NCBI GenBank assembly: GCA_900114885.1
Contig: FOUN01000008.1
Location: forward strand, 62,001-126,000
Length of the DNA stretch: 64,000 bases
Reading direction: 5' to 3'
Source: Psychrobacillus psychrodurans
Lineage (GTDB): Bacteria; Bacillota; Bacilli; Bacillales_A; Planococcaceae
The position numbers were made by a program, and so were the translations under genes. The notes under the pieces were generated by a model. It worked only from the letters and a program-made list of their open reading frames with translations, did not search any database and was not told where the DNA came from. This document shows positions 1-64,000 of this stretch, in pieces. The stretch's first letter is position 1; each line of letters starts with the position of its first letter.

Positions 1-119
1 ATGCCGACCAAATATTCTTCCTAGAACAAGGGAAAATCTCAGGAAGTGGCTCACACGAAGAGCTTCTTGCCAAACACGAACTATATAAAGAATTTACACA
101 TGGGCAAGGACTATCTTGA
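1..119 (+). CDS. ABC exporter, C-terminal fragment (partial)
   Basis: Only the last 38 codons and the stop are inside the window, read from base 3. The peptide ADQIFFLEQGKI followed by GSHEELL is the conserved tail of an ABC ATPase domain, just after the H-loop, where the sequence states 'message' and 'do not leave it on' in nearly all exporters. The ending resembles half-size multidrug exporters of the BmrA/MsbA type, but the membrane domain and Walker motifs lie outside the window, so substrate and exact family cannot be judged. The stop is followed directly by a long stem-loop at 121-172. Confidence 0.8.
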   Translation, partial: ADQIFFLEQGKISGSGSHEELLAKHELYKEFTHGQGLS

Positions 120-120
120 A

Positions 121-172
121 TTAGAAACTCCAATGAGCACAGTCATTAGACTTGGAACATTCGAGTTTCTAA
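121..172 (+). terminator. Stem-loop after the truncated ABC gene
   Basis: Perfect 10-bp arms TTAGAAACTC (121-130) and GAGTTTCTAA (163-172), extended inward by AATG/CATT across one mismatch. It begins two bases after the ABC stop codon. There is no T-run, so it may be a processing or protective hairpin rather than a true intrinsic terminator. Confidence 0.5.
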
Positions 173-226
173 ATATCTGAGTTAATTATGTAAAGAACTG
201 TTCTTTTCCATATTAAATACTTCATC

Positions 227-285
227 TGTGAAAGTAGCTTGTAAAAAATGTCGATTTTCAGTAGTTTTTAAAAACTACTTTCATA
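227..285. promoter_or_regulatory. Bipartite inverted element upstream of the HTH-TPR regulator
   Basis: TGTGAAAGTA (227-236) is mirrored by TACTTTCATA (276-285); a 20-bp perfect palindrome built on GTAGTTTTT/AAAAACTAC occupies 260-279 and overlaps the right arm. The right arm ends five bases before the putative -35 of the regulator. The same pair of arms, with almost the same spacing, recurs at 2259-2316 in front of the opposing DUF4288-like gene. A regulatory role as a binding site of the adjacent regulator is inference. Confidence 0.5.
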
Positions 286-289
286 ATGT

Positions 290-317
290 TTGCTTTCTAT
301 GGTTTTATAACTATAAT
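290..317 (+). promoter_or_regulatory. Putative SigA promoter of the regulator/peptide cassette
   Basis: TTGCTT (290-295) and TATAAT (312-317) are separated by 16 bp, about 68 bp before the regulator start codon. The -10 is perfect, the -35 is weak, as expected for an activator-assisted or weak promoter. Confidence 0.5.
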
Positions 318-384
318 ATGGTATATTAGTAATATAATTGGATTTGTTTTCCTTTTCTTTGGCTTAGAAGGGGGTGTAGGTTAG

Positions 385-1671
385 ATGAACCTAGGACAAT
401 TGATCAAGTTAGAGCGGCAGAGACAGAATATAAAGCAAGAGGCATTGGCTATTGGTATTTGTGTCCCCTCTTATTTGAGTAGAATCGAAAACGGATTAGT
501 CATTCCAAGTGAAGACATAAAGCATCATATTCTGATGAGATTGAATATTTCGTTAGACTCGTTGAATGGTAATCGAAATGAAAAGAAAATTGTTCAGTTT
601 AAAATACGGTTCAAGCAGATTCTAAATTCACGAGACAAAAAGCTTGCTAAAGAGCTTCTTTCCGAAATTCATCTTTATATCGAGGAACATCCATTAGATG
701 AAGAACGACTAACGTTACTTTTATTAGAAGCTCGCCTAATGGTTATGCTGCCTGAGGTATTGGATATGAAAAATAATATCCACATTTTGAAAGAATTCAA
801 AAAAGAAATGACAATTGAACAGTTATTTTACCTCTACACGATTCAAGGTATCACTGCCTATCAAGATAATCAGTTTAGCCAAGCATCTCAAATTTTTAAG
901 GAAGTCTTTCAGTTGATCAAAGGATTTCGAATGGACGACTGGGAGATGGCAGAACTATATTACATATCTGGGTTATCACTTTTATCTGAATCCCGCTACA
1001 TTCTAGCTATTGATTATGTAAAGGAAGCAATTTCATATTTCAATCAAGAGATTTTAATAGAACGATCGATTGAGTGTTTAATAATCCTAGGGATTGCACA
1101 AAAGAATACAGGACTCTTAAAGGAAGCTCTCGCTACTTTTGAAAGAGCTAGAGATATCAATTCAAAAATAGAATCCTCTGAGTTTAATGGCATGATTGAA
1201 CATAATTTAGGTTCCTGTTACTCATTACAAAAAGATTCTCATCAAGCATTGCAGCACTTTTTTTATAGTTTAGATGCAAAACATTTCCCTGATGATAAAG
1301 TTGTGACTATTTTATCTATTTTGAAGGAATATCACAAAAATGGTGATTTACAGAATGCATTAGTATGGCTACAAAAGGGGCTAGAGATATCCGAGCACCT
1401 ATCCAATAGCAAGAAGGATCTTTATACAAACCACTTCTCCGTATATGGAGCGATATTACTGGAGAAACAAGAGATTATCGCTATTTTTAAGAAAGCTTTG
1501 GATTATTTCGGTGGCAAGCAGGACTATAAAAATTGTATGATTTATTGCCACGTTTTAGCTAAGCGATTAGCTGAAACTAAACAATATAAACAAGCTTCAA
1601 TTTACTATGATTTAGGTTTTCATTTTCATTTGAAGCAATCAAAAGTATCTAGTTGGGAGGAATTGTCATGA
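385..1671 (+). CDS. RRNPP-type quorum-sensing regulator (HTH + TPR)
   Basis: A 428-residue cytoplasmic regulator. Residues about 5-58 form an Xre-type helix-turn-helix (IKLERQRQNIKQEALA, then SYLSRIENG recognition helix); the remainder is all-helical with repeated TPR-like pairs (for example EMAELYYISGLSLL and IEHNLGSCYSLQ). This architecture and length match the NprR branch of the RRNPP family, whose members bind a re-imported peptide in the TPR cup and then activate or release DNA. The start is supported by AAGGGGGTG eight bases upstream. Its stop overlaps the start of a small secreted-peptide gene (ATGA), the classic receptor-signal arrangement. It is not PlcR (about 285 aa) by length. Membership of the family is well supported; specific targets are unknown. 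Confidence 0.85.
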   Translation: MNLGQLIKLERQRQNIKQEALAIGICVPSYLSRIENGLVIPSEDIKHHILMRLNISLDSLNGNRNEKKIVQFKIRFKQILNSRDKKLAKELLSEIHLYIEEHPLDEERLTLLLLEARLMVMLPEVLDMKNNIHILKEFKKEMTIEQLFYLYTIQGITAYQDNQFSQASQIFKEVFQLIKGFRMDDWEMAELYYISGLSLLSESRYILAIDYVKEAISYFNQEILIERSIECLIILGIAQKNTGLLKEALATFERARDINSKIESSEFNGMIEHNLGSCYSLQKDSHQALQHFFYSLDAKHFPDDKVVTILSILKEYHKNGDLQNALVWLQKGLEISEHLSNSKKDLYTNHFSVYGAILLEKQEIIAIFKKALDYFGGKQDYKNCMIYCHVLAKRLAETKQYKQASIYYDLGFHFHLKQSKVSSWEELS

Positions 1672-1790
1672 AGAAAATTGTATTTGGAGTTCTACTTTGT
1701 TTCGTTCTATTCACACTACCGGTTTTGAGTTCAAATCATCTTGCAGAAGACGACAAGCCAAAAATCACTTCTGTTGGCGATTTTATCTAA
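1668..1790 (+). CDS. Putative signalling pro-peptide (Phr/PapR/NprX-like)
   Basis: A 40-codon gene overlapping the regulator stop by four bases (ATGA), with a strong GGGAGG seven bases before the ATG inside the regulator's 3' end. The product starts MKKIVFGVLL, continues through an uninterrupted hydrophobic stretch to LPVLSS (a typical Sec signal peptide), then has a short polar tail NHLAEDDKPKITSVGDFI. In RRNPP systems the cognate signal is a 5-10 residue piece of such a C-terminal tail, cut by extracellular proteases and re-imported by Opp. The likely active peptide here lies within KPKITSVGDFI; its exact ends cannot be read from sequence. The gene is followed by a good terminator. Confidence 0.8.
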   Translation: MKKIVFGVLLCFVLFTLPVLSSNHLAEDDKPKITSVGDFI

Positions 1791-1825
1791 CCAAAACGTA
1801 TCGAAAAACAGATTTAGGAAACATA

Positions 1826-1862
1826 AAAACGAGTCCTCTTCAGTACATGGACTCGTTTTTAA
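1826..1862. terminator. Bidirectional intrinsic terminator
   Basis: Arms AAAACGAGTCC (1826-1836) and GGACTCGTTTT (1849-1859) with a 12-base loop; T-rich on the plus side and A-rich on the left, so it can end both the regulator/peptide transcript and the converging DUF4288-like gene. Confidence 0.85.
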
Positions 1863-1891
1863 TTATTAAATTGAACTGTCTCCATGATCTC

Positions 1892-2197
1892 TTATTCAAC
1901 CGTCACTTCTTCATCCAGTATAATATGTTGACTATATACCTCTACAAACTCCAAGGATTCTTCAATATTATCCACTAGTTCAAATACATCAAGAATCATT
2001 GCGAGCTTTATCGTCGTGTCTTCACCAAAGATGTTTTTATAGGTGACATCTTTATAGTGAGCCTTGACTAGTCGATCAACATCCTCTAATTTTACAGCCC
2101 GAATAATATTAATAGTCTCTTCATATATTTTGTTTGACATAGTATCAGTTGAAGAAATATGTTCGAACAATAGTTTAACAGAAAAAATTTTATACAT
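1892..2197 (-). CDS. Small DUF4288-like protein
   Basis: A 101-residue soluble protein starting MYKIFSVKLLFEH. The opening (MY-IFSVKLLFE) and the later ILDVFELVDNIEES...VEVYS match what I know of the DUF4288 family, whose function is not established. The start is placed at the ATG at 2197 because GAGGTG lies six bases upstream; a GTG three codons earlier overlaps that ribosome site and is less likely. It converges on the quorum-sensing cassette and carries, 62-119 bp upstream, the same bipartite element found before the regulator, so it may be co-regulated (inference). Confidence 0.6.
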   Translation of the reverse strand: MYKIFSVKLLFEHISSTDTMSNKIYEETINIIRAVKLEDVDRLVKAHYKDVTYKNIFGEDTTIKLAMILDVFELVDNIEESLEFVEVYSQHIILDEEVTVE

Positions 2198-2258
2198 TGT
2201 GCTCACCTCTTACTTATAACTGTATTATGTGAGCACATGGAATGCTATATATTTCATG

Positions 2259-2316
2259 TGTGAAAGTATAACCTGAATAACGTACTTAAAACACGTTTTT
2301 TGTTCTTACTTTCATA
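2259..2316. promoter_or_regulatory. Second bipartite inverted element, upstream of the DUF4288-like gene
   Basis: TGTGAAAGTA (2259-2268) and TACTTTCATA (2307-2316), spanning 58 bp versus 59 bp for the copy at 227-285, while the sequence between the arms differs. On the minus strand a TATACT (-10-like, 2265-2270 read in reverse) overlaps the left arm, placing the element across the promoter of the minus-strand gene. Confidence 0.5.
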
Positions 2317-2350
2317 GATGCAAATAATCTCAAACTTTATTTATGTTAGT

Positions 2351-4168
2351 TCAAATATTAAACTGACTTTCATATAGTTCATAATAGAATCCTCGTTTAT
2401 TTAGAAGTTCTTTATGCGTTCCAGCTTCAATTAGTTCACCGTGATGAATGACTAGAATTTTGTCCGCATTTTCTATTGTTTTTAAGCGATGGGCTATGAC
2501 AAAACTAGTACGGCCTTCCGAAAGTCTATTTAGTCCTTGCTGTATATCTATCTCCGTTTTCGTATCAATGCTTGAAGTTGCTTCATCTAAGATTAATATA
2601 TCTGAATCAGCTAAAATAGCACGAGCAATCGCTAATAATTGTCGCTGTCCCTGGCTTAAATTAGACCCATTTCCAGTAACCTGCGTGTCATACTTATCAG
2701 GTAAATGCTTGATAAACCTATGAGCAGATGCAAGTTTAGCAGCTTCTACTACCTCTTCATCGTTTGCCTCGAGTCTGCCGTAGCGAATATTTTCTAAAAT
2801 AGAACCTGAAAATAGAAAGGTATCTTGTAAAACAATACCAATTTTTTCACGAAGCTTACTTATTTGATACTCCCGAATTGATATCCCATCAATTTCAATC
2901 TCCCCAGAGTCAATCTCATAAAACCGCATGAGCAAATTAATGATTGTTGTTTTCCCGGATCCTGTTGGACCTACTAAGGCAATCTTTTCTCCTACTTTTG
3001 TCTCGAAGCTAATATTCTTTAAGATAGGTTTTCCAGTCTCATATGAAAAGTGAACATTAGAAAATTTAACGTCCCCTTTTAAAGTATCTATTGTAATTAT
3101 GCTCTCCTGATCTTGAAGGTCGGGAGTCTCATCCATTATTTCAAATACTCGCTCTGCTCCTGCTATAGCAGACTGAAAGGTATTCAATAAAGTTGAAAGC
3201 TGATTAATTGGTCTAAAGAATTGTCTTGAATAATTTACAAAAGCTGCAATTATACCGACTGTTGCCAATTCTTGTACAGTCATCACAGCTCCAATTCCAA
3301 TAATTAATGCAAGACCTAAATTGTTGATAAAGTTGTTGATAGGCCCTAGAAATCCGGATACAGTATCAGCTGCGGTTGCCGAGTGCCGTAGTCTTTCATT
3401 GACAAGCGAGAATTTGTTGAAATTCTTTTCTTCTTGCCCAAAAAGTGTAATTACTTCATTTCCTGAAATGGCTTCTTCTATAAAACCATTTAGCTCACCT
3501 AAATCACGTTGTCTTTTGATGAAGTTGCTACTACTATACGTAATAATTTTTTTCGTCGTGAAAATAACTAATGGTACTACTAACAGTGACACTATTGCTA
3601 ACACCCAGTTAAGCAGAAACATCGCTATCGTTACACCTGTCACCATCATTACAGTAGAAATAATTTGAATTACACTTTGACTTAATGCGTTATTCAAGCT
3701 TTCAATATCGTTCGTAACTCGACTCATAAGATCTCCATGAGTACGTTTATCGAAAAACCGCAAAGACAGAGTTTGAAACTTTTCATATAAATCTTGTCGT
3801 AATGACCTAATCGTTTTCAAGGATACTCGAACCATTAAAAAATTCTGTAGCCAAGTAAACGCAGCAGCAGCTGTATACACAATTGCTAGTATTACTAAGA
3901 AGCGTATTGTTCCTTCCATATCCTTAGGAATTATATACTCATCAATGGTTACACCAATCATATAAGGAACTAACAAGTTTAATAGAGTAGATATTATTAC
4001 TAATATAATCGAAAATACAATAGCAATTTTTTGTTTCTCCATATATCGCCAGATTCGTTTTATCGTACCTTTTTTATCTTTTGCTTTCTCTACTGGTCCA
4101 CCAAATCCTCTTGGGCCTCTTGCACGCCCTATTGCACTAGAAGAAGGTTTAGCTGAAGCCTTACTCAT
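2351..4168 (-). CDS. Heterodimeric ABC multidrug exporter, subunit 2
   Basis: Half-size exporter of about 605 residues: a basic, glycine-rich N-terminal tail, six membrane segments, then an ATPase domain with Walker A GPTGSGKTT, Walker B ILILDEATSSID and H-loop IAHRLKT. The signature is LSQGQ rather than LSGGQ. With the partner upstream this gives one consensus site (this Walker A/B/H with the partner's LSGGQ) and one degenerate site, as in TM287/288-type heterodimers. The ATG at 4168 follows AAAGGGGG and overlaps the partner's stop by eight bases; an ATG at 4222 lies deep inside the partner and lacks a ribosome site. It is closest to the YfiC/YknV class; the drug or lipid exported is unknown. 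Confidence 0.88.
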   Translation of the reverse strand: MSKASAKPSSSAIGRARGPRGFGGPVEKAKDKKGTIKRIWRYMEKQKIAIVFSIILVIISTLLNLLVPYMIGVTIDEYIIPKDMEGTIRFLVILAIVYTAAAAFTWLQNFLMVRVSLKTIRSLRQDLYEKFQTLSLRFFDKRTHGDLMSRVTNDIESLNNALSQSVIQIISTVMMVTGVTIAMFLLNWVLAIVSLLVVPLVIFTTKKIITYSSSNFIKRQRDLGELNGFIEEAISGNEVITLFGQEEKNFNKFSLVNERLRHSATAADTVSGFLGPINNFINNLGLALIIGIGAVMTVQELATVGIIAAFVNYSRQFFRPINQLSTLLNTFQSAIAGAERVFEIMDETPDLQDQESIITIDTLKGDVKFSNVHFSYETGKPILKNISFETKVGEKIALVGPTGSGKTTIINLLMRFYEIDSGEIEIDGISIREYQISKLREKIGIVLQDTFLFSGSILENIRYGRLEANDEEVVEAAKLASAHRFIKHLPDKYDTQVTGNGSNLSQGQRQLLAIARAILADSDILILDEATSSIDTKTEIDIQQGLNRLSEGRTSFVIAHRLKTIENADKILVIHHGELIEAGTHKELLNKRGFYYELYESQFNI

Positions 4169-5903
4169 AGGAAAGGACCCCCTTTCCACTTTGTGTTGCA
4201 TAAATACTTTGGTAAACCTCACTCGCTACAAGCAGCTCTTCATGGGTACCACTTGCTACGATCATTCCATCCTCCATTACAAGAATTCGATCGGCATTTA
4301 TAATAGAAGAGACTTTGGATGATACGATGAATACAGTTGTATCCGATAAATACTGTCCAAGAGCTTGCTGTACCTGAACTTCAGATATTGCATCTATAGC
4401 TGAAGTTGAATCATCTAAAACTAATATTTTGGGTTGACGTATGAATGCACGACTCATGGATAATCGTTGTTTTTGTCCTCCTGACAAATTGGTTGCTCCT
4501 TGCATAAGCTCATGTGCAAATTGGTCTTCTAATTTTTCTATAAACTCACTTGCCGCTGCTGAGTTTGTCGCTTTTTCCATATCTTCTAAGGTAGCTTCTT
4601 CTTTTCCAAAGCGTATATTCTCTGCTATTGACCCTGCAAATAGCTTTGCATTCTGCGGTACAAACCCAATTGACTCTCGTAAATTCTCAATAGTATACTC
4701 TTTTATATTTATCCCGTTGATTAATACCTCTCCTAAATCTGGGTCATACAATCGAGGAAGAAGTTTAATGAGCGTTGACTTCCCGCTCCCTGTTTGTCCT
4801 ATAATTCCAATAGTTTCGCCACTATTCACATGAAAGGAAATATCCTTTAATACATATTCTCCGTTTTTACTATAGCTAAAATAGACCGATTTAAACTCTA
4901 CTTCGCCTTTGATATTATTATCCGATACAGGAGTTGTAGGATCAGTTATATCAATTTTTGTTTCCAAAACTTGTTGAATTCGAACAGCAGATGTGAACGA
5001 CCTCGTAATTTGCATTAATACATGACTACTAGATACCAGCCCGTTCATAATAATCGTTAAATAGTTGGTGAACGCTAAAATAACTCCGACCTCTAACGTT
5101 CCCTCATTTACTTTTATAGCACCCATCCACATCCCAATTACTACACCAATATTGACGATAAATAGCATAACGGGCATTAGTGTAAGAATCACCTGTTCTG
5201 CAGACATATTGCGTTTCGTTAACTCTTCATTTACACGTTTAAATGCTTTTATCTCATAATCTTGTCGATTGAATGCCTTAATTACACGTATACCCGCAAA
5301 CGTTTCTTGAAGCTTAGTATTCACTTTGTCTATAGCTTTTTGTACTCTTGCAAATAATTTCCCTGTTTTATAAGAGAAAAAGTAGATTAACACAATTAGT
5401 ATGGGAATAACAACCAGTAGTACAGGGAATAGCTCTCTAGCGGTAAACCAAACAATCGCAACTGCTCCTATAAATAATAGCGGTCCTCTGACAAAAACAC
5501 GAAGTGTCATCATAAGTGCTTGTTGGACAGCAGTTATGTCATTCGTCACAATCGTTATTAATTTACCCACACCAATATTGTCCATATTTTTACTTGAAAA
5601 CTTCTCAGTCATTTTGAAAACATCTCTTCGAATATCAGCCGCAAAATTTACTGCTGCTCTAGTACTATATATAGTACAACCTACTCCACCTATCAGCCCA
5701 ATTACTGCAGCTACAAGCATTAAAATACCAAGTTTTACTACATAAGCTGTGTCATCATTAGCAATACCATCATCAATAATATGTTGCATGATTGTCGGGG
5801 ATAATAAATCCATGGCCACTTCAATACACATAAAAATTGGTGCTAAAATAGCAAAAAGCATATATGGTTTAACATAAGGAAGTAATTCCCTAAAGGATTT
5901 CAT
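4161..5903 (-). CDS. Heterodimeric ABC multidrug exporter, subunit 1
   Basis: A 580-residue half-exporter: six membrane segments (residues about 15-300) and an ATPase domain with Walker A GQTGSGKST near residue 369 and signature LSGGQ near 475. The Walker B ends LVLDDSTSAID, so the catalytic glutamate is aspartate, and the H-loop histidine is replaced (IVSSKVSS). These are the marks of the degenerate-site partner in heterodimeric exporters (YfiB/YknU class). The gene lies 13 bases after padR and overlaps subunit 2, so the three are one operon. Confidence 0.88.
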   Translation of the reverse strand: MKSFRELLPYVKPYMLFAILAPIFMCIEVAMDLLSPTIMQHIIDDGIANDDTAYVVKLGILMLVAAVIGLIGGVGCTIYSTRAAVNFAADIRRDVFKMTEKFSSKNMDNIGVGKLITIVTNDITAVQQALMMTLRVFVRGPLLFIGAVAIVWFTARELFPVLLVVIPILIVLIYFFSYKTGKLFARVQKAIDKVNTKLQETFAGIRVIKAFNRQDYEIKAFKRVNEELTKRNMSAEQVILTLMPVMLFIVNIGVVIGMWMGAIKVNEGTLEVGVILAFTNYLTIIMNGLVSSSHVLMQITRSFTSAVRIQQVLETKIDITDPTTPVSDNNIKGEVEFKSVYFSYSKNGEYVLKDISFHVNSGETIGIIGQTGSGKSTLIKLLPRLYDPDLGEVLINGINIKEYTIENLRESIGFVPQNAKLFAGSIAENIRFGKEEATLEDMEKATNSAAASEFIEKLEDQFAHELMQGATNLSGGQKQRLSMSRAFIRQPKILVLDDSTSAIDAISEVQVQQALGQYLSDTTVFIVSSKVSSIINADRILVMEDGMIVASGTHEELLVASEVYQSIYATQSGKGVLSYE

Positions 5904-5916
5904 ATTATCTCACTCC

Positions 5917-6378
5917 CTAATAGTTCTCTGTCTGTAATCTCTCTGTTATTTCTTTCATAAATGCAATAAGTTTTGGCGAATTCTCGGGAGTGTTTCGGCT
6001 TTTCTTTATCGCTTTTCTAAGCTCCGCCTCCCACAAATCGATAATCTCCTTTAAACGAATAGCTTCATCAGAGTTTTGCCAGCTCCATCGATCCTCCCAG
6101 TTGCTCCAAAATGCACCTTCTTTACTTTTTGCAAACTCCTGCAATCGAATTTTTCCCTTTTCTTGAATGCAATAAGTCTTTTTATCGGAGGAAGGTTCGA
6201 GTTCTATCATTTCCTTTTCCAACAATTCTTGAAGTGCCGGGTATACTGTTCCCGCACTGGCAGAATAATGTCCTCCCGACCTAATTTCTAATTCCTTCAT
6301 TATTTGATATCCATGCATCGGTGCTTCCTCCAATAGATGCAAGATGGCCATTTGAATAAATCCTCTACGTTTTTTCAT
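5917..6378 (-). CDS. PadR-family transcriptional repressor
   Basis: A 153-residue PadR regulator. The winged helix is recognisable (RRGFIQMAILHLLEEAPMHG, YQIMKEL, then SAGTVYPALQELLEKEMI), followed by a helical C-terminal dimerisation arm rich in W and charged residues. PadR proteins repress efflux genes and are released by the drugs exported. The start at 6378 has AAGGAG nine bases upstream; a TTG three codons earlier is not needed. It is the first gene of the exporter operon and a large palindrome sits right before it, so autoregulation is likely. Confidence 0.88.
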   Translation of the reverse strand: MKKRRGFIQMAILHLLEEAPMHGYQIMKELEIRSGGHYSASAGTVYPALQELLEKEMIELEPSSDKKTYCIQEKGKIRLQEFAKSKEGAFWSNWEDRWSWQNSDEAIRLKEIIDLWEAELRKAIKKSRNTPENSPKLIAFMKEITERLQTENY

Positions 6379-6393
6379 GTAAAACAACTCCTT

Positions 6394-6429
6394 ATATATC
6401 GATAATATTAATCGATATATCGATTAATA
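6394..6429. promoter_or_regulatory. PadR-type operator, nested palindromes
   Basis: Bases 6406-6429 are a perfect 24-bp palindrome centred on TCGATATATCGA. An additional half-site ATATATCGAT (6394-6403) pairs with ATCGATATAT (6411-6420), so two overlapping dyads are present 16-51 bp before the padR start codon. Binding by this PadR protein is inference. Confidence 0.7.
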
Positions 6430-6441
6430 ACAATAGTAAAA

Positions 6442-6469
6442 GAGTTACCCAATATAATTTAGGTAACTC
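6442..6469 (-). terminator. Terminator of the Rieske oxidoreductase gene
   Basis: Arms GAGTTACC (6442-6449) and GGTAACTC (6462-6469), followed on the minus strand by a short T-run. Located between the 3' end of the Rieske gene and the padR operator. Confidence 0.55.
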
Positions 6470-6512
6470 CCCTGTGATCAGACTATTATGGAATCATATC
6501 TTCCAATTACTA

Positions 6513-8045
6513 TTAATCGACGTATTCAACTTTTTCTAATGGTTCAAATGCAGGTCCTTCTAGTACGTCCCCTTTATAACTAAATCTTGAACCATGACAT
6601 GGGCAATCCCATGAACTTTCCGCATTATTAAAGGAAACATTACAGCCCATATGTGTACAAGCAGGTTTAACAAGGTATACTTTTCCCTGATCGTCTTTAT
6701 AAGCCCCTACCTTTTTACCATCCATCATTATTATATCTCCACTACCGGATTGTATATCCTCTAGCTTTAAATCTACCAACTCTGTTTTCCCTTTAACTAG
6801 TTCCTTTACAACACTTGCATTCGTCTTTGCAAAGCTTGTTATATCTTCTTTTTTCAGTTTAGAACGGGCTGGATTATAAAGTTCTATATATCGGTTATCC
6901 CTTTCCAGCACAAGATCACTCATGATGCTTGCGGCAACTATACTGTTGGTCATCCCCCATTTTGCATATCCTGTTGCAACTAATACATCTGACTTTCCTG
7001 CAGTCATCTCACCAACATATGGCAGTTGATCTAAAGTGACTAAATCCTGAGCAGACCAGCGATAATCATAATTTTTCACTTTAAACTGTTCTCGTCCAAA
7101 AGCTGCGAGGTTTTCATAATTTTCATTAGTATCGCCTTCGAATCGACCTGTTACATGACCTTCTCCACCAATCATCAAATACCTTTTTCCATCATTACCT
7201 AGTGCAGTTCGTACTGATCTAGTGGGCTTCTCCACATTTATATACATTCCCTTTGGATAATTGGACGGTGCGATAGAAGCCAAAGCATAGGAACGTTCTG
7301 AATGCATTCGTGCAAAGTATAATCCATCTCCATCATTAAAAGGGAAATGACTACATACTAATACTTTGTTTGCACGTATAAGTTGGCCTTCCATCAATTC
7401 TACTGTATTCGATTTTATAGTTTTAGCGCGAGACTCCTCAAAAAATTGCACACCATTCTCTATTGCTTTATCCATTAAAGCCTTTGCATATTTTATTGGA
7501 TGGAATTGACCTTGGTCTTCTAACTTAAGCGCTTGCTTCACCGTATAAGGTAGTCCCGTATCCTTCGTCAAGGTTGCACCTTCTATGCCAAGAGTGTTGT
7601 ATGCCTCCATTTCCTTTTCCACTTTTTCTATACCAACCTCGGTATCTGCATAAATATAGGCAGACATTGTTTCATAGTCGCAGTGTATGCCTAGTTGTTC
7701 GATTGTCTGTTTGATAAATTCTTTAGCTTCTGTATTTGCATCATAGTATAACCGTGCCTTCTCTTCTCCAAAGGTAGTAATTAGTTGCTGATAGATAGGG
7801 CCATGCTGCGCAGTCACCTTGGCAGTTGTGAATCCTGTAGTTCCTACCAATATTCGACTCCCCTCTACTACTATCACCTTTCGACCGCTACTACTCAGCA
7901 AATAAGCTGCGGTAATTCCAGTTAGTCCAGCACCGACAATAACAATATCCGTTTCGATATTATCATTTATTTTAGGGAATAGTGGAAAGTCATTAGTTGC
8001 TCTCCAGTAGGATTTAGATTCCTTAGGTAAAATTTGATCTGACAA
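6513..8045 (-). CDS. FAD oxidoreductase with C-terminal Rieske domain (YhfW-like)
   Basis: A 510-residue two-domain protein. Residues about 34-62 carry the dinucleotide-binding fold (DIVIVGAGLTGITAA) of the DAO/glycine-oxidase superfamily; the last 90 residues hold a Rieske [2Fe-2S] site with the ligand pairs CTH and CPCH. It matches the length and layout of B. subtilis YhfW; the substrate is not known. Electron transfer from a flavin-oxidised substrate to the Rieske cluster is the likely chemistry. The start codon is TTG at 8045, with a full AAAGGAGG eight bases upstream. Divergent from the DUF2500 gene. Confidence 0.88.
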   Translation of the reverse strand: MSDQILPKESKSYWRATNDFPLFPKINDNIETDIVIVGAGLTGITAAYLLSSSGRKVIVVEGSRILVGTTGFTTAKVTAQHGPIYQQLITTFGEEKARLYYDANTEAKEFIKQTIEQLGIHCDYETMSAYIYADTEVGIEKVEKEMEAYNTLGIEGATLTKDTGLPYTVKQALKLEDQGQFHPIKYAKALMDKAIENGVQFFEESRAKTIKSNTVELMEGQLIRANKVLVCSHFPFNDGDGLYFARMHSERSYALASIAPSNYPKGMYINVEKPTRSVRTALGNDGKRYLMIGGEGHVTGRFEGDTNENYENLAAFGREQFKVKNYDYRWSAQDLVTLDQLPYVGEMTAGKSDVLVATGYAKWGMTNSIVAASIMSDLVLERDNRYIELYNPARSKLKKEDITSFAKTNASVVKELVKGKTELVDLKLEDIQSGSGDIIMMDGKKVGAYKDDQGKVYLVKPACTHMGCNVSFNNAESSWDCPCHGSRFSYKGDVLEGPAFEPLEKVEYVD

Positions 8046-8144
8046 TTGTATTTCCTCCTTTTTCTACAGTGTCTATCTATTGTTGAAACTTTATTCAATA
8101 TTTTGCGTATAACAGAAAAACAGTTTTTAGTAAGGGGTATGTAC

Positions 8145-8501
8145 ATGGATAATTTTGGTTTATTTTTTGCTGGTGGTATACCTATATTTGTTGGTGCTAT
8201 ATTTTTATTAGTATTTGGAATTATTATTTTCACGATTATTAAAAGTCTCTCCCAGTGGAATAAAAACAATAACTCGCCTAAGTTATCTGTACCCGCTCAA
8301 GTAGTAACTAAACGCTCAAAAACGAGTGGTGGTGCAGGAGATAGCTCAGCTTCCACGTTCTACTATGTTACTTTTCAATTTGATAGTGGCGATCGTTTAG
8401 AATTGCATCTTAGTGGCTCAGATTATGGGATGCTTGCAGAGGATGATCTTGGTGTATTAACCTTCCAAGGTACTAGATATCATTCTTTTGAAAGAAAATA
8501 A
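8145..8501 (+). CDS. DUF2500-type membrane-anchored protein
   Basis: A 118-residue protein: one strong N-terminal membrane segment (GIPIFVGAIFLLVFGIIIFT) and a C-terminal beta-rich domain (VPAQVVTKRS, YYVTFQFDSGDRLEL, GMLAEDDLGVLTFQGTRY) typical of DUF2500. The start at 8145 is chosen because AAGGGG lies seven bases before it; the open frame extends 33 codons further upstream without a ribosome site. Function unknown. Confidence 0.75.
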   Translation: MDNFGLFFAGGIPIFVGAIFLLVFGIIIFTIIKSLSQWNKNNNSPKLSVPAQVVTKRSKTSGGAGDSSASTFYYVTFQFDSGDRLELHLSGSDYGMLAEDDLGVLTFQGTRYHSFERK

Positions 8502-8536
8502 AAACGTGCATGCTCAATTTGAGCTGCACGTTTTTT
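8501..8536. terminator. Bidirectional terminator
   Basis: AAAACGTGCA (8501-8510) pairs with TGCACGTTTT (8525-8534), with an inner GCTC/GAGC. It starts on the last base of the DUF2500 stop codon and separates it from the converging symporter gene. Confidence 0.85.
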
Positions 8537-8569
8537 GTGAGTGACTTGTATTTGTAATTGCGCTTCAAA

Positions 8570-9967
8570 TCACCGATCCTCTTCACCCCAGCACTCCGTG
8601 TTCTTTAGACCAGGAATTGTTTTTGCATAAAACACCGGATTTTCTCCTTTTTTTCGTTGCTTCGTGTAATCATTGAGCACATGGAATGCTGTTTTGCCAA
8701 GGAGCAGTATCACAGCAATATTCAGCATCGCCATTAGTCCCATGAATAGATCTGCTAAGTTCCAAACTAGTTGTACATGTGCAAGAGATCCGAACATGAC
8801 CATTGCTAACACTAGCACGCGGTAACCAGTCATCCACCCCTTATGTGTATTGATAAATTCAATATTCGTCTCACCGTAATAATAATTCCCTATTATAGAA
8901 CTGAAAGCAAAGAAGATAATAGCTATCGCTACGAAATATGGTGCCCAGCTTCCAACATGTTCTGCCAACGAATTTTGCGTTAACACAATTCCATCACTTT
9001 CTCCTGTCTTATAGAGACCTGCCAGAATAATAATGAATGCAGTTGCCGAACATATGATAATCGTATCAAAAAATACTCCAAGACTTTGTACTAAGCCCTG
9101 TTTTGCTGGATGAGATATACTTGCCGTAGCTGCCGCATTTGGCACACTACCCATCCCAGCCTCATTGGAGAATAACCCACGACGTACACCTTGCATGATT
9201 GCCGCACCCAAAGTGCCTCCTACTGCTTCTCGAAGACCAAACGCCTCCGTAAAGATCAAACTAAGTACTGTAGGTATTTCTGAGAAATTAGTCACCACAA
9301 CGTATATGGCAACTATTAAGTAAAATATAGCCATTACTGGCACGATGATTTGAGTCACCTTAACAATTCTATGTACACCACCAAAAATAATTGTTGCCGT
9401 TAGCAACACTAACAAAATCCCTATTACATACGGAGGAATACTAAATACTTCTCCTACGGAAGCTGATATCGTATTAGACTGAACCGCATTAAATATAAAA
9501 CCAAAGCACAGTGTTAATAAAATACTAAATATAATAGCTAATTTACGAGTACCTAATGCTTTCTCCATATAATACGCCGGTCCACCTCTAAAGGTATCTC
9601 CGTCCTTCACCTTATAAACTTGTGCAAGTGTACTTTCGATAAAAGCAGTTGCCATACCGATTACGGCAATTACCCACATCCAAAAAACAGCCCCTGGGCC
9701 ACCAACACCAATTGCAAGTGCTACACCAGTAATATTCCCAGTTCCAACACGTGAAGCTGTACTAATTGTAAAAGCTTGAAAAGGTGAAACTCCACCCTTC
9801 TCTTCTTTCTTTTCGACAATCAATCGAAACATCTCTCCAAACATACGAAATTGTACAAATTTCGTTCCAATGGTAAAGTAAAGTCCCGCTATGATTAACA
9901 AGGCGATCAGTATATTACTCCATAGAACATTATTAACTGAGTCCACCATACTTCCAATCCATTCCAT
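8570..9967 (-). CDS. Sodium:alanine/glycine (glutamine) symporter, AGCS family
   Basis: A 465-residue inner-membrane carrier with about 11 hydrophobic segments. AGCS hallmarks are present: VSPFQAFTISTASRVGTGNI near residue 60, FRGGPAYYMEKALG near 125 and RRGLFSNEAGMGSVPNAAA near 265. The length equals B. subtilis AlsT, which takes up glutamine; alanine or glycine are the other family substrates, so the exact amino acid is uncertain. Sodium or proton coupling is known of the family. Confidence 0.88.
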   Translation of the reverse strand: MEWIGSMVDSVNNVLWSNILIALLIIAGLYFTIGTKFVQFRMFGEMFRLIVEKKEEKGGVSPFQAFTISTASRVGTGNITGVALAIGVGGPGAVFWMWVIAVIGMATAFIESTLAQVYKVKDGDTFRGGPAYYMEKALGTRKLAIIFSILLTLCFGFIFNAVQSNTISASVGEVFSIPPYVIGILLVLLTATIIFGGVHRIVKVTQIIVPVMAIFYLIVAIYVVVTNFSEIPTVLSLIFTEAFGLREAVGGTLGAAIMQGVRRGLFSNEAGMGSVPNAAATASISHPAKQGLVQSLGVFFDTIIICSATAFIIILAGLYKTGESDGIVLTQNSLAEHVGSWAPYFVAIAIIFFAFSSIIGNYYYGETNIEFINTHKGWMTGYRVLVLAMVMFGSLAHVQLVWNLADLFMGLMAMLNIAVILLLGKTAFHVLNDYTKQRKKGENPVFYAKTIPGLKNTECWGEEDR

Positions 9968-10024
9968 AGTTTCTCCTCCAATTTTTTGTTAACTTTTTTT
10001 CTATACCCTTTTTTCCATAAGAAA

Positions 10025-10051
10025 AACCAATAGTGGATTCCCCTATTGGTT
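10025..10051 (-). terminator. Terminator of the DsbA-like gene
   Basis: AACCAATAG (10025-10033) pairs with CTATTGGTT (10043-10051); on the minus strand it is followed by TTTTTC. It lies just beyond the 3' end of the DsbA-like gene. Confidence 0.8.
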
Positions 10052-10076
10052 GAATTGGGCATCATTTTATTTTAGC

Positions 10077-10727
10077 CTACAATCCTTCTTCTTCCGCAAC
10101 TTTTTGTAAAGCACCAACGAATGTTTCTGTTGGTTGAGCTCCTGAAATGGCATATTTGTCGTTTATAACAAAGAAAGGTACTCCCCGGACACCGATTTGC
10201 CCTGCTTTAGCAATGTCTATACGTACATCTGCTAAGTATTCCTTAGAGTTTAAGACTTTTTCTGCTTCTTCTCTTGATAGATCAAGCGATTCTATCAAAT
10301 CAAGCAGTACATCATTATTTCCAATTTCTTTCCCCTCGATAAAGTATGCATGTAGCAATAACTCATTTGCTTCTCTTGCTTTACCTTGTGCAGATGCCCA
10401 TTTTACTAATCGATGTGCATCTAAAGTATTGGCTGGCTTCATTGCTTCAAAATTATAATCTAGTCCTACAGTTTTTGCTTGCTCTACTACTCCAGCCGTC
10501 ATCGTTTTCGCAGCTTCCACAGTAGAACCATATTTTTCTGCAAGCACTTCATACATAGTTCTATCTGATTGTTTTGGTGTATTTGGATCTAATTCAAAGC
10601 TTTTAAATTCTACCTGTGCTTGTGAAGTAAAACCAGCTTGTTCTAAAGCTTCCTCTAATCTTCTTTTACCAATATAACAAAAAGGACATACAAAATCGGA
10701 CCAAACTTCAATTTTCATTTTCATCAT
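10077..10727 (-). CDS. DsbA-family thioredoxin-fold oxidoreductase (FrnE-like)
   Basis: About 216 residues, cytoplasmic (no signal peptide). The N-terminal strand MKIEVWSDFVCPFCYIGKR carries the redox motif CPFC, and the C-terminal part has the cis-proline loop GVRGVPFFVIND. The inserted helical domain and length are those of the FrnE/YwbO group of DsbA-like proteins, linked to disulfide and oxidative stress. Three ATGs cluster at the start after GAGGTG; the one at 10727 has the best spacing, 10730 and 10721 are alternatives. Confidence 0.85.
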   Translation of the reverse strand: MMKMKIEVWSDFVCPFCYIGKRRLEEALEQAGFTSQAQVEFKSFELDPNTPKQSDRTMYEVLAEKYGSTVEAAKTMTAGVVEQAKTVGLDYNFEAMKPANTLDAHRLVKWASAQGKAREANELLLHAYFIEGKEIGNNDVLLDLIESLDLSREEAEKVLNSKEYLADVRIDIAKAGQIGVRGVPFFVINDKYAISGAQPTETFVGALQKVAEEEGL

Positions 10728-10854
10728 CACCTCTTCTACATTGTAATAGGATTAAATCTTGAATTCAAAATTACTGCTTGTTGGCTTATATGTGAAAAAA
10801 ACACAGTCTATTGATTGACAGAGGTACATTCATGTTGGATAAATATTCCGTTTC

Positions 10855-10966
10855 GCAAGTAAAACTCCTTCTTGAGCAAGTAATTAGCCATCCAGCGCAA
10901 GTAACCAAAGAGGAAAGCAAGTAATTTCTCCCTGAGCGCAAGTAAACGACATGTCAAAGCAAGTAA
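10855..10966. repeat. Phased array of GCAAGTAA, six copies at about 21 bp
   Basis: GCAAGTAA occurs at 10855, 10876, 10897, 10917, 10938 and 10959, giving steps of 21, 21, 20, 21 and 21. The base before each copy is A or C; odd and even copies differ slightly (CGCAAGTAA versus AGCAAGTAA), suggesting a 42-bp higher-order unit. The intervening 12-13 bases are not conserved. The array lies between the ppaC terminator and the upstream region of the DsbA-like gene. The rest of 10728-11005 shows no gene. Confidence 0.85.
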
Positions 10967-11005
10967 ATACTTTTAGAAATTAGAAGATGTCCGCATTCTG
11001 CATAG

Positions 11006-11034
11006 AAAAAACGATGCAATTTGCATCGTTTTAG
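11006..11034. terminator. Terminator of ppaC
   Basis: AAAACGATGCAA (11008-11019) pairs with TTGCATCGTTTT (11021-11032); A-run on the left gives the T-tract for minus-strand ppaC. Confidence 0.85.
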
Positions 11035-11040
11035 TATTTC

Positions 11041-11970
11041 TTAGTCAGCTAATGCTTCTGTTAAGGCAGGTACTACTTGTTTTTTACGAGACACAACACC
11101 TTTTAGAAGTGCAGTATTGTTTTCAAACTTCACATTGAATGCTGCTTCAGCTTTTAATGCTAATTTCCCTAATGCTAGTGCTACAGAGTCATTATTTAGA
11201 ATATCTGTTACGACAAAGAAGAATAGATCCAATTCTTTTTCTTGGATTTCACGAGTGATTAGTTCCTCTAGTTCTGCTTGACGACTCATCACATCGTTGA
11301 CATCAACCGCGTTCACTTGAGCGATGACTACCTTCGATTCACCCATACCAAACTCTTTTGCATCTAGTGTAAGTAGGTCCTCTAAGCTCTTATCGCTTAA
11401 ATCTGCTCCTGCTTTTAACATTGCAAGTCCATACTTTTCTACATCCACTCCAGCAATTCCCTCTAGCTCTCTTGCAGCTACTATATCTTCCTCTGTGCAA
11501 GTAGGCGATTTAAAAAGTAATGTATCTGAAACAATAGCAGATAGCATTAATCCTGCTATATTTGCAGGTACCTCTATGCTTTTTTCCTTATAGATTTTGT
11601 TTATAATAGTCGCTGTACAACCTACTGGCTCTGCACGGTAATATAGTGGATCGGCTGTTTCAAAGTTTGCAATACGGTGATGATCGATTACTTCTGTTAC
11701 TTGAACCTCTTCGATACCATCTGCACTTTGTTGTTTTTCATTGTGATCGACTAAAATAACTTTTTTTGCTTCTGTGGAGACGTTTTCTATTAATCTTGGT
11801 GCTTCAAAACCAAATTTTTCTAATGCGAAGATTGTTTCATTATTTAAATCGCCTAAACGGACTGCCTCCGCTTCTACACCAATCTGATTTTTTAAATGCG
11901 CATAAACGATAGCAGATGTAATTGTGTCTGTATCAGGGTTTTTATGTCCAAAAACGAGTACTTTTTCCAT
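11041..11970 (-). CDS. ppaC: Manganese-dependent inorganic pyrophosphatase
   Basis: A 309-residue family II pyrophosphatase, the same length as B. subtilis PpaC. It hydrolyses pyrophosphate in the cytoplasm, pulling biosynthetic reactions forward. The metal ligands are visible: GHKNPDTD at the N-terminus, LVDHNE and the signature VIDHHRI of the DHH superfamily; the C-terminal DHHA2 part contains [16 protein letters not shown] lies seven bases before the ATG. nsrR ends 38 bases upstream on the same strand. Confidence 0.95.
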
Positions 11971-12008
11971 GAATAATCCTCCTAAAATCTATTTCCGACT
12001 ATATTTTA

Positions 12009-12458
12009 TCATACATCCTTAGCGTCATCGAAAAGTAATTCGGCTAATTTATGCTTTTGATGCAGAAAGTCTGCCAATGTATATCCATCTAGTACTTGTA
12101 GATAGGCATTCAGCGCTATACGAAGTGCTGCTCGTAATCCACAAACTGATGTAATAGCACAACTATTCGTTTGACAATCAAAGCATTCCACAAGATGAAA
12201 GTCGTCTTCAGTATGTCTTACAACTTGTCCTATATTTATAACTTCTGGTTCCATTGCTAAACGGATACCGCCGCCTCTTCCTCTAACTGTATCTATATAG
12301 CCAAGTTTCCCAAGCTCATGGGTCACTTTCATCAGATGATTTTTTGATATACCATATGCCTCCGATATAGCTTTAATTGTGGAAAGTTTATTTTTTTCCT
12401 GGGCTCCAAGGTATATTAACACGCGTAGTGAGAAATCTGTATACATAGTCATTCTCAT
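12009..12458 (-). CDS. nsrR: Nitric-oxide-sensing repressor NsrR (Rrf2 family)
   Basis: A 149-residue Rrf2 winged-helix protein; MRMTMYTDFSLRVLIYL aligns with NsrR from its first residue, and the segment TVRGRGGGIRLA is the conserved wing. Three cysteines in VECFDC...CAIT..CGLR provide the NsrR-type [4Fe-4S] ligands; there is one additional cysteine (CFDC) compared with a minimal set. NO damages the cluster and relieves repression. It is divergent from hmp, its classic target, which supports the assignment over IscR or CymR. Confidence 0.9.
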   Translation of the reverse strand: MRMTMYTDFSLRVLIYLGAQEKNKLSTIKAISEAYGISKNHLMKVTHELGKLGYIDTVRGRGGGIRLAMEPEVINIGQVVRHTEDDFHLVECFDCQTNSCAITSVCGLRAALRIALNAYLQVLDGYTLADFLHQKHKLAELLFDDAKDV

Positions 12459-12529
12459 ATTTCCACCGCCATTCTTCCATTATTATAACGATTTTGACAA
12501 GATTGTGGTATAAATGTGTCTGATTTATT

Positions 12530-12556
12530 AAAGATGTATTTTATATATTGCTTTTA
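12530..12556. promoter_or_regulatory. Candidate NsrR operator upstream of hmp
   Basis: AAGATGTATTT at 12531-12541 equals one half of the known NsrR dyad (AAGATGCATTT-type), followed by a diverged second half (ATATATTGCTTTT). It lies 56-82 bp before the hmp start, in the nsrR-hmp divergent region. Confidence 0.55.
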
Positions 12557-12611
12557 AGGTTTTACAGGAGTATATTGTGTTTGTAATCAAATGAAAAGGA
12601 CGTGTGTATAT

Positions 12612-13799
12612 ATGTTATCTCAAAAAACAATCGACATCGTAAAATCTACAGCACCTGTTTTAGAAGTACACGGTGTAGCTATTACCACTGCTTTTTACAA
12701 AAATATGTTCGAGGCTCATCCAGAACTATTAAATATATTTAATCACGCCAACCAAGCAAAAGGTCGTCAACAAACTGCTCTAGCGAACACAGTTTATGCT
12801 GCTGCTGTTCACATCGATAATCTTGCAGCAATCATTCCGGTAGTAAAACAGATTGGTCAAAAACATGTTAGTTTAGGTATTAAACCAGAACATTATCCAA
12901 TTGTTGGAGAACATTTACTTGGAGCTATTAAAGAAGTACTCGGTGATGCAGCAACAGATGATATTATTAATGCCTGGGCAGAAGCATATGGGGTAATTGC
13001 GGATGCATTTATCGGCATTGAGGAAGAAATGTATACTGCTACTGAATCTAAACAAGGTGGTTGGAGATTCTTCAAGGACTTTGTTATTGCTGACAAAGTA
13101 AAAGAAAGCGATAATATCACTTCTTTCTATTTGAAACCTGCAGATGGTTCTATATTACCATCTTATGAACCCGGTCAATTTATCACGATCCGTGTAAGCA
13201 TTCCAGGAGAAAAGTATTTGATGAATAGACAATATAGTTTATCAAAAGCAACGGACAGTGAATCTTTCCGTATTTCTGTTAAAAAAGAGGATGAAAATAA
13301 TCCGGAGGGTAAAGTATCTGTCCACCTTCATAATAATGTAAATATTGGAGACAAAGTAGAACTTACTGCTCCAGCAGGAGATTTCATTTTGGATCCATTA
13401 AAAACAACACCAGTAACATTCGTAAGTGGTGGTGTTGGAATCACACCGATGATGAGTATGTTCGAGACGATTGCGAAAAACAATCCGAGTCGTTCTGTAT
13501 CCTTTATCTATAGTGCCCGTAATGCAAACTTACATCCATTTGATAAAGATATTCGCTCTTTGATGGACAACATGGATGATGCAAAATATGTTGCGCTTTA
13601 CTCTGAAAGTGGCGATGGCTTTATCACGAAAGATGTTCTAAAAGAACATGCTATTGTAAACGGCGATGTTTATGTATGTGGTCCAGCAGGATTTATGGAA
13701 GCTATGATCAATCACTTATTAGAGCTAGGAGTTCCAAATGAAAATATTCATTTCGAATTCTTCGGACCGGCAATGCAATTAGAATTAGTACAAGCTTAA
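12612..13799 (+). CDS. hmp: Flavohemoglobin, nitric oxide dioxygenase
   Basis: A 395-residue flavohemoglobin converting NO and O2 to nitrate with NAD(P)H. Globin domain residues 1-140 with the proximal histidine in QIGQKHVSLGIKPEHYP; FAD domain with the RQYSLS motif near residue 205; NAD domain with VSGGVGITPMMSM near 275 and the C-terminal FFGPA. The start MLSQKTIDIVKS at 12612 follows AAAAGGA and matches family N-termini; an in-frame ATG seven codons earlier has no ribosome site. Divergently adjacent to nsrR, so NO-inducible. Confidence 0.95.
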   Translation: MLSQKTIDIVKSTAPVLEVHGVAITTAFYKNMFEAHPELLNIFNHANQAKGRQQTALANTVYAAAVHIDNLAAIIPVVKQIGQKHVSLGIKPEHYPIVGEHLLGAIKEVLGDAATDDIINAWAEAYGVIADAFIGIEEEMYTATESKQGGWRFFKDFVIADKVKESDNITSFYLKPADGSILPSYEPGQFITIRVSIPGEKYLMNRQYSLSKATDSESFRISVKKEDENNPEGKVSVHLHNNVNIGDKVELTAPAGDFILDPLKTTPVTFVSGGVGITPMMSMFETIAKNNPSRSVSFIYSARNANLHPFDKDIRSLMDNMDDAKYVALYSESGDGFITKDVLKEHAIVNGDVYVCGPAGFMEAMINHLLELGVPNENIHFEFFGPAMQLELVQA

Positions 13800-13811
13800 T
13801 AATTCCATGTT

Positions 13812-13845
13812 AAAGTGTTACTTCCATACGAAGTAACACTTTTTC
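13812..13845 (+). terminator. Terminator of hmp
   Basis: AAAGTGTTACTT (13812-13823) pairs with AAGTAACACTTT (13831-13842), followed by TTC. Confidence 0.88.
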
Positions 13846-13885
13846 AATATAGGAACAATTTTACTAATAGATAGATTTAAAGTTA

Positions 13886-13914
13886 TGTTTACTTATCAAC
13901 AATAATGTTATAAT
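13886..13914 (+). promoter_or_regulatory. Putative promoter of the acetyltransferase gene
   Basis: TGTTTA (13886-13891), 17-bp spacer, perfect TATAAT (13909-13914), about 45 bp before the start codon. Confidence 0.5.
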
Positions 13915-13958
13915 TAGGATATAATTCATACTTAAGTAGAAATGAGTGAACATGCCTA

Positions 13959-14759
13959 ATGCCCAAAAACTCCGAGAGCAAATACATACCGTTGGCTAAC
14001 TTTTTTAAACAGTCCACTAACAAAGAAATTACATTAACATACACTGAAATTGAAGCAATTATTGGACATGTTCTTCCTAACGCTGCGTATTTAAGTAGTA
14101 GTTGGTGGAAAAAAACTAAGCCACCTGCGCTCCATTATTTTGCATGGACAGATTCCGGATATTCCGTAAAAAGCGTTGATCTTGGAAAAGCAGTTCATTT
14201 TCACAGTGTTTTGCATGAGACAGATGAACGGACATCTGATGATAAGAACACTCAGGACATTCTTATTATTCGCGAGGCAGATTTAGAAGATGCTCGTCCC
14301 TTTATTAATTTACAGGAAACTATTTTTGCAGAAACAGATTTTATGTTATTCGGAAAATCTGATCGACAATTAACGGTTCAAAGTATCCGTAAAAGCTTGA
14401 ATACTTGGAAAACTTCACCGAACTCTATTCTACTTTTAGCTATTATGAACGGACAATACGCAGGCTACGTACAGTTTATAGGAGGTCCAGCTCCACGTGC
14501 TGTACATCGAGCATCTGTGGTTATTGGGGTCAAACAAGCCTTTTCTAAGAAAGGAATTGCTTCTTCTCTAATGCTTCAAGGTGAAAAATGGGCAAAAGAA
14601 TCTGGCATTTCAAAGCTAGAACTTACTGTTATTAAAGAAAATATCAATGCCCAAAAACTCTATAAAAAGCTTGGTTTTGAATTAGAGGGTACACGAAAAA
14701 ACGCATTAATCATACATGATCAATTTGTAGATGAATACTATATGGGAAAACAAATTTAA
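13959..14759 (+). CDS. DUF7662-like domain fused to a GNAT acetyltransferase
   Basis: A 266-residue two-part protein. Residues about 7-85 (YIPLANFF, ITLTYTEIEAIIG, SSSWWKK, SVDLGKAVHF) look like the small DUF7662 domain, of unknown role. Residues about 105-266 are a GNAT fold: IIREADLEDA opening, the acetyl-CoA loop VKQAFSKKGIASSLM (Q/RxxGxG/A type) and the final NINAQKLYKKLGFELEGT. GNATs transfer acetyl groups to amines; the acceptor is unknown. The ribosome site is weak, and a five-codon frame (13942-13959) ends in TAATG overlapping the start, so translational coupling is possible. Confidence 0.75.
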   Translation: MPKNSESKYIPLANFFKQSTNKEITLTYTEIEAIIGHVLPNAAYLSSSWWKKTKPPALHYFAWTDSGYSVKSVDLGKAVHFHSVLHETDERTSDDKNTQDILIIREADLEDARPFINLQETIFAETDFMLFGKSDRQLTVQSIRKSLNTWKTSPNSILLLAIMNGQYAGYVQFIGGPAPRAVHRASVVIGVKQAFSKKGIASSLMLQGEKWAKESGISKLELTVIKENINAQKLYKKLGFELEGTRKNALIIHDQFVDEYYMGKQI

Positions 14760-14781
14760 AATCGTTTTAACATATTCCTAA

Positions 14782-14818
14782 AGAGGCTTCCAAAAATTTA
14801 ATTTTGGAAGTCTCTTAA
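14782..14818 (+). terminator. Terminator after the acetyltransferase gene
   Basis: AGAGGCTTCCAAAA pairs with TTTTGGAAGTCTCT (14802-14815) with one mismatch; short T-rich tail. Confidence 0.65.
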
Positions 14819-14933
14819 TTTGAAGAAAGTTAAAATTGTATGCACTTGATATCCAGTATGTTTTGCCTATCTTTTCCTGTGAAAAGGAATTTGTAGCATT
14901 ATGTCGAATTGTTAAATAGATGGGGTGAATATA

Positions 14934-16064
14934 TTGGAGTTTAAAATAAATAAGGTTTGTTTTACCAAAGCAATTTCAGATGTTAGTAAAGTGGTATCAA
15001 CGAAGGTGCTTTTACCAGTGTTATCAGGTATTAAGATAGTGGTTAATAGTGATCATTTAATCCTAAGTGGAAGTAATTCTGAAATAGCTATAGAAAGAGT
15101 TATTCCATTAACATTGAATAACAATATAGTATTAGATGTTATTGAAACAGGTAGCGTTGTGTTATCAGCAAAACATTTAAGTGAGATTGTAAAAAAGTTA
15201 CCCGGTGATATTCATATTAAAATGTTGGAGAAACAATTGGTAACTATACAATCGGAAGAAATCACAATACATTTAAATGGTTTCAGTTCTGAAGAATACC
15301 CTACTCTTCCAGACATCGATTTATCAAAACACATTAGCATACCGAGTAATAAACTGTTAGAAATTATAGAACAAACTATGTTTGCTGTTTCTAAAAATAT
15401 TTCGAGACCAGTATTGACAGGTATCAATATTACATTATCCTCAAACGAAATTTCATTTATCGCTACTAACTCACAACGTCTAGCTTCAAGAAAATATTCA
15501 TTAGTATCCGACTTTGAAGAATCATTTACTATCTCTGAAAAAAGTTTGCGTGAGCTTTCTAAGTTAATTAAAAATGAAATTCATCTGATTACTATTTATT
15601 TTTCGGGAAAGTATATTGTATTTAAATCTGATGATCTAACACTTTTTTCAAGCCTTATCGAAGGTAGTTATCCGAACACATCGAGATTGTTCCCAAAAGA
15701 TGCTAAAACGATTATCACTTTAAACACAAAACAGTTTTTACAGGGTATCGATAGAGCCTGTCTTTTTGCAAATGAATGGAGAAATAACAACGTGCATCTA
15801 GAAATAGAAAATAAAACTAAAATTAAAATTTCATCATACTTTTCTGAGATAGGTTTAATAGAAGAAACACAACCTATTAAAGAAATCACCGGCGAGACAA
15901 ATTTAAAGATTTCACTTGATGCAAGCTTTTTAATGGACGCTTTAACAGCTATCAAAGAAGAAGAAATAAAATTGAGTTTTAGTGGTTCAATGGGTCCTAT
16001 TTTAATCGAACCAATCAACAATCCTTCTTATATCCAACTAATTTCACAAGTCCGCGCAAACTAA
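14934..16064 (+). CDS. Second beta-clamp protein (DnaN paralogue)
   Basis: A 376-residue protein with the full three-domain sliding-clamp layout: start MEFKINKVCFTKAISDV, FSSEEYPTLPD near residue 120, ISRPVLTGINI and the rim ATNSQRLASRKY near 180, and ending YIQLISQVR. Sequence is diverged from typical housekeeping DnaN (many I/K/S substitutions) and no dnaA or recF is nearby, so this is a stand-alone paralogue rather than the oriC copy. Clamps tether polymerases and repair enzymes; the divergence suggests a special role. TTG at 14934 is chosen (GGGGTGA upstream, family-like N-terminus); GTG at 14925 is the alternative. It converges on a DNA glycosylase gene. Confidence 0.8.
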   Translation: MEFKINKVCFTKAISDVSKVVSTKVLLPVLSGIKIVVNSDHLILSGSNSEIAIERVIPLTLNNNIVLDVIETGSVVLSAKHLSEIVKKLPGDIHIKMLEKQLVTIQSEEITIHLNGFSSEEYPTLPDIDLSKHISIPSNKLLEIIEQTMFAVSKNISRPVLTGINITLSSNEISFIATNSQRLASRKYSLVSDFEESFTISEKSLRELSKLIKNEIHLITIYFSGKYIVFKSDDLTLFSSLIEGSYPNTSRLFPKDAKTIITLNTKQFLQGIDRACLFANEWRNNNVHLEIENKTKIKISSYFSEIGLIEETQPIKEITGETNLKISLDASFLMDALTAIKEEEIKLSFSGSMGPILIEPINNPSYIQLISQVRAN

Positions 16065-16078
16065 TATTTCTCATAATA

Positions 16079-16118
16079 AAAACCAGAGGCGACCTATTTT
16101 TTAGGCCATCTCTGGTTA
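16079..16118. terminator. Shared terminator of the clamp and glycosylase genes
   Basis: AACCAGAG pairs with CTCTGGTT (ending 16117) with an inner GACCTA/TAGGCC pairing. The right arm overlaps the stop codon of the converging glycosylase gene. Confidence 0.7.
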
Positions 16119-16700
16119 TCTTGATTTCGATACGAATGGATTATCTGTTTCCCAGAATCTATATGGATAATGGACAGCCTCTCCGCTATTTTGAATACCT
16201 ATTCTTGGACCAGTAGATACAGACGCTACGTGTTCGCCTTCCGCCATATACAAAGGCTTGTCTGTCCAATGTGAACCATAGTGTTCCATGGATATACCCA
16301 TAGCTTTTGTTAATTTTCCTGGTCCGCTTGTCCACTGTTTCATCGGAAGATCGTTACGAAATTCCTTCATCAAATCTAATCCTTCCACAGGTTCTACTGC
16401 TCGAATTAATATCGCATTAGGGATGTCCGTAGGTGCCGAGACAACATTGATGAGCGTATGCGTATGCATTTGATATGTATATATCAAACCTGGCTCACCA
16501 AACATAACCTCTGTCCGCTTTGTTCTCCTATTTCCAAAACTATGTGCCGCTCGGTCATCTGGTCCCATATATGCTTCAGTTTCTACAATCTTACCAATGA
16601 GCACCCCTCTTGGATGCTCATGAACAATATATTTACCTAATAATTGCCGTGCAAGTTCTAGAGTTGGTTTTTGAAAAAAAGTTACTTCAATTGGTTTCAT
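16116..16700 (-). CDS. DNA-3-methyladenine glycosylase, AAG/MPG family
   Basis: A 194-residue base-excision glycosylase that removes alkylated purines. Family motifs: LARQLLGKYIVHE, the catalytic GKIVETEAYMGPDDRAAHSF, RTEVMFGEPGLIYTYQMH, and GPGKLTKAMGI. Length agrees with the B. subtilis enzyme. The ATG at 16700 is one base after the stop of the CoA-transferase gene and follows AAGGG; the ten-codon upstream extension overlaps that gene and is unlikely. Confidence 0.92.
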   Translation of the reverse strand: MKPIEVTFFQKPTLELARQLLGKYIVHEHPRGVLIGKIVETEAYMGPDDRAAHSFGNRRTKRTEVMFGEPGLIYTYQMHTHTLINVVSAPTDIPNAILIRAVEPVEGLDLMKEFRNDLPMKQWTSGPGKLTKAMGISMEHYGSHWTDKPLYMAEGEHVASVSTGPRIGIQNSGEAVHYPYRFWETDNPFVSKSR

Positions 16701-16701
16701 A

Positions 16702-17973
16702 TTAAATAAAACCCTTTTTTTTCGCTTCAAATGTTAACTCTTCTCTAAACTTAGGATGCGCAATGGAGATAAGTTGTTTGGCACGTTCTGAAATTGGTTT
16801 TCCAAACATTTTAGCTACCCCGTACTCTGTAATAATCATGTCTACATCATTTTTGGTAGTCGTGATAACTGAGCCTGGAGTAAGACTTAGTTTTATACGA
16901 GAGATTTCATCGTTCTTGGCTGTAGAAGTCATACATACAAAGCCTTTTCCTTCTTTAGCAAAGCGAACTCCACGAGCGAAGTCTGCTTGCCCTCCGGTAG
17001 AGGAATAGTAATTTCCTGCTACCGTTTCAGATGCACATTGTCCAAATAAGTCGACCTCCGTCGTCGCATTAATCGAAACAATACGCTCCTCCTTAGCAAT
17101 TTCTCGTGGATCATTCACAATACTTACAGGTAAAAACTCCACGGCAGGATTGTTGTCTAAGAAGTCATACATTTTCTTTGATCCATGGGCAAATGTAGCA
17201 ATAATTTTACCTTTATTCGTAAACTTCTGTGTTCCGTCAATGGCACCTGCTTTTACTAAATCGACAATTCCATCAACAAACATCTCTGTATGAATACCTA
17301 AATGACGATGATTTTTTAAAAGACTTACTACTGCGTTTGGAATAGATCCAATACCTATTTGTAGTGTATCTCCATTTTTAATAGTCTCCGTCACATACTC
17401 AGCAATTTTCATATCCTTCTCGCCAATAGGAACTGCAACATCCTCAAACAATGGACGATCATTTTCCACATATCCAGCTATTTGGCTAATGTGAATTTGA
17501 TTTTGCCCAAAAGTGCGAGGCATATGTTTGTTCACTTCTAATATAAATGGGACTGTACCGATAAACTCACTTACGATATCCGCCTGTGTTCCTAAGGAAA
17601 AGTAACCAAATTCGTCCATTGGCGAAGCTACAGCCATAATCATCGACAGGTTTGTAGAGCTTCTTATTATACGAGGCATTTCATGAAAATTATTTGGTAC
17701 TAAGTCTACTAAGCCTTGGTGGAATTGTTTTCTCGTCGCCCCACTTAAAAAGTAAGAGACATGGTGTAGCTTTTCAGCAAAGGCACCATTCATATACTGT
17801 CTAGATTGTAAGGCAAGCAATTGATGTATTTTTACATTAGTTAGTTGATGTGCTTGGTCCTCTAAAACATCCAACAATTTATGAGGTTCGCCATTCGTTA
17901 GCGGAAGAATAATGTCTGCATTATGAGGAATTAGATCGATTACTTGTTGTGCTGTTAGCTGTTTGTTATTCAT
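16702..17973 (-). CDS. Acetyl-CoA hydrolase / CoA-transferase family
   Basis: A 423-residue class I CoA-transferase of the Cat1/4-hydroxybutyrate CoA-transferase type. Recognisable: LQIGIGSIPNAVVSLL near residue 210, the VSINATTEVDLFGQ segment containing the region of the catalytic glutamate, and the glycine motif SSTGGQADFARGVRFA near 325. It moves CoA between acyl-CoA and acetate-like acids, or hydrolyses acetyl-CoA. The substrate is not deducible. AGGAGA precedes the ATG. It shares a transcript with the glycosylase gene (1-base gap). Confidence 0.85.
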   Translation of the reverse strand: MNNKQLTAQQVIDLIPHNADIILPLTNGEPHKLLDVLEDQAHQLTNVKIHQLLALQSRQYMNGAFAEKLHHVSYFLSGATRKQFHQGLVDLVPNNFHEMPRIIRSSTNLSMIMAVASPMDEFGYFSLGTQADIVSEFIGTVPFILEVNKHMPRTFGQNQIHISQIAGYVENDRPLFEDVAVPIGEKDMKIAEYVTETIKNGDTLQIGIGSIPNAVVSLLKNHRHLGIHTEMFVDGIVDLVKAGAIDGTQKFTNKGKIIATFAHGSKKMYDFLDNNPAVEFLPVSIVNDPREIAKEERIVSINATTEVDLFGQCASETVAGNYYSSTGGQADFARGVRFAKEGKGFVCMTSTAKNDEISRIKLSLTPGSVITTTKNDVDMIITEYGVAKMFGKPISERAKQLISIAHPKFREELTFEAKKKGFI

Positions 17974-17999
17974 GATGTTATTCTCCTATGGTGTTCGTT

Positions 18000-18527
18000 T
18001 TAGTTAACATTTGGCGCGGTCATTAGAAATCCTTCAACTTCTTTAGGATTTCGCAAAACGCATATATCTGTATTTTTTACTTTTTTTAATATGTCGAGTG
18101 TATGTGGACGTACATTCTTCGGAAAACGCCATACCCATTTTGCAAATTCTATGTCCATTTTTTCTTTACAGCCTGGTGCCATATCCGGGCGTGTTTTGCC
18201 GCGGTAGATCCATGCTCTTTTGAAAACTCTATACGTGCATAATACCCTAGAGAAATCCAAAAAGACAATTAAATCTGCATAGGATGCTCGCAACTCTAAT
18301 GTCGAGTCAAAATTGCCATCTATGATCCACTTATCTTTTTTTAGTTCTGCTTGTATTTTTTCACGAAATTCCGGCTTTGGTGTAGGCACCCATCCTTCAT
18401 TCCAAAAAAGTGCATCTAAATGGATTAAAGGCAAATCCCATTTTTCAGACAGTAGTTTGGATAATGTAGATTTACCTGCACCGCTTGAACCGATGATGAG
18501 TATACGTTTATGTTTTAACTGAAACAT
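18000..18527 (-). CDS. P-loop kinase-like protein (FlaR/topology-modulation type)
   Basis: A 175-residue P-loop NTPase: Walker A IIGSSGAGKSTLSKLL at residues 10-25, LIHLDALFWNEGW (typical of the FlaR/adenylate-kinase-related group), DGNFDSTLELR and an arginine-rich lid KRAWIYRGKTRPDMAPG. Proteins of this group are often labelled DNA topology modulation protein FlaR, but the reaction is not established; a nucleotide or small-molecule kinase is plausible. Confidence 0.75.
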   Translation of the reverse strand: MFQLKHKRILIIGSSGAGKSTLSKLLSEKWDLPLIHLDALFWNEGWVPTPKPEFREKIQAELKKDKWIIDGNFDSTLELRASYADLIVFLDFSRVLCTYRVFKRAWIYRGKTRPDMAPGCKEKMDIEFAKWVWRFPKNVRPHTLDILKKVKNTDICVLRNPKEVEGFLMTAPNVN

Positions 18528-18585
18528 CCTCTACCCCCTTTGTTGGCCTTCTTCATTTTACTATGTTTTTCTCTGCTGGCAAAAC

Positions 18586-18616
18586 AAAAACCTGCTCTCA
18601 TAGGAACAGGTTTTTG
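18586..18616. terminator. Terminator of niaP
   Basis: AAAAACCTG (from 18586) pairs with CAGGTTTTT (18607-18615). The A-run on the left supplies the T-tract for minus-strand niaP. Confidence 0.7.
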
Positions 18617-18619
18617 CAT

Positions 18620-19822
18620 TTATTCTAATTCTACTTGTTTTGTTTCTGTACCTAGGAACAGTACTGCTAATACACCGATAACTATTGCAATACAGAAGAT
18701 AGTAAAGATATAGCCAATTTCATAGCCCCTCATTACAAGAGTTCCAACAAGCAACGGTCCTAAAATTCCCCCTATACGTCCAACAGATGCGGCCATACCA
18801 GAACCGGTTGCACGAATGACAGTTGGATATTGCTCTGGAGAGTATGCGTATAGTGCTCCCCAAGCACCAAGGTTAAAGAATGATAGAAGTATTCCCGAAA
18901 CTATTAGTAACGTAGTTGTCTCTGCTGAACCAAAGACGAAAGCACTTGCCGCAGTACCCAATAAATAAGTAACTAGTACAAATTTGCGTCCTGCCTTCTC
19001 GATTAACCAAGCTGCAGAGAAATAACCTGGTAATTGAGCAATGGTCATGATCAATACGTATTCAAAGCTTTTAATGAGAGTGAATCCTTTAATGACCATC
19101 ACACTTGGAAGCCATAAGAACATTCCATAATAGGAGAACACGACCGTAAACCATACAATCCATAACATTAACGTTCGCTTCGCATATTTCTTTGTCCAAA
19201 CTTCACTCATGTTTTGCATAATACTTCTAGATTCCGATTTTTTCTCCGTATATTTAGGGGAATCAGGTAATTTTAAACGTAAATAAATTGCATAAAATGC
19301 AGGCAATGCAGTGATTAGTAAAGCAATTCTCCAGCCGTAATCAGGAATAATAAAATAAGCAATTATTGCAGAAATAATCCATCCAGCCGCCCAAAAGCTT
19401 TCTAATAAAACAACTACTCTACCACGTTCTTTTGCCTCCACACTTTCAGATACTAATGTTGAAGCTACTGGAAGTTCTCCTCCAAGTCCCATTCCAACAA
19501 AGAATCTTAAAATTAGGAATGCAGCTAATGTTGTCGTTAGAGCGGACAGTCCACTTGCGATAGAGAACATCAGTAGAGTGATCATAAATATTTTTTTTCG
19601 ACCTACTTTATCTGCAAAAACTCCAAATACGAGAGCCCCTACTGCCATCCCTATAGAGTTGACACTTCCGATCCACCCCATTTGTTCTGGAGATAAATTC
19701 CAATCTACCGCTAAAGCCGCAATTACAAATGATAGAATTCCAACATCCATTGCATCGAACATCCATGCAAGCCCTGCTATTCCTAATAGTTTATTTTTCG
19801 ATATCTTTTTTTGTTCTTTCAT
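18620..19822 (-). CDS. niaP: MFS niacin permease (NiaP/YceI type)
   Basis: A 400-residue, 12-segment MFS carrier. KLLGIAGLAWMFDAMDVGILSF, WIGSVNSIGM, DKVGRKKIF, GLGGELPVASTLVSE and FSYYGMFLWLPSVM follow B. subtilis YceI (NiaP), also 400 residues, nearly segment by segment. NiaP imports nicotinate/nicotinamide for NAD synthesis. A CTTTACACCTGTAAAG dyad lies 22 bp before the start, downstream of a good promoter, where the NiaR repressor would bind. Ribosome site GGGGAG is slightly far from the ATG. Confidence 0.82.
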   Translation of the reverse strand: MKEQKKISKNKLLGIAGLAWMFDAMDVGILSFVIAALAVDWNLSPEQMGWIGSVNSIGMAVGALVFGVFADKVGRKKIFMITLLMFSIASGLSALTTTLAAFLILRFFVGMGLGGELPVASTLVSESVEAKERGRVVVLLESFWAAGWIISAIIAYFIIPDYGWRIALLITALPAFYAIYLRLKLPDSPKYTEKKSESRSIMQNMSEVWTKKYAKRTLMLWIVWFTVVFSYYGMFLWLPSVMVIKGFTLIKSFEYVLIMTIAQLPGYFSAAWLIEKAGRKFVLVTYLLGTAASAFVFGSAETTTLLIVSGILLSFFNLGAWGALYAYSPEQYPTVIRATGSGMAASVGRIGGILGPLLVGTLVMRGYEIGYIFTIFCIAIVIGVLAVLFLGTETKQVELE

Positions 19823-19843
19823 AGCCGTGTATTTCTCCCCTGT

Positions 19844-19859
19844 CTTTACACCTGTAAAG
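19844..19859. promoter_or_regulatory. Candidate NiaR operator
   Basis: CTTTACACCTGTAAAG: seven-base arms CTTTACA/TGTAAAG around a two-base centre, plus a second CCTGT 12 bp away (19839-19843). It sits between the niaP promoter and its start codon, a repressor position. The content resembles the ACACCTGT core reported for NiaR sites. Confidence 0.55.
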
Positions 19860-19877
19860 TTTTTAGTTTACTTGTTT

Positions 19878-19906
19878 AGTATACGCTTGGAACATCAAAG
19901 TTACAA
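19878..19906 (-). promoter_or_regulatory. niaP promoter
   Basis: Minus strand: TTGTAA (19906-19901), 17-bp spacer, TATACT (19883-19878). Confidence 0.65.
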
Positions 19907-19919
19907 TATAAATTTTATC

Positions 19920-19948
19920 TTGTTTTTTCCACTTTATTAGAGTAAAAT
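19920..19948 (+). promoter_or_regulatory. thrC-thrB promoter
   Basis: TTGTTT (19920-19925), 17-bp spacer, TAAAAT (19943-19948), 57 bp before the thrC start. Divergent from the niaP promoter. No T-box or other leader structure fits in this distance. Confidence 0.55.
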
Positions 19949-20004
19949 GTCCTTTATACAAATACATATGTTTATTCAAGGAGAACAGAGAGGTGGAATT
20001 TATC

Positions 20005-21063
20005 ATGGCTTGGCAAGGATTAATCGAAGAATATAAAGCGTTTTTACCAGTAACAGAAAAAACACCCAAATTAACTTTACTTGAGGGTAATACGCCTCTT
20101 ATTAAGTTGGAAAATTTATCGAAAGAACTAGGTATTGAATTATACGTAAAGATAGAAGGAGCAAATCCCACTGGATCTTTTAAAGATAGAGGTATGGTTT
20201 TTGCGGTTGCTAAAGCAAAAGAAGAAGGAAGCAAGGCAGTTATTTGTGCTTCTACAGGAAACACTTCAGCTGCGGCAGCTGCCTATGCCGCTCGTGCAGG
20301 TATGCGAGCAGTTATTGTTATACCAGAAGGAAAAGTAGCTGCCGGAAAGTTGGCTCAAGCATATATGTATGGAGCAGAAGTAATTCAAATAGAAGGGAAC
20401 TTTGATGTAGCACTTGATATGGTCCGTGCTATTAGCGAAACCTCTCCAATTACGCTTGTGAATTCTGTTAACCCATATCGAATTGAAGGACAAAAGACTG
20501 CATCCTTTGAAATTTGCGATGTGTTAGGCACTGCACCTGACTATCTAGCAATACCAGTAGGAAACGCAGGTAATATTACTGCTTACTGGAAAGGATTTAA
20601 AGAGTATAACGAGAAAAAACAAACAGGTCTACCTCAAATCTTCGGTTTTGAAGCAGAAGGATCTGCTGCCATTGTTCAAGGAAAGCCTATCGAATTCCCT
20701 GAGACAATTGCTACTGCAATTCGTATCGGTAATCCTGCAAGCTGGAAAGGCGCAGAAGCAGCACGGGATGAGTCTAATGGTGTCATTGAAGCTGTAACTG
20801 ATGATGAAATTATCGAAGCCTACAAACTAATCGCAAGCAGAGAAGGTATCTTCGCGGAACCAGGCTCATGTGCATCTATCGCAGGACTATTACGCTCAGT
20901 AAAAAGCGGAAAAATAAAACCAAAAAGTAAAGTAGTTGCAGTATTAACTGGAAATGGCTTAAAAGATCCGCAAACTGCAATCGACGTAAAAGTTTCTAAA
21001 CCACATAAACTTGAAAGTAATGCATCTGCACTTAGCGCATTTATAGAGGAGGTGCTAGCATAA
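20005..21063 (+). CDS. thrC: Threonine synthase
   Basis: A 352-residue PLP enzyme converting O-phosphohomoserine to threonine. The PLP lysine lies in [11 protein letters not shown] (near residue 59), with [19 protein letters not shown] and the phosphate loop PVGNAGN. Length equals B. subtilis ThrC. The ATG at 20005 ([10 protein letters not shown]) follows GAGAGGTG; a GTG four codons earlier overlaps that site. Its stop overlaps the thrB start by one base (TAATG). Confidence 0.95.
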
Positions 21064-21974
21064 TGGTTTGGTGTATATCTATACCAGCAAGTACTGCAAA
21101 TCTTGGACCGGGATTTGATTCAATTGGCATTGCTCTAGATAAATATTTAGAGCTTGAAGTCGAGCTAGGTTCTGCCTGGGAAATTATTAATTTAACAGGT
21201 AATCTTCCAGATGTTCCAAATCCACAGGATCACTTAATAGTCCAAGCTGCCGAAAAAACTGCTGAGTTACATGGGTTTTCACTTCCTCCATGCACAGTAC
21301 GAGTGAAGAGTGATATTCCACTAGCACGCGGGATGGGAAGCAGCGCCTCCGCCATTGTAGCGGGGATTGAGTTAGCCAATCAAATTATGGAATTACATCT
21401 TACTACACAAGACAAATTAAAAGTAGCAACACTTATGGAAGGACACCCTGATAACGCAGCTGCCTCCATTTACGGGGGATTTACCATTTCCTCTAATGCA
21501 GACAGTGGCGAGATAAATGTATTTCATGCTAATCATATCGAAGCTTCATTTGTGCTATTTATTCCTAACTTTGAGTTAAAAACAGCAAAAGCGAGACAGG
21601 TACTACCGGACACCTATACACGTCAAGAAGCAGCGCAAGCAAGTGCGACTGCAAACTTGTTAACCGCAGCATTTCTATCACAAGCTTTTGAACAGGCTGG
21701 TACTTTTATGGAACAGGATTTATTTCACGAGCCTTACCGACTCGATTTAATCCCACAGAGTAAAGAGATTAAAGTTGCCGCTAAACACGCGGGTGCTTAT
21801 GGAACTTGTATTAGTGGTGCTGGACCTACTCTGCTCTCACTTTTAGAAAAAGGAGCAGAAGATGATTTTATCTCCAACTTAAAAGGGCAGTTCCCTAATT
21901 TTGAACTGGTCGCGGTACCTATGAATCGTACAGGTATTGTTGTGACGATAAAAGATGTAGAAAGTGCCCGATAA
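21063..21974 (+). CDS. thrB: Homoserine kinase
   Basis: A 303-residue GHMP kinase phosphorylating homoserine, the step before ThrC. Motifs: IPASTANLGPGFDSIGIAL at the N-terminus, the ATP loop IPLARGMGSSASAIVAG near residue 85, and GTCISGAGPTLLSL near 245. AGGAGGTG inside thrC provides the ribosome site. hom is not adjacent, unlike the B. subtilis hom-thrC-thrB order. Confidence 0.95.
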   Translation: MVWCISIPASTANLGPGFDSIGIALDKYLELEVELGSAWEIINLTGNLPDVPNPQDHLIVQAAEKTAELHGFSLPPCTVRVKSDIPLARGMGSSASAIVAGIELANQIMELHLTTQDKLKVATLMEGHPDNAAASIYGGFTISSNADSGEINVFHANHIEASFVLFIPNFELKTAKARQVLPDTYTRQEAAQASATANLLTAAFLSQAFEQAGTFMEQDLFHEPYRLDLIPQSKEIKVAAKHAGAYGTCISGAGPTLLSLLEKGAEDDFISNLKGQFPNFELVAVPMNRTGIVVTIKDVESAR

Positions 21975-22016
21975 AGAAAGTGTCCACAAAATAGAGAACT
22001 ATTATACGTTCCTAAT

Positions 22017-22059
22017 AAAAAGGCAGTGCAACCTTCAAACGAAGTCGCACTGCCCTTTA
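22017..22059. terminator. Shared terminator of thrB and zupT
   Basis: AAAGGCAGTGC pairs with GCACTGCCCTTT (one bulge), with a second small CTTC/GAAG stem in the loop. A/T runs on both sides make it bidirectional. Confidence 0.8.
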
Positions 22060-22869
22060 TTAAGCTAATAATACTAGACTTAATGCCATTACTAGCATCC
22101 CTGCAACTACTCCGTAAATAGATGAATGGGTTTCATCATATTTTTTCGCTGCTGGTAGTAATTCATCCAATGAAATAAAGACCATAATTCCTGCTACTGC
22201 TGCAAATACTACTCCAAATACTACTCCATTTAAATATGGCATCAGTACTAAATAAGCAACGAACGCTCCGACTGGTTCAGCTAAGCCAGATAAAAAGGAT
22301 AATTTAAAGGCCTTCTTCCGACTTCCTGTTGCATAGTATATAGGTACTGCCACGGCAATCCCTTCCGGAATATTATGAATAGCTACCGCAATTGCAATTG
22401 CAATTCCTAAATTGGGATCTTGTAAAGCAGATGCAAAGGTTGCAATTCCCTCTGGGAAATTATGAATTCCTATTGCAAGAGCTGTGAATACACCCATTTT
22501 CATCAATTTTGTATGCTCTGGGTTGCTTAATTTGACATCCATATCTTCTACGCTTTTAACTTCGTGTGGGTTACCAAGTGTGGGTATTAATCGGTCAATT
22601 ACTGCAATTACAAACATCCCACCGAAAAAACCAACTAATGTCATCCAATAGCCATTAGTCTCTCCAAGTTCTGCTACGAGTGAATCCTTAGCCTTCACAA
22701 ATATTTCTACCAAGGATACATAAATCATGACACCAGCTGAAAAACCTAGGGCAACCGATAAAAATTTTGTATTTGTGCGAGATGTCAATAAAGATAGCAA
22801 ACTACCAATCCCAGTTGCAAGACCAGCAAATAATGTAAGTAACAAAGCAAAGACTACATTTCCATCCAT
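22060..22869 (-). CDS. zupT: ZIP-family metal transporter (ZupT-like)
   Basis: A 269-residue membrane protein with eight segments. The two ZIP metal-binding helices are clear: IGIHNFPEGIATF and VAIHNIPEGIAVAVP, with a histidine-containing linker before them (NPEHTKLMK). ZupT imports zinc and other divalent metals. The ribosome site is weak. No Zur box was recognised upstream. Confidence 0.88.
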   Translation of the reverse strand: MDGNVVFALLLTLFAGLATGIGSLLSLLTSRTNTKFLSVALGFSAGVMIYVSLVEIFVKAKDSLVAELGETNGYWMTLVGFFGGMFVIAVIDRLIPTLGNPHEVKSVEDMDVKLSNPEHTKLMKMGVFTALAIGIHNFPEGIATFASALQDPNLGIAIAIAVAIHNIPEGIAVAVPIYYATGSRKKAFKLSFLSGLAEPVGAFVAYLVLMPYLNGVVFGVVFAAVAGIMVFISLDELLPAAKKYDETHSSIYGVVAGMLVMALSLVLLA

Positions 22870-23109
22870 TGACCCAACTTCTTTCTTTTTAATCTATTTT
22901 CATTTATTATACGTAAAATGTTTCCTTAGTGCAACTCTTTTTGACCGACGAAAACATTATTTTTTTATTTTTCGACAATTACCTTTCCTAAAACTTAGGG
23001 TAGTAACACCCCCTCATTCAATTTGTTCCCCAACTTAACTAGGTTTAACCTATATTTTTGCCAAGTCGATTGAAATGGAACGACGCCACATCTCTCCTTC
23101 ATATAAATG
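22870..23109. other. Non-coding stretch between zupT and the hmoA terminator
   Basis: AT-rich upstream region of zupT. No credible open frame, RNA gene or repeat was seen; stop codons are dense in all frames. Confidence 0.5.
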
Positions 23110-23152
23110 AAAAAGCACTGGAAAAAGTGTATAAGACACTTAACCCAATGCT
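23110..23152 (-). terminator. Terminator of the hmoA transcript
   Basis: On the minus strand AGCATTGG pairs with CCAGTGCT (one mismatch) around an inner AAGTGT/ACACTT hairpin, followed by TTTTTC. Confidence 0.65.
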
Positions 23153-23200
23153 ACATTTTAATATATAAAATTCTTATATAATTACGTGATTGCTATTATT

Positions 23201-23533
23201 CTATTCCACCACAGTGTAACTACCATGCTCCATAGCGATTACATATTCAGGTTGTGGTGGTTTTCCACCGTGCTCTTTAATTTTATTTTTATGTCCCGCA
23301 ATATGCTCTGGACTCTTTTCCCATGCCTTCCAAGCCTCTTCTGAAGCCCAACGAACAATCATTAATACTTCTTCTTCACCTCGGCGAACATTTTTCACTA
23401 ATAACTCACGCCCTATGAATCCTTCACGTTGCTCAATTAATGATGGACCTTGATCCGGTTTTTTCTTAAAACGTTCAAGAATTTTATCAGCATTTCCTTC
23501 TGTCACTGTCCATTTACGAATTTGTACTAACAT
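23201..23533 (-). CDS. hmoA: Heme-degrading monooxygenase (HmoA/IsdG-type)
   Basis: A 110-residue single-domain alpha+beta protein: MLVQIRKWTVTEGNADK, KNVRRGEEEVLMIVRWAS, then WEKSPEHIAGH, close to B. subtilis HmoA, which opens heme to release iron. N, W and H of the active site type are present. The start at 23533 has GGAGG seven bases upstream; an ATG two codons earlier sits on the ribosome site. It follows the next gene by 42 bases and is probably transcribed with it from the GTATAC-flanked promoter. Confidence 0.82.
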   Translation of the reverse strand: MLVQIRKWTVTEGNADKILERFKKKPDQGPSLIEQREGFIGRELLVKNVRRGEEEVLMIVRWASEEAWKAWEKSPEHIAGHKNKIKEHGGKPPQPEYVIAMEHGSYTVVE

Positions 23534-23575
23534 TTCCATTCCTCCAATTAAAATATAACTTTGTGGTGCTTATTT

Positions 23576-23932
23576 TTAGCTCTGTGTATCAATTGACTTA
23601 TCTTCATATGTAACTTCTTGAGTCGTTTCCACTACTTCATATAATTCAAATAACTGTGCAAACTCCTCCATAAGAGTTTCCACTGCCTTCAATTCACCCA
23701 CTATAATTGGATTAATTGATTGTAATTCTGGGGTTTCTAATTGTTTCTTTAACGATATAGATTTCATATTCATCATATCATAAAAAGCTAGTGCTCGACC
23801 TCGTCGGAACGTTTTAGCTCCATTTCTTTTTTCTGTTCCTTCTACATCGTCTGATCTTCCTTTACGTCGTCCTCCGCGATGGTGCTCGTCAAGGTGAGCA
23901 CGTCTACCTCTTGGATGTGATTCACTTTTCAT
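23576..23932 (-). CDS. Uncharacterised basic/acidic small protein
   Basis: 118 residues, no membrane segment. N-terminal 45 residues are highly basic and rich in R, H and G (PRGRRAHLDEHHRGGRRKGR), then a conserved-looking helical core GAKTFRRGRALAFYDMM...KKQLETPELQSINPIIVGEL followed by an acidic helix ending FAQLFELYE. I do not recognise a named family. The start at 23932 follows GAGAGGT; the upstream 21-codon extension runs through the operator and is unlikely. The gene stands directly behind a large operator-like palindrome and may encode or respond to the repressor. Confidence 0.7.
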   Translation of the reverse strand: MKSESHPRGRRAHLDEHHRGGRRKGRSDDVEGTEKRNGAKTFRRGRALAFYDMMNMKSISLKKQLETPELQSINPIIVGELKAVETLMEEFAQLFELYEVVETTQEVTYEDKSIDTQS

Positions 23933-23947
23933 TATTAGTACCTCTCT

Positions 23948-23995
23948 TTGTATACGTTTGTATACTTTAATGTAATTGTATACAAACGTATACAA
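23948..23995. promoter_or_regulatory. Operator: perfect 18-bp inverted repeat with four GTATAC boxes
   Basis: Arm TTGTATACGTTTGTATAC (23948-23965), 12-bp spacer, and its exact reverse complement (23978-23995). Each arm itself contains two GTATAC hexamers ten bp centre-to-centre. It overlaps the only promoter-like sequence (TTTGTA-N16-TATACA, minus strand) in front of the small protein and hmoA, as expected for a tightly bound dimer-of-dimers repressor. Confidence 0.75.
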
Positions 23996-24047
23996 GGAGT
24001 CAATATTTTTTAAAACTTTTACTTATCTTTTATAAATCTGATTTCAG

Positions 24048-24698
24048 TTAATATTTCCTATTCGCTAAATAATTTCCGATATTAAACCAATCTTGCTCGA
24101 GGAAGTCTCGATTGGACGGTCGATAAAATACGGATGCAGGATGGTAGGTAGGAATAATCATATAGCTTTCAGTCGACCATATAAATTCAGTAGAACTAAG
24201 AGATTTCAGATGGCGCACTGGTCGATGAAGTAACTCGCCATGCAATACAGAAACCTTTGCATCTTTTCCCAATAATCGTTGTAAACCTACATTTCCTAAT
24301 GTCACAATAATATGAGGTACAATATTTTCCAGTTCATAATCTAATATTGGTGCATGTGCTACCACCTCTAATTGAGTAGGGGGACGATTATACTTTCTTT
24401 GTATTAACTCACCATTTCGAGCCTTCTTTTCCCTCCATACATATGGACGACTACGAACTGCACTTGTCATATATACGTCTTCTCTAGTCAATCCAATGCT
24501 CGCTAATGACTTATTTAGTTCGTCTCCAGCTCTACCGATAAACGGTATACCTCCTATCGCCTCTTTCTCTCCAGGAGCTTCACCTATCAGCAGTATACTT
24601 GGTTTTTCTGGTCCTTTTCCTTTAACAAATCCCTCTACAGGAAATCCCTCTATACGATCGATCCCTAGTTTTACAAGCTTCTCTGGTATTTCGAACAT
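24048..24698 (-). CDS. Uracil-DNA glycosylase superfamily protein lacking Fe-S cysteines
   Basis: A 216-residue protein with family-4/5-like UDG motifs: ILLIGEAPGEKEAIGGIPFIGRAG near residue 36 and the C-terminal IIPTYHPASVFY. It removes uracil (or related lesions) from DNA in the related enzymes. Unlike family 4 UDG, which has four Fe-S cysteines, this protein contains no cysteine at all, so it belongs to a cluster-free branch. AGGAGG precedes the ATG. Followed by a PAP2 gene on the same strand but with a terminator between them. Confidence 0.8.
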   Translation of the reverse strand: MFEIPEKLVKLGIDRIEGFPVEGFVKGKGPEKPSILLIGEAPGEKEAIGGIPFIGRAGDELNKSLASIGLTREDVYMTSAVRSRPYVWREKKARNGELIQRKYNRPPTQLEVVAHAPILDYELENIVPHIIVTLGNVGLQRLLGKDAKVSVLHGELLHRPVRHLKSLSSTEFIWSTESYMIIPTYHPASVFYRPSNRDFLEQDWFNIGNYLANRKY

Positions 24699-24717
24699 AT
24701 GTCTCTCTCCTCCTAAA

Positions 24718-24744
24718 AAAACCTTTCCAGCCTGGAAAGGTTTT
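24718..24744. terminator. Terminator of the PAP2 gene
   Basis: AAAACCTTTCCAG (24718-24730) and CTGGAAAGGTTTT (24732-24744) with a single-base centre; strong 13-bp stem with flanking A and T runs. Confidence 0.88.
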
Positions 24745-25355
24745 TACTGTGTATGCTTTTTAAAAACTCTGTTTCTATATTCATACCACAAAGCCACGAT
24801 TACAAACCAAGAATACCCAATCATCCATCCAGCTAATACATCTGAAGCAAAATGCCGGTGTTCAGCAATCCTAGATAGCCCGACCATCACACTGATAAAT
24901 ATGGTAACTATCCATATTAGGATCCGATTCAGTTTACTGGACTGATGCTCAGTTAAAAAGTAAGCAATCGTAAACAAACATAAAAGTCCTACCATTGCAT
25001 GACCGGAGGGAAAACTAAAGGTCTCTAACTGTTGTGGGACATCAGGACGTTCTCTTTCAACCCACTTTTTAAGCATTTGATTAAGTACATTTCCAAACCC
25101 TATAGATAATACAACAAAGAGCATTCCACGATAATTTTTTGAACGAAACCATAAATAGACTATTAATATAAGCGTAATAAATATAATAAATTTAGTTTCC
25201 CCTAAGTAATGAAATAACCCAATCACTTTATTATCGCCAAAAAACTGTGACATCTGATAGTCGAACTGAGCTATTTCTTTCGTATTGAAATATAAAAACA
25301 GAGTAGCAAATCCTAATAATGTTACTACACTAAGTGGATAAAACCATTTCTTCAC
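24744..25355 (-). CDS. PAP2-family membrane phosphatase
   Basis: A 203-residue integral membrane phosphatase acting on lipid phosphates such as undecaprenyl or phosphatidylglycerol phosphate. All three PAP2 motifs are present: KKWVERERP, FPSGHAM and SRIAEHRHFASD. Start codon GTG at 25355, seven bases after AGGAGG; the open frame extends eight codons upstream through the ribosome site itself, so the longer form is wrong. Confidence 0.88.
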   Translation of the reverse strand: MKKWFYPLSVVTLLGFATLFLYFNTKEIAQFDYQMSQFFGDNKVIGLFHYLGETKFIIFITLILIVYLWFRSKNYRGMLFVVLSIGFGNVLNQMLKKWVERERPDVPQQLETFSFPSGHAMVGLLCLFTIAYFLTEHQSSKLNRILIWIVTIFISVMVGLSRIAEHRHFASDVLAGWMIGYSWFVIVALWYEYRNRVFKKHTQ

Positions 25356-25440
25356 AAAATCCCTCCTATCCAATAACAAAATTATAAGCTAGAAAATTGT
25401 GGATGTACAATAAATACAAGGCTGTCATCTGTACATGGTA

Positions 25441-25705
25441 ACGGGCGGTATGTACAGAGTTATGGGCTATCTTGCATTCCCTTTGGGCTATATTCGAAAA
25501 CTTATGGGCTTTCACCTTGTTTTTTAGGATACGTAGCTTGGTTATGGGCTGTATGTACATAGTTATGGGCTATCTTGCATTCCCTCTGGGCTATTTTCGA
25601 AAACTTATGGGCTTTCACCCTGTTTTTTAGGATACGTAGCTTGGCTATGGGCTGTATGTACATAGTTATGGGCTATCTTGCATTCCCTTCCCTCTGGGCT
25701 ATGTA
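25441..25705. repeat. 103-bp tandem repeat containing 21-bp-phased TATGGGCT
   Basis: TTATGGGCTATCTTG starts at 25460, 25563 and 25666, an exact 103-bp period, about 2.5 copies. Within each copy GGGCT recurs every 21 bp (25464, 25485, 25506; 25567, 25588, 25609) with a 40-bp step between sets (25546 and 25649). The third copy has a 5-bp insertion. It fills the gap between the yclQ terminator and the PAP2 promoter region; short open frames across it are by-products of the periodicity. Confidence 0.88.
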
Positions 25706-25719
25706 CTATAAATCTTCAA

Positions 25720-25754
25720 GAAAAAACGGAGAAAAACATAGTGTTTTTCTCCGT
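25720..25754 (-). terminator. Terminator of the siderophore transport operon
   Basis: ACGGAGAAAAAC (25726-25737) pairs with GTTTTTCTCCGT (25743-25754); six As to the left form the T-tract on the minus strand. Confidence 0.88.
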
Positions 25755-25782
25755 CCGCGCTGACTAGATTGACTTAAGTATA

Positions 25783-26781
25783 TTATTTAAGTGCTTCTAA
25801 TACTGAATCGACTTTAGCCTTTTCGGATTCAATACCACCACCAGCTAAGTACCAGATTTCTGGATCAAGGTAAATAATTTTACCGTTTTTAGCTGCATTC
25901 GTTTTATTTACAATTTCATTTTCAACTGCTTTTTTAGTACCTGATTCGCCTGTACTCACTACTGCATCGCGATCTACAACGAATAGGATATCTGGGTTTT
26001 TCTCTAATACATATTCGTAAGCTACACTTTGACCATGTGTAGAAGCTTCGATTGCTTCATCAGCTTGTGGGAAACCATAAACATCATGGATGACACCAAA
26101 ACGTGATCCAGCACCATATGCACTTAATTCACCTTCATTGGCAAGTACTACTAATGCTTTTTCTTCCATACCAGTAGTTTTCTCCGTTACTTCAGCAATT
26201 TTCGCATCAATTTCTTCTAATGCAGCAGTTGCCTCTGCTTCTTTTTCAAAAATTTTACCTGCTAATTCTGTATTAGCTTTAAAAGAATTCATGTAATCTG
26301 TTGTATCTACACCAACGAATACTGTATTAGCAATTTTACTTAGTTCTTCATATGCATCCCCTTGACGTCCAGAGATAAAGATAACATCTGGGTCCATTGC
26401 AGCGATAGCTTCGAAATCAGGCTCTTTTAATCCACCAGCATTTTCATATGCCGCTTCATCTGCGTATTTATCCAAATAAGAGGGAACGTTAGCTTGTGGT
26501 ACTGCTGTTACATCCACTCCAAGTGCATCTAATGTATCAAGGAAACCAAAGTCAAATACTACAACTTTTTCTGGTTTTTCTTCTAACGTTACTTCAGCAT
26601 ATCCTTCAGGTTGAGCAATTGTTAATGGGTATACAGATGCTTCTTCAGCCCCGTTTGTTTCTTCCGTTGCTTTTTTATCTGTTGTTGATGAGTCTTTTTT
26701 TGTTTCATCCTCTGCACCACATGCAGCTAAAATTAGTACTAGTAAAGCAAACATTACAGCTAAAAACTTATAATTCTTCAT
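25783..26781 (-). CDS. yclQ: Siderophore-binding lipoprotein (YclQ/FatB-like)
   Basis: A 332-residue substrate-binding lipoprotein, exported and anchored by the lipobox LILAAC near residue 20. After an acidic, threonine-rich linker the periplasmic-binding-protein type III fold begins (EKVVVFDFGFLDTLDALGV, PDFEAIAAMDPDVIFISGR, NPDILFVVDRDA). It resembles YclQ, the petrobactin receptor; other catecholate siderophores are possible. ATG at 26781 follows AGAGGAA. Last gene of a Fur-controlled yclNOPQ-type operon. Confidence 0.85.
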   Translation of the reverse strand: MKNYKFLAVMFALLVLILAACGAEDETKKDSSTTDKKATEETNGAEEASVYPLTIAQPEGYAEVTLEEKPEKVVVFDFGFLDTLDALGVDVTAVPQANVPSYLDKYADEAAYENAGGLKEPDFEAIAAMDPDVIFISGRQGDAYEELSKIANTVFVGVDTTDYMNSFKANTELAGKIFEKEAEATAALEEIDAKIAEVTEKTTGMEEKALVVLANEGELSAYGAGSRFGVIHDVYGFPQADEAIEASTHGQSVAYEYVLEKNPDILFVVDRDAVVSTGESGTKKAVENEIVNKTNAAKNGKIIYLDPEIWYLAGGGIESEKAKVDSVLEALK

Positions 26782-26800
26782 TTGTCTAATTCCTCTTTTC

Positions 26801-27562
26801 CTATGAGTTAAAATATACACAGATGCGACAGCTATTCATTTCTTGGATAGGAATATCCATGTCATAAATTTCTTTAAGTGCATCAGAGTTAATAATTTCA
26901 TGTGTTGGTCCGTCTTTTACAACACGACCGTCTTTTAAGGCTACAATATAGTCTGAATAAACAGATGCAAAGTTGATATCATGTAAAACAATAATAACTG
27001 TTTTACCTAAATCCTCTACAAGCTTACGTAAAATCTTCATAATTTGAACAGAATGTTTCATATCTAAGTTATTTAAAGGCTCATCGAGTAGGATATATTC
27101 GGTATCTTGGGCAATAACCATTGCGATAAATGCTCGCTGGCGTTGACCACCGGAAAGTTCGTCCATATAACTATCCTGTAAATCACCTAAATTCATATAT
27201 TCTATTGCTTGGTCGACCATTTTCTCGTCTTCCTCATTTAAACGGCCTTTAGAGTAAGGAAAGCGTCCAAATGAAATTAGCTCACGAATAGTCAAACGGA
27301 CATTCATAAAATTTGATTGCTTTAAAATGGAAACGCGTTTTGAAAAGTCATTGGATTTCCATCTTTTCACGTCTGATTTATCTAAAAGAACTTCTCCCGT
27401 GTCTGCGTCCAATAAACGACTAACCATTGATAATAGTGTAGATTTTCCAGCACCGTTTGGTCCAATAAACGATGTTATTTTACCCGACTGAATATTTACA
27501 CTAACATTATCCACAACTGGCTTTTTAGCAAAATACTTAGAAACCTCTTTGACTTGAATCAT
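26801..27562 (-). CDS. yclP: Siderophore ABC transporter ATPase (YclP-like)
   Basis: 253 residues: Walker A FIGPNGAGKST, Q-loop ILKQSNF, signature DELSGGQRQRAFIA, Walker B EYILLDEPLNNLD, H-loop VLHDINFAS. FepC/FhuC-type ATPase energising Fe-siderophore import. Start overlaps the preceding permease stop by four bases. Confidence 0.9.
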   Translation of the reverse strand: MIQVKEVSKYFAKKPVVDNVSVNIQSGKITSFIGPNGAGKSTLLSMVSRLLDADTGEVLLDKSDVKRWKSNDFSKRVSILKQSNFMNVRLTIRELISFGRFPYSKGRLNEEDEKMVDQAIEYMNLGDLQDSYMDELSGGQRQRAFIAMVIAQDTEYILLDEPLNNLDMKHSVQIMKILRKLVEDLGKTVIIVLHDINFASVYSDYIVALKDGRVVKDGPTHEIINSDALKEIYDMDIPIQEMNSCRICVYFNS

Positions 27563-28509
27563 GAAGTTCGACTCTCCTTTAATAGTAAATAGATGAAGTA
27601 GATTCCTCCAATGAAGTTAATAATAACGCTCAGCGTTGTATCGAAAGTAAATATACGTTCAACAACCCACTGACCACCAATTAAAGCTACTAAACTCATT
27701 AAACTTGCTCCAATGATTAACGTTGTATGCTTGTACGTGTTAAAGAATTGGTACGATAGGTTCGCTACGATTAGTCCGAAAAATGTAATAGGTCCAACAA
27801 GTGCCGTTGAAGTTGCTATTAATATCGATGACAATACTAGCATTGTTTTAACAATTTTGTCATAATCCACACCAAGGTTAATGGCGTTATCTCGGCCAAG
27901 TGATAATACGTCTAGTTCACGTATGTTTCGCCAGCCATAAACTACTGTTAGTAAGATAATAACTAATGCTAGCCAGACTAAATCACCATTCACATTATTA
28001 AAGCTTGCGAACATCTTATTCTGTAAGCTTGTAAATTCGTTTGGATCAATGAGTACTTGAAGGAATGTTGTAATACTTCCCATGAACGTCCCTAGAATAA
28101 TACCTACAAGTAACAGGAAGTAAACTGGACGTTTTCCTGCCTTGAATAGAAACTTATATAGTAGTAATGCAAATACAATCATTGCAATAACTGATATAGC
28201 AAAATTATAGTTTTTATTTATAACTAAAATGGACATGGAACCAAAGAAGTAATAAATAATTGTTTGGATTAACATATATAGGGAATCAAGGCCCATAACA
28301 CTCGGCGTTAAGATTTTATTATGTGTAATCGTCTGAAAAATAACAGTTGAATATGCAATCGCTACTCCTGTTAGCGCCATTGCCAATACTTTAATCGCTC
28401 GACGTGGTAATGCATAATCATAGCTTCCATTCAATCCATGGAATAGATAAAGTGCTGTTGAAATTAAAACTATGCCTATTAATATCATCATTTTCGTACT
28501 GTTACGCAT
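27559..28509 (-). CDS. yclO: Siderophore ABC permease (YclO-like)
   Basis: 316 residues, FecCD-family permease with about nine membrane segments (VMGLDSLYMLIQTIIYY, GPITFFGLIVANLSYQF is the coupling-helix region). The ATG at 28509 follows AGGGGG and overlaps the first permease stop; a longer in-frame start at 28548 lies inside yclN. Pairs with YclN as the heterodimeric channel. Confidence 0.88.
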   Translation of the reverse strand: MRNSTKMMILIGIVLISTALYLFHGLNGSYDYALPRRAIKVLAMALTGVAIAYSTVIFQTITHNKILTPSVMGLDSLYMLIQTIIYYFFGSMSILVINKNYNFAISVIAMIVFALLLYKFLFKAGKRPVYFLLLVGIILGTFMGSITTFLQVLIDPNEFTSLQNKMFASFNNVNGDLVWLALVIILLTVVYGWRNIRELDVLSLGRDNAINLGVDYDKIVKTMLVLSSILIATSTALVGPITFFGLIVANLSYQFFNTYKHTTLIIGASLMSLVALIGGQWVVERIFTFDTTLSVIINFIGGIYFIYLLLKESRTS

Positions 28510-29452
28510 ATGCTTTCCCCCTAAACAACATGAACAGGAAGATTGCACTTCCGATTACACCAACCGTCATGCTAATCGGAATTTCATAAGGGAATATAAT
28601 TACCCGTCCTATAATATCGCATATCAATAAGAAAATAACTCCTAGTAATGCTGTGTGTGGTAATGTCTTTTCCAAATGATCCCCTTTAAAAATCGAGACA
28701 ATATTTGGGATGATTAATCCTAAAAATGGAATCATTCCGACCGTTAAAACAACGGTAACTGATATTAAAGCGACTAGTACTAAACCTAGATTCAACACTT
28801 TGTTGTAAGAAAGACCGAGGTTTTTTGCAAAATCCTCACCCATTCCTGCTACTGTAAAGCGGTTCGCAAAAATATAAGCAAGAATCAGTACTGGAACACT
28901 TATGTAAAGTAATTCGTATCTCCCCTTTAATATTAAAGAGAAGTCTCCTTGTAACCAGACAGACATATTTTGAATAATATCTGATTTGTAAGCAAAAAAC
29001 GTCGCAATAGAAGATAAAATATTTCCGAACATTAACCCTACTAGCGGAACAAATATTGCATCTTTAAATTTAATCCGATTTAAAATTTGCATGAATAGCA
29101 GTGTTCCTGCTAAAGCAAATATAAATGCAAAGGAAATTTTTTGCATATATGTTGCATTTGTAAATACAAGCATCGAGATTAAAATCCCTAAGCGAGTCGC
29201 ATCAAGCGTACCAGCAGTAGTTGGAGATACAAATTTATTTCTACTAAGACTTTGCATAATTAGACCTGCAATACTCATCCCTGCTCCTGCAAGTATTATG
29301 GCAATTAGTCTAGGTAGTCTGCTTATAAGAAAAATTTCGGTCTCTTCCGACTTAAAGTCTAATAAATCCATTGGTGAGATACTTGATACACCAACAAAGA
29401 GAGATAAGAGAGAAAGCGCTACTAGTGCAATTATAAGATATCTTTTTTTCAT
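28502..29452 (-). CDS. yclN: Siderophore ABC permease (YclN-like)
   Basis: 316 residues, FecCD permease: RLPRLIAIILAGAGMSIAG is the family's N-terminal signature, and GMIPFLGLIIPNIVS the coupling region. First gene of the operon. The start at 29452 has GAGGA six bases upstream; an ATG five codons earlier has only a weak site. Preceded by a strong promoter bracketed by Fur boxes. Confidence 0.88.
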   Translation of the reverse strand: MKKRYLIIALVALSLLSLFVGVSSISPMDLLDFKSEETEIFLISRLPRLIAIILAGAGMSIAGLIMQSLSRNKFVSPTTAGTLDATRLGILISMLVFTNATYMQKISFAFIFALAGTLLFMQILNRIKFKDAIFVPLVGLMFGNILSSIATFFAYKSDIIQNMSVWLQGDFSLILKGRYELLYISVPVLILAYIFANRFTVAGMGEDFAKNLGLSYNKVLNLGLVLVALISVTVVLTVGMIPFLGLIIPNIVSIFKGDHLEKTLPHTALLGVIFLLICDIIGRVIIFPYEIPISMTVGVIGSAIFLFMLFRGKAYA

Positions 29453-29489
29453 AACTATCCTCGTCATTCTTTTTGTGAATGGGCGATAT

Positions 29490-29570
29490 TGAAAATCATT
29501 ATCAATTACTCACAGTCCAATTATAGCACCTTGACTATTTATGTCAACGGTTAAATGAAAATGATTTTCA
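29490..29570 (-). promoter_or_regulatory. Promoter of yclNOPQ with two Fur boxes
   Basis: Minus-strand TTGACA (29547-29542), 16-bp spacer, TATAAT (29525-29520). A Fur-type 7-1-7 dyad lies on each side: TGAAAAT-C-ATTATCA (29490-29504, one mismatch between arms) downstream, and the perfect TGAAAAT-G-ATTTTCA (29556-29570) upstream. This predicts iron repression of the whole operon. Confidence 0.85.
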
Positions 29571-29641
29571 ATTGATAATACACCTATATGCCTCTTCAGC
29601 GTATTTTAGTCCTACTCTATCTTACTATACTTTAACCCTAA

Positions 29642-29689
29642 TTTAAAAAAACTGTTGTAATTGTTGATTTTTCGCAACAATTACAACAG
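29642..29689 (-). terminator. Terminator of the DUF6612-like lipoprotein gene
   Basis: CTGTTGTAATTGTTG (29652-29666) pairs perfectly with CAACAATTACAACAG (29675-29689); A-run to the left gives the minus-strand T-tract. Confidence 0.88.
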
Positions 29690-29722
29690 CCTCCTGTTAA
29701 ATGCTTAACAACTATAATTTGA

Positions 29723-30568
29723 TTAAATCGCTGTAGCACCATCAATAACTTCTTGTGGAACGACTATTTTATCTATTTCATTGAACTTAGAGAAATCTGT
29801 TTTAGCATTCATGTTCAAATTGATCATCTCTCCGTTCATAGTCATATCCATATCTATCACCATATCTAATTTGTTCGTTTGGAATGATTCTTTATCAATA
29901 TGAACTAGGTAGTCAACCGAATGAATAGTAAAGTCTAAGTTAACATTTTCTTCTGTAGTGAGACTTTGAAGTGCTTCATCTACCTGATCTTTTACAAGAC
30001 TCGTAAACTCTTCACCACTACCCTCAAGTGTTAAAATATAGTTTTCATCGTCTTGCTCAAATTCCACTTGTTCTAAATACTCTTGTAAAGGCTGCAGTTG
30101 AGTTGCAGGATCAGTTTGGTTTGTAGCACCCATCATTTGGTCTACCATCTCTTGAGGAAACTTCATCCATTGTGCAGTAGTTCCTTCAAACACATACATT
30201 CCATCTTCTGTAATATAAGTCTCCATCTCAGTCACTTGAGATTCACCGCCTTCACTAACACCCATCATAGTGGTTGTACCTTTTTGGTGCATTTGCATCG
30301 GCTCTATTATATATTCCATATCCATCACAGATTTAATATCCAAAGTCATTTCTTCACTTGGAATACTCATTGTCTGTTTCATATCTATCGTGCCTTTTAC
30401 GCTCTTCAGCTCTTCTGAGGCTTTCATTGATTTGTCATATACTTCTTGTAAAGTGAGTTTACTAGTTTCTGTTACCTCTTTTTCTTGTACCGGAGTTGCA
30501 GTTTCGTTACAAGCAGCTAGACCTAACGATAATGTTGCTACTGATAATAACATTGTCCATTTTTTCAT
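29723..30568 (-). CDS. Exported lipoprotein, DUF6612-like
   Basis: 281 residues with signal peptide and lipobox LGLAAC. The mature protein is a beta-rich, methionine-rich fold (KSVKGTIDMKQTMSIP, MEYIIEPMQMHQKGT, YVFEGTTAQWMKFP) like the LppX/LolA-related DUF6612 lipoproteins of Bacillales. A lipid- or hydrophobic-ligand carrier is possible by fold; no function is established. Monocistronic, own terminator. Confidence 0.78.
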   Translation of the reverse strand: MKKWTMLLSVATLSLGLAACNETATPVQEKEVTETSKLTLQEVYDKSMKASEELKSVKGTIDMKQTMSIPSEEMTLDIKSVMDMEYIIEPMQMHQKGTTTMMGVSEGGESQVTEMETYITEDGMYVFEGTTAQWMKFPQEMVDQMMGATNQTDPATQLQPLQEYLEQVEFEQDDENYILTLEGSGEEFTSLVKDQVDEALQSLTTEENVNLDFTIHSVDYLVHIDKESFQTNKLDMVIDMDMTMNGEMINLNMNAKTDFSKFNEIDKIVVPQEVIDGATAI

Positions 30569-30710
30569 AAAAATATCATCCCTTCTCAGTAAGATACTTA
30601 CTTTACGGGATGATTACTAAAAAAGTTTCATTATTTTGAAAGAGTGAATAATACTGCGATTTCCATCTCAGCTAGAATCGTCAATTTTCACTTCAATTAA
30701 TAGATTGCCG

Positions 30711-30772
30711 AAAAAAAAGTGATATTGGTTGTGAATGACACCACACCAATATCACTAAAATTCCCTCGTTAA
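30711..30772 (-). terminator. Terminator element A with conserved 5' tag
   Basis: On the minus strand TTAACGAGGGAATTTTAG (30772-30755) leads into the stem AGTGATATTGG/CCAATATCACT and a run of eight Ts. It lies 93 bp beyond the peptide-transporter stop. The same tag precedes a different hairpin at 42101-42172. Confidence 0.75.
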
Positions 30773-30864
30773 CAATAGAACAAAACGTTCAACTATAGCC
30801 CTTCAAACACGCTAGAAAAAGGTATTGACCTTAACAAAACGTCCATGTTTTTGCTCTTTTGAAA

Positions 30865-32352
30865 TCACTTAACGCCACGCATATATTTTTGGATCAATGG
30901 AGTCATGAAGTAGAGTAATAAACCAATAACTAAAGCTACTGCTCCAATAACACCGAAGTAAATAATTTCGTTTTCCGGCGTGTAAAATTTAACTACTTGA
31001 GCATTGATAGCTTGAGCTGATGCATTCGTCATAAACCATAAGCTCATCGTTTGAGCTGCGAATGCTCCAGGTGCAAGTTTTGTAGTTGCAGATAATCCTA
31101 CCGGTGATAATAATAATTCACCTAATACTACAAGGAAGAAGCTCAGTACAAGCCAAAAAGGGCTAACTAATGAGTCTGTTCCATTGAAGTAAGCTGGAAT
31201 AATCATTACGATAAAGGACATCCCTGCAAAAAACAAACCAAAAGCGAATTTTTTCGGAGTTGACGGTTGTCTATCTCCTAGCTTCACCCACATCCAAGCA
31301 AACATTGGTGCAAATGCAATGATAAATAATGGATTTAAAGATTGGAACCAAGCAGGTGAAATCTCAAAAGATCCCATCATTAAATCTACGCGTTCATCAG
31401 CATACTGTGCTAAAATATTCGAACCTTGCTCTTGAATTGCCCAGAACATCATAGCAGCAACAAAAAGCGGAATATAAGCTAGTAATCTAGACTTTTCATC
31501 TTCTGTTGTTTTGCTACTTCTATACATAACTATAAAGTACAGAGTAGGGATAACGATACCTAGAATAGAGACAGTCATGATGAAACCATCAATCGTTAAT
31601 ATACCCTGTTGTATCAATATAAATCCGGCCGCCAGAATAATAACTAAAGCAATACCAATTCTCGTTAATACCTTTTTACGTTCTTCTTTAGACATTGGAT
31701 TTGGCACATATGTACCCGCTAATCCTAAATATTTCTTTTTCGTGATTAAAAATACAATTAACCCTAACGCCATACCAACTGCAGCAATTCCGAATCCTAA
31801 ATGGAAGTTATATTCAAGACCAATTGTCCCGACGATTAAAGGTGCGATAAATGCCCCCATGTTAATCCCCATGTAGAAAATACTAAATCCTGAGTCGCGG
31901 CGAGTATCTTCTTTCGAATAAAGATCTCCGATAATGCTTGAAATGTTTGGTTTTAGCAAGCCTGTCCCTATGATGATTAATGCCATCGACACAAATAAAG
32001 TAGTCAATCCTCCAGGGAATGCCAAGACGATATGACCAATCATTATTAGGACACCACCGTAGAAAACAGTTTTCGTTGTACCGAATAGGCGGTCAGCAAT
32101 CCATCCTCCAATAATCCCAGACATGTATACTAGTGAACCATACACAGCCATAATTGAGTTAGCAGTAGAACGTTCTAGTCCTAGTCCACCCTGTGTTACT
32201 TCGTAATACATATAGTAGATTAGGATTGCGCGCATTCCATAGTAAGAAAAACGCTCCCAAAACTCTGTGAAAAACAATGATAGTAATCCTTTCGGATGAC
32301 CAAAAAACCCTTTTTGAGGGACAGATTTTACAATCTCTTCTCTTGATGCCAT
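30865..32352 (-). CDS. POT-family di/tripeptide transporter
   Basis: 495 residues, 12-14 membrane segments, proton-coupled peptide uptake. POT signatures: FTEFWERFSYYGMRAIL (the ExxER proton motif), GGWIADRLFGT, and FSIFYMGINMGAFIAP (PTR2 signature). Close in length to B. subtilis YclF/DtpT. ATG at 32352 follows AGAGGT; the 16-codon extension lacks a ribosome site. Confidence 0.9.
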   Translation of the reverse strand: MASREEIVKSVPQKGFFGHPKGLLSLFFTEFWERFSYYGMRAILIYYMYYEVTQGGLGLERSTANSIMAVYGSLVYMSGIIGGWIADRLFGTTKTVFYGGVLIMIGHIVLAFPGGLTTLFVSMALIIIGTGLLKPNISSIIGDLYSKEDTRRDSGFSIFYMGINMGAFIAPLIVGTIGLEYNFHLGFGIAAVGMALGLIVFLITKKKYLGLAGTYVPNPMSKEERKKVLTRIGIALVIILAAGFILIQQGILTIDGFIMTVSILGIVIPTLYFIVMYRSSKTTEDEKSRLLAYIPLFVAAMMFWAIQEQGSNILAQYADERVDLMMGSFEISPAWFQSLNPLFIIAFAPMFAWMWVKLGDRQPSTPKKFAFGLFFAGMSFIVMIIPAYFNGTDSLVSPFWLVLSFFLVVLGELLLSPVGLSATTKLAPGAFAAQTMSLWFMTNASAQAINAQVVKFYTPENEIIYFGVIGAVALVIGLLLYFMTPLIQKYMRGVK

Positions 32353-32614
32353 TCTTTTTACCTCTTTTCTAATTTTGAAAATATTAGGAATAAACTCCAC
32401 TTAATATAGTTAGAGCATATGAAAAGTTACCTAATACCTTAAACTAACAAGACAATTATTATAAACTTCCCTTTTTCAATTGTCAAAAAACCTTTTATAT
32501 TTCAATTAGGAAGATTACTATTAGAAAAAGCGTAATTTCAACATTCTCAAATGATTTTCTCCAACTAAATTGACGAAAATTGGAATTTTTATTTATTCTA
32601 TCGAATTTAATTAT
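32353..32614. other. Divergent intergenic region
   Basis: AT-rich spacer between the divergent peptide transporter and YgaD-type exporter. Apart from the exporter promoter at its right edge nothing is recognised. Confidence 0.4.
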
Positions 32615-32642
32615 TTCGACTTTTGAAATTGTTAGTTATAAT
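32615..32642 (+). promoter_or_regulatory. Putative promoter of the YgaD-type exporter
   Basis: TTCGAC (32615-32620), 16-bp spacer, perfect TATAAT (32637-32642), 32 bp before the start codon. Confidence 0.5.
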
Positions 32643-32674
32643 AGTCGTTATGACAGAAGGAAGGAGCGATTTAA

Positions 32675-34393
32675 ATGCTCAAGAAGTTTTTTTCATATTA
32701 CAAACCGCATAAGCGACTGTTTATCATTGATTTTAGTAGTGCTGTTTTTGTCGCAATTTTAGAGCTCGCATTTCCAGTAGCAGTTCAACGGTTTATCGAT
32801 GATTTGCTACCTACTAAGGATTGGAGCATGATTACACAAATAAGTATCCTGCTGTTAGTAGTCTATATAATCAGCACTTTTCTACAGTATGTTGTAAGTT
32901 ATTTTGGTCATAAGCTTGGGATAAATATCGAAACCGATATGAGACAGCAATTATTCACTCATGTGCAACGCCAATCATTCCGATTCTTCGATAATACTAA
33001 GACAGGCCATATTATGAGTCGAATCACAAATGATCTATTTGATATTGGTGAACTTGCCCATCACGGTCCTGAGGATTTGTTCATCGCATTTATGACAGTA
33101 ATTGGGGCATTTACAATTATGTACAATATCAATCCCGAACTTGCAATTATCGCAATTGTCATGGTTCCATTCTTATCCATCGTAGCAACGTATGGCAACA
33201 TTATGATGAATAAAGCTTGGAAAAACATGTACGGTAAAATTGCCGATGTAAATGCTCGAGTAGAGGACAGTGTATCTGGCGTTCGCGTCGTTCAATCATT
33301 TACCAATGAATCTTTCGAAATTGCTCGTTTCAAAGAAGATAATGGTCAGTTCCGTTTAGCAAAACTTGTTGCCTATAAAGTAATGGCCGGCACACATTCT
33401 AGTATTTATATGTTAACTAGGCTAGTAACACTGGTCGTACTTGTTGTAGGAGCTTGGTTTACGTACAAAGGAACTCTTAGTAATGGAGAGCTTGTAAGTT
33501 TTGTTCTGTATGTCAACGTGTTAATCAAACCAGTTGATAAAATTACTGCACTACTTGAACTATATCCTAAAGGAATGGCTGGGTTCAAACGCTTTTTAGA
33601 GCTTGTTGAGCAGGATCCTGAAATTCAGGACTCGCCTAATGCACTTACAGTTCAGCATTTAAAAGGAGATATAACCTTTGAGAAGGTTGGTTTCCGTTAC
33701 GATGAACATAAACCCGTATTAAACGATATTAGCTTGTCTATTAAAGCAGGAGAAACTATCGCTTTTGTAGGTCCATCTGGAGCTGGAAAAACTACTATTT
33801 GTTCGCTCATACCAAGATTTTATGATGTTCAAGAGGGTACCATTTCCGTTGACGGATTGAACATTCAAGATATTACAACGAAGTCTTTACGTTCACAGAT
33901 CGGGATTGTTCAACAGGATGTATTTTTGTTCACAGGCTCTATTCGTGAAAATATTGCCTATGGTAAACAAGATGCTAGTGAAGAAGAAATTCGAGATGCT
34001 GCCAAAAAAGCACATTTAGAGGACATGATCGCCTCCCTTCCCGAAGGCTATGATACACAAATCGGTGAAAGAGGACTTAAATTATCTGGTGGACAGAAAC
34101 AGCGTCTAGCGATAGCTCGTATGTTCTTGAAAAATCCACCAATTCTAATTTTGGATGAGGCTACATCAGCTCTTGATACTGAAACAGAAAGATTTATCCA
34201 GAAGGCTTTAATGGAGCTTGCTGAAAATAGGACTACCCTTATTATTGCGCACAGACTGGCAACTATTCGTGATGCGGACCGCGTACTTGTAGTAACTGAG
34301 GATGGGATTGCGGAAGATGGATCTTATAGTGATTTAGTGGCACAGAATGGAATATTTGCTAGACTGCATAATATACAGTTTCAAGAGGTTTAA
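32675..34393 (+). CDS. ABC multidrug/lipid exporter (YgaD-like)
   Basis: A 572-residue half-exporter that should act as a homodimer: six membrane segments, then Walker A GPSGAGKTT, Q-loop GIVQQDVFLF, intact LSGGQKQRLAIAR, Walker B ILILDEATSALD and H-loop IIAHRLAT. Every catalytic residue is consensus, unlike the pair at 2351-5903. Similar in size to B. subtilis YgaD. AAGGAG precedes the ATG; monocistronic with its own terminator. Confidence 0.88.
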   Translation: MLKKFFSYYKPHKRLFIIDFSSAVFVAILELAFPVAVQRFIDDLLPTKDWSMITQISILLLVVYIISTFLQYVVSYFGHKLGINIETDMRQQLFTHVQRQSFRFFDNTKTGHIMSRITNDLFDIGELAHHGPEDLFIAFMTVIGAFTIMYNINPELAIIAIVMVPFLSIVATYGNIMMNKAWKNMYGKIADVNARVEDSVSGVRVVQSFTNESFEIARFKEDNGQFRLAKLVAYKVMAGTHSSIYMLTRLVTLVVLVVGAWFTYKGTLSNGELVSFVLYVNVLIKPVDKITALLELYPKGMAGFKRFLELVEQDPEIQDSPNALTVQHLKGDITFEKVGFRYDEHKPVLNDISLSIKAGETIAFVGPSGAGKTTICSLIPRFYDVQEGTISVDGLNIQDITTKSLRSQIGIVQQDVFLFTGSIRENIAYGKQDASEEEIRDAAKKAHLEDMIASLPEGYDTQIGERGLKLSGGQKQRLAIARMFLKNPPILILDEATSALDTETERFIQKALMELAENRTTLIIAHRLATIRDADRVLVVTEDGIAEDGSYSDLVAQNGIFARLHNIQFQEV

Positions 34394-34405
34394 TACTAAT
34401 TAAAC

Positions 34406-34452
34406 CAAAAAGTTGTCTCCCGGTAGAAAACTACTGGCGAGACAACTTTTTT
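34406..34452. terminator. Terminator of the YgaD-type gene
   Basis: AAAAAGTTGTCTC pairs with GAGACAACTTTTT, with an inner CCGGTAG/CTACTGG stem; strong. Confidence 0.9.
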
Positions 34453-34478
34453 ATTTATAACCCATTAAATCTTTTCTT

Positions 34479-34604
34479 CATTCTAGTGATTCTTTGTTAC
34501 ATTCTAGCGATTCTTTGTTACATTCTAGCGATTTCCTGCGTCATTCTAGCGATTTTTCGTTACATTCTGGCGATTCTCCGCAACATTCTAGTGATTCTAT
34601 CTAT
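34479..34604. repeat. Six exact 21-bp tandem units, CATTCTAGCGATT type
   Basis: Units start at 34479, 34500, 34521, 34542, 34563 and 34584, all exactly 21 bp apart. Consensus CATTCTAGYGATT followed by a variable T-rich eight bases. It begins 26 bp after the exporter terminator and its last unit ends on the hflX stop codon (34601-34603). A related two-unit trace (CCGATTTT at 49308 and 49329) occurs after rsiV. Confidence 0.92.
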
Positions 34605-35872
34605 TGGACAAATAGAAATTCTTGTAAGCGATCATAATCTGACTTTTTCAACTCTACTTGAACAACAGTTCCCTGTTCTTCATATGAGGTAGAGGAAACC
34701 GATGCATTTTCATTTAAGTAAGATACAATATCTCCACGTTCAAACGGGACCAACAATGAGCAACGTACATAATTAGAAAAAATATGCTTTCTAATAATCT
34801 CCAATAGTTCATCTAGTCCTGCTCCATCTTTCGCAGAAATCCAAATACTATCTCCGGCCACATGTGGGAATTTCATATCTGCTAAATCAGATTTGTTGTA
34901 TACATATACAGTTGGGACGTCCTCCACACCAACAGCATGTAATGTCTCATTAGTAACATCCATCATAAAACGGTGCTCGTCATTTGAGACGTCCACAACA
35001 TGTAAAAGTAAATCTGCATTACGAGCTTCTTCTAATGTTGAGCGGAAAGCTTTCACTAGGTGATGTGGAAGCTTACTAACGAACCCTACCGTGTCAGTAA
35101 GTAAAAATTCCTTTTGGTCTGGAAGTTTAATTTGTCTTACGGAAGTTTCTAGAGTCGCGAAAAGCATATCCTTTTCAAATACTTGTTTAGATTCCATTTG
35201 CCCAACTTTGTTGAGTAATTGGTTCATAATTGTCGACTTACCAGCATTCGTATAACCTACTAAGGACACCACCGGAATTGCATTTTTCTTACGTTGCTTC
35301 CGTTGTGTTTCTCGTTGATCTTTTGCATGTTCAAGATCTCTTTTAAGCTTAGCAATCTGATCCTCGATTTTACGTCTATCCAGCTCTAGTTTCGTTTCCC
35401 CAGCCCCACGGTTTTTGAATCCGCCTCCAGTTCCTCCTCCTTGTCGACCTAGAGACGCTCGAAGACCCACAAGACGTGGAAGCATGTATTGAAGCTGTGC
35501 CAAATCTACTTGCATCTGTGCTTCGTTCGATTTTGCACGACGAGCAAAGATATCGAGAATTAGCATCGTACGGTCGATAACTTTACAGTCAAGATCACGT
35601 TCTAAGTTTCTAATTTGAGATGGTGAGAGCTCATCATTGAAAATTACCAGATTGGCCCCAGTTTCTTCATAAAGGTTTCTAATTTCCTCTACCTTACCTG
35701 TACCAACGTAATGGGAAGAGGTAACGCGTTCAAGATTTTGCGTTACTTCTCCAACTACTTCCACATCTAATGCCTCTGATAAATTGTGTAGTTCTTCCAA
35801 GCCATACTCAAAATGTTCATCTTTTTGTAGTTTTACTGCAACGAGTATTGCTTTTTCTATTAATTCATCCAT
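34601..35872 (-). CDS. hflX: Ribosome-associated GTPase HflX
   Basis: 423 residues: N-terminal HflX domain (SSHYVGTGKVEEIRNL, NDELSPSQIRNLE), the glycine-rich linker GRQGGGTGGGFKNRGAGETKLE, a coiled coil, and a GTPase domain with G1 GYTNAGKSTIMN, G3 DTVGF and G4 NKSDL. HflX splits or rescues stalled and heat-damaged ribosomes. AAAGGAG precedes the ATG. The gene's stop coincides with the end of the 21-bp repeat array. Confidence 0.95.
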   Translation of the reverse strand: MDELIEKAILVAVKLQKDEHFEYGLEELHNLSEALDVEVVGEVTQNLERVTSSHYVGTGKVEEIRNLYEETGANLVIFNDELSPSQIRNLERDLDCKVIDRTMLILDIFARRAKSNEAQMQVDLAQLQYMLPRLVGLRASLGRQGGGTGGGFKNRGAGETKLELDRRKIEDQIAKLKRDLEHAKDQRETQRKQRKKNAIPVVSLVGYTNAGKSTIMNQLLNKVGQMESKQVFEKDMLFATLETSVRQIKLPDQKEFLLTDTVGFVSKLPHHLVKAFRSTLEEARNADLLLHVVDVSNDEHRFMMDVTNETLHAVGVEDVPTVYVYNKSDLADMKFPHVAGDSIWISAKDGAGLDELLEIIRKHIFSNYVRCSLLVPFERGDIVSYLNENASVSSTSYEEQGTVVQVELKKSDYDRLQEFLFVQ

Positions 35873-35884
35873 ATAATTTCTCCT

Positions 35885-36631
35885 TTAAAGAAAGCGATAG
35901 ATTGCTTGCTCGTAAGTAACTTCTTTATGTAGATTAGAACCATCGATATTGATGCTTACAAGTCGCTCTTTTGTTTCACTTAGATTTTGTTTAAATACTA
36001 ATTGTGTATTTTCTAAAAGTAATGTTTGTTCATCCTTTTCAATCAGTTGAAAATAGCTTTTCCACTTATCCATTACTTCCCTCGGATTTCCAACATGAAA
36101 CTCACAAGTAGTAATAGATAGCTCCAAATTACTTTTATCGATTGTTCCATCCTCTTGAAGCAAAAGGTATCTGGTCTCATCGCTCTCCTCCCATTCTATA
36201 AAGAACGGTAAAGGTAAATCGTTACTAATTTCTTCTTGTAAAAATAGCATTTTCCACTTACGTACTAATCCACTAGTCGTCTTCCTTTCAGCATGTAGAA
36301 CTCCGGATGTTTTTATACCCCGCTCCTCTAGCTGATTACAAAGACTATCTATTGTCGTAGTGCGAATGCAAATTGTATTAAACCCTACTCCACTCGAATT
36401 TAAGTCATGGAGCATAAGATCTATTAAAGGGTGTTTGGCCATTTTTGTAATTTCCTCATGCTCAACAGCAAGCCACTCAATATAGCTGGTTCTTGTATAA
36501 AGCAGTGCATTATATGTTCCCCACTGAGTATGTTGGCCTCCCACGGCTGCATGAATTCCTTTTTCGATCCATTCACCAGCTACTTCACCTGGCTCTTTTT
36601 TAACGCTATGAACGATATGATCCAAATACAA
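35885..36631 (-). CDS. VOC/glyoxalase-like protein
   Basis: About 248 residues; opens MYLDHIVHSVKKEPGEVAGEW, with TRTSYIEWLAVEHEE and LPFFIEWEESDET further on, the pattern of the glyoxalase-like (VOC superfamily) hypothetical proteins of Bacillales. No enzymatic function can be assigned. The start is a TTG at 36631 seven bases after GGAGG; the longer frame upstream has no ribosome site. It lies 12 bases before hflX, so co-transcription is likely. Confidence 0.75.
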   Translation of the reverse strand: MYLDHIVHSVKKEPGEVAGEWIEKGIHAAVGGQHTQWGTYNALLYTRTSYIEWLAVEHEEITKMAKHPLIDLMLHDLNSSGVGFNTICIRTTTIDSLCNQLEERGIKTSGVLHAERKTTSGLVRKWKMLFLQEEISNDLPLPFFIEWEESDETRYLLLQEDGTIDKSNLELSITTCEFHVGNPREVMDKWKSYFQLIEKDEQTLLLENTQLVFKQNLSETKERLVSINIDGSNLHKEVTYEQAIYRFL

Positions 36632-36686
36632 GGTAGAACCTCCATTCAATAATTCCCATATTATGAGTATATCAATAAATGTTATG

Positions 36687-36711
36687 AGCATCGATTTTCA
36701 AATCAGATGCT
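36687..36711 (-). terminator. Hairpin downstream of the RDD gene
   Basis: AGCATC-GATTT-TC-AAATC-A-GATGCT forms an 11-bp stem with one bulge, but without a U-tract; possible weak terminator or attenuator. Confidence 0.4.
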
Positions 36712-36727
36712 TTCATCTTTTAAAACA

Positions 36728-37240
36728 TTAAACCTTAATAACTTGTGTCTTGACAACAATATCATAAAGGGATCTTTTTCGTTTAGTAAATAGCGCTGTT
36801 AGGATATATGCAAACATAAGCGCATAGATAATTCCACCAACGATATAGTAATTTAACGGTACTTCTCCATCTCCGAGGTAAACAAGACGATAAACAAGAT
36901 AATGCGAAAGCTCCCAAGGTAGAAATTTCAGGATTGTTCTTAAGATTGCATGTAATATCGGAAGAGTTTCATTTCTTTCATTAACCACCTTAATCCCCAT
37001 TCTTCTCTTACCAAACGTCTGTCTCCCTATCACTGAATCACTAATAATAAAGTAAAGTGAAACTGGTAAAGTCACCATTAGAAACCCTGTAAATTGTGCT
37101 AATACAAGTGAGCCATTAAATAAACTTTGTACAGATGGAAATATTAATATATTGAAGATAGCAAGCACAACCAAATAGGCAAATATAAGCAAGTAATCAA
37201 GCATAAACGCTTTGAAACGCATTATAAAAGTTACATTCAC
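36728..37240 (-). CDS. RDD-family membrane protein
   Basis: 170 residues with about four membrane segments. The RDD signature is visible: RFKAFMLDYLLIF at the N-terminus and RQTFGKRRMGIKVV in the middle. Function of most members is unknown; some affect ion homeostasis. GTG start at 37240 nine bases after AAGGAG. Confidence 0.82.
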   Translation of the reverse strand: MNVTFIMRFKAFMLDYLLIFAYLVVLAIFNILIFPSVQSLFNGSLVLAQFTGFLMVTLPVSLYFIISDSVIGRQTFGKRRMGIKVVNERNETLPILHAILRTILKFLPWELSHYLVYRLVYLGDGEVPLNYYIVGGIIYALMFAYILTALFTKRKRSLYDIVVKTQVIKV

Positions 37241-37309
37241 TTAGAGTTACTCCTTCTATTGGATTTGTTCTCTTTATAATCTTGTCGATTTCCCAGGAAA
37301 TAATTCGAA

Positions 37310-38941
37310 TTACGCCTCGGTTTTCTCTTTCGACATTTCTCGAAGGAGAAACTTTTGGATTTTCCCTGAAGCTGTCATTGGGTATGCATCTATAAACTCA
37401 ATATACTTCGGTATTTTATGAAATGAAATTTTCCCTTTGCAGTATTCCTTTAATTCATCAGAAGTTAATTGCTGACCATTTTTTAAGATAACCCATGCCA
37501 TAAGCTCTTCCCCGTATTTTGGATCTGGCACTCCAACTACCTGTACGTCCTGGACCTTAGGGTGCTGATATAAAAATTCTTCCACTTCTTTCGGATAGAT
37601 GTTTTCTCCACCGCGGATGACCATATCTTTGATACGTCCTGTTATATCGATATATCCATCTTCATCCATGACTGCTATATCCCCAGTGTGAAGCCAGCCA
37701 CTGTTGTCTACTGCGGACTCAGTTGCTTGTTCATTTTTATAATAGCCTTTCATCACTAGATAACCCCGAGTACAAAGTTCACCAGGAACTCCTGTTGGCG
37801 TATCTTCCCCAGTTACTGGATCAATAATCTTAACCTCAACTCCTGGGTGTGGTTTCCCAACTGATGACACTCGTTTCTCAATTGGATCATCCGTTTTAGT
37901 TTGTGTAATGACTGGTGAGGATTCGGTTTGTCCATAAGCTATAGTTATTTCGGTAGCGCCCATTTCATTCATCACTTTTTTCATGACTTCTATTGGACAA
38001 ATGGAACCTGCCATAATACCTGTTCGCAGCGTATTCAATTTAAACTGTTTAAATTCAGGGTGATTCAATTCTGCGATGAACATTGTCGGTACTCCATGCA
38101 GTGCTGTACACTTTTCATCCTGTACCATTTGAAGTACTTTACCTGGATCGAACTGCTCGATAACGACCATTGTGGTCCCATGTGTAACGGATGCGATTGT
38201 TCCCATTACACAGCCAAAGCAATGGAAAAATGGTACTGGAATACAAAGACGATCTTTTTCTGTCAAATATATATAGTCGCCTACAAGCTGTCCGTTATTT
38301 ACTACGTTTTTATGTGAAAGCATAACGCCTTTAGGAAAGCCAGTTGTTCCAGAAGTATATTGAATATTAATCACCTCATCATTTTGAAGTGACCTAAAAG
38401 CATTCTCTAGTGTTTCGTCCGTAACCTTATCTGCATGAGATAATAGCTCCGACCAAGTATACATACCTTTATAATGATTCTCACTCATTATAATGACGCG
38501 TTTAAAATATGGTAATTTTTCTGATCGAATATTTCCTTTTTCTGCTGTAGTGATTTCCGGACACACTGCTCGCACAATATCTAAATAGGAAGTTCCTTTA
38601 AAAGATTCGCATAATATGAGAGTTGTAGCATCAGATTGCTGTAATAAGTATTCCAGTTCTTTCTCTTGATAATTTGTGTTTACCGTTACTAGGACTGCAC
38701 CCATTTTGCCAGTTGCGAATTGGCTAAGTAACCACTCTCTCTTATTATCCGACCAAATTGCCACATGCTCGCCTTTTTTAATACCCATACCGATAAAGGC
38801 TTTTGCAAGCTCATCTGTTTCTTCATCAAATTCTTTATAAGTTTTTCTGATACCAAGTTCTGGGTATACATAGGCTTCTGTGTCTGGAAATTTTCTTGCT
38901 GCTTCTTTAACAATTTCCCCAACTGTTTTTTCATTTAACAA
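37310..38941 (-). CDS. Acyl-CoA synthetase (AMP-binding, YngI-like)
   Basis: 544 residues, adenylate-forming enzyme activating a carboxylic acid to acyl-CoA. Motifs: YTSGTTGFPKGVMLSH near residue 195, AYGQTESSPV near 335, GWLHTGDIAVMD and GRIKDMVIRGGENIYP, and the C-terminal catalytic lysine in MTASGKIQKF. It follows B. subtilis YngI closely along its length; chain-length preference is unknown (medium chain or branched acids plausible). TTG at 38941 has AAGGGG eight bases upstream; GTG at 38950 overlaps that site. Confidence 0.88.
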   Translation of the reverse strand: MLNEKTVGEIVKEAARKFPDTEAYVYPELGIRKTYKEFDEETDELAKAFIGMGIKKGEHVAIWSDNKREWLLSQFATGKMGAVLVTVNTNYQEKELEYLLQQSDATTLILCESFKGTSYLDIVRAVCPEITTAEKGNIRSEKLPYFKRVIIMSENHYKGMYTWSELLSHADKVTDETLENAFRSLQNDEVINIQYTSGTTGFPKGVMLSHKNVVNNGQLVGDYIYLTEKDRLCIPVPFFHCFGCVMGTIASVTHGTTMVVIEQFDPGKVLQMVQDEKCTALHGVPTMFIAELNHPEFKQFKLNTLRTGIMAGSICPIEVMKKVMNEMGATEITIAYGQTESSPVITQTKTDDPIEKRVSSVGKPHPGVEVKIIDPVTGEDTPTGVPGELCTRGYLVMKGYYKNEQATESAVDNSGWLHTGDIAVMDEDGYIDITGRIKDMVIRGGENIYPKEVEEFLYQHPKVQDVQVVGVPDPKYGEELMAWVILKNGQQLTSDELKEYCKGKISFHKIPKYIEFIDAYPMTASGKIQKFLLREMSKEKTEA

Positions 38942-39018
38942 ACCAATCACCCCTTTGAGGTTTATATATATTCTATTTTATCATAAAATTCTGATGAAAT
39001 AGACATTTCCTTTTCTAA

Positions 39019-39046
39019 TTGACAGTCTGTTGAAACATGGTAAAAT
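39019..39046 (+). promoter_or_regulatory. nhaC promoter
   Basis: Perfect TTGACA (39019-39024), 16-bp spacer, TAAAAT (39041-39046). Confidence 0.65.
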
Positions 39047-39114
39047 CCTAATTACTTTAACGATTGAAAGCGTTGAATTGACGAAGTGTATAAATTTATT
39101 TAGGAGGTTATATA

Positions 39115-40494
39115 ATGTTTCGAATTCCATCTACGATTACGCCTCCTTTTAAAGAGGCATTATTTCTTATTTTACTAATCATTACTTTAATGGCAGTTTG
39201 TATTATAGAATTTAAGTCTGTACCTCATATGCCCATTCTATTTGCTATTTTACTTTTAATCATTTATGGGTTCATAAAAAAGGTATCATTCAATTTATTG
39301 GAAGAAGGTCTCATAGAAGGAGCTAAAACGGGACTTGGAGCAGTTTTCATCTTTTTCTTTATAGGAATTTTAATAAGTAGCTGGATGATTGCTGGAACTA
39401 TTCCAACACTTATTTATATAGGTTTTCAATTCATTTCTCCACATTTTTTCTTTGCAATTGTCTTTTTAGTTACTTGCGTCATTGGGTTATCTATTGGAAG
39501 TTCATTAACAACCGTTGCAACTATAGGTGTTGCATTTGTCGGAATAGCAGGTGCTATGGATATTTCATTGGCTATAACTGCAGGGGCTGTTGTATCTGGT
39601 GCCTTTTTCGGTGATAAGATGTCTCCCTTATCAGATACAACGAATCTAGCATCAGCCATTGTTCGCGTTGATTTATTTGAGCATATCCGAAACATGGGAT
39701 GGACTACAATTCCCGCTTTTTTTATAGCGATTATCGGTTATATAATACTTTCACCTAGCAAGGAAATTCAGCAGCTAGAACAGATAAATACACTAAAGGA
39801 TGGTCTACTTCAAACTGGGATGATTCATTGGTATTCATTGCTGCCTTTAGCTTTACTTATTGTACTTTCTTTTAAAAAAGTACCAGCTGTTTTGGCTCTT
39901 GCATTGACCTCTACTTGTGCAATAGCTGTTGCATATTTCCATCATTTTTTTACTGCAAGTGAAGTATTAAACATCCTATTTAGTGGTTATACATCCCAAA
40001 CAGGTATAGCAGCGATTGACTCCTTACTTTCTAGAGGGGGAATGACTAGTATGATGTTCACTATCTCTCTTGTTTTACTGGCCCTGAGCATGGGTGGTCT
40101 TTTATTTACTTTAGGCATCGTGCAAAGTTTACTTCGGAAAGTGGAGAGTTTACTAAAGAGTGTCGGAAAAGTAATTTCAGCTACGGCTTTTACAGCTATT
40201 GGTGTGAATGTACTTATCGGAGAGCAATACTTATCAATTTTATTGACAGGTGAAACATTCCAAGCCCATTTCCAAAAAGTCGGATTAGCAAACAAAAACC
40301 TGGCTCGTGTGATGGAGGATGCAGGTACTGTTGTAAATCCACTGGTCCCTTGGAGTGTATGTGGAATTTTCATCACAGATGTATTAGCAGTATCAACCAT
40401 CGACTACTTGCCTTTCGCCTTTTTCTGTTTGCTTTGTCCAGTACTCACAATATTGTTTGGACTGACTGGTAAAACACTAACTTATAATAAATGA
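39115..40494 (+). CDS. nhaC: Na+/H+ antiporter, NhaC family
   Basis: 459 residues with 11-12 membrane segments. NhaC hallmarks: SIGSSLTTVATIGVAF near residue 127, GAVVSGAFFGDKMSPLSDTTNLA near 160, and MEDAGTVVNPLVPWSVCG near 400. Exports sodium (or exchanges organic acids in the MleN subgroup) for protons. AGGAGG seven bases before the ATG. Confidence 0.88.
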   Translation: MFRIPSTITPPFKEALFLILLIITLMAVCIIEFKSVPHMPILFAILLLIIYGFIKKVSFNLLEEGLIEGAKTGLGAVFIFFFIGILISSWMIAGTIPTLIYIGFQFISPHFFFAIVFLVTCVIGLSIGSSLTTVATIGVAFVGIAGAMDISLAITAGAVVSGAFFGDKMSPLSDTTNLASAIVRVDLFEHIRNMGWTTIPAFFIAIIGYIILSPSKEIQQLEQINTLKDGLLQTGMIHWYSLLPLALLIVLSFKKVPAVLALALTSTCAIAVAYFHHFFTASEVLNILFSGYTSQTGIAAIDSLLSRGGMTSMMFTISLVLLALSMGGLLFTLGIVQSLLRKVESLLKSVGKVISATAFTAIGVNVLIGEQYLSILLTGETFQAHFQKVGLANKNLARVMEDAGTVVNPLVPWSVCGIFITDVLAVSTIDYLPFAFFCLLCPVLTILFGLTGKTLTYNK

Positions 40495-40547
40495 GTTCAA
40501 TATGATACACTATTTCCAAGTACATCACGGAAAAAGTAGGCGATATT

Positions 40548-41711
40548 ATGGAATTTCAGGAAATGAAAGAATACTTGCTTGAGCAAATAGGAACGAAGCA
40601 GTTAGTCAGCGCAACCATTAGTCAACCACGCGCAAAGTCAAATGAAGTGAAACGTGTTAAATTAAAACCGATTGAGATAAAAAACACCTATCATATCCAG
40701 CTAGAATACCAATATGAACGAGTGTTAAAGCATGAAAATATCACATTAAATGCTTTTACAGAGAAATTAGATGAACTCTTAGAACAGTTCCGTCAACTTC
40801 ATATAGATTTCAAAGCGGAAAAAGTACAGGCTCAGCTTTCTAAGAAAAACAAAGTCATTTGGAAATCCGAGAAAGCAATAGACACCAAAACGGTAGACCT
40901 ATCCCATAACCGTAAAAAGAATTATTTGTTGGATGAAAATACACCATACCCATTTCTTATTCGATTAGGTGTTCAGACACCTGACGGAAAAGTCAAAAAG
41001 CAAAAGTATGATAAGTTTAAGCAAATAAATCGGTTCATCGAGTTTATAGATGATACACTAGCCTACTTGCCAAAAGATAAAACCGTTCGAATTCTCGATT
41101 TTGGATCTGGTAAATCTTATTTAACATTCGCATTGTATCATTATTTGAAAATCGAAAAAGAGCTTGATATTCGGGTTACTGGACTTGATTTGAAAAAGGA
41201 AGTTATTGAAGAGTGTGCAAAAATTGCCGCTGATTTAGAATACGATCAGTTAGAGTTTCTAGTAGGAGATATTAACGACTACAACGACGAAACTGCTGTC
41301 GATATGGTTGTCACGCTTCATGCCTGCGATGTTGCAACAGATATGGCACTTTCAAGAGCTGTCAAATGGAATGCAAACGTAATTTTAAGTGTACCTTGCT
41401 GCCAGCATGAATTAAATACACAGCTAGATGCACCAGGGCTTCATATTATGTTAAAACATGGCCTAATAAAAGAACGTTTTGCTGCTCTAGCAACGGATTC
41501 CATTCGAGCAGAGATTTTGAATATGGTTGGATACGAGGCACAATTAGTTGAGTTTATCGATATGGAAAACACACCAAAGAACATATTGATACGTGCTTAT
41601 AAGACGGGCAAAAAACCTACTTCTGAACAAATGGCCAGTTATCAGCAATTTAAACAAATGCTGAATGCAAAGCCGTTTTTGGAGAATGAATTGAAGGATT
41701 ATTTGAATTGA
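40548..41711 (+). CDS. SAM-dependent methyltransferase (METTL25-like domain)
   Basis: 387 residues. N-terminal 130 residues are a basic, helical extension; then a class I methyltransferase: SAM loop ILDFGSGKSYLTFALYHYL near residue 183, acidic VTGLDLKKEVIEEC, and TLHACDVATDMALSRAV followed by SVPCCQHEL. The HACD...PCCQHE pattern is that of the PF13679 group related to METTL25/RRNAD1, suggesting an RNA substrate (inference). Ribosome site is weak. Confidence 0.78.
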   Translation: MEFQEMKEYLLEQIGTKQLVSATISQPRAKSNEVKRVKLKPIEIKNTYHIQLEYQYERVLKHENITLNAFTEKLDELLEQFRQLHIDFKAEKVQAQLSKKNKVIWKSEKAIDTKTVDLSHNRKKNYLLDENTPYPFLIRLGVQTPDGKVKKQKYDKFKQINRFIEFIDDTLAYLPKDKTVRILDFGSGKSYLTFALYHYLKIEKELDIRVTGLDLKKEVIEECAKIAADLEYDQLEFLVGDINDYNDETAVDMVVTLHACDVATDMALSRAVKWNANVILSVPCCQHELNTQLDAPGLHIMLKHGLIKERFAALATDSIRAEILNMVGYEAQLVEFIDMENTPKNILIRAYKTGKKPTSEQMASYQQFKQMLNAKPFLENELKDYLN

Positions 41712-41745
41712 TATCGCATAAAATACTATACCGCCGGAGGATCTT

Positions 41746-42012
41746 ATGATGAAAGAACCAACAATTAAAAAAGTTGCTTATGGTGTAGCTATGGCCATTG
41801 CAATAATCGTTGTGCATTTTATTGATGCTCGTGTTTATGCAATGCAACCTATTTTCGCTTTATTCTTGGCAATTTTCGTTACTTATCTTGGTATTGTGTT
41901 AATAAATAAGTCTAATAAATTTGATCAAACGATATCAAGGACTAAATATAATTTAATAAATGCTGGAGTTGTATTTGTACTTTTTATTGCTTATTTTACG
42001 ATTTCCAGATAG
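41746..42012 (+). CDS. Small three-segment membrane protein
   Basis: 88 residues, three hydrophobic segments (AYGVAMAIAIIVVHFI, PIFALFLAIFVTYLGIVL, AGVVFVLFIAYF) and short charged loops. GGAGG precedes the ATG pair, so translation is well supported. No family recognised. It follows the methyltransferase by 34 bases on the same strand. Confidence 0.65.
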   Translation: MMKEPTIKKVAYGVAMAIAIIVVHFIDARVYAMQPIFALFLAIFVTYLGIVLINKSNKFDQTISRTKYNLINAGVVFVLFIAYFTISR

Positions 42013-42100
42013 GAAAAACTGGCAAATAGACGTCTAGTTTAAGTCTAAAACCTGTTTCTATCGTTTCCGAAGGGCTTTGGACAGACATTTTACTATATGA

Positions 42101-42172
42101 TTAACGAGGGAATTTTTAGGGATGCTGGTTGGTTGTGACGTTCGCCACAACCATCCAGCATCCCTTTTTTTC
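42101..42172 (+). terminator. Terminator element B with conserved 5' tag
   Basis: TTAACGAGGGAATTTTTAG (42101-42119) leads into AGGGATGCTGG (42118-42128) / CCAGCATCCCT (42155-42165) with an inner GGTTGTG/CACAACC stem and a T-run. It shares its tag with element A at 30711-30772. Confidence 0.75.
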
Positions 42173-42201
42173 ATTAATCTAATGGCTTTTGCCCCGCATT
42201 A

Positions 42202-42276
42202 ACGGGCAGTAGATAACTGCCCGTAAAATCCCGAATGGTTCAACTAACAATAAGTGGAGATGAAGCCCCACTTATT
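42202..42276. repeat. Two consecutive hairpins, possible mobile-element remnant
   Basis: ACGGGCAGT (42202-42210) pairs with ACTGCCCGT (42216-42224); AATAAGTGG (42249-42257) pairs with CCACTTATT (42268-42276). Neither has a T-run or a nearby gene. Twin subterminal hairpins recall IS200/IS605-type ends, but no transposase is present. Confidence 0.45.
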
Positions 42277-42535
42277 GAAGTTTCACTTTATCTGTCCGTC
42301 GCCCTTCTACAACTCTTAGAAACAGGTAAGCACGTTTTTGGGTAACTAGAGAAAAAATACTTTCCTATTCCTAGAGAAAGCTCTCGAAGATACAATTTCG
42401 TTCGCTATTTCGCTTCTTTATTTAGTGAACACTTATTATTTCACTGTGTATTTCCAATAGAATAAAAAAATCTACTTTCTTCCTCCTTCATGACAGAATA
42501 GTATTCCTAATTCCACAGTCGGTTTTATCCCTATA
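42277..42535. other. Gene-free spacer
   Basis: Part of a 785-base stretch (42013-42797) without a gene. No open frame or recognisable structure in this section. Confidence 0.4.
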
Positions 42536-42776
42536 TTAATTTTGACTACTCTTATCATCTAAGCGATAGGATTTGCAATATCTTATAGTTAAGTACTACA
42601 CATTATATTGATAGTAGTGGAAGGTGGCGACTCCAGCGGGAAAAGCGAGAAAGTCGAGACCCCTCAAGGAGCGTAGCGAACGAGGAGGCTCGACCTCGCC
42701 CGCGGAAAGCGTCCACCTGAAACGGAAATCAGTAGTATTATTCATTCTTTTAAGTCCCATGAATTCAGTATTCATA
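42536..42776 (+). repeat. Dispersed repeat R1, copy a
   Basis: About 240 bp, clearly more G+C-rich in its core than the surroundings: GGTGGCGACTCCAGCGGG (from 42623) ... GCCCGCGGAAAGCGTCCACC, with inner palindromic CTCGACCTCG. Outer parts (ATCTAAGCGATAGG on the left, AGTCCCATGAA on the right) also match copy b at 45392-45622 in the same orientation. Confidence 0.85.
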
Positions 42777-42797
42777 CTACATTTTATATACTTTCTT

Positions 42798-44090
42798 TTA
42801 TAGTTCCTGACGTAATGCTTGAATCACATCAATCTTAGTTGCTTTGCGAGCTGGTCTCCAACCAGAAATCATTGCTACTCCGATACTAATAGCAGACGCT
42901 AAAACTACTAGTTGCCACGGGATTAATGAAAATGTAATAGATAAGTCTTCAAGTCCATCCTCCCCTAATGCAGCCCCAACAACCATCGGAAGAAGCCAGT
43001 TAGCTAGGTAACTCACTACGTATGAAATAACGACCGCCAGCACAGTACCAATTATTCCAATCCATGCACTTTCCATTAAGAACAATCGTTGAATCAGCTT
43101 TGGGCTAGCTCCAATTGCTTTCATCACACCAATTTCACGAGTTCGTTCGGTTACAGCCATTGTCATTGTGTTGAAAATACCAATAGATGATATAAGAATT
43201 GCAATAGTTCCAACGAATATTAGTCCAATTTTAAACGCCATAAAGAACACATCGATTTGCTCTAATTGCTCTGAAACAGAATATACATTATAGCCCATAT
43301 CCTTTAAATCTTTTGTTACTGATTTCACATGTTCTAAACTAGATGTATAGATTTTTGTGGTCGTATAAGTAAAGTCTTCGGGAATTCCTTCTTCATTTGC
43401 TTCATAAGCTCCCGTTAATTCCGGTAACCAGGATTTATCCATTAAAATACTTTGATCTACAATCCAATCTTTCGCTGGATTATCAGTTACTCCTACTACC
43501 TTAAAATCCCATTGTTCGGGGAATGCTTCTTCAGAATCATATGGTTGTAATGATAATGAAACTGTTTTACCTATAATCGACTTTTCATACCCCTTTGGTA
43601 GATCCTCCTCTTCTCCTACTTCCTCTACTTTTGCTCGTTCTGCGTCTGTCCATAAATTCTGCGCAAAGTGATACCCTACTATTATTTCGGATTCATTTTG
43701 CGGTAATCGACCTTCTGATAATTTAAGGTTTGACTGTTCTTCCTCTTTTATATCAGTTAACTGCAAATTCCCTTGTATTGTACGATTCTCCAAATGAAAG
43801 CTTGTCATAATATCCATACTTGTTCTTTGAACGATTGCACCAACATACGGAACAGTTTTAATTTCTTCTAGATTTAACTCTTCATTTTCATTCGGGTAAA
43901 CTTCCACTTCTGTGATAGCTTGATCTTGTAGGATTTCCTCTCGCATCGTGTCTTGTATACCAAATCCAATGGAAGCTAATACGATTAAAAATGCACAACC
44001 CATTGTAGCCGCTAGTACTGTCATAAATACACGTAGTTTATTTTTCTTAATATGTTGGCGAACAAAGTCGACCTGATCTTTAAATAACAT
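42798..44090 (-). CDS. ABC transporter permease, MacB/FtsX type
   Basis: 430 residues: one N-terminal membrane segment (VFMTVLAATMGCAFLIVLAS), a large acidic extracytoplasmic domain (residues about 50-270), then three C-terminal segments with MAVTERTREIGVMKAIGAS, the FtsX/MacB coupling loop. Such proteins drive mechanotransmission across the membrane (peptide or antibiotic resistance, lipoprotein release) rather than classic import. Works with the ATPase whose stop it overlaps by one base. Confidence 0.88.
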   Translation of the reverse strand: MLFKDQVDFVRQHIKKNKLRVFMTVLAATMGCAFLIVLASIGFGIQDTMREEILQDQAITEVEVYPNENEELNLEEIKTVPYVGAIVQRTSMDIMTSFHLENRTIQGNLQLTDIKEEEQSNLKLSEGRLPQNESEIIVGYHFAQNLWTDAERAKVEEVGEEEDLPKGYEKSIIGKTVSLSLQPYDSEEAFPEQWDFKVVGVTDNPAKDWIVDQSILMDKSWLPELTGAYEANEEGIPEDFTYTTTKIYTSSLEHVKSVTKDLKDMGYNVYSVSEQLEQIDVFFMAFKIGLIFVGTIAILISSIGIFNTMTMAVTERTREIGVMKAIGASPKLIQRLFLMESAWIGIIGTVLAVVISYVVSYLANWLLPMVVGAALGEDGLEDLSITFSLIPWQLVVLASAISIGVAMISGWRPARKATKIDVIQALRQEL

Positions 44091-44779
44091 TATAGAACGT
44101 CCTCCTTCACTAATTCCCCGTCACGCATTTTAAAGGTTCTATGTGCAATGCTTGCCACTTCCTCGTCGTGTGTGATCATCACAAACGTTACTCCTAGTGT
44201 TTTATTTAAATTTTGTATTAGTAATAAAATATCTTGCTCAGTTTCGGAATCTAGGCTCCCCGTTGGCTCATCTGCAAATAGGATGGGTGGGTTTGTTATT
44301 AAGGCACGCGCAATACTTACACGTTGCTGTTGCCCCCCAGATAATTCATTGGGATAATGGTCTCCAACCTCCGTTAACCCCACCTTGTCCATCATTTGCC
44401 CGACACTTGCTTTCCTTTTTTTCGGGGATATACCCTTTAGTTTTAGTGGAAGCTCTACATTTTCAAAAGCTGTTAATCCAGGCATCAGTTGAAAATTTTG
44501 AAAGATGAAGCCAAAATTGTTTAAGCGAAACGCTGCTCTTTCAGTTTCATTTAAATTAGCTGTTTCTTGTCCATTTACTGTAATTGAGCCTTGTTCTGGA
44601 CTCATAAATCCTGCTATCGTATGAAGTAAAGTAGACTTACCAGAGCCACTTTTCCCTACAATCGCCACGATTTCTCCTTGCTTTACGTCGAAAGATAGCC
44701 CTTTCAAAACCGGTACTTTCTTCTCTTTTCCTTTTTTTCCTATTAGAAATGTATGATTCACTTGCTTAACTTGTATCAT
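44090..44779 (-). CDS. ABC transporter ATPase, LolD/MacB type
   Basis: 229 residues: Walker A VGKSGSGKSTLLH, Q-loop FIFQNFQLMPGLTAFENVELP (typical of the LolD/MacB/YknY group), signature ELSGGQQQRVSIARAL, Walker B ILFADEPTGSLD, H-loop ITHDEEVA. AGGAGG before the ATG. No two-component system or adaptor protein is adjacent; the pair is flanked on both sides by repeat R1. Confidence 0.9.
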   Translation of the reverse strand: MIQVKQVNHTFLIGKKGKEKKVPVLKGLSFDVKQGEIVAIVGKSGSGKSTLLHTIAGFMSPEQGSITVNGQETANLNETERAAFRLNNFGFIFQNFQLMPGLTAFENVELPLKLKGISPKKRKASVGQMMDKVGLTEVGDHYPNELSGGQQQRVSIARALITNPPILFADEPTGSLDSETEQDILLLIQNLNKTLGVTFVMITHDEEVASIAHRTFKMRDGELVKEDVL

Positions 44780-44885
44780 TTATTGACCCTCCTATTTCAC
44801 TACTCCACTCATTGTACCCACCATTTCTTAACATTCTAGAAGGATAAAAATGAAGAAATTCTTAAGATAGCCCGAAATGTGAAGG

Positions 44886-44996
44886 ATGCCCGATAGCCTC
44901 GACAAGCGTTGGAAGAATGACGGTAAAGGCGTCCTTTGCCTTTATCCGACATTCTGAAACGACTCGAGAGGCTGGCGTCCGGAACTGGACACAGTG
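44886..44996 (-). repeat. Dispersed repeat R2, diverged inverted copy
   Basis: Read on the minus strand this segment follows the R2 unit of 49920-50283 in order: GACGCC, CTCGAGTCG-TTCAGA, ATAAAGGCAAAG, CGCCTTTA, ATTCTTCCA-CGCTTGTCG. Many single-base differences show it is an old copy. Confidence 0.7.
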
Positions 44997-45087
44997 AAAT
45001 GTGAAAGCGCCTGACAGCTGAACAATAAAATTAATAAAAAACCAAATAAAAAGACTCCTCTTGTCCTTTAAAAACAGAAACATAGAT

Positions 45088-45245
45088 ATGCCGTTGAGTG
45101 TAGCGAAGGGCGGACGCTTTCCGTGGGCACGGCTTCAGCAGTTTCCGTTGCTCCTGCGCAAGCTCGTCGCAAAAAAGATTTTCGCTAGCTCCGTCCAGGT
45201 TCTTCAGCTCGCACTGTTCCCACTGGAGTCGCCGTCCTGTGCTCC
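45088..45245 (-). repeat. Dispersed repeat R1-related element, inverted copy c
   Basis: GCGGACGCTTTCCGTGGGC at the left and CCACTGGAGTCGCCGTCC at the right are the two R1 ends in reverse orientation; the internal 100 bases differ from copies a and b. Open frames here (both strands) follow the GC-rich repeat and have no ribosome sites. Confidence 0.7.
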
Positions 45246-45391
45246 AATTAACCATGCACCTGATGTAAACGGATAATTGAAGGCAATAGCGCTTACTATT
45301 TCATCATATAATTGGAAATAAATAATGTGAAATGGATGCTATTACAAAGAAATTTTACTGTCCGCATTTAACATTAGATGACAGCATAAAT

Positions 45392-45622
45392 AAAATTGGA
45401 CCACTCTTTCCATCTAAGCGATAGGCTTTGCCCAATCTTATAATGGAAGGCTACACACTTGTTGATTGAAGTGGAATGTGGCGACTCCAGCGGGATAAGC
45501 GAGAAATTCGAGACCCCACAGGTACGAGGAGGCTCGGCCTCGCCCGCGGAAAGCGTCCACATGAAACGGAAATCAGTAGGATTATTCCTTCTCCATAGTC
45601 CCATGAACCCAGTGTTCATAAG
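45392..45622 (+). repeat. Dispersed repeat R1, copy b
   Basis: Same left end (CCATCTAAGCGATAGG), core (TGTGGCGACTCCAGCGGG ... GCCCGCGGAAAGCGTCCAC) and right end (AGTCCCATGAAC) as copy a, with a short internal deletion. The two copies flank the MacB-type ABC pair as direct repeats. Confidence 0.85.
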
Positions 45623-45650
45623 AAATAATGGGATTTACTATACTGTAAAA

Positions 45651-45688
45651 TAAAAAAGTGCACAAAGTTTTCACTTCGTACACTTTCA
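45651..45688 (-). terminator. Terminator of the GntR-ABC operon
   Basis: Minus strand: AAAGTGTACGAAGT and ACTTTGTGCACTTT pair around a GAAA tetraloop (G-U wobbles only), then TTTTTTA. Confidence 0.8.
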
Positions 45689-45696
45689 TCACTTTA

Positions 45697-46488
45697 TTAT
45701 ATTTTAATAGCCACTCTTTTTGTAAGCTGGCGAATGAGCCATAGAACTATGAAAATTATTACTACTACACCTAGTATTGCTATTGGTAACGAAAAATCAT
45801 AGGAAGAGAATCTGTCTGGTACTGTCAGTCCTAACCCTATGCTTAATAATGCATTTTCTAAAAGTGCCAAGACAATTGAAACTCCGATAAACACTATACC
45901 GACTATCACACCAAAACGATAGAATGCACTACCTATTAACCAACCTAGTAGATAAAACGTTAAGAGGTTTAAAATAACAATGAATATCGCTAATAACCAG
46001 TTACTTTGAGGGTCGACGTATGGAGCTATAATAATGGATTGAATGATTTCAGCGATTATCCCGTCATCTTCCATGTTAACTCTTTCTCCAAAAGTGGTCG
46101 TGAATATAGTAGACATATTAAATATTTTCAAGATAAATAATTCAATAACAGAAACTATGCTTGTAATCACTGGAAGTGCAATAGAAAGGCCTACAGCAGC
46201 AAACGTAGCTCCTTTAAAGTAATCTTTTCTCGTCACCCCATTACTGACATAGTGAGGCAAAAGTCCATAAGATGAGATAATTCCTATAACAAGCATAAAT
46301 ATATTAGCAGCTACAAATGTCGAGACAAAATACACTTCTATATCATTATCACTGTTTATAGCTAAGACTACTTTTACTACATGAATAGCTAACATTATTC
46401 CCAAGAAGCCGAATGCCCAAAACAATTGAACCCAGAATAAGTCCATTGCTACCTTTGAAAAAATCGATGCTTTTTTCAACTTAATCAT
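45697..46488 (-). CDS. ABC-2-like membrane subunit of a GntR-ABC module
   Basis: 263 residues with six hydrophobic segments (FWAFGFLGIMLAIHVVKVVLA first). No ATPase motifs. By position it is the permease of the ATPase encoded directly upstream (8-base overlap). ATG at 46488 touches the GAGGGGG ribosome site; a TTG at 46479 has better spacing and may be the true start. Substrate unknown. Confidence 0.78.
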   Translation of the reverse strand: MIKLKKASIFSKVAMDLFWVQLFWAFGFLGIMLAIHVVKVVLAINSDNDIEVYFVSTFVAANIFMLVIGIISSYGLLPHYVSNGVTRKDYFKGATFAAVGLSIALPVITSIVSVIELFILKIFNMSTIFTTTFGERVNMEDDGIIAEIIQSIIIAPYVDPQSNWLLAIFIVILNLLTFYLLGWLIGSAFYRFGVIVGIVFIGVSIVLALLENALLSIGLGLTVPDRFSSYDFSLPIAILGVVVIIFIVLWLIRQLTKRVAIKI

Positions 46489-47353
46489 CCCCCTCTGTCA
46501 AATGTATAAACAGATCTTGTAGTGAAATTGGACCAACCTCAAGGCCCTTTTGCTGAGCTACTTTTCGATCACGATCATTCAGTTCTCCGTATACCATAAC
46601 GGACTTTGTATTACCCAATTGTTGTGTATTAAGCTGTTTCATCGACAGTACAAATTCATCTACAACCTCTGCCGCTCCTGTTATGGAGGACCCTTTTGTT
46701 ATTAGTGATTCAAAATCCTCTTGCAACACGATGCTCCCTTTATGCAAAATGATTACTTCATCAAACAAATAATCCATTTCGGATACTAGATGTGTAGATA
46801 GTATAATAATGCGTGGATGGTTTGATTGATCTTCTAGCAGTTCACGGTAAAATATATCTCTAGTGGGGGCATCCATTCCAAGATAAGCCTCATCAAATAT
46901 CGTGATTGGAGATCTGCTTGCTAAACCGATCGTTACATTTAAAGCGGATTGCATACCCTTTGAAAATTCTTTAATCGGTTTTTTCAATGGAAGTTTAAAC
47001 TTTCCCACTAAATATTCAGCGTATTTCAAATCAAACTGTGAACGATATCGTGCTACATACTTTAATGCTTCTTTTACATTATCTGATTCATCCTTATAGT
47101 CCTTACTGAAAATGAAAGATACATCCTGCATAATTTTTGCATTCTCAAATGGAATCTCGCCACCTATTGTGATAGCGCCACTCGTTTGCTCTTGGTACGA
47201 TGCCAAGATAGACAGTAGAGATGTTTTTCCAGCTCCATTTCTTCCTAATAACCCGTAAATTTTTGGTTCATTCAACATAAACGAAACATCCTTTAATGCG
47301 GGGTAAGAACCATATGTTAAGCTCAAATTGTTTACTAAAACATTTAAAGTCAT
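46481..47353 (-). CDS. ABC ATPase of a GntR-ABC module (YtrB-like)
   Basis: 290 residues: Walker A GLLGRNGAGKTSLL, Q-loop replaced by FIFSKDYK, signature FSKGMQSALNV instead of LSGGQ, Walker B ITIFDEAYLGMD, H-loop LSTHLVSEM. The C-terminal 90 residues form an extra regulatory domain. The weak signature is common in YtrB-type ATPases linked to cell-wall antibiotic stress. Overlaps the GntR gene by four bases. Confidence 0.85.
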   Translation of the reverse strand: MTLNVLVNNLSLTYGSYPALKDVSFMLNEPKIYGLLGRNGAGKTSLLSILASYQEQTSGAITIGGEIPFENAKIMQDVSFIFSKDYKDESDNVKEALKYVARYRSQFDLKYAEYLVGKFKLPLKKPIKEFSKGMQSALNVTIGLASRSPITIFDEAYLGMDAPTRDIFYRELLEDQSNHPRIIILSTHLVSEMDYLFDEVIILHKGSIVLQEDFESLITKGSSITGAAEVVDEFVLSMKQLNTQQLGNTKSVMVYGELNDRDRKVAQQKGLEVGPISLQDLFIHLTEGDD

Positions 47354-47727
47354 TCTGAATCACTCCTTTTCACTTTGCTTATTAGCTGAACGATTTCTTT
47401 TTCAGTTATACCTAATTTCTCAGCTTCTCTCACTAGACCCACAATATAATCATCTACGAATGCGTCTTTCCGATTTTGGACTAACACTCCTTTTGCTCCA
47501 TCTGCTACGAACATTCCTATCCCTCGCTTTTTAAATAATATTCCTTCTTCCACTAATTGATTGATCCCTTTTGATACAGTTGCATGATTAATTTTGTAAA
47601 AGCTAACTAATTGATTCGTAGAAGGAGCCTGCTCTCCCTCTTTTAGTTGATCGTTTACAATTTGATCTTCAATTTTTTCTCGTATTTGCAGATAGATCGG
47701 TTTGTCATGGTCGAAAAGTGTGCTCAT
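47350..47727 (-). CDS. GntR-family repressor (YtrA subfamily)
   Basis: 125 residues: N-terminal winged helix (PIYLQIREKIEDQIVNDQLK, PSTNQLVSFYKINHATVSKG, LFKKRGIGMFV) with only a short C-terminal tail, the defining feature of the YtrA subfamily. Such regulators repress their own ABC operon and respond to wall-active antibiotics. ATG at 47727 follows GAGAGGT; an ATG eight codons upstream is less likely. Confidence 0.88.
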   Translation of the reverse strand: MSTLFDHDKPIYLQIREKIEDQIVNDQLKEGEQAPSTNQLVSFYKINHATVSKGINQLVEEGILFKKRGIGMFVADGAKGVLVQNRKDAFVDDYIVGLVREAEKLGITEKEIVQLISKVKRSDSE

Positions 47728-47754
47728 TACAATAACCTCTCTCCTTATCACTTA

Positions 47755-47784
47755 TATGGTTATACACTTATGTATATAACCATA
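47755..47784. promoter_or_regulatory. YtrA-type operator
   Basis: TATGGTTATA (47755-47764) and TATAACCATA (47775-47784), perfect 10-bp arms with a 10-bp spacer, 28-57 bp before the GntR start codon. Confidence 0.7.
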
Positions 47785-47838
47785 ACAGGTGGAGTATTTT
47801 TCGTCAAGCAGGTACATTACCTATAAAATAAATAAAAG

Positions 47839-47867
47839 TCAAACTTTCTTCCGCCTAACCCCGTCTA
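47839..47867 (+). promoter_or_regulatory. ECF-sigma (SigV-type) autoregulatory promoter
   Basis: TCAAAC (47839-47844), 17-bp spacer, CGTCTA (47862-47867): matches the AAC...CGTC pattern of ECF promoters. It precedes sigV by 51 bp, and a 12-bp palindrome ACGTTCGAACGT lies just downstream (47877-47888). Confidence 0.75.
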
Positions 47868-47918
47868 ATATTTAATACGTTCGAACGTTATAGTTAGAAA
47901 AAGGAGCACACCTCTGTC

Positions 47919-48416
47919 ATGACAAAATCAGAAAAGTTTAAACTAGTGGAAAACTATATAATTGAAAACCAAAATGCCCATTACCGACTCGCCTATAGCT
48001 ATGTAAAAAATAAGGAATCTGCACTTGATATTATTCAAGACAGTATTTTGAAAGCTTTAAGATCAATTGATTCCCTTGAGCAAATCGGGTATTTGAAAAC
48101 GTGGTTTTACCGTATTTTAATAAATACTTCCATAGATTTTATTCATAAAAACAAGCGAATGATTGTAGTGGAGGATGAAGTTTTAGACTTTCATTTACCC
48201 TCCCACGAAATGGATGTACCAGATATCGACCTTTACGAGGCAATCGATCATTTAACACCCAGACAGAAAACACTGATTATACTTCGTTTTTTTGAGGATA
48301 TGAAAATAGAGGATATTGCAGCAACACTTGGTGTAAACCAAAATACAATTAAAACAAGATTATATGCAGCTTTAAGGAAATTACGCACGAATATGGAAGA
48401 GAAGGTGAAGGTATGA
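47919..48416 (+). CDS. sigV: ECF RNA polymerase sigma factor SigV
   Basis: 165 residues: region 2 AYSYVKNKESALDIIQDSILKAL...YLKTWFYRILINTSID, region 4 LTPRQKTLIILRFFEDMKIEDIAATLGVNQNTIKTRL. Length and partner match B. subtilis SigV (lysozyme response; targets oatA, dlt). Directly followed by its anti-sigma factor with a four-base ATGA overlap. The upstream promoter has the ECF pattern, implying autoregulation. Confidence 0.88.
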   Translation: MTKSEKFKLVENYIIENQNAHYRLAYSYVKNKESALDIIQDSILKALRSIDSLEQIGYLKTWFYRILINTSIDFIHKNKRMIVVEDEVLDFHLPSHEMDVPDIDLYEAIDHLTPRQKTLIILRFFEDMKIEDIAATLGVNQNTIKTRLYAALRKLRTNMEEKVKV

Positions 48417-49291
48417 GTAAGTTACATGAATCTAAAAAACAGTATGATGATATTGAAATCCCAACAGAACTGCAGCAAGTAGTAAGTAAATCCATTCAAA
48501 ATGCAAAAAAGGAACAATCGAGAAAAATGCCGTCTTTCAAAAAGTTTGGAATTGGATTTGTTGCTGCTGCAGCAATTTTTATAGCGAGTGTCAATATAAA
48601 CCCAGCTCTTGCTCAATCATTGTCGACAGTGCCTATTCTTGGCTCCATCGTTCAAGTCATATCGATACAGGAAATCACTATAGATGAAGACACTTACAAC
48701 GCAGATTTAAAAGTACCAAATGTAACTGGTTTAACTAATAAAGAGCTAGAAAATAGCTTGAACGAAAAGTATATTGCAGAAAATAAAGCACTTTATGAAA
48801 GCTTTCAAAAAGAGATGGAAGCCCAGAAAGAGGTTGGTGGCGGCCATCTTGGTGTCGTATCTACTTATGAAGTAGTGACAGATACAGATGAGATTCTCTC
48901 GATTAGCCGTTACGAGGCGAATATAGTAGGTTCTTCATCAACTACTATGAGAACAGATACAATCGATAAGAAAAATGAAGTACTCATCACATTACCTAGT
49001 CTATTTAAAGACGACCAAGGATACATCGAGACAATCTCCACTTATATTAAAGGAGAAATGACAAAACAGATGGCTGAAGACGAAATGAACATGTATTGGA
49101 TTGCCAGTGAAGAAGAAATTGGTTTTGAATCCATTCGTCCCGATCAGACATTTTCTATTACTGCAGACCATAAGCTAACGATTTCTTTTGATAAATACGA
49201 GGTCGCTCCTGGTTATATGGGGGTTATTACATTTGAGATACCAACTGATGTCATAAAGGATGAGCTAATCAGTGATTATTATATTAAGTGA
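48413..49291 (+). CDS. rsiV: Anti-sigma factor RsiV
   Basis: 292 residues: an N-terminal cytoplasmic segment binding SigV, one membrane segment (FGIGFVAAAAIFIASVNI, about residues 46-63), and a C-terminal extracellular domain with the DUF3298 pattern (YEVVTDTDEILSISRYEANIVG, ITLPSLFKDDQGY, YEVAPGYMG). In B. subtilis RsiV binds lysozyme itself, which triggers its cleavage by signal peptidase and RasP. Translation is coupled to sigV. Confidence 0.88.
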   Translation: MSKLHESKKQYDDIEIPTELQQVVSKSIQNAKKEQSRKMPSFKKFGIGFVAAAAIFIASVNINPALAQSLSTVPILGSIVQVISIQEITIDEDTYNADLKVPNVTGLTNKELENSLNEKYIAENKALYESFQKEMEAQKEVGGGHLGVVSTYEVVTDTDEILSISRYEANIVGSSSTTMRTDTIDKKNEVLITLPSLFKDDQGYIETISTYIKGEMTKQMAEDEMNMYWIASEEEIGFESIRPDQTFSITADHKLTISFDKYEVAPGYMGVITFEIPTDVIKDELISDYYIK

Positions 49292-49351
49292 TTCTAATGA
49301 TATTTGACCGATTTTCTATTTAATTCTACCGATTTTAAAACTCACACTCAC

Positions 49352-49398
49352 AAAAAACTGCTCCTTCACAAGAGATTGTGAAAAGGAGCAGTTTTTTA
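49352..49398. terminator. Shared terminator of rsiV and the PCYCGC lipoprotein gene
   Basis: AAAAAACTGCTCCTT pairs with AAGGAGCAGTTTTTT, with an inner CACAA/TTGTG stem. A and T runs on both sides. Confidence 0.88.
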
Positions 49399-49399
49399 T

Positions 49400-49891
49400 T
49401 TAAGAAGGCATTGGCGTATCAGTTGGAGTAGCATAACCATCTTTATACGTTTCATCAATTGTATTGCGAATTTCTACTAGTGACTTTCCTTCTTGGATCA
49501 TTTGGATGGAAGTGATTGCCGTCTCTAGGCAGGCCGCACAACGAGTTCCATGATCATCCCAAACGACTTCTCCATTTTCTTTGATTTCATGGACGAAGCA
49601 GTTGAAATTATTTTTGTGATCTGCACTATCTCCGCAGCCACAGTAGCAAGGCATCCATTTGAGTACATCATTGGCCTTTGCAGCAGCTTGATAGACAAGC
49701 TTCATATCCTCAGACTGTGTATCTAAGAAAGCAGGCAATATGTCTGTTGATTCTGTTGTTTCCTGTAAATCTCCATTTTCTAGATGACCTACGTGATTCT
49801 CATGTTCTTCATGGTTTTCCTTCTTATTTTCCTGTCCACATGCGGACAACAATAATATACAAGCAAGTAGAATAAATAATGTTTTTTTCAT
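49400..49891 (-). CDS. PCYCGC-motif lipoprotein
   Basis: 163 residues: signal peptide with lipobox LLLSAC, a histidine-rich linker (KENHEEHENHVGHLENG), then the domain bearing WMPCYCGCGDSADHKNNFNCF and the second cysteine pair GTRCAACLE. This is the PCYCGC (PF13798) family of exported Bacillales lipoproteins; metal or heme/copper binding is suspected from the Cys/His content, not shown. ATG at 49891 chosen for the typical MKKTLF start. Confidence 0.85.
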   Translation of the reverse strand: MKKTLFILLACILLLSACGQENKKENHEEHENHVGHLENGDLQETTESTDILPAFLDTQSEDMKLVYQAAAKANDVLKWMPCYCGCGDSADHKNNFNCFVHEIKENGEVVWDDHGTRCAACLETAITSIQMIQEGKSLVEIRNTIDETYKDGYATPTDTPMPS

Positions 49892-49919
49892 ATAAGAAAA
49901 CAATCCTTTTTATTTATTA

Positions 49920-50283
49920 TCTGTCTAGCTTCAGACGCCTAGCACCTCGAGTCGCTTCAGACTTGTAAATAAAGGCAAAGATCGCCTTTATTGCAATTCT
50001 TCCAGCCTTGTCGGTGCTTACTCAGGCGCTTGCGCTTTTCTCTCTGTCTAGCTTCAGACGCCTAGCACCTCGAGTCGCTTCAGACTTGCAAATAAAGGCA
50101 AAGATCGCCTTTATTGCAATTCTTCCAGCGCTTGTCGGTGCTTACTCAGGCGCTTGCGCTTTTCTCTCTGTCTAGCTTCAGATGCCTAGCACCTCAAGTC
50201 GCTTCAGACTTACAAATAAAGGAAAAGATCGCCTTTATTGCAATTCTTCCAGCGCTTGTCGGTGCTTACTCAGGCGCTTGCAT
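49920..50283 (+). repeat. Dispersed repeat R2, three tandem copies of about 124 bp
   Basis: CTGTCTAGCTTCAGA starts at 49921, 50044 and 50168. Each unit runs through CTCGAGTCGCTTCAGAC, an AATAAAGGC/GCCTTTATT hairpin and GCGCTTGTCGGTGCTTACTC to GGCGCTTGC. Copies differ by a few bases; the third is the most diverged. It fills most of the gap between the PCYCGC gene and fumC. An open frame at 50114-50377 is caused by the repeat. Confidence 0.9.
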
Positions 50284-50323
50284 CCCTTTACAGGACGGTT
50301 TCTGTTACTTTTCTTTCATCCAC

Positions 50324-51700
50324 TTAAATCATATTTTCAGGTATGACAATTTCATCAAATTTATCCGCAGTCAGTAAGTCTAACTCAATAGCCGCCTCTT
50401 TTAATGTTGTGCCATTTTTATGGGCATGTTTTGCAATCTTAGCTGCATTTTCATATCCGATATAGGGATTCAATGCAGTAACGAGCATTAGTGAGTTATC
50501 TACGTGATGCTTTATCGTATCAAGGTTAGGTTCAATTCCAACTGCGCAGTTATTATTAAAGCTTAGAATTGCATCACTTAATAAGCCAACTGATTGTAGG
50601 AAGTTGTGAATGATCACCGGTTTAAATACATTCAATTGATAATTCCCTTGGCTTGCAGCAAAGCTAATAGTTGTGTCATTTCCCATCACTTGTGCAACAA
50701 CCATTGTCATCGCTTCACTTTGCGTCGGATTTACTTTTCCAGGCATAATGGAGCTTCCAGGTTCATTTTCTGGAATAGAGATTTCACCAATTCCAGAACG
50801 TGGACCACTTGCAAGTAAGCGTACATCATTCGCAATTTTCATCAAGTCTGCAGCTAATGCTTTTACTGCCCCATGTACGTAAACAACATCATCATAGCTT
50901 GTTAAAGAATGAAATTTGTTTTTAGCAGATGTAAATTCTATACCAAGTGCCTTAGAAATTTCAGCCGCTACTTGATCTCCAAAGCCTTTTGGTGCATTTA
51001 ACCCAGTTCCAACAGCTGTACCACCAATTGCAAGTTCCTTCATATCTTCTACACTTTGCGAAATCATTTTCGCTGATTTTTCCAGCATTCTATGCCAACC
51101 ACTAAACTCTTGCCCAAGCGAAAGAGGTGTTGCATCTTGTAAATGTGTACGCCCAATTTTGATAATATCCATAAATTGCTCAGATTTTTTTCCAAGCGTT
51201 TCCTTTAATACATCGATTGCTGGTAGTAGCTGGTTCTCTACTGAAAGCACTCCAGCAATATGCAGGGCTGTTGGGAACGTATCATTTGAACTTTGTGATT
51301 TATTTACATCGTCGTTTGGATGAAGACGTTCTTCGCTCCCTCTTTCCTCAAGTAATTGGTTTCCTCTACGAGCAATAACTTCATTTACATTCATATTGGA
51401 CTGGGTACCACTACCCGTTTGCCAAACAACTAACGGAAAATGCGCATCTAGTTTTCCGGCTAGTATTTCATCTGCTGCTTTTGCAATAGCATCTTTTTTT
51501 GCTTCTGATAGATTTCCTAGCGAATGACTAACGATTGCGGCAGATTTTTTTAAAAGGGCTAAACCATGAATTACGCCAATTGGCATCTTTTCCGTACCAA
51601 TTTTAAAGTTATGTTTGGATCTTTGCGTTTGTGCTCCCCAAAGACTATCTTCTGGAACATTAATTTCTCCCATAGAGTCGTGCTCAATACGATAAGACAT
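50324..51700 (-). CDS. fumC: Fumarate hydratase, class II
   Basis: 458 residues, homotetrameric TCA-cycle enzyme interconverting fumarate and malate. Signatures: [15 protein letters not shown] near residue 20, [33 protein letters not shown] near 185, and [16 protein letters not shown] near 315. ATG at 51700 follows AAGGAGCGAGGT; the eight-codon extension overlaps the ribosome site. Confidence 0.96.
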
Positions 51701-51714
51701 TAACCTCGCTCCTT

Positions 51715-52650
51715 TTAAATCCATTTATTTTGTTTTTCTTCTAGCATTGCTAAAAATTCATCCACTACCTCCGGGTGAAATTGAGTGCCTTTTCCACTTT
51801 CCATCTCTTGAATGGCCTCCTCAATCGTCATCGCCTTACGGTACACTCGATTCGTGGTCATTGCATCGAATGCATCCACCACTGAAACGATAGAAGCTTC
51901 TATAGAAATTTCATTTCCTATTAAGCCATGTGGATATCCCTTTCCATCATACCTTTCATGATGTTCTTCTACAATAAAAGCGGCTTTGCGTATTCGTTCT
52001 ATTTCATGATTTCGCATCATCTCTGCACCCAAAGTTGTATGCATCTTAATGACTTTCCATTCATCGTCTGTTAGTTTACCCGTTTTATTCAATATTTCTA
52101 TTGGAATTGCCAACTTACCAATATCATGAAAATAAGAGCCCATCGAGAGAATAGCTACTCCTTGACCATTTGGTCTCATTCTTTTCCATAGCTCAATAGA
52201 ATAATCACGAATTCGCGAACAATGATGATAAGTATACCCGTCCACCTCTTGAATTCGCTTAGCATCTCGTTGAATAATCTCACGCTCAGTAAAGCTTTTC
52301 TCAAATGTCGAAGAAGTCATTTCAAATAAAATCTCCACATGAGATTCTGTATTACAAGTTACTATTCCCCCATACTTATTTACATCAATTACATCACCAC
52401 GATGCAAAGTAGACTTTTGACCATCCCAATCTATTTCAAGTTCACCATTTAAAATTGTATAACGCTCCACAAAATCAGCGGAATTATTTGAGTTATAATA
52501 AACCCAAGTTGTTGTATTAGGAAACAATGTGTATAAAGAGTAAGAAATATTTTCTGCACTTCCAAGGTATGTAGTAACCGATTGATCTGTAAATACTCTT
52601 GGTAGATATGCTTTCATTCGTATATCTTGTATCTGTTCAACTGTTAGCAT
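51715..52650 (-). CDS. Cupin-like domain fused to an HD-GYP phosphodiesterase
   Basis: 311 residues. N-terminal 110 residues are a beta-barrel sensor-like region ([25 protein letters not shown] is cupin-like). The C-terminal part is a full HD-GYP domain: [40 protein letters not shown] and [15 protein letters not shown], all expected metal ligands present. HD-GYP enzymes degrade cyclic di-GMP (or cGAMP). The ligand sensed is unknown. It ends 14 bases before fumC. Confidence 0.83.
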
Positions 52651-52734
52651 ATATTACACCCCTATTCCTATGACAACATTCAGCTTTATCTGCTTTTATT
52701 ATACAATTCAATCAACTTAAATGAAATACAATAA

Positions 52735-52766
52735 AAAGAACCTATGAATATTTTCATAGGTTCTTT
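52735..52766 (-). terminator. Terminator of the flotillin operon
   Basis: AAAGAACCTATGAA (52735-52748) pairs perfectly with TTCATAGGTTCTTT (52753-52766), four-base loop. Confidence 0.85.
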
Positions 52767-52777
52767 GAGGTAAAACG

Positions 52778-54295
52778 TTATGCAGTTTCATTCACATTTT
52801 TTATTTCTTCCGTTAATCGCTCTATACTTGGACGGATATTCCCTTTACCAGCATAGCTTTCAAGCATTTCCTTCACATCAATTCCAGAGGATGCTTTAAG
52901 CGTTTCTTGTAGTGTAGACATTAAATTCGTTGCATATGAAGTGACTTTATTGGCCCCTCCACCTTCTCCACTACCAGTGTCGACAACCGTAATTTTGTCG
53001 ATATTTGAAAGTGGACTCGCAATTTGTTTAGCGTATTCAGGAAGCATATGAACGATCATATCGAGAACAGCTGCTTGACCGTACATTTCAAAAGCTTCTG
53101 CAATCTTACGTTTCGCTTCAGCTTCTGCAAGACCTTTAAGTCTAATAACATCCGCCTCTGATTCCCCTTGTGCTCGTTGAGAATCTGCTTTTGCTTGACC
53201 ATCTAAACGAACTTTCTCTGCATCAGCTTTTGCTTTAGCTTCAATTCGATACTTCTCTGCATCCGCCTCTGCTATCTCACGTGACTTAGAAGCTTCTGCA
53301 TTTTGTTCAATGGCATAACGATCTGCATCGGCTTTTTTCTTCACCTCAGAGTCATATTGCTTCTCACGACGTAGAATCTCTTTTTCCTCTAGCTCTATTT
53401 GTTTTTGACGCTCAATAATTTGAATTTGCATTTCTTGCTCAGTTACTTCTTGCTTAGAACGTGCTGTTTCTAGTTCATACGCTTGGTCGGCACGAGCTTT
53501 AGCAATGTCCTGCTCACGGCGATATTCCGCTACTTTCAACTGATTATCCTTTTCCGCTTCAGCAATTTCCGTAGCTCTTTCGATTTCAGCCCTTTGTGCA
53601 TCCTTAGAAGCTTCTGCACGCTTAATACGTGTTTCTTTTTCTGCCTCTGCTGTTGCGATATCCGCATCACGCTTAACTTGTGCAATTCTTGGCTTCCCTA
53701 GCGAGTCCAAATATCCGTTTTTATCACGTACGTCTTTTATTGTAAAGGATACAATGACTAATCCCATTTTTGCTAAGTCTTGAGAAGCTACACGTTGTAC
53801 TTCCTGTGAGAATTTGTCTCGATTTTTGTATATTTCCTCTACGGTCATCGAACCTAAGATGGAACGTAGATGACCTTCTAATACTTCCTTCGCTTCGTTT
53901 TCACGATCTTCCTTTGATTTACCTAAAAACTGTTCAGCTGCTGTAGCAATTTCGGAAATAGAACCGCCAATTTTAAAAATTGCTGTTCCATCCGCCATTA
54001 CTGGAACACCCTGTTCAGTATAAACTTCAGGTGTAGTAACTTCTAATTTACTAGAAAGTAAACTAAGCGGTTCAGCTTGTTGGAACACTGGAAATATAAA
54101 CGCCCCTCCACCACGAATAATTTTAATGCGATTACCAGATTCGTCTGTATGCACATTCTTAGAGCCTAAATAACTTCCTGTTACAATGAGTGCCTCATCG
54201 GGTCCTACCGTACGATATTTCGTAATAAAAACAGCTAAAATTGCAACTATAACAAACACTACTATCCCAATAACTATCAACATTTCCATTTGCAT
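52778..54295 (-). CDS. floT: Flotillin FloT
   Basis: 505 residues: N-terminal membrane hairpin (MLIVIGIVVFVIVAILAVFI), an SPFH/band-7 domain (residues about 30-210), then the long flotillin coiled coil rich in EAEAEK/RAEASKDA repeats. It scaffolds functional membrane microdomains and affects fluidity, secretion and signalling. AGGGGG before the ATG; 18 bases after the NfeD partner. SigW-controlled through the promoter in front of the partner. Confidence 0.94.
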   Translation of the reverse strand: MQMEMLIVIGIVVFVIVAILAVFITKYRTVGPDEALIVTGSYLGSKNVHTDESGNRIKIIRGGGAFIFPVFQQAEPLSLLSSKLEVTTPEVYTEQGVPVMADGTAIFKIGGSISEIATAAEQFLGKSKEDRENEAKEVLEGHLRSILGSMTVEEIYKNRDKFSQEVQRVASQDLAKMGLVIVSFTIKDVRDKNGYLDSLGKPRIAQVKRDADIATAEAEKETRIKRAEASKDAQRAEIERATEIAEAEKDNQLKVAEYRREQDIAKARADQAYELETARSKQEVTEQEMQIQIIERQKQIELEEKEILRREKQYDSEVKKKADADRYAIEQNAEASKSREIAEADAEKYRIEAKAKADAEKVRLDGQAKADSQRAQGESEADVIRLKGLAEAEAKRKIAEAFEMYGQAAVLDMIVHMLPEYAKQIASPLSNIDKITVVDTGSGEGGGANKVTSYATNLMSTLQETLKASSGIDVKEMLESYAGKGNIRPSIERLTEEIKNVNETA

Positions 54296-54313
54296 TACTT
54301 TTCCCCCTCTTGT

Positions 54314-54823
54314 CTATACTAATGGTACATATTCTTTTACTAAAAAAGTTCCATTATCAAAATCAATGATGAGTACCTGTTTATCGTATTCAATCTCTTC
54401 ATTGTCATAGCCTGCTGCTCGTTTAGAAATTACTCCATTTACCGTTTCAATTACTATTTCTCCAAACCCATCCGATGGTATCGGAATTATGACTCTTCCA
54501 ACTTGGCCTTGTAGAGATTCATTTGTATATGCTGTGGAAACCTCCGCAGAAGCGAGTGGAACTAATATAAAGAAGTATAGTAAGAAAGTTAATATACTAG
54601 AAATAATAAGAGCCGCAAGAATAACAATTTTCTCGTCCCAATCTGTTAGTTTTAATAGGATAAAACCTGAAGCACATATAAATAGTAAGAAAGACAGAAT
54701 CGTTGTTGGGTTGAAAATGCCACTATCCATTCCATCAATTGCATCAGCAAATAGCACATACAAAATAGTGATTAAACCTATACCGATTAATCCATATAAA
54801 AAAACTTGTTCTATATCACTCAC
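54314..54823 (-). CDS. yuaF: NfeD-like membrane protein YuaF
   Basis: 169 residues: four hydrophobic segments followed by a small OB-fold domain (GQVGRVIIPIPSDGFGEIVIET...KQVLIIDFDNGTFLVKEYVP), the NfeD layout that accompanies flotillin genes. The start GTG at 54823 is the only reasonable one but lies very close to its AAAGGG ribosome site. Confidence 0.85.
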   Translation of the reverse strand: MSDIEQVFLYGLIGIGLITILYVLFADAIDGMDSGIFNPTTILSFLLFICASGFILLKLTDWDEKIVILAALIISSILTFLLYFFILVPLASAEVSTAYTNESLQGQVGRVIIPIPSDGFGEIVIETVNGVISKRAAGYDNEEIEYDKQVLIIDFDNGTFLVKEYVPLV

Positions 54824-54855
54824 CCCTTTCCGCGAAAAAAGTTATCTTAATTGTA

Positions 54856-54883
54856 TATACGGAGATACTTTCAGAAAGTTTCA
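54856..54883 (-). promoter_or_regulatory. SigW promoter of yuaF-floT
   Basis: Minus strand TGAAAC (54883-54878), exactly 16 bp, CGTATA (54861-54856). This is the consensus B. subtilis SigW promoter, and yuaF-floT is a known SigW operon there. Confidence 0.9.
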
Positions 54884-55128
54884 TATATTTACCTTTTTTT
54901 ATAAATATAATATTAATCTTTGTTTAAATTGCATTTTAATTCTATAAATTCCGACAAAAAACGGTTTTTTTCGAACAAAAAAGTGCTTATTTGTTCAATT
55001 ACATAACTCTAATGTTACAGTATTGTAAATTTGGCTAATACAGAGTAAAAGTTGTGTTGATTTTGTAAATTTTTTGTTATGCTATTTTAGGAAAAAGTAA
55101 ACATATTAAATAAGTCCAGGAGGCTTTT

Positions 55129-55749
55129 ATGATTAGTTCAAAAAAACCAGATCCATTTTTCGTATCTCTATTAAAAATTGCTGAAAACGTGCGTGATAGT
55201 GCTCATTATGCAGATGACTTTCGTATTAATACGGCTGCAGATTTAAAAGAAATTAGTGTACATTTAAAAAATTACGAAACCGCAGGAGATACATTAATAC
55301 ATGAATTAATCGTTATGTTAAATAAATCCTTTATGACTCCGATTGAACGTGAAGATATCCTTGAACTTGCGATTCGTATGGATGACATTTTAGATGGCAT
55401 TGATAATTTCACTGCACACCTGGAAATGTTTTCATTAATTGAGATTGATGAATCTATGCGCACATTCTTAGGTTATATTGTCAAAAGCACAGATGAGATC
55501 GTTAAAGCAATGGGACTTCTAGCAAGTAAGAAGCTTCTAAAGATGCACGAACATTCTATCCTTATTAAAGATTACGAAAGAAAATGTGATGAGGTACTTC
55601 GTTCATCAATTAAACAGTTATTTTTGAATGAAAAAGATCCAATTCGCATTATTCAATTTAAAGACATATATGAACAACTAGAAGAAATCGCTGATTATTG
55701 TCAAAACGTAGCAAATACGTTGGAAACTATTATCATGCGAAACGCGTAG
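55129..55749 (+). CDS. DUF47 (PhoU-like) protein, YkaA-type
   Basis: 206 residues, all helical: FDPFFVSLLKIAENV-like opening, NYETAGDTLIHELIVMLNKSFMTPIEREDILELAIRMDDILDGID is the DUF47 core. These proteins regulate the linked low-affinity phosphate transporter. CCAGGAGG seven bases upstream of the ATG. pit begins 12 bases after the stop. Confidence 0.9.
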   Translation: MISSKKPDPFFVSLLKIAENVRDSAHYADDFRINTAADLKEISVHLKNYETAGDTLIHELIVMLNKSFMTPIEREDILELAIRMDDILDGIDNFTAHLEMFSLIEIDESMRTFLGYIVKSTDEIVKAMGLLASKKLLKMHEHSILIKDYERKCDEVLRSSIKQLFLNEKDPIRIIQFKDIYEQLEEIADYCQNVANTLETIIMRNA

Positions 55750-55760
55750 GGTGTACACAT

Positions 55761-56759
55761 ATGGAAACAGTATTTATATTAACCATTCTAGTAGTAATAT
55801 TCGCTCTTGCATTTGACTTTATCAATGGGTTTCATGATACCGCTAATGCCATTGCTACATCGGTTTCTACAAGAGCACTAAAACCTAGAGTGGCTGTTCT
55901 AATGGCCGCAATTATGAATTTTGTTGGCGCTTTAACATTTACCGGAGTAGCTAAAACAATTACTAAAGATATTGTAGATCCTTTTGCCTTGCAAAATGGT
56001 TCTCTAATCATTTTAGCTGCATTACTTTCCGCGATTATTTGGAATTTAGTTACATGGTATTTCGGGATTCCTTCCAGTTCATCTCACACGCTGATTGGTT
56101 CTATAGCCGGAGCAGCAGTATCATCTGCTGGCTTTGCGATTTTAAACTGGGAAGGTTTCATTAAAATTATTCAAGCGTTACTCATTTCACCATTTCTAGC
56201 GCTTGCTGTCGGCTTTTTAATGATGTCATTATTCAAAGTCATATTTAAAAATGGGAGTTTATATGGGACAAACAAAAGGTTCCGTATATTCCAAATTGGT
56301 ACGGCTGCTCTTCAATCCTTTACGCATGGAACAAACGACGCTCAAAAAGCTATGGGTATTATTACAATGGCTTTAATCGCAGCGGAATGGCAAACGAATG
56401 ACGATATTCAACTATGGGTTCGTATCGCTGCAGCTACTGCAATGGGTCTCGGCACCTCTATTGGTGGATATAAAATTATTAAAACGGTCGGCGGTAAAAT
56501 TATGAAAATACGTCCAATTAACGGGGCCGCGGCTGACTTATCTTCTGCAATGATTATTTTCGGGGCTACTACAATTCATTTACCTGTTTCTACTACACAT
56601 GTTATTTCTTCCGCAATTATGGGAGTTGGATCAGCGCAACGTGTGAAAGGCGTGAAATGGGGAGTTGCTAAGAAAATTGTCTTAACTTGGATTATTACTT
56701 TACCAATTTCTGCTGCAATGGCAGGTGTTATTTTCCAAATACTAAGTTTATTCTTTTAA
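55761..56759 (+). CDS. pit: Low-affinity inorganic phosphate transporter (PiT)
   Basis: 332 residues. The duplicated PiT signature is complete: FDFINGFHDTANAIATSV near residue 20 and SFTHGTNDAQKAMGII near 190; each half also has GIPSSSSHTL or LPVSTTHVIS. Imports metal-phosphate with protons or sodium. The start METVFILT at 55761 is eight bases after AGGGTG; the longer frame overlaps the DUF47 gene. Confidence 0.93.
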   Translation: METVFILTILVVIFALAFDFINGFHDTANAIATSVSTRALKPRVAVLMAAIMNFVGALTFTGVAKTITKDIVDPFALQNGSLIILAALLSAIIWNLVTWYFGIPSSSSHTLIGSIAGAAVSSAGFAILNWEGFIKIIQALLISPFLALAVGFLMMSLFKVIFKNGSLYGTNKRFRIFQIGTAALQSFTHGTNDAQKAMGIITMALIAAEWQTNDDIQLWVRIAAATAMGLGTSIGGYKIIKTVGGKIMKIRPINGAAADLSSAMIIFGATTIHLPVSTTHVISSAIMGVGSAQRVKGVKWGVAKKIVLTWIITLPISAAMAGVIFQILSLFF

Positions 56760-56760
56760 T

Positions 56761-56804
56761 AAAAAAATGAACCCTTGTCTTTAGGACAAGGGTTCATTTT
56801 TTTG
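56761..56804 (+). terminator. Terminator of the phosphate transport operon
   Basis: AAAAATGAACCCTTGTC pairs perfectly with GACAAGGGTTCATTTTT around TTTAG. Confidence 0.92.
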
Positions 56805-56947
56805 TTTGGGGAGTTAGTAATTATATTACATTGATGTGGTACTCTCATATAACAACGATTTCTCTTGTATAGAAGCTGAGTTCTCTCTATAGCCAGGCAT
56901 GGCGGTCACACTCACTCTTTTGGCAGAGAATCCCTCTCATAATTACT

Positions 56948-57580
56948 CTATTCTTTGATCTTTAAACCTAATGATTTGGCAAAGCCAACCGCTTGTTCCG
57001 TGGAAACCGTACAATTCTGCATTTGATCTAGCGAAACAGTTAGTTGTTCATATGTATTCGAGCTTAGATCGATTCCTGATAAGGCAGTGCCTGTGAAATT
57101 CGCTTCATTTAATTCACAATCCTCAAAATTGACCTTATCAAATGTGGCTTCTATAAAATCTGCACGGTTAAATGCAATTTTAGTGAAGGAGACTTTTTTC
57201 AATTTAGAAAAGCTCATACTCACATAGTTAGCAACTGAATCTACTATTTTCACTTCGGTCATTCTACTCTGTGAGATGTTAGCCCCTAATAATTTCGAGC
57301 CCCGAATTTCCACTCGGTGGAACACCGCATCGCCAAAATCGACATTAGATAAGTCACATTTCTCGAATAGGCAATCGATAAACTCCACCCGATGAAAACG
57401 TACTCCCTCCAAGGAAATATGCTGAAAATGAATTTGGTCAAATATAATCTTTTCTTCTTGCTCCCGGTCTAATTCTAATGTTGTAACTAATCCATTAGAT
57501 ACATAATTATCTTCTAGTAGTGCTCTTTGCACGTCTAATACATCTAATGATTTTGAGATTTTCGGTGAAGCTATTTTCAA
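56948..57580 (-). CDS. Pentapeptide-repeat protein
   Basis: 210 residues. From about residue 55 the sequence is a run of five-residue steps centred on L/F (FDQIHFQHISLEGVRFHRVE, SNVDFGDAVFHR, ANISQSRMTE, NRADFIEATFDKVNFEDCEL), forming a right-handed beta-helix. Some such proteins shield DNA gyrase; no such role can be read here. TTG at 57580 is the start: AGGAGG lies seven bases before it, whereas an ATG ten codons earlier has none. Confidence 0.82.
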   Translation of the reverse strand: MKIASPKISKSLDVLDVQRALLEDNYVSNGLVTTLELDREQEEKIIFDQIHFQHISLEGVRFHRVEFIDCLFEKCDLSNVDFGDAVFHRVEIRGSKLLGANISQSRMTEVKIVDSVANYVSMSFSKLKKVSFTKIAFNRADFIEATFDKVNFEDCELNEANFTGTALSGIDLSSNTYEQLTVSLDQMQNCTVSTEQAVGFAKSLGLKIKE

Positions 57581-57685
57581 TGGAATCCCTCCTGTGGAAT
57601 TGCTATTCATATTCTATCATTATATTAGTATTTTTGACTCTTTTTGCCTTACAATGTAACTAGGTTTTATTTGAGGAGGAATTTC

Positions 57686-59815
57686 ATGACAGGCTTGTCC
57701 AAAATAGTGACACGTCACTATAAGTTGATTTTGGGTATTTGGTTACTTTTATTTGCACTCTTAGCTGTATTGGCTATTCGTCTACCTGGCCTATTAGAAG
57801 GTGATGGATTTAGTACAGACGGAGAACATGCCGAAGTGATGGACGAATTAACGAAAACATTTGATTTTCCAGCTGAGTCCCTATTTGTAGTTTTTGATCA
57901 AACGTCCAATAGTACGATCGAACAAACGTTAAAGGAGATAGAACAATTGGAACTTGCAGAATCTATCCAGTCTCCTTTAACGGATGATTCTTTATATAAA
58001 GATCATGTTGCCTATGCAATGCTTCATTTCGACTCCGATGCTGATATGACAAGTGCGGTTGATGACATCAGAGAAGCTATTGACGGAGAGCAAGGCGTTA
58101 CGTTAACTGGTGGTGCAGCTATTAACAAAGACATTAATAGTGCCAGTCAAAAAGACTTAGCTAGTGCTGAGGCAATAGGCTTACCGATAGCTATAGTCGT
58201 ATTACTACTTGCTTTTGGTAGCGTCGTCGCAGCCTTTATCCCACTTGCAGTAGGAATTGTGACGGTGGTTTCTGCATTTGGAGTGATGACCTTATTTAGT
58301 GAAGCGATGGATTTATCCATTTTTGTTATGAATATTATTCCAATGCTTGGATTGGCATTAAGTATTGATTTTGCCCTGTTACTCATTAATCGATACAAAG
58401 AGGAGTTAGCAAATCATTCGATAACCGAAGCTGTACAGACTGCTATTCAAACAGCCGGGAGGTCCATTATATTTTCAGCGCTATGTGTATTTATTGGTTT
58501 AGGAGCAATGCTTGTCATGCAAGTAGAGATATTCCAAAACATCGCACTCGGCGGAATGCTAGTCGTGACGATTGCAGTACTTTCGTCTGTTACCCTACTC
58601 CCTGCTTTATTAATGCTATTAAAAGACCGTATAAACAAATGGACAATTATTCGTGTTAAGCCAGGTGCTACAACTAGATGGCGTAATTTCGCTTCTTTCG
58701 TTATGAAACGTCCCGTGACATTGATACTTGTAGCACTTATTGTGTTAGGTATTGGTATAATTCCCGTAAAGAATATGGAATTGACTATTCCTCAGGTGGA
58801 TTCACTGCCAGAGTCATATGATTCTAGACAAGCGTATGAATTGATGGACAAACAGTTTGGTTTAGGGGAACAATCCACGGTTTATATGATTGCAGAACGC
58901 CCAGATGGTTGGGATAGTACTGCTGGATTAGAGGACATAAAGAATATAGAAGACAAACTACTTGCAGATAATGATGTCTTGTCGGTTGACACTATTTTCA
59001 CAGCAAGCGAGATCCCAACTGTAGAGCAATGGGAACAAAGCCTATCTGTGCCAGAAGTCGAGGTACAACTAACTCCTTTAATGGATACATTTGTTCAAGA
59101 CAATAAGTTACTAGTACCTGTGTCCCTAAACTTAAACGGTTCTTCTAATGAAGCACAAGACTGGGTACGAGAATGGTCAGAAAAAGAGTTAGGAGTCGAC
59201 TTTAAGCTAGGGGGTCAACCTAAATTTAACCAAGAAATTTTCGATGAGATATTCGATAAAGTAGGATGGTTATTAGCAATTATTTTAGGCTCTACTTTTA
59301 TCATCTTAATGATTGCATTTCGTTCTATTCTAATACCTTTGAAAGCGATTATTATGAATATCATAGGTTTAGCTTCCACCTTTGGAATTCTCGTATATAT
59401 ATTCCAATATGGACATTTTGGAATTGAAGAGACCACGATTGCATTAATAATTCCTGTTATTGTGTTTAGTCTCGTATTTGGCTTAAGTATGGACTATGAG
59501 GTATTTTTAATCTCTCGTATACAGGAAGAGTATTTAAAGCATCAAAACAATACATTAGCAACGGTTGATGGTTTGACTTCGACGAGTAAAATTATTACTT
59601 CTGCCGCTTTAATCATGATTGTTATTACGGGTGCCTTTGCGTTTACAGACGTAATGCCTGTTAAGCAAATTGGGGTAGGTATAGCAATTGCAGTAGCAAT
59701 TGATGCGTCTATCATTAGATTATTACTTGTTCCAAGTTTAATGAAGCTTTTCGGCAAATGGAACTGGTGGCTTCCTTTTAGAAAAGGACCGTATAAAGCG
59801 AAAAAACTACATTAA
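57686..59815 (+). CDS. MMPL/RND-family exporter (YdfJ-like)
   Basis: 709 residues with 12 membrane segments in two blocks of six, each preceded by an extracellular domain. MMPL motifs: GLALSIDFALLLINRYKEEL in the first half and FGLSMDYEVFLISRIQEEY in the second, the latter carrying the proton-relay Asp-Tyr pair. Length matches B. subtilis YdfJ. Exports lipids, peptides or drugs; substrate unknown. GAGGAGG precedes the ATG at 57686. Confidence 0.88.
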   Translation: MTGLSKIVTRHYKLILGIWLLLFALLAVLAIRLPGLLEGDGFSTDGEHAEVMDELTKTFDFPAESLFVVFDQTSNSTIEQTLKEIEQLELAESIQSPLTDDSLYKDHVAYAMLHFDSDADMTSAVDDIREAIDGEQGVTLTGGAAINKDINSASQKDLASAEAIGLPIAIVVLLLAFGSVVAAFIPLAVGIVTVVSAFGVMTLFSEAMDLSIFVMNIIPMLGLALSIDFALLLINRYKEELANHSITEAVQTAIQTAGRSIIFSALCVFIGLGAMLVMQVEIFQNIALGGMLVVTIAVLSSVTLLPALLMLLKDRINKWTIIRVKPGATTRWRNFASFVMKRPVTLILVALIVLGIGIIPVKNMELTIPQVDSLPESYDSRQAYELMDKQFGLGEQSTVYMIAERPDGWDSTAGLEDIKNIEDKLLADNDVLSVDTIFTASEIPTVEQWEQSLSVPEVEVQLTPLMDTFVQDNKLLVPVSLNLNGSSNEAQDWVREWSEKELGVDFKLGGQPKFNQEIFDEIFDKVGWLLAIILGSTFIILMIAFRSILIPLKAIIMNIIGLASTFGILVYIFQYGHFGIEETTIALIIPVIVFSLVFGLSMDYEVFLISRIQEEYLKHQNNTLATVDGLTSTSKIITSAALIMIVITGAFAFTDVMPVKQIGVGIAIAVAIDASIIRLLLVPSLMKLFGKWNWWLPFRKGPYKAKKLH

Positions 59816-59850
59816 TATCTTCTGTCAGAATGTTATCCTGAAGCACCGCA

Positions 59851-59890
59851 AAAAGCCAAGCATAGAAAATTCTGCTTGGCTTTGTTTTTT
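59851..59890. terminator. Terminator after the MMPL gene
   Basis: AAAGCCAAGCA (59852-59862) pairs with TGCTTGGCTTT (59873-59883), then GTTTTTTG. Also ends the converging esterase gene. Confidence 0.88.
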
Positions 59891-59894
59891 GTTT

Positions 59895-60500
59895 TTAGAA
59901 TTTCAATTGATACCATTGTTTTGCTGCTTGCACTTCGTCTTGGGTTAGTTGATGACCATATGCATGCCAGTAAAGCTCTACCATTGCACCTGCTTCTTGC
60001 AATAAGTTCTGTAGCTCCTCTGATTCTGTTGCGGGGCACATATGATCATTTTTACCTGCTCCGATAAATACAGGAGTTTTTGACATCCTTGGTAGCTCTA
60101 CACCACGTCTTGGAACCATTGGGTGATGTAGAATCGCACCGTTCAGCACATTTTTATATTCGAATAAAAGATTCGCAGCAATATTAGCACCGTTTGAATA
60201 ACCAATTGCCACTACATTGTCTCGATCAAATTCATAGTTTTCTGCTGCTTCATCGATAAAGCTTTTCAATTCCACCGTTCTAACCTGTAAATCTTCTAGA
60301 TCAAAGACCCCTTCTGCTAAGCGTTTGAAAAATCGTGGCATCCCATTTTCTAATACATTTCCACGTACACTCAAAATATTAGCAGATATATCTATTTCTT
60401 TTCCGAGACCCACTAAATCATGCTCATTTCCACCTGTGCCGTGTAAAAGTAATAGTGTCGGTCTGGAAGAATCCTCACCTTTGTAAAAAACATGATTCAT
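59895..60500 (-). CDS. mhqD: Alpha/beta hydrolase (carboxylesterase, MhqD-like)
   Basis: 201 residues. LLLLHGTGGNEHDLVGLG carries the oxyanion region, VVAIGYSNGANIAA the nucleophile serine elbow, IGAGKNDHMCP the acid and YGHQLTQ the histidine. ENGMPRFFKRLAEGVFD and ILHHPMVPRRG are hallmark strings of MhqD, whose gene responds to quinones through MhqR in B. subtilis. No MhqR gene or operator was recognised nearby. AAAGGGAG precedes the ATG at 60500. Confidence 0.83.
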   Translation of the reverse strand: MNHVFYKGEDSSRPTLLLLHGTGGNEHDLVGLGKEIDISANILSVRGNVLENGMPRFFKRLAEGVFDLEDLQVRTVELKSFIDEAAENYEFDRDNVVAIGYSNGANIAANLLFEYKNVLNGAILHHPMVPRRGVELPRMSKTPVFIGAGKNDHMCPATESEELQNLLQEAGAMVELYWHAYGHQLTQDEVQAAKQWYQLKF

Positions 60501-60557
60501 GCTATAACTCCCTTTCAATTATCTTGAATTTGAGATAATTATAACGGATGCATATTT

Positions 60558-61598
60558 CTAGGTCAAATATTTAGTTTCTTCTTCATATGAAAGAATGAAT
60601 TTTAGACGCTCCGGTTCATCCACACGAATAGCAAATTCGGTTATGCTCTTTTTCATCCCCATAAACATTGTCATCTCAACTGGTCTTCCAAGGTGTATAA
60701 CAGCCTGGGGTTCAACAGGCTCAAAATCTTTATAAATAAATCGTATTGTATCTTTACTCGGAATTCTTCCTCCCCATTCTATCACTTTAATCGCCTGGAG
60801 AGGCACTACAATTCTTTTGGTAAGTCCTTGCGAAATGTATAGCTTTCCGTTTTTAATCTCCAAAGGATGTAATTTCATAATTTGAATTTCAGCCATAAAG
60901 AAGAACACCGAATAGATATTAAACATTAATAGAACAATTGATAGTACAAGTGATTTATCATGTAACCACCAATGGATTCCAATTGTTTCAATGACAATCG
61001 CATGAATCAGCATCATATGGAGAGCTATTGCACTTGTTTTTTTATGCATTGTTACAACCCCTGCATGATTAGGAGCTTTCTTCTTCCATGTAAAAAAAGC
61101 ATAATACATCATTAGAAATTCAGACATCACAACCCGAACTAATATATTTTTTGTCACTACTTTTTCAACTGAGGGGAGTAAGCTGAATAATGCTCCTTCA
61201 TTCACTTTTTTCATTTGCAATCTAATTTTGGGTATTTTCAAAATTACTAAAAAAATTAAAGCAAGTTCTGCAGTTATTAGAAGTATCTCTATAGTGACGC
61301 CAGCGTAAAGTATTCCACTATACGGAATGAACAATTCGTCAGGTATGAGTATTTTTGCTATCAATAAACCACCTACGATAATTCCAATAGTTTGCTTGAT
61401 AGATAATTTAAAGGCTGCATACATTAAAAACGGCACTATAATGGCTAAATCGATTAACGATCCTACTACAGCACCAGTATTTAGTTGTAGAGAAAAAAAG
61501 TCTTGAACAGTGGATTGATAAATAAGAAAGTTGGTAGATAAAACTAGGAAAAGTAGAGCAACTGCTACGTTTGCATACTTGGTTTTACGATAAATCAT
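60558..61598 (-). CDS. Uncharacterised multi-pass membrane protein
   Basis: 346 residues, about eight hydrophobic segments in the first 245 residues, a basic loop with KIPKIRLQMKKVNEG, then a soluble C-terminal tail (KNGKLYISQGLTKRIVVPLQAIKVIEWGG, resembling a PH-like beta domain). I do not recognise the family; similar Bacillus proteins are sometimes mislabelled carotene monooxygenases. AAGGAGG precedes the ATG at 61598. Confidence 0.72.
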   Translation of the reverse strand: MIYRKTKYANVAVALLFLVLSTNFLIYQSTVQDFFSLQLNTGAVVGSLIDLAIIVPFLMYAAFKLSIKQTIGIIVGGLLIAKILIPDELFIPYSGILYAGVTIEILLITAELALIFLVILKIPKIRLQMKKVNEGALFSLLPSVEKVVTKNILVRVVMSEFLMMYYAFFTWKKKAPNHAGVVTMHKKTSAIALHMMLIHAIVIETIGIHWWLHDKSLVLSIVLLMFNIYSVFFFMAEIQIMKLHPLEIKNGKLYISQGLTKRIVVPLQAIKVIEWGGRIPSKDTIRFIYKDFEPVEPQAVIHLGRPVEMTMFMGMKKSITEFAIRVDEPERLKFILSYEEETKYLT

Positions 61599-61693
61599 CA
61601 AATCCCTCCTTTTGTATCCTTTCTTAAATTATATATATATTTTTATTTTAAAATCTACACTAACTTTCTAAATAGTAGCACAATTTCATGTCC

Positions 61694-61726
61694 AAAAAAG
61701 CCACTCCCTTATTCCAGGAGTGGCTA
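61694..61726 (-). terminator. Terminator of the MFS gene
   Basis: AGCCACTCC (61699-61707) pairs with GGAGTGGCT (61717-61725); six As on the left. Confidence 0.85.
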
Positions 61727-61729
61727 CTG

Positions 61730-62902
61730 TTAAGCTATTTTCTTCGTACCCTTCCATAAAATAGAACCAATTGTCGTTGCTACTAATACGACTAGCCCTA
61801 GTATGAAAGGATATATAATATTCACATCATATAATATTCCAGCAAGCAATGGACCTAATACATTTCCAATACTCATATAAGCATTGTTCATACCCATTGC
61901 AAATCCTTGTTCGTTTCCAGCTAATTTAGAAATTAAAGTTGTTAACACTGGACGCAATATTGAAGTCGAAAGGAAAATTATCATTGTAATGACAAAGAAA
62001 AATGCATAGCTCGATACTAAAATAGAAAGCAAGAAACCAAACGCTGCAACACCTAAAAAGATTCTCAACACGTTTGCTTCCCCAAAACGACGAACAACTT
62101 TATCCACCACGAACAATTGGATAATTACACTGACAATCCCAGTTCCCGTGATCATCCAGGCAATGTCCTGTGGGGATGCGACAAACTGATCATCTACAAA
62201 AAGACCTAGAACGGATTCATAGGCAAGTAACCCAAAACTCATCACCAGCGTAATAACGAGCGGGATGAAGTAAGGCTTTTTAAATGATTGAGCAATTTCT
62301 TTTACCATCGGTTCTGATTTACCCTCAGGAACACTTACATCCGCTGGCTTACTTTCCTTTAGAACTAAAGTGGAAAAGATAACAGCTACAACACCTACTA
62401 ATGCAGAAACGAGAAGGGGCATTTTCAGTCCGTATTCCGCTAAAAACCCACCAATCCCAGGTCCTACTACTATACCTAAAGACATAGCAGCAGATATTAA
62501 ACTATTACCTTTTGCACGCTGATCCATTGAAGTAATATCCGCCACGTATGCAAAAATAGCCGGAACTAATAACGCCGCACCAACTCCGCCAATAACACGA
62601 GAAACATACAGAATACCTATAGAATCTGAGAAGTAAAATACAAACATAGATAAAGCAAGTCCACTCAGACCAGCAATAATCATAATTCTTCTCCCGTATT
62701 TATCTGCCCATTTACCTGCAATTGGAGACATCACAAGCTGTGCTCCAGCAAATATTGATATCATTAGGCCAGCTGCTATCCCACCTTGATCAATAGATTT
62801 TAAATAGGCTGGTAAAATGGGAATAATAATACCAAAACTCCCTATCGCTATAAACATATTAATCATTAATACAAATAATTTCTTTCTTTGATCGTTCGTC
62901 AT
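61730..62902 (-). CDS. MFS multidrug exporter (Bmr/NorA-type)
   Basis: 390 residues, 12 membrane segments, drug:proton antiporter group DHA1. Motif A GKWADKYGRRIMII, and motif C GIVVGPGIGGFLAEYG in segment 5, which marks antiporters. SPIAGKWAD and FSTLVLKES also follow the Bmr/Blt/NorA pattern. ATG at 62902 after AGAGGT. Specific drugs unknown. Confidence 0.87.
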   Translation of the reverse strand: MTNDQRKKLFVLMINMFIAIGSFGIIIPILPAYLKSIDQGGIAAGLMISIFAGAQLVMSPIAGKWADKYGRRIMIIAGLSGLALSMFVFYFSDSIGILYVSRVIGGVGAALLVPAIFAYVADITSMDQRAKGNSLISAAMSLGIVVGPGIGGFLAEYGLKMPLLVSALVGVVAVIFSTLVLKESKPADVSVPEGKSEPMVKEIAQSFKKPYFIPLVITLVMSFGLLAYESVLGLFVDDQFVASPQDIAWMITGTGIVSVIIQLFVVDKVVRRFGEANVLRIFLGVAAFGFLLSILVSSYAFFFVITMIIFLSTSILRPVLTTLISKLAGNEQGFAMGMNNAYMSIGNVLGPLLAGILYDVNIIYPFILGLVVLVATTIGSILWKGTKKIA

Positions 62903-63146
62903 CTCATACCTCTTTCTTCCACAATAGTAATACATAAGCAATAGATTAACATGATTTATCCACTTAAGTAAACAAAGCTAACTTATACCCAATGGAAATC
63001 GGCGGCTAATATCTTCTGTTTACTTATTTATTCAATAAACTCCTCAAACGTAAACTAGAATTACTAGTTAAAATTTATACTCTTCTTAAAAGGAACCTTA
63101 ATATTAGATACACTTAGCCAATAAAAATGCAAGCTTCCCAACAGAG
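62903..63146. other. Gene-free region upstream of the MFS gene
   Basis: AT-rich, no open frame with a ribosome site; contains only the upstream region of the MFS gene and, at its right end, the next terminator. Confidence 0.4.
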
Positions 63147-63192
63147 TAAAAAAACCGATGTAACGAGAGTGTCATCTACGCTATTTCGGTTC
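63147..63192 (-). terminator. Terminator of the DUF3221-like gene
   Basis: AACCGA (63153-63158) pairs with TCGGTT (63186-63191) around a long loop; on the minus strand followed by TTTTT. Confidence 0.55.
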
Positions 63193-63200
63193 TTTTGTTA

Positions 63201-63578
63201 TTATTCATTTATCTTTTCAATCGTCTTGGCTGTTCCTTTAGAAGGATATGATTCATCAAGCTCGGTATATCCAACCTTCACTTCATCATATGACTTTAAT
63301 GAATTACGCTGATCCATGGTCAAAGAAAACCAGGTGGCATCATTACCAGATTCCAGTGCTTCTTCCACCGACATATTCTTCGCCTCACCAACCGATAAGC
63401 CACCAATTACTAAAATGGAGGTATCTTGGATATCAATAATAACTCCTTCTATGTAATCTGTTGGTTGTTGTGGTTGAGTTGGATTATCCTCAAAAAACTG
63501 CATAATAAAATAAAAGCTCGCACCAATCGCAACTAATACAATAGCAATCAGTATTCCTACAGTATACTTTCCCTTCAT
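63201..63578 (-). CDS. Membrane-anchored DUF3221-like protein
   Basis: 125 residues: one N-terminal membrane anchor (VGILIAIVLVAIGASFYFIM), a PQQP linker, and a small beta domain YIEGVIIDIQDTSILVIGG...WFSLTMDQRN...EVKVGYTELDESYPSKGTAK, as in DUF3221 proteins. Function unknown. AAGGAGG precedes the ATG. Confidence 0.78.
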   Translation of the reverse strand: MKGKYTVGILIAIVLVAIGASFYFIMQFFEDNPTQPQQPTDYIEGVIIDIQDTSILVIGGLSVGEAKNMSVEEALESGNDATWFSLTMDQRNSLKSYDEVKVGYTELDESYPSKGTAKTIEKINE

Positions 63579-63591
63579 TATAAGAACCTCC

Positions 63592-63996
63592 TTATCTTTT
63601 GCTATCTAGGCGGAAGCCCTCTTCTAAAAGATAAGTTTTTGCTTCGCTATAAGAACCAAAGCTTTCCTCTAAATTATACCCGTGATAGATATTCCATAAT
63701 GTATCTTCTTGTAATAGCGTTAACTTAGAATTTTCTTTGTTTTTCCAAACTTCCTCTACTTCTTCGTCCTGTGGCTCTTCTTCCTCTGTTGAAAGATAAG
63801 TAATCGAGTCTTTAATAATACTTCTAAGCTCATCAGCAGAAGCTTCCCGAATATTTAATAACCCTTTATCGTCAGCTGCTTCATATTGCGGAAGATCACC
63901 TACGTAAACAAAGCCATTTCCATTCGGATGAAGATGATAAACAACAGTTGTTTTTTCATATAAACTCTTTTCGAAATGATAATTAACTCGCTTCAT
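63592..63996 (-). CDS. Uncharacterised soluble protein
   Basis: 134 residues, possibly complete; the ATG is four bases from the window edge so its ribosome site cannot be checked and an earlier start is possible. Opens MKRVNYHFEKSLYEKTTVVYHLHPNGNGFVYVGDLP, has an acidic middle (TEEEEPQDEEVEEVWK) and ends EAKTYLLEEGFRLDSKR. No family recognised. It precedes the DUF3221-like gene by 13 bases, likely one operon. Confidence 0.65.
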   Translation of the reverse strand: MKRVNYHFEKSLYEKTTVVYHLHPNGNGFVYVGDLPQYEAADDKGLLNIREASADELRSIIKDSITYLSTEEEEPQDEEVEEVWKNKENSKLTLLQEDTLWNIYHGYNLEESFGSYSEAKTYLLEEGFRLDSKR

Positions 63997-64000
63997 CGAT

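Follow-up and report, generated by a model that had tools for sequence, protein, structure and literature searches.

RRNPPA quorum-sensing systems pair a cytoplasmic TPR receptor with an adjacent short pro-peptide that carries a predicted secretion signal. In the NprR-NprX system, as described in PMC4970707, SKPDIVG is the minimal active form of NprX, the complex is believed to contact a pair of DNA sites in tetrameric form, NprR has a second, protein-binding function, and the crystal structures are those of a truncated protein from which the HTH domain is missing; the same account describes the Rap proteins of Rap-Phr as having no DNA-binding domain. Two NprR-NprX systems are reported on the plasmids of Priestia koreensis FS-1 (PMC10075063). 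The accounts of AimR-AimP (PMC6536502, PMC9232636) present an apo-dimer that binds a long-spaced operator and is inhibited by the peptide, the 25-bp spacer being termed unusually long (PMC9232636). In AloR-AloP of Paenibacillus, according to PMC7425212, the peptide open reading frame (ORF) partly overlaps the 3' end of the receptor gene, and a neighbouring spo0E-like target is under receptor control; a different RRNPP class, with leaderless peptides, is reported for Lysinibacillus (PMC10518010). Neither Psychrobacillus nor Planococcaceae turned up by name in the main text of the RRNPP papers searched, and among the literature titles listed there was none on quorum sensing in Psychrobacillus.

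The window considered here, a stretch of 64,000 nucleotides from Psychrobacillus psychrodurans (contig FOUN01000008.1, positions 62,001 to 126,000), very probably contains a closed RRNPPA-type quorum-sensing cassette, belonging to an NprR-like branch, that controls itself and a convergent gene coding for a DUF4288 protein, whichever the sign of regulation (table 1). The two bipartite operators, the presumed DUF4288 target with its co-occurrence, the operator geometry found with distant receptors and the apparent dual use of the receptor's WE[ED] codons are new, and none of them appeared in the initial annotation.

Table 1. Features of the cassette and its surroundings; positions are those of the window.
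Feature	Position	Strand	Basis
Operator 1, upstream of receptor, TGTGAAAGTA ... TACTTTCATA	227..285	+	inverted repeat; 12/12 Psychrobacillus orthologues
Receptor (HTH_3 DNA-binding domain and nine TPRs, 428 aa)	385..1671	+	ORF call, Pfam, structure model
GGGAGGA, ribosome site of peptide gene, within receptor WEE codons (TGG GAG GAA)	1655..1661	+	sequence
Pro-pheromone gene, 40 aa, Sec-like N-terminus, ATGA overlap with receptor stop	1668..1790	+	ORF call; dN/dS 0.18
Codons 29-35, DKPKITS, likely mature pheromone core	1752..1772	+	pN/pS 0.10; tandem units in L013
Probable terminator for both directions (perfect inverted repeat of 13 bp, A and T runs)	1824..1861	.	inverted-repeat scan
DUF4288 gene, convergent; product of 101 aa with ATG at 2197 as start, GTG at 2206 also possible	1892..2197	-	PF14119
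Operator 2, upstream of DUF4288 gene, arms and spacing as operator 1	2259..2316	-	matrix from operator-1 sites
Two MsbA-like ABC transporter genes and PadR regulator, after DUF4288	2351-6387	-	profile matches

The receptor matches HTH_3 (9.2e-6, residues 7-45) and TPR_12 (8.4e-13) in Pfam, which bears out the HTH-TPR regulator of the initial annotation and sets the protein apart from Rap. In its predicted structure (pLDDT 91.4) the HTH domain is accompanied by 18 TPR helices, i.e. nine TPRs. Rap and NprR are the nearest folds, with VIA-align scores of 33.0 for RapJ-CSF (r.m.s.d. 3.2, 348 residues aligned), 32.5 for apo NprR (3.8, 349), 30.1 for NprR-NprX (4.1, 342) and 19-21 for AimR, the comparison with NprR being confined to the TPR part of the receptor because of the truncated form of the crystals. 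The NprR-NprX architecture that had been proposed, namely an HTH domain and nine TPRs with an adjoining pro-pheromone, is thereby upheld with regard to the TPR part compared, whereas that of PlcR-PapR, proposed alongside it, is not: PlcR has a five-TPR fold (PDB chain of 293 aa), with a Foldseek TM by query of 0.30-0.34 from the receptor model. The assignment of the receptor and its pro-pheromone as an RRNPP-type pair with NprR architecture is supported.

The named protein matches at 62-87% identity are all from Psychrobacillus bar one labelled Bacillus sp. FJAT-22090, and the genome holds one paralogue of the receptor, 29% identical and also followed by a small secretory gene. In a careful tree of 36 rows, taken from the 98 hand-chosen rows of a larger one, the family makes up a separate clade of 23 rows (100/99) that includes neither NprR nor Rap, nor a receptor from a P. 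koreensis FS-1 plasmid, which may or may not belong to one of the two reported systems; a clade uniting the family with NprR is not rejected (p-AU 0.43), and branches are long. In an alignment of 45 of the 47 family rows (L014, with an internal stop, and L038, a near copy of L037, were left out), whose identity to NprR is low, the peptide-contact residues of NprR are mostly unmatched, W167 being replaced by F or Y in 36 of the 45 rows; its Spo0F-binding residues D107, Y118 and Y223 are unmatched as well, and E188 may align with the invariant E187 of the family given a one-residue shift. The pro-peptide falls far under the cut-offs of the NprX family models NF033801 and NF033800 (14.1 of 33 bits over residues 1-16 and 14.7 of 75 over residues 1-18), and a search with NF033801 gave no match above cut-off, either within the order (261 genomes) or within the class (398), control genomes being silent too, so that this is no proof of absence. 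Thus, the system would work like NprR-NprX but is not filed as a member, since the peptide fails the NprX models and the tree does not place the receptor with NprR; a sister position is possible.

The tiny gene that had been described as overlapping the regulator, with a ribosome site and a Sec signal on its product, was found as such, and its position at the 3' end of the receptor gene recalls AloR-AloP. The frame translates as MKKIVFGVLLCFVLFTLPVLSSNHLAEDDKPKITSVGDFI, and 'Sec-like' is judged from the MKK start and the hydrophobic stretch, the secretion signals of all pro-peptides being called by charge and hydrophobicity only. It had been considered too short for ordinary gene callers, but its Psychrobacillus relatives are listed at NCBI as 'hypothetical protein'. 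A small secretory gene stands at the receptor junction in 45 of 47 loci, that of the window counted (43 by script, from a ribosome site and a hydrophobic start, and L013 and L015, which have TTG starts, by eye); the misses are L007, with an in-frame TAG, and L018, with no gene. Secretory small ORFs with a ribosome site, starting at most 5 nt from the stop codon, follow 44 of 57 receptor genes versus 4 of 469 other ORFs of at least 100 aa in the same loci, and three of these four are receptor-family genes or pieces of them missed by the filter; the association exceeds chance expectation.

Retention of the small frame beside orthologous regulators, the check named in the initial annotation, was observed in 11 of 12 cases. 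The exception is Psychrobacillus antarcticus (genome G057, loci L007, L053 and L135), in which a stop codon interrupts the signal sequence of the frame, yet the receptor and DUF4288 genes are kept; therefore, the set is not always retained whole. Across five intact near orthologues of the 12 (10 pairs), dN/dS is 0.18 over the full peptide, as against 0.10 over the receptor, and, as judged from codon substitution, the peptide gene is under purifying selection that is weakest in the last five codons. In particular, dN/dS and pN/pS, which are rough at the level of segments owing to 10 pairs and few sites, are 0.19 and 0.24 for residues 1-22, 0.07 and 0.23 for residues 23-29 (where synonymous sites approach saturation), 0.06 and 0.10 for residues 29-35 (DKPKITS), and 0.40 and 0.49 for residues 36-40, which drift most.

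The signal had been sought in the C-terminal 5-8-mer of the tail, but since the last five residues vary most (dN/dS 0.40 versus 0.06-0.19 elsewhere), it more likely resides in the internal core. The orthologue in L013 contains five tandem core units, three DKPDITS and two DKPEITS, and DKPKITS is therefore the likely pheromone; in L008-L013, which make up the clade's more distant half, KPxITS is kept as the core (KPxITF in L009), with a wholly changed trailer. On these comparisons, the mature signal is probably the internal DKPKITS(V/I), not the extreme C-terminus. Nor is the tail unlike any known signal, as had been stated, the core agreeing with the SKPDIVG of NprX at K, P and I, and also at D in L013; a difference from NprX is the C-terminal trailer that follows the core.

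The ribosome site of the peptide gene sits inside the receptor's own WEEL codons. Among 76 of the 80 named receptor loci (L194 and L210-L212 were left out as partial), W[EQ][DE] occurs near the C-terminus in 52, and GGGAGGA within these codons in 42, of which 40 have the peptide gene by script; the remaining two are L169 and, among the named loci, the copy of the interrupted P. antarcticus gene, L135. None of the 52 has a peptide gene without the site, and ten have neither. W-E-D with GAA replacing GAG (GGGAAGA) and no peptide gene is found in three Viridibacillus, one Rummeliibacillus and two Paenisporosarcina receptors, and four Kurthia receptors combine W-Q-D (GGCAAGA) with absence of the peptide gene. 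The Fisher p of 4e-9 for this association is overstated, because the ten negative rows fall in just two tree groups. Read at the codon level, the C-terminal WE[ED] of the receptor serves doubly, as protein end and as the ribosome site of the peptide gene.

Before the receptor gene stands a long inverted repeat in two parts, GAAAGT-N41-ACTTTC (arms at 229-247 and 265-283), which recurs before the convergent DUF4288 gene. In the 12 Psychrobacillus orthologues, 43 bases (nine loci) or 42 (three loci) lie between GAAAG and CTTTC, compared with the 25-bp spacer between the 6-bp inverted repeats of AimR-AimP, a system that has in common with this one an HTH-TPR receptor, an adjoining peptide gene and two short inverted half-sites with a long spacer; operator spacers longer than that of AimR were not met with in the literature searched, though this says little about their absence. 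Across the genome (4.02 Mb, 47 contigs), the strict pattern is confined to these two places, and its reversed control has none; a looser pattern (6-bp arms, gap of 40-46) has six places versus three in the control, so that there may be weak extra sites. A matrix built from the 12 operator-1 sites alone and run across 12-14 kb per locus puts the receptor site at the top and, next to it in rank in 11 of the 12 orthologous loci, the DUF4288 site, with scores of 16.4-27.6, the best other place reaching 14.2 in the window and 14.3 across the 12 loci, and one shuffled window 13.7. The lowest of the 11 scores, 16.4, is that of P. antarcticus; in L054 the left arm of operator 2 is present and the right arm degraded, although the peptide gene is intact. 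L060 and L061, the two closest relatives beyond the genus, have receptor sites scoring 18.5 and 19.4, and there the matrix scan showed no second site, DUF4288 not being found either.

In the wider family the operator reads TGGGAAA ... TTTCCCA, mostly with 43-45 bases between the 7-mer arms; the arms of the type-A operator depart from this consensus (GAAAGT versus GGGAAA), and under TGGGAAA scoring the window's own operator is not the top match. When 75 of the 76 named loci were scored (L173 is too short upstream), their rows being related and not independent, 39 of the 46 receptors with both the C-terminal motif and a peptide gene reached at least 11/14 and 32 at least 12/14, values attained by 4.9% and 0.4% of shuffles, respectively; at least 12/14 was also seen in 2 of 11 loci with the motif but without the peptide, and in none of the 18 remaining loci. 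The same geometry accompanies receptors merely about 30% identical. Outside the window's family, 9 of 19 loci of homologues score 13 or 14/14 (seven of family f16, one of f57 and one of f14; L126, whose locus runs into a contig end and was misread, was left out). Family f16 (L112-L125 and L127) consists of homologues of about 416 aa, most with a near-perfect operator, and no peptide gene was seen when looked for at their receptor junction. In L131 (genome G446), a distant homologue in another family, the operator is perfect and the pro-peptide closes with three EPDHPKIV units in tandem.

The DUF4288 assignment rests on PF14119 (E 3.3e-6, 27.7 bits against a cut-off of 27). By protein search, DUF4288 is found in 12 of 19 genomes of the genus, exactly the 12 that have the receptor, and in none of the seven others; it lies within about 1.4 kb of the receptor in the 12, another ORF (342-363 aa) intervening between it and the peptide gene in G004 and G057. 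The repeat between the convergent genes is a probable two-way terminator from its sequence, not listed by the terminator scan, whose loop limit of 8 is below its loop of 12. Of the other 11 orthologue loci, 9 have one or more ABC genes after DUF4288, and the operator matrix scan listed no operator before the ABC and PadR genes. DUF4288 relatives exist elsewhere, e.g. in Kurthia zopfii (49%); DUF4288 was not found within the flanks examined of the Kurthia receptor loci, and L099 has one DUF4288 ORF about 5 kb from a receptor. The fold search for DUF4288 was uninformative and no paper naming it was found in the literature; its linkage to the receptor offers a first functional context. The arrangement may be likened, by description only, to the neighbouring target of AloR, the target here being instead convergent, with its own copy of the operator.

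From gene structure, conservation, selection, the operator and its recurrence, DUF4288 linkage and fold, all of which were computed, we infer the following circuit. Receptor and pro-pheromone would be translated from one unit, coupled via the ribosome site in the receptor's last codons; the pro-peptide would leave the cell by Sec and be cleaved extracellularly to a short peptide centred on DKPKITS(V), which an oligopeptide permease could re-import, six SBP_bac_5 matches above cut-off in the genome representing permease-type binding proteins. The peptide would dock in the TPR groove, and the receptor would act at the bipartite operator, whose half-sites are about five DNA turns apart, before its own operon and the DUF4288 gene. 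The peptide-bound receptor would probably activate both units, leading to positive feedback and DUF4288 output. Half-sites about 50 bp apart would suit a tetramer binding two DNA sites, as thought for NprR-NprX, and such a tetramer could bridge them; indeed, this operator spacing raises the structural question of what allows a TPR receptor to reach across about 50 bp.

No consensus sigma-70 site is listed in either promoter region, that of the receptor or that of DUF4288, and peptide-dependent activation is therefore favoured, as for activator-dependent promoters; we lean, with some reserve, towards a cassette that works by activation. The same cassette with the opposite sign, in which the apo-receptor would sit on the operators until released by the peptide, has its precedent in AimR and its long-spaced operator, and is considered unlikely, albeit worth keeping in mind.

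The operators might also be read by a different protein and be merely co-inherited with the locus, the receptor regulating elsewhere or acting on proteins as NprR does in its second function. However, the operator geometry goes with this clade's receptors in different genera and gene surroundings, and beyond the receptor-DUF4288 locus the genome contains no match to the strict pattern, which makes this explanation very improbable. Similarly, selection acts on the whole peptide frame, its signal part included, as would be the case for a conserved secreted micro-protein or a membrane partner, but the tandem multiplication of the core in L013, its constancy beside a drifting tail and its NprX-like letters all point to a processed signal, so that a role other than that of pheromone appears highly unlikely.

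More tentatively, and somewhat less likely to hold than to fail in this full form, the cassette could represent a large Bacilli-wide branch of HTH-nine-TPR pheromone receptors, with one ancestral operator whose two half-sites, separated by about five helical turns, are recognized by a tetramer that the peptide assembles, a receptor-peptide pair joined by the C-terminal ribosome site, and lineage-specific small targets: DUF4288 in Psychrobacillus, for the paralogous receptor a neighbouring split sigma factor resembling SigO/RsoA, and DUF3006 in Paenisporosarcina. As a testable RRNPPA branch in Psychrobacillus, Sporosarcina, Paenisporosarcina and their kin, it offers a defined operator, a dedicated target and natural peptide-less variants (Viridibacillus, Rummeliibacillus and Kurthia).

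Several related loci show other arrangements. Paralogous type-B receptors (L002/L064 (G000:C28), L067-L069, L071, L073, L074 and L103) have pheromones of the PRPTSI kind and, in seven loci of the genus, point away from two neighbouring genes, one sigma-70-like and one small; the shared upstream region contains a bipartite operator scoring at least 12 in four of the seven. The copies in L068 match sigma-70 region 4 and, below cut-off, the model of the SigO regulator RsoA (sigO_reg_RsoA, 1.3e-7); in B. subtilis, SigO and RsoA are the two parts of a split sigma factor. In L078, L079, L080 and L083 (genus g11, Paenisporosarcina where assignable), two tandem receptors flank a 98-aa gene, DUF3006 by Pfam in L078, and a perfect TGGGAAA/TTTCCCA operator lies between this gene and one receptor in all four; the first receptor of L078 (L018/L143), which has no peptide gene, is a possible eavesdropper. 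Sporosarcina has a second, different receptor (L075:9769-11064 and L077:1268-2548), with pro-peptides ending in GLGGTDVGPPHTRG and GIGGPDVGPPHGKG, respectively. Finally, the receptor of L145, on a contig titled Arthrobacter beigongshangensis REN13, groups with those of Sporosarcina, the record being probably mislabelled or contaminated.
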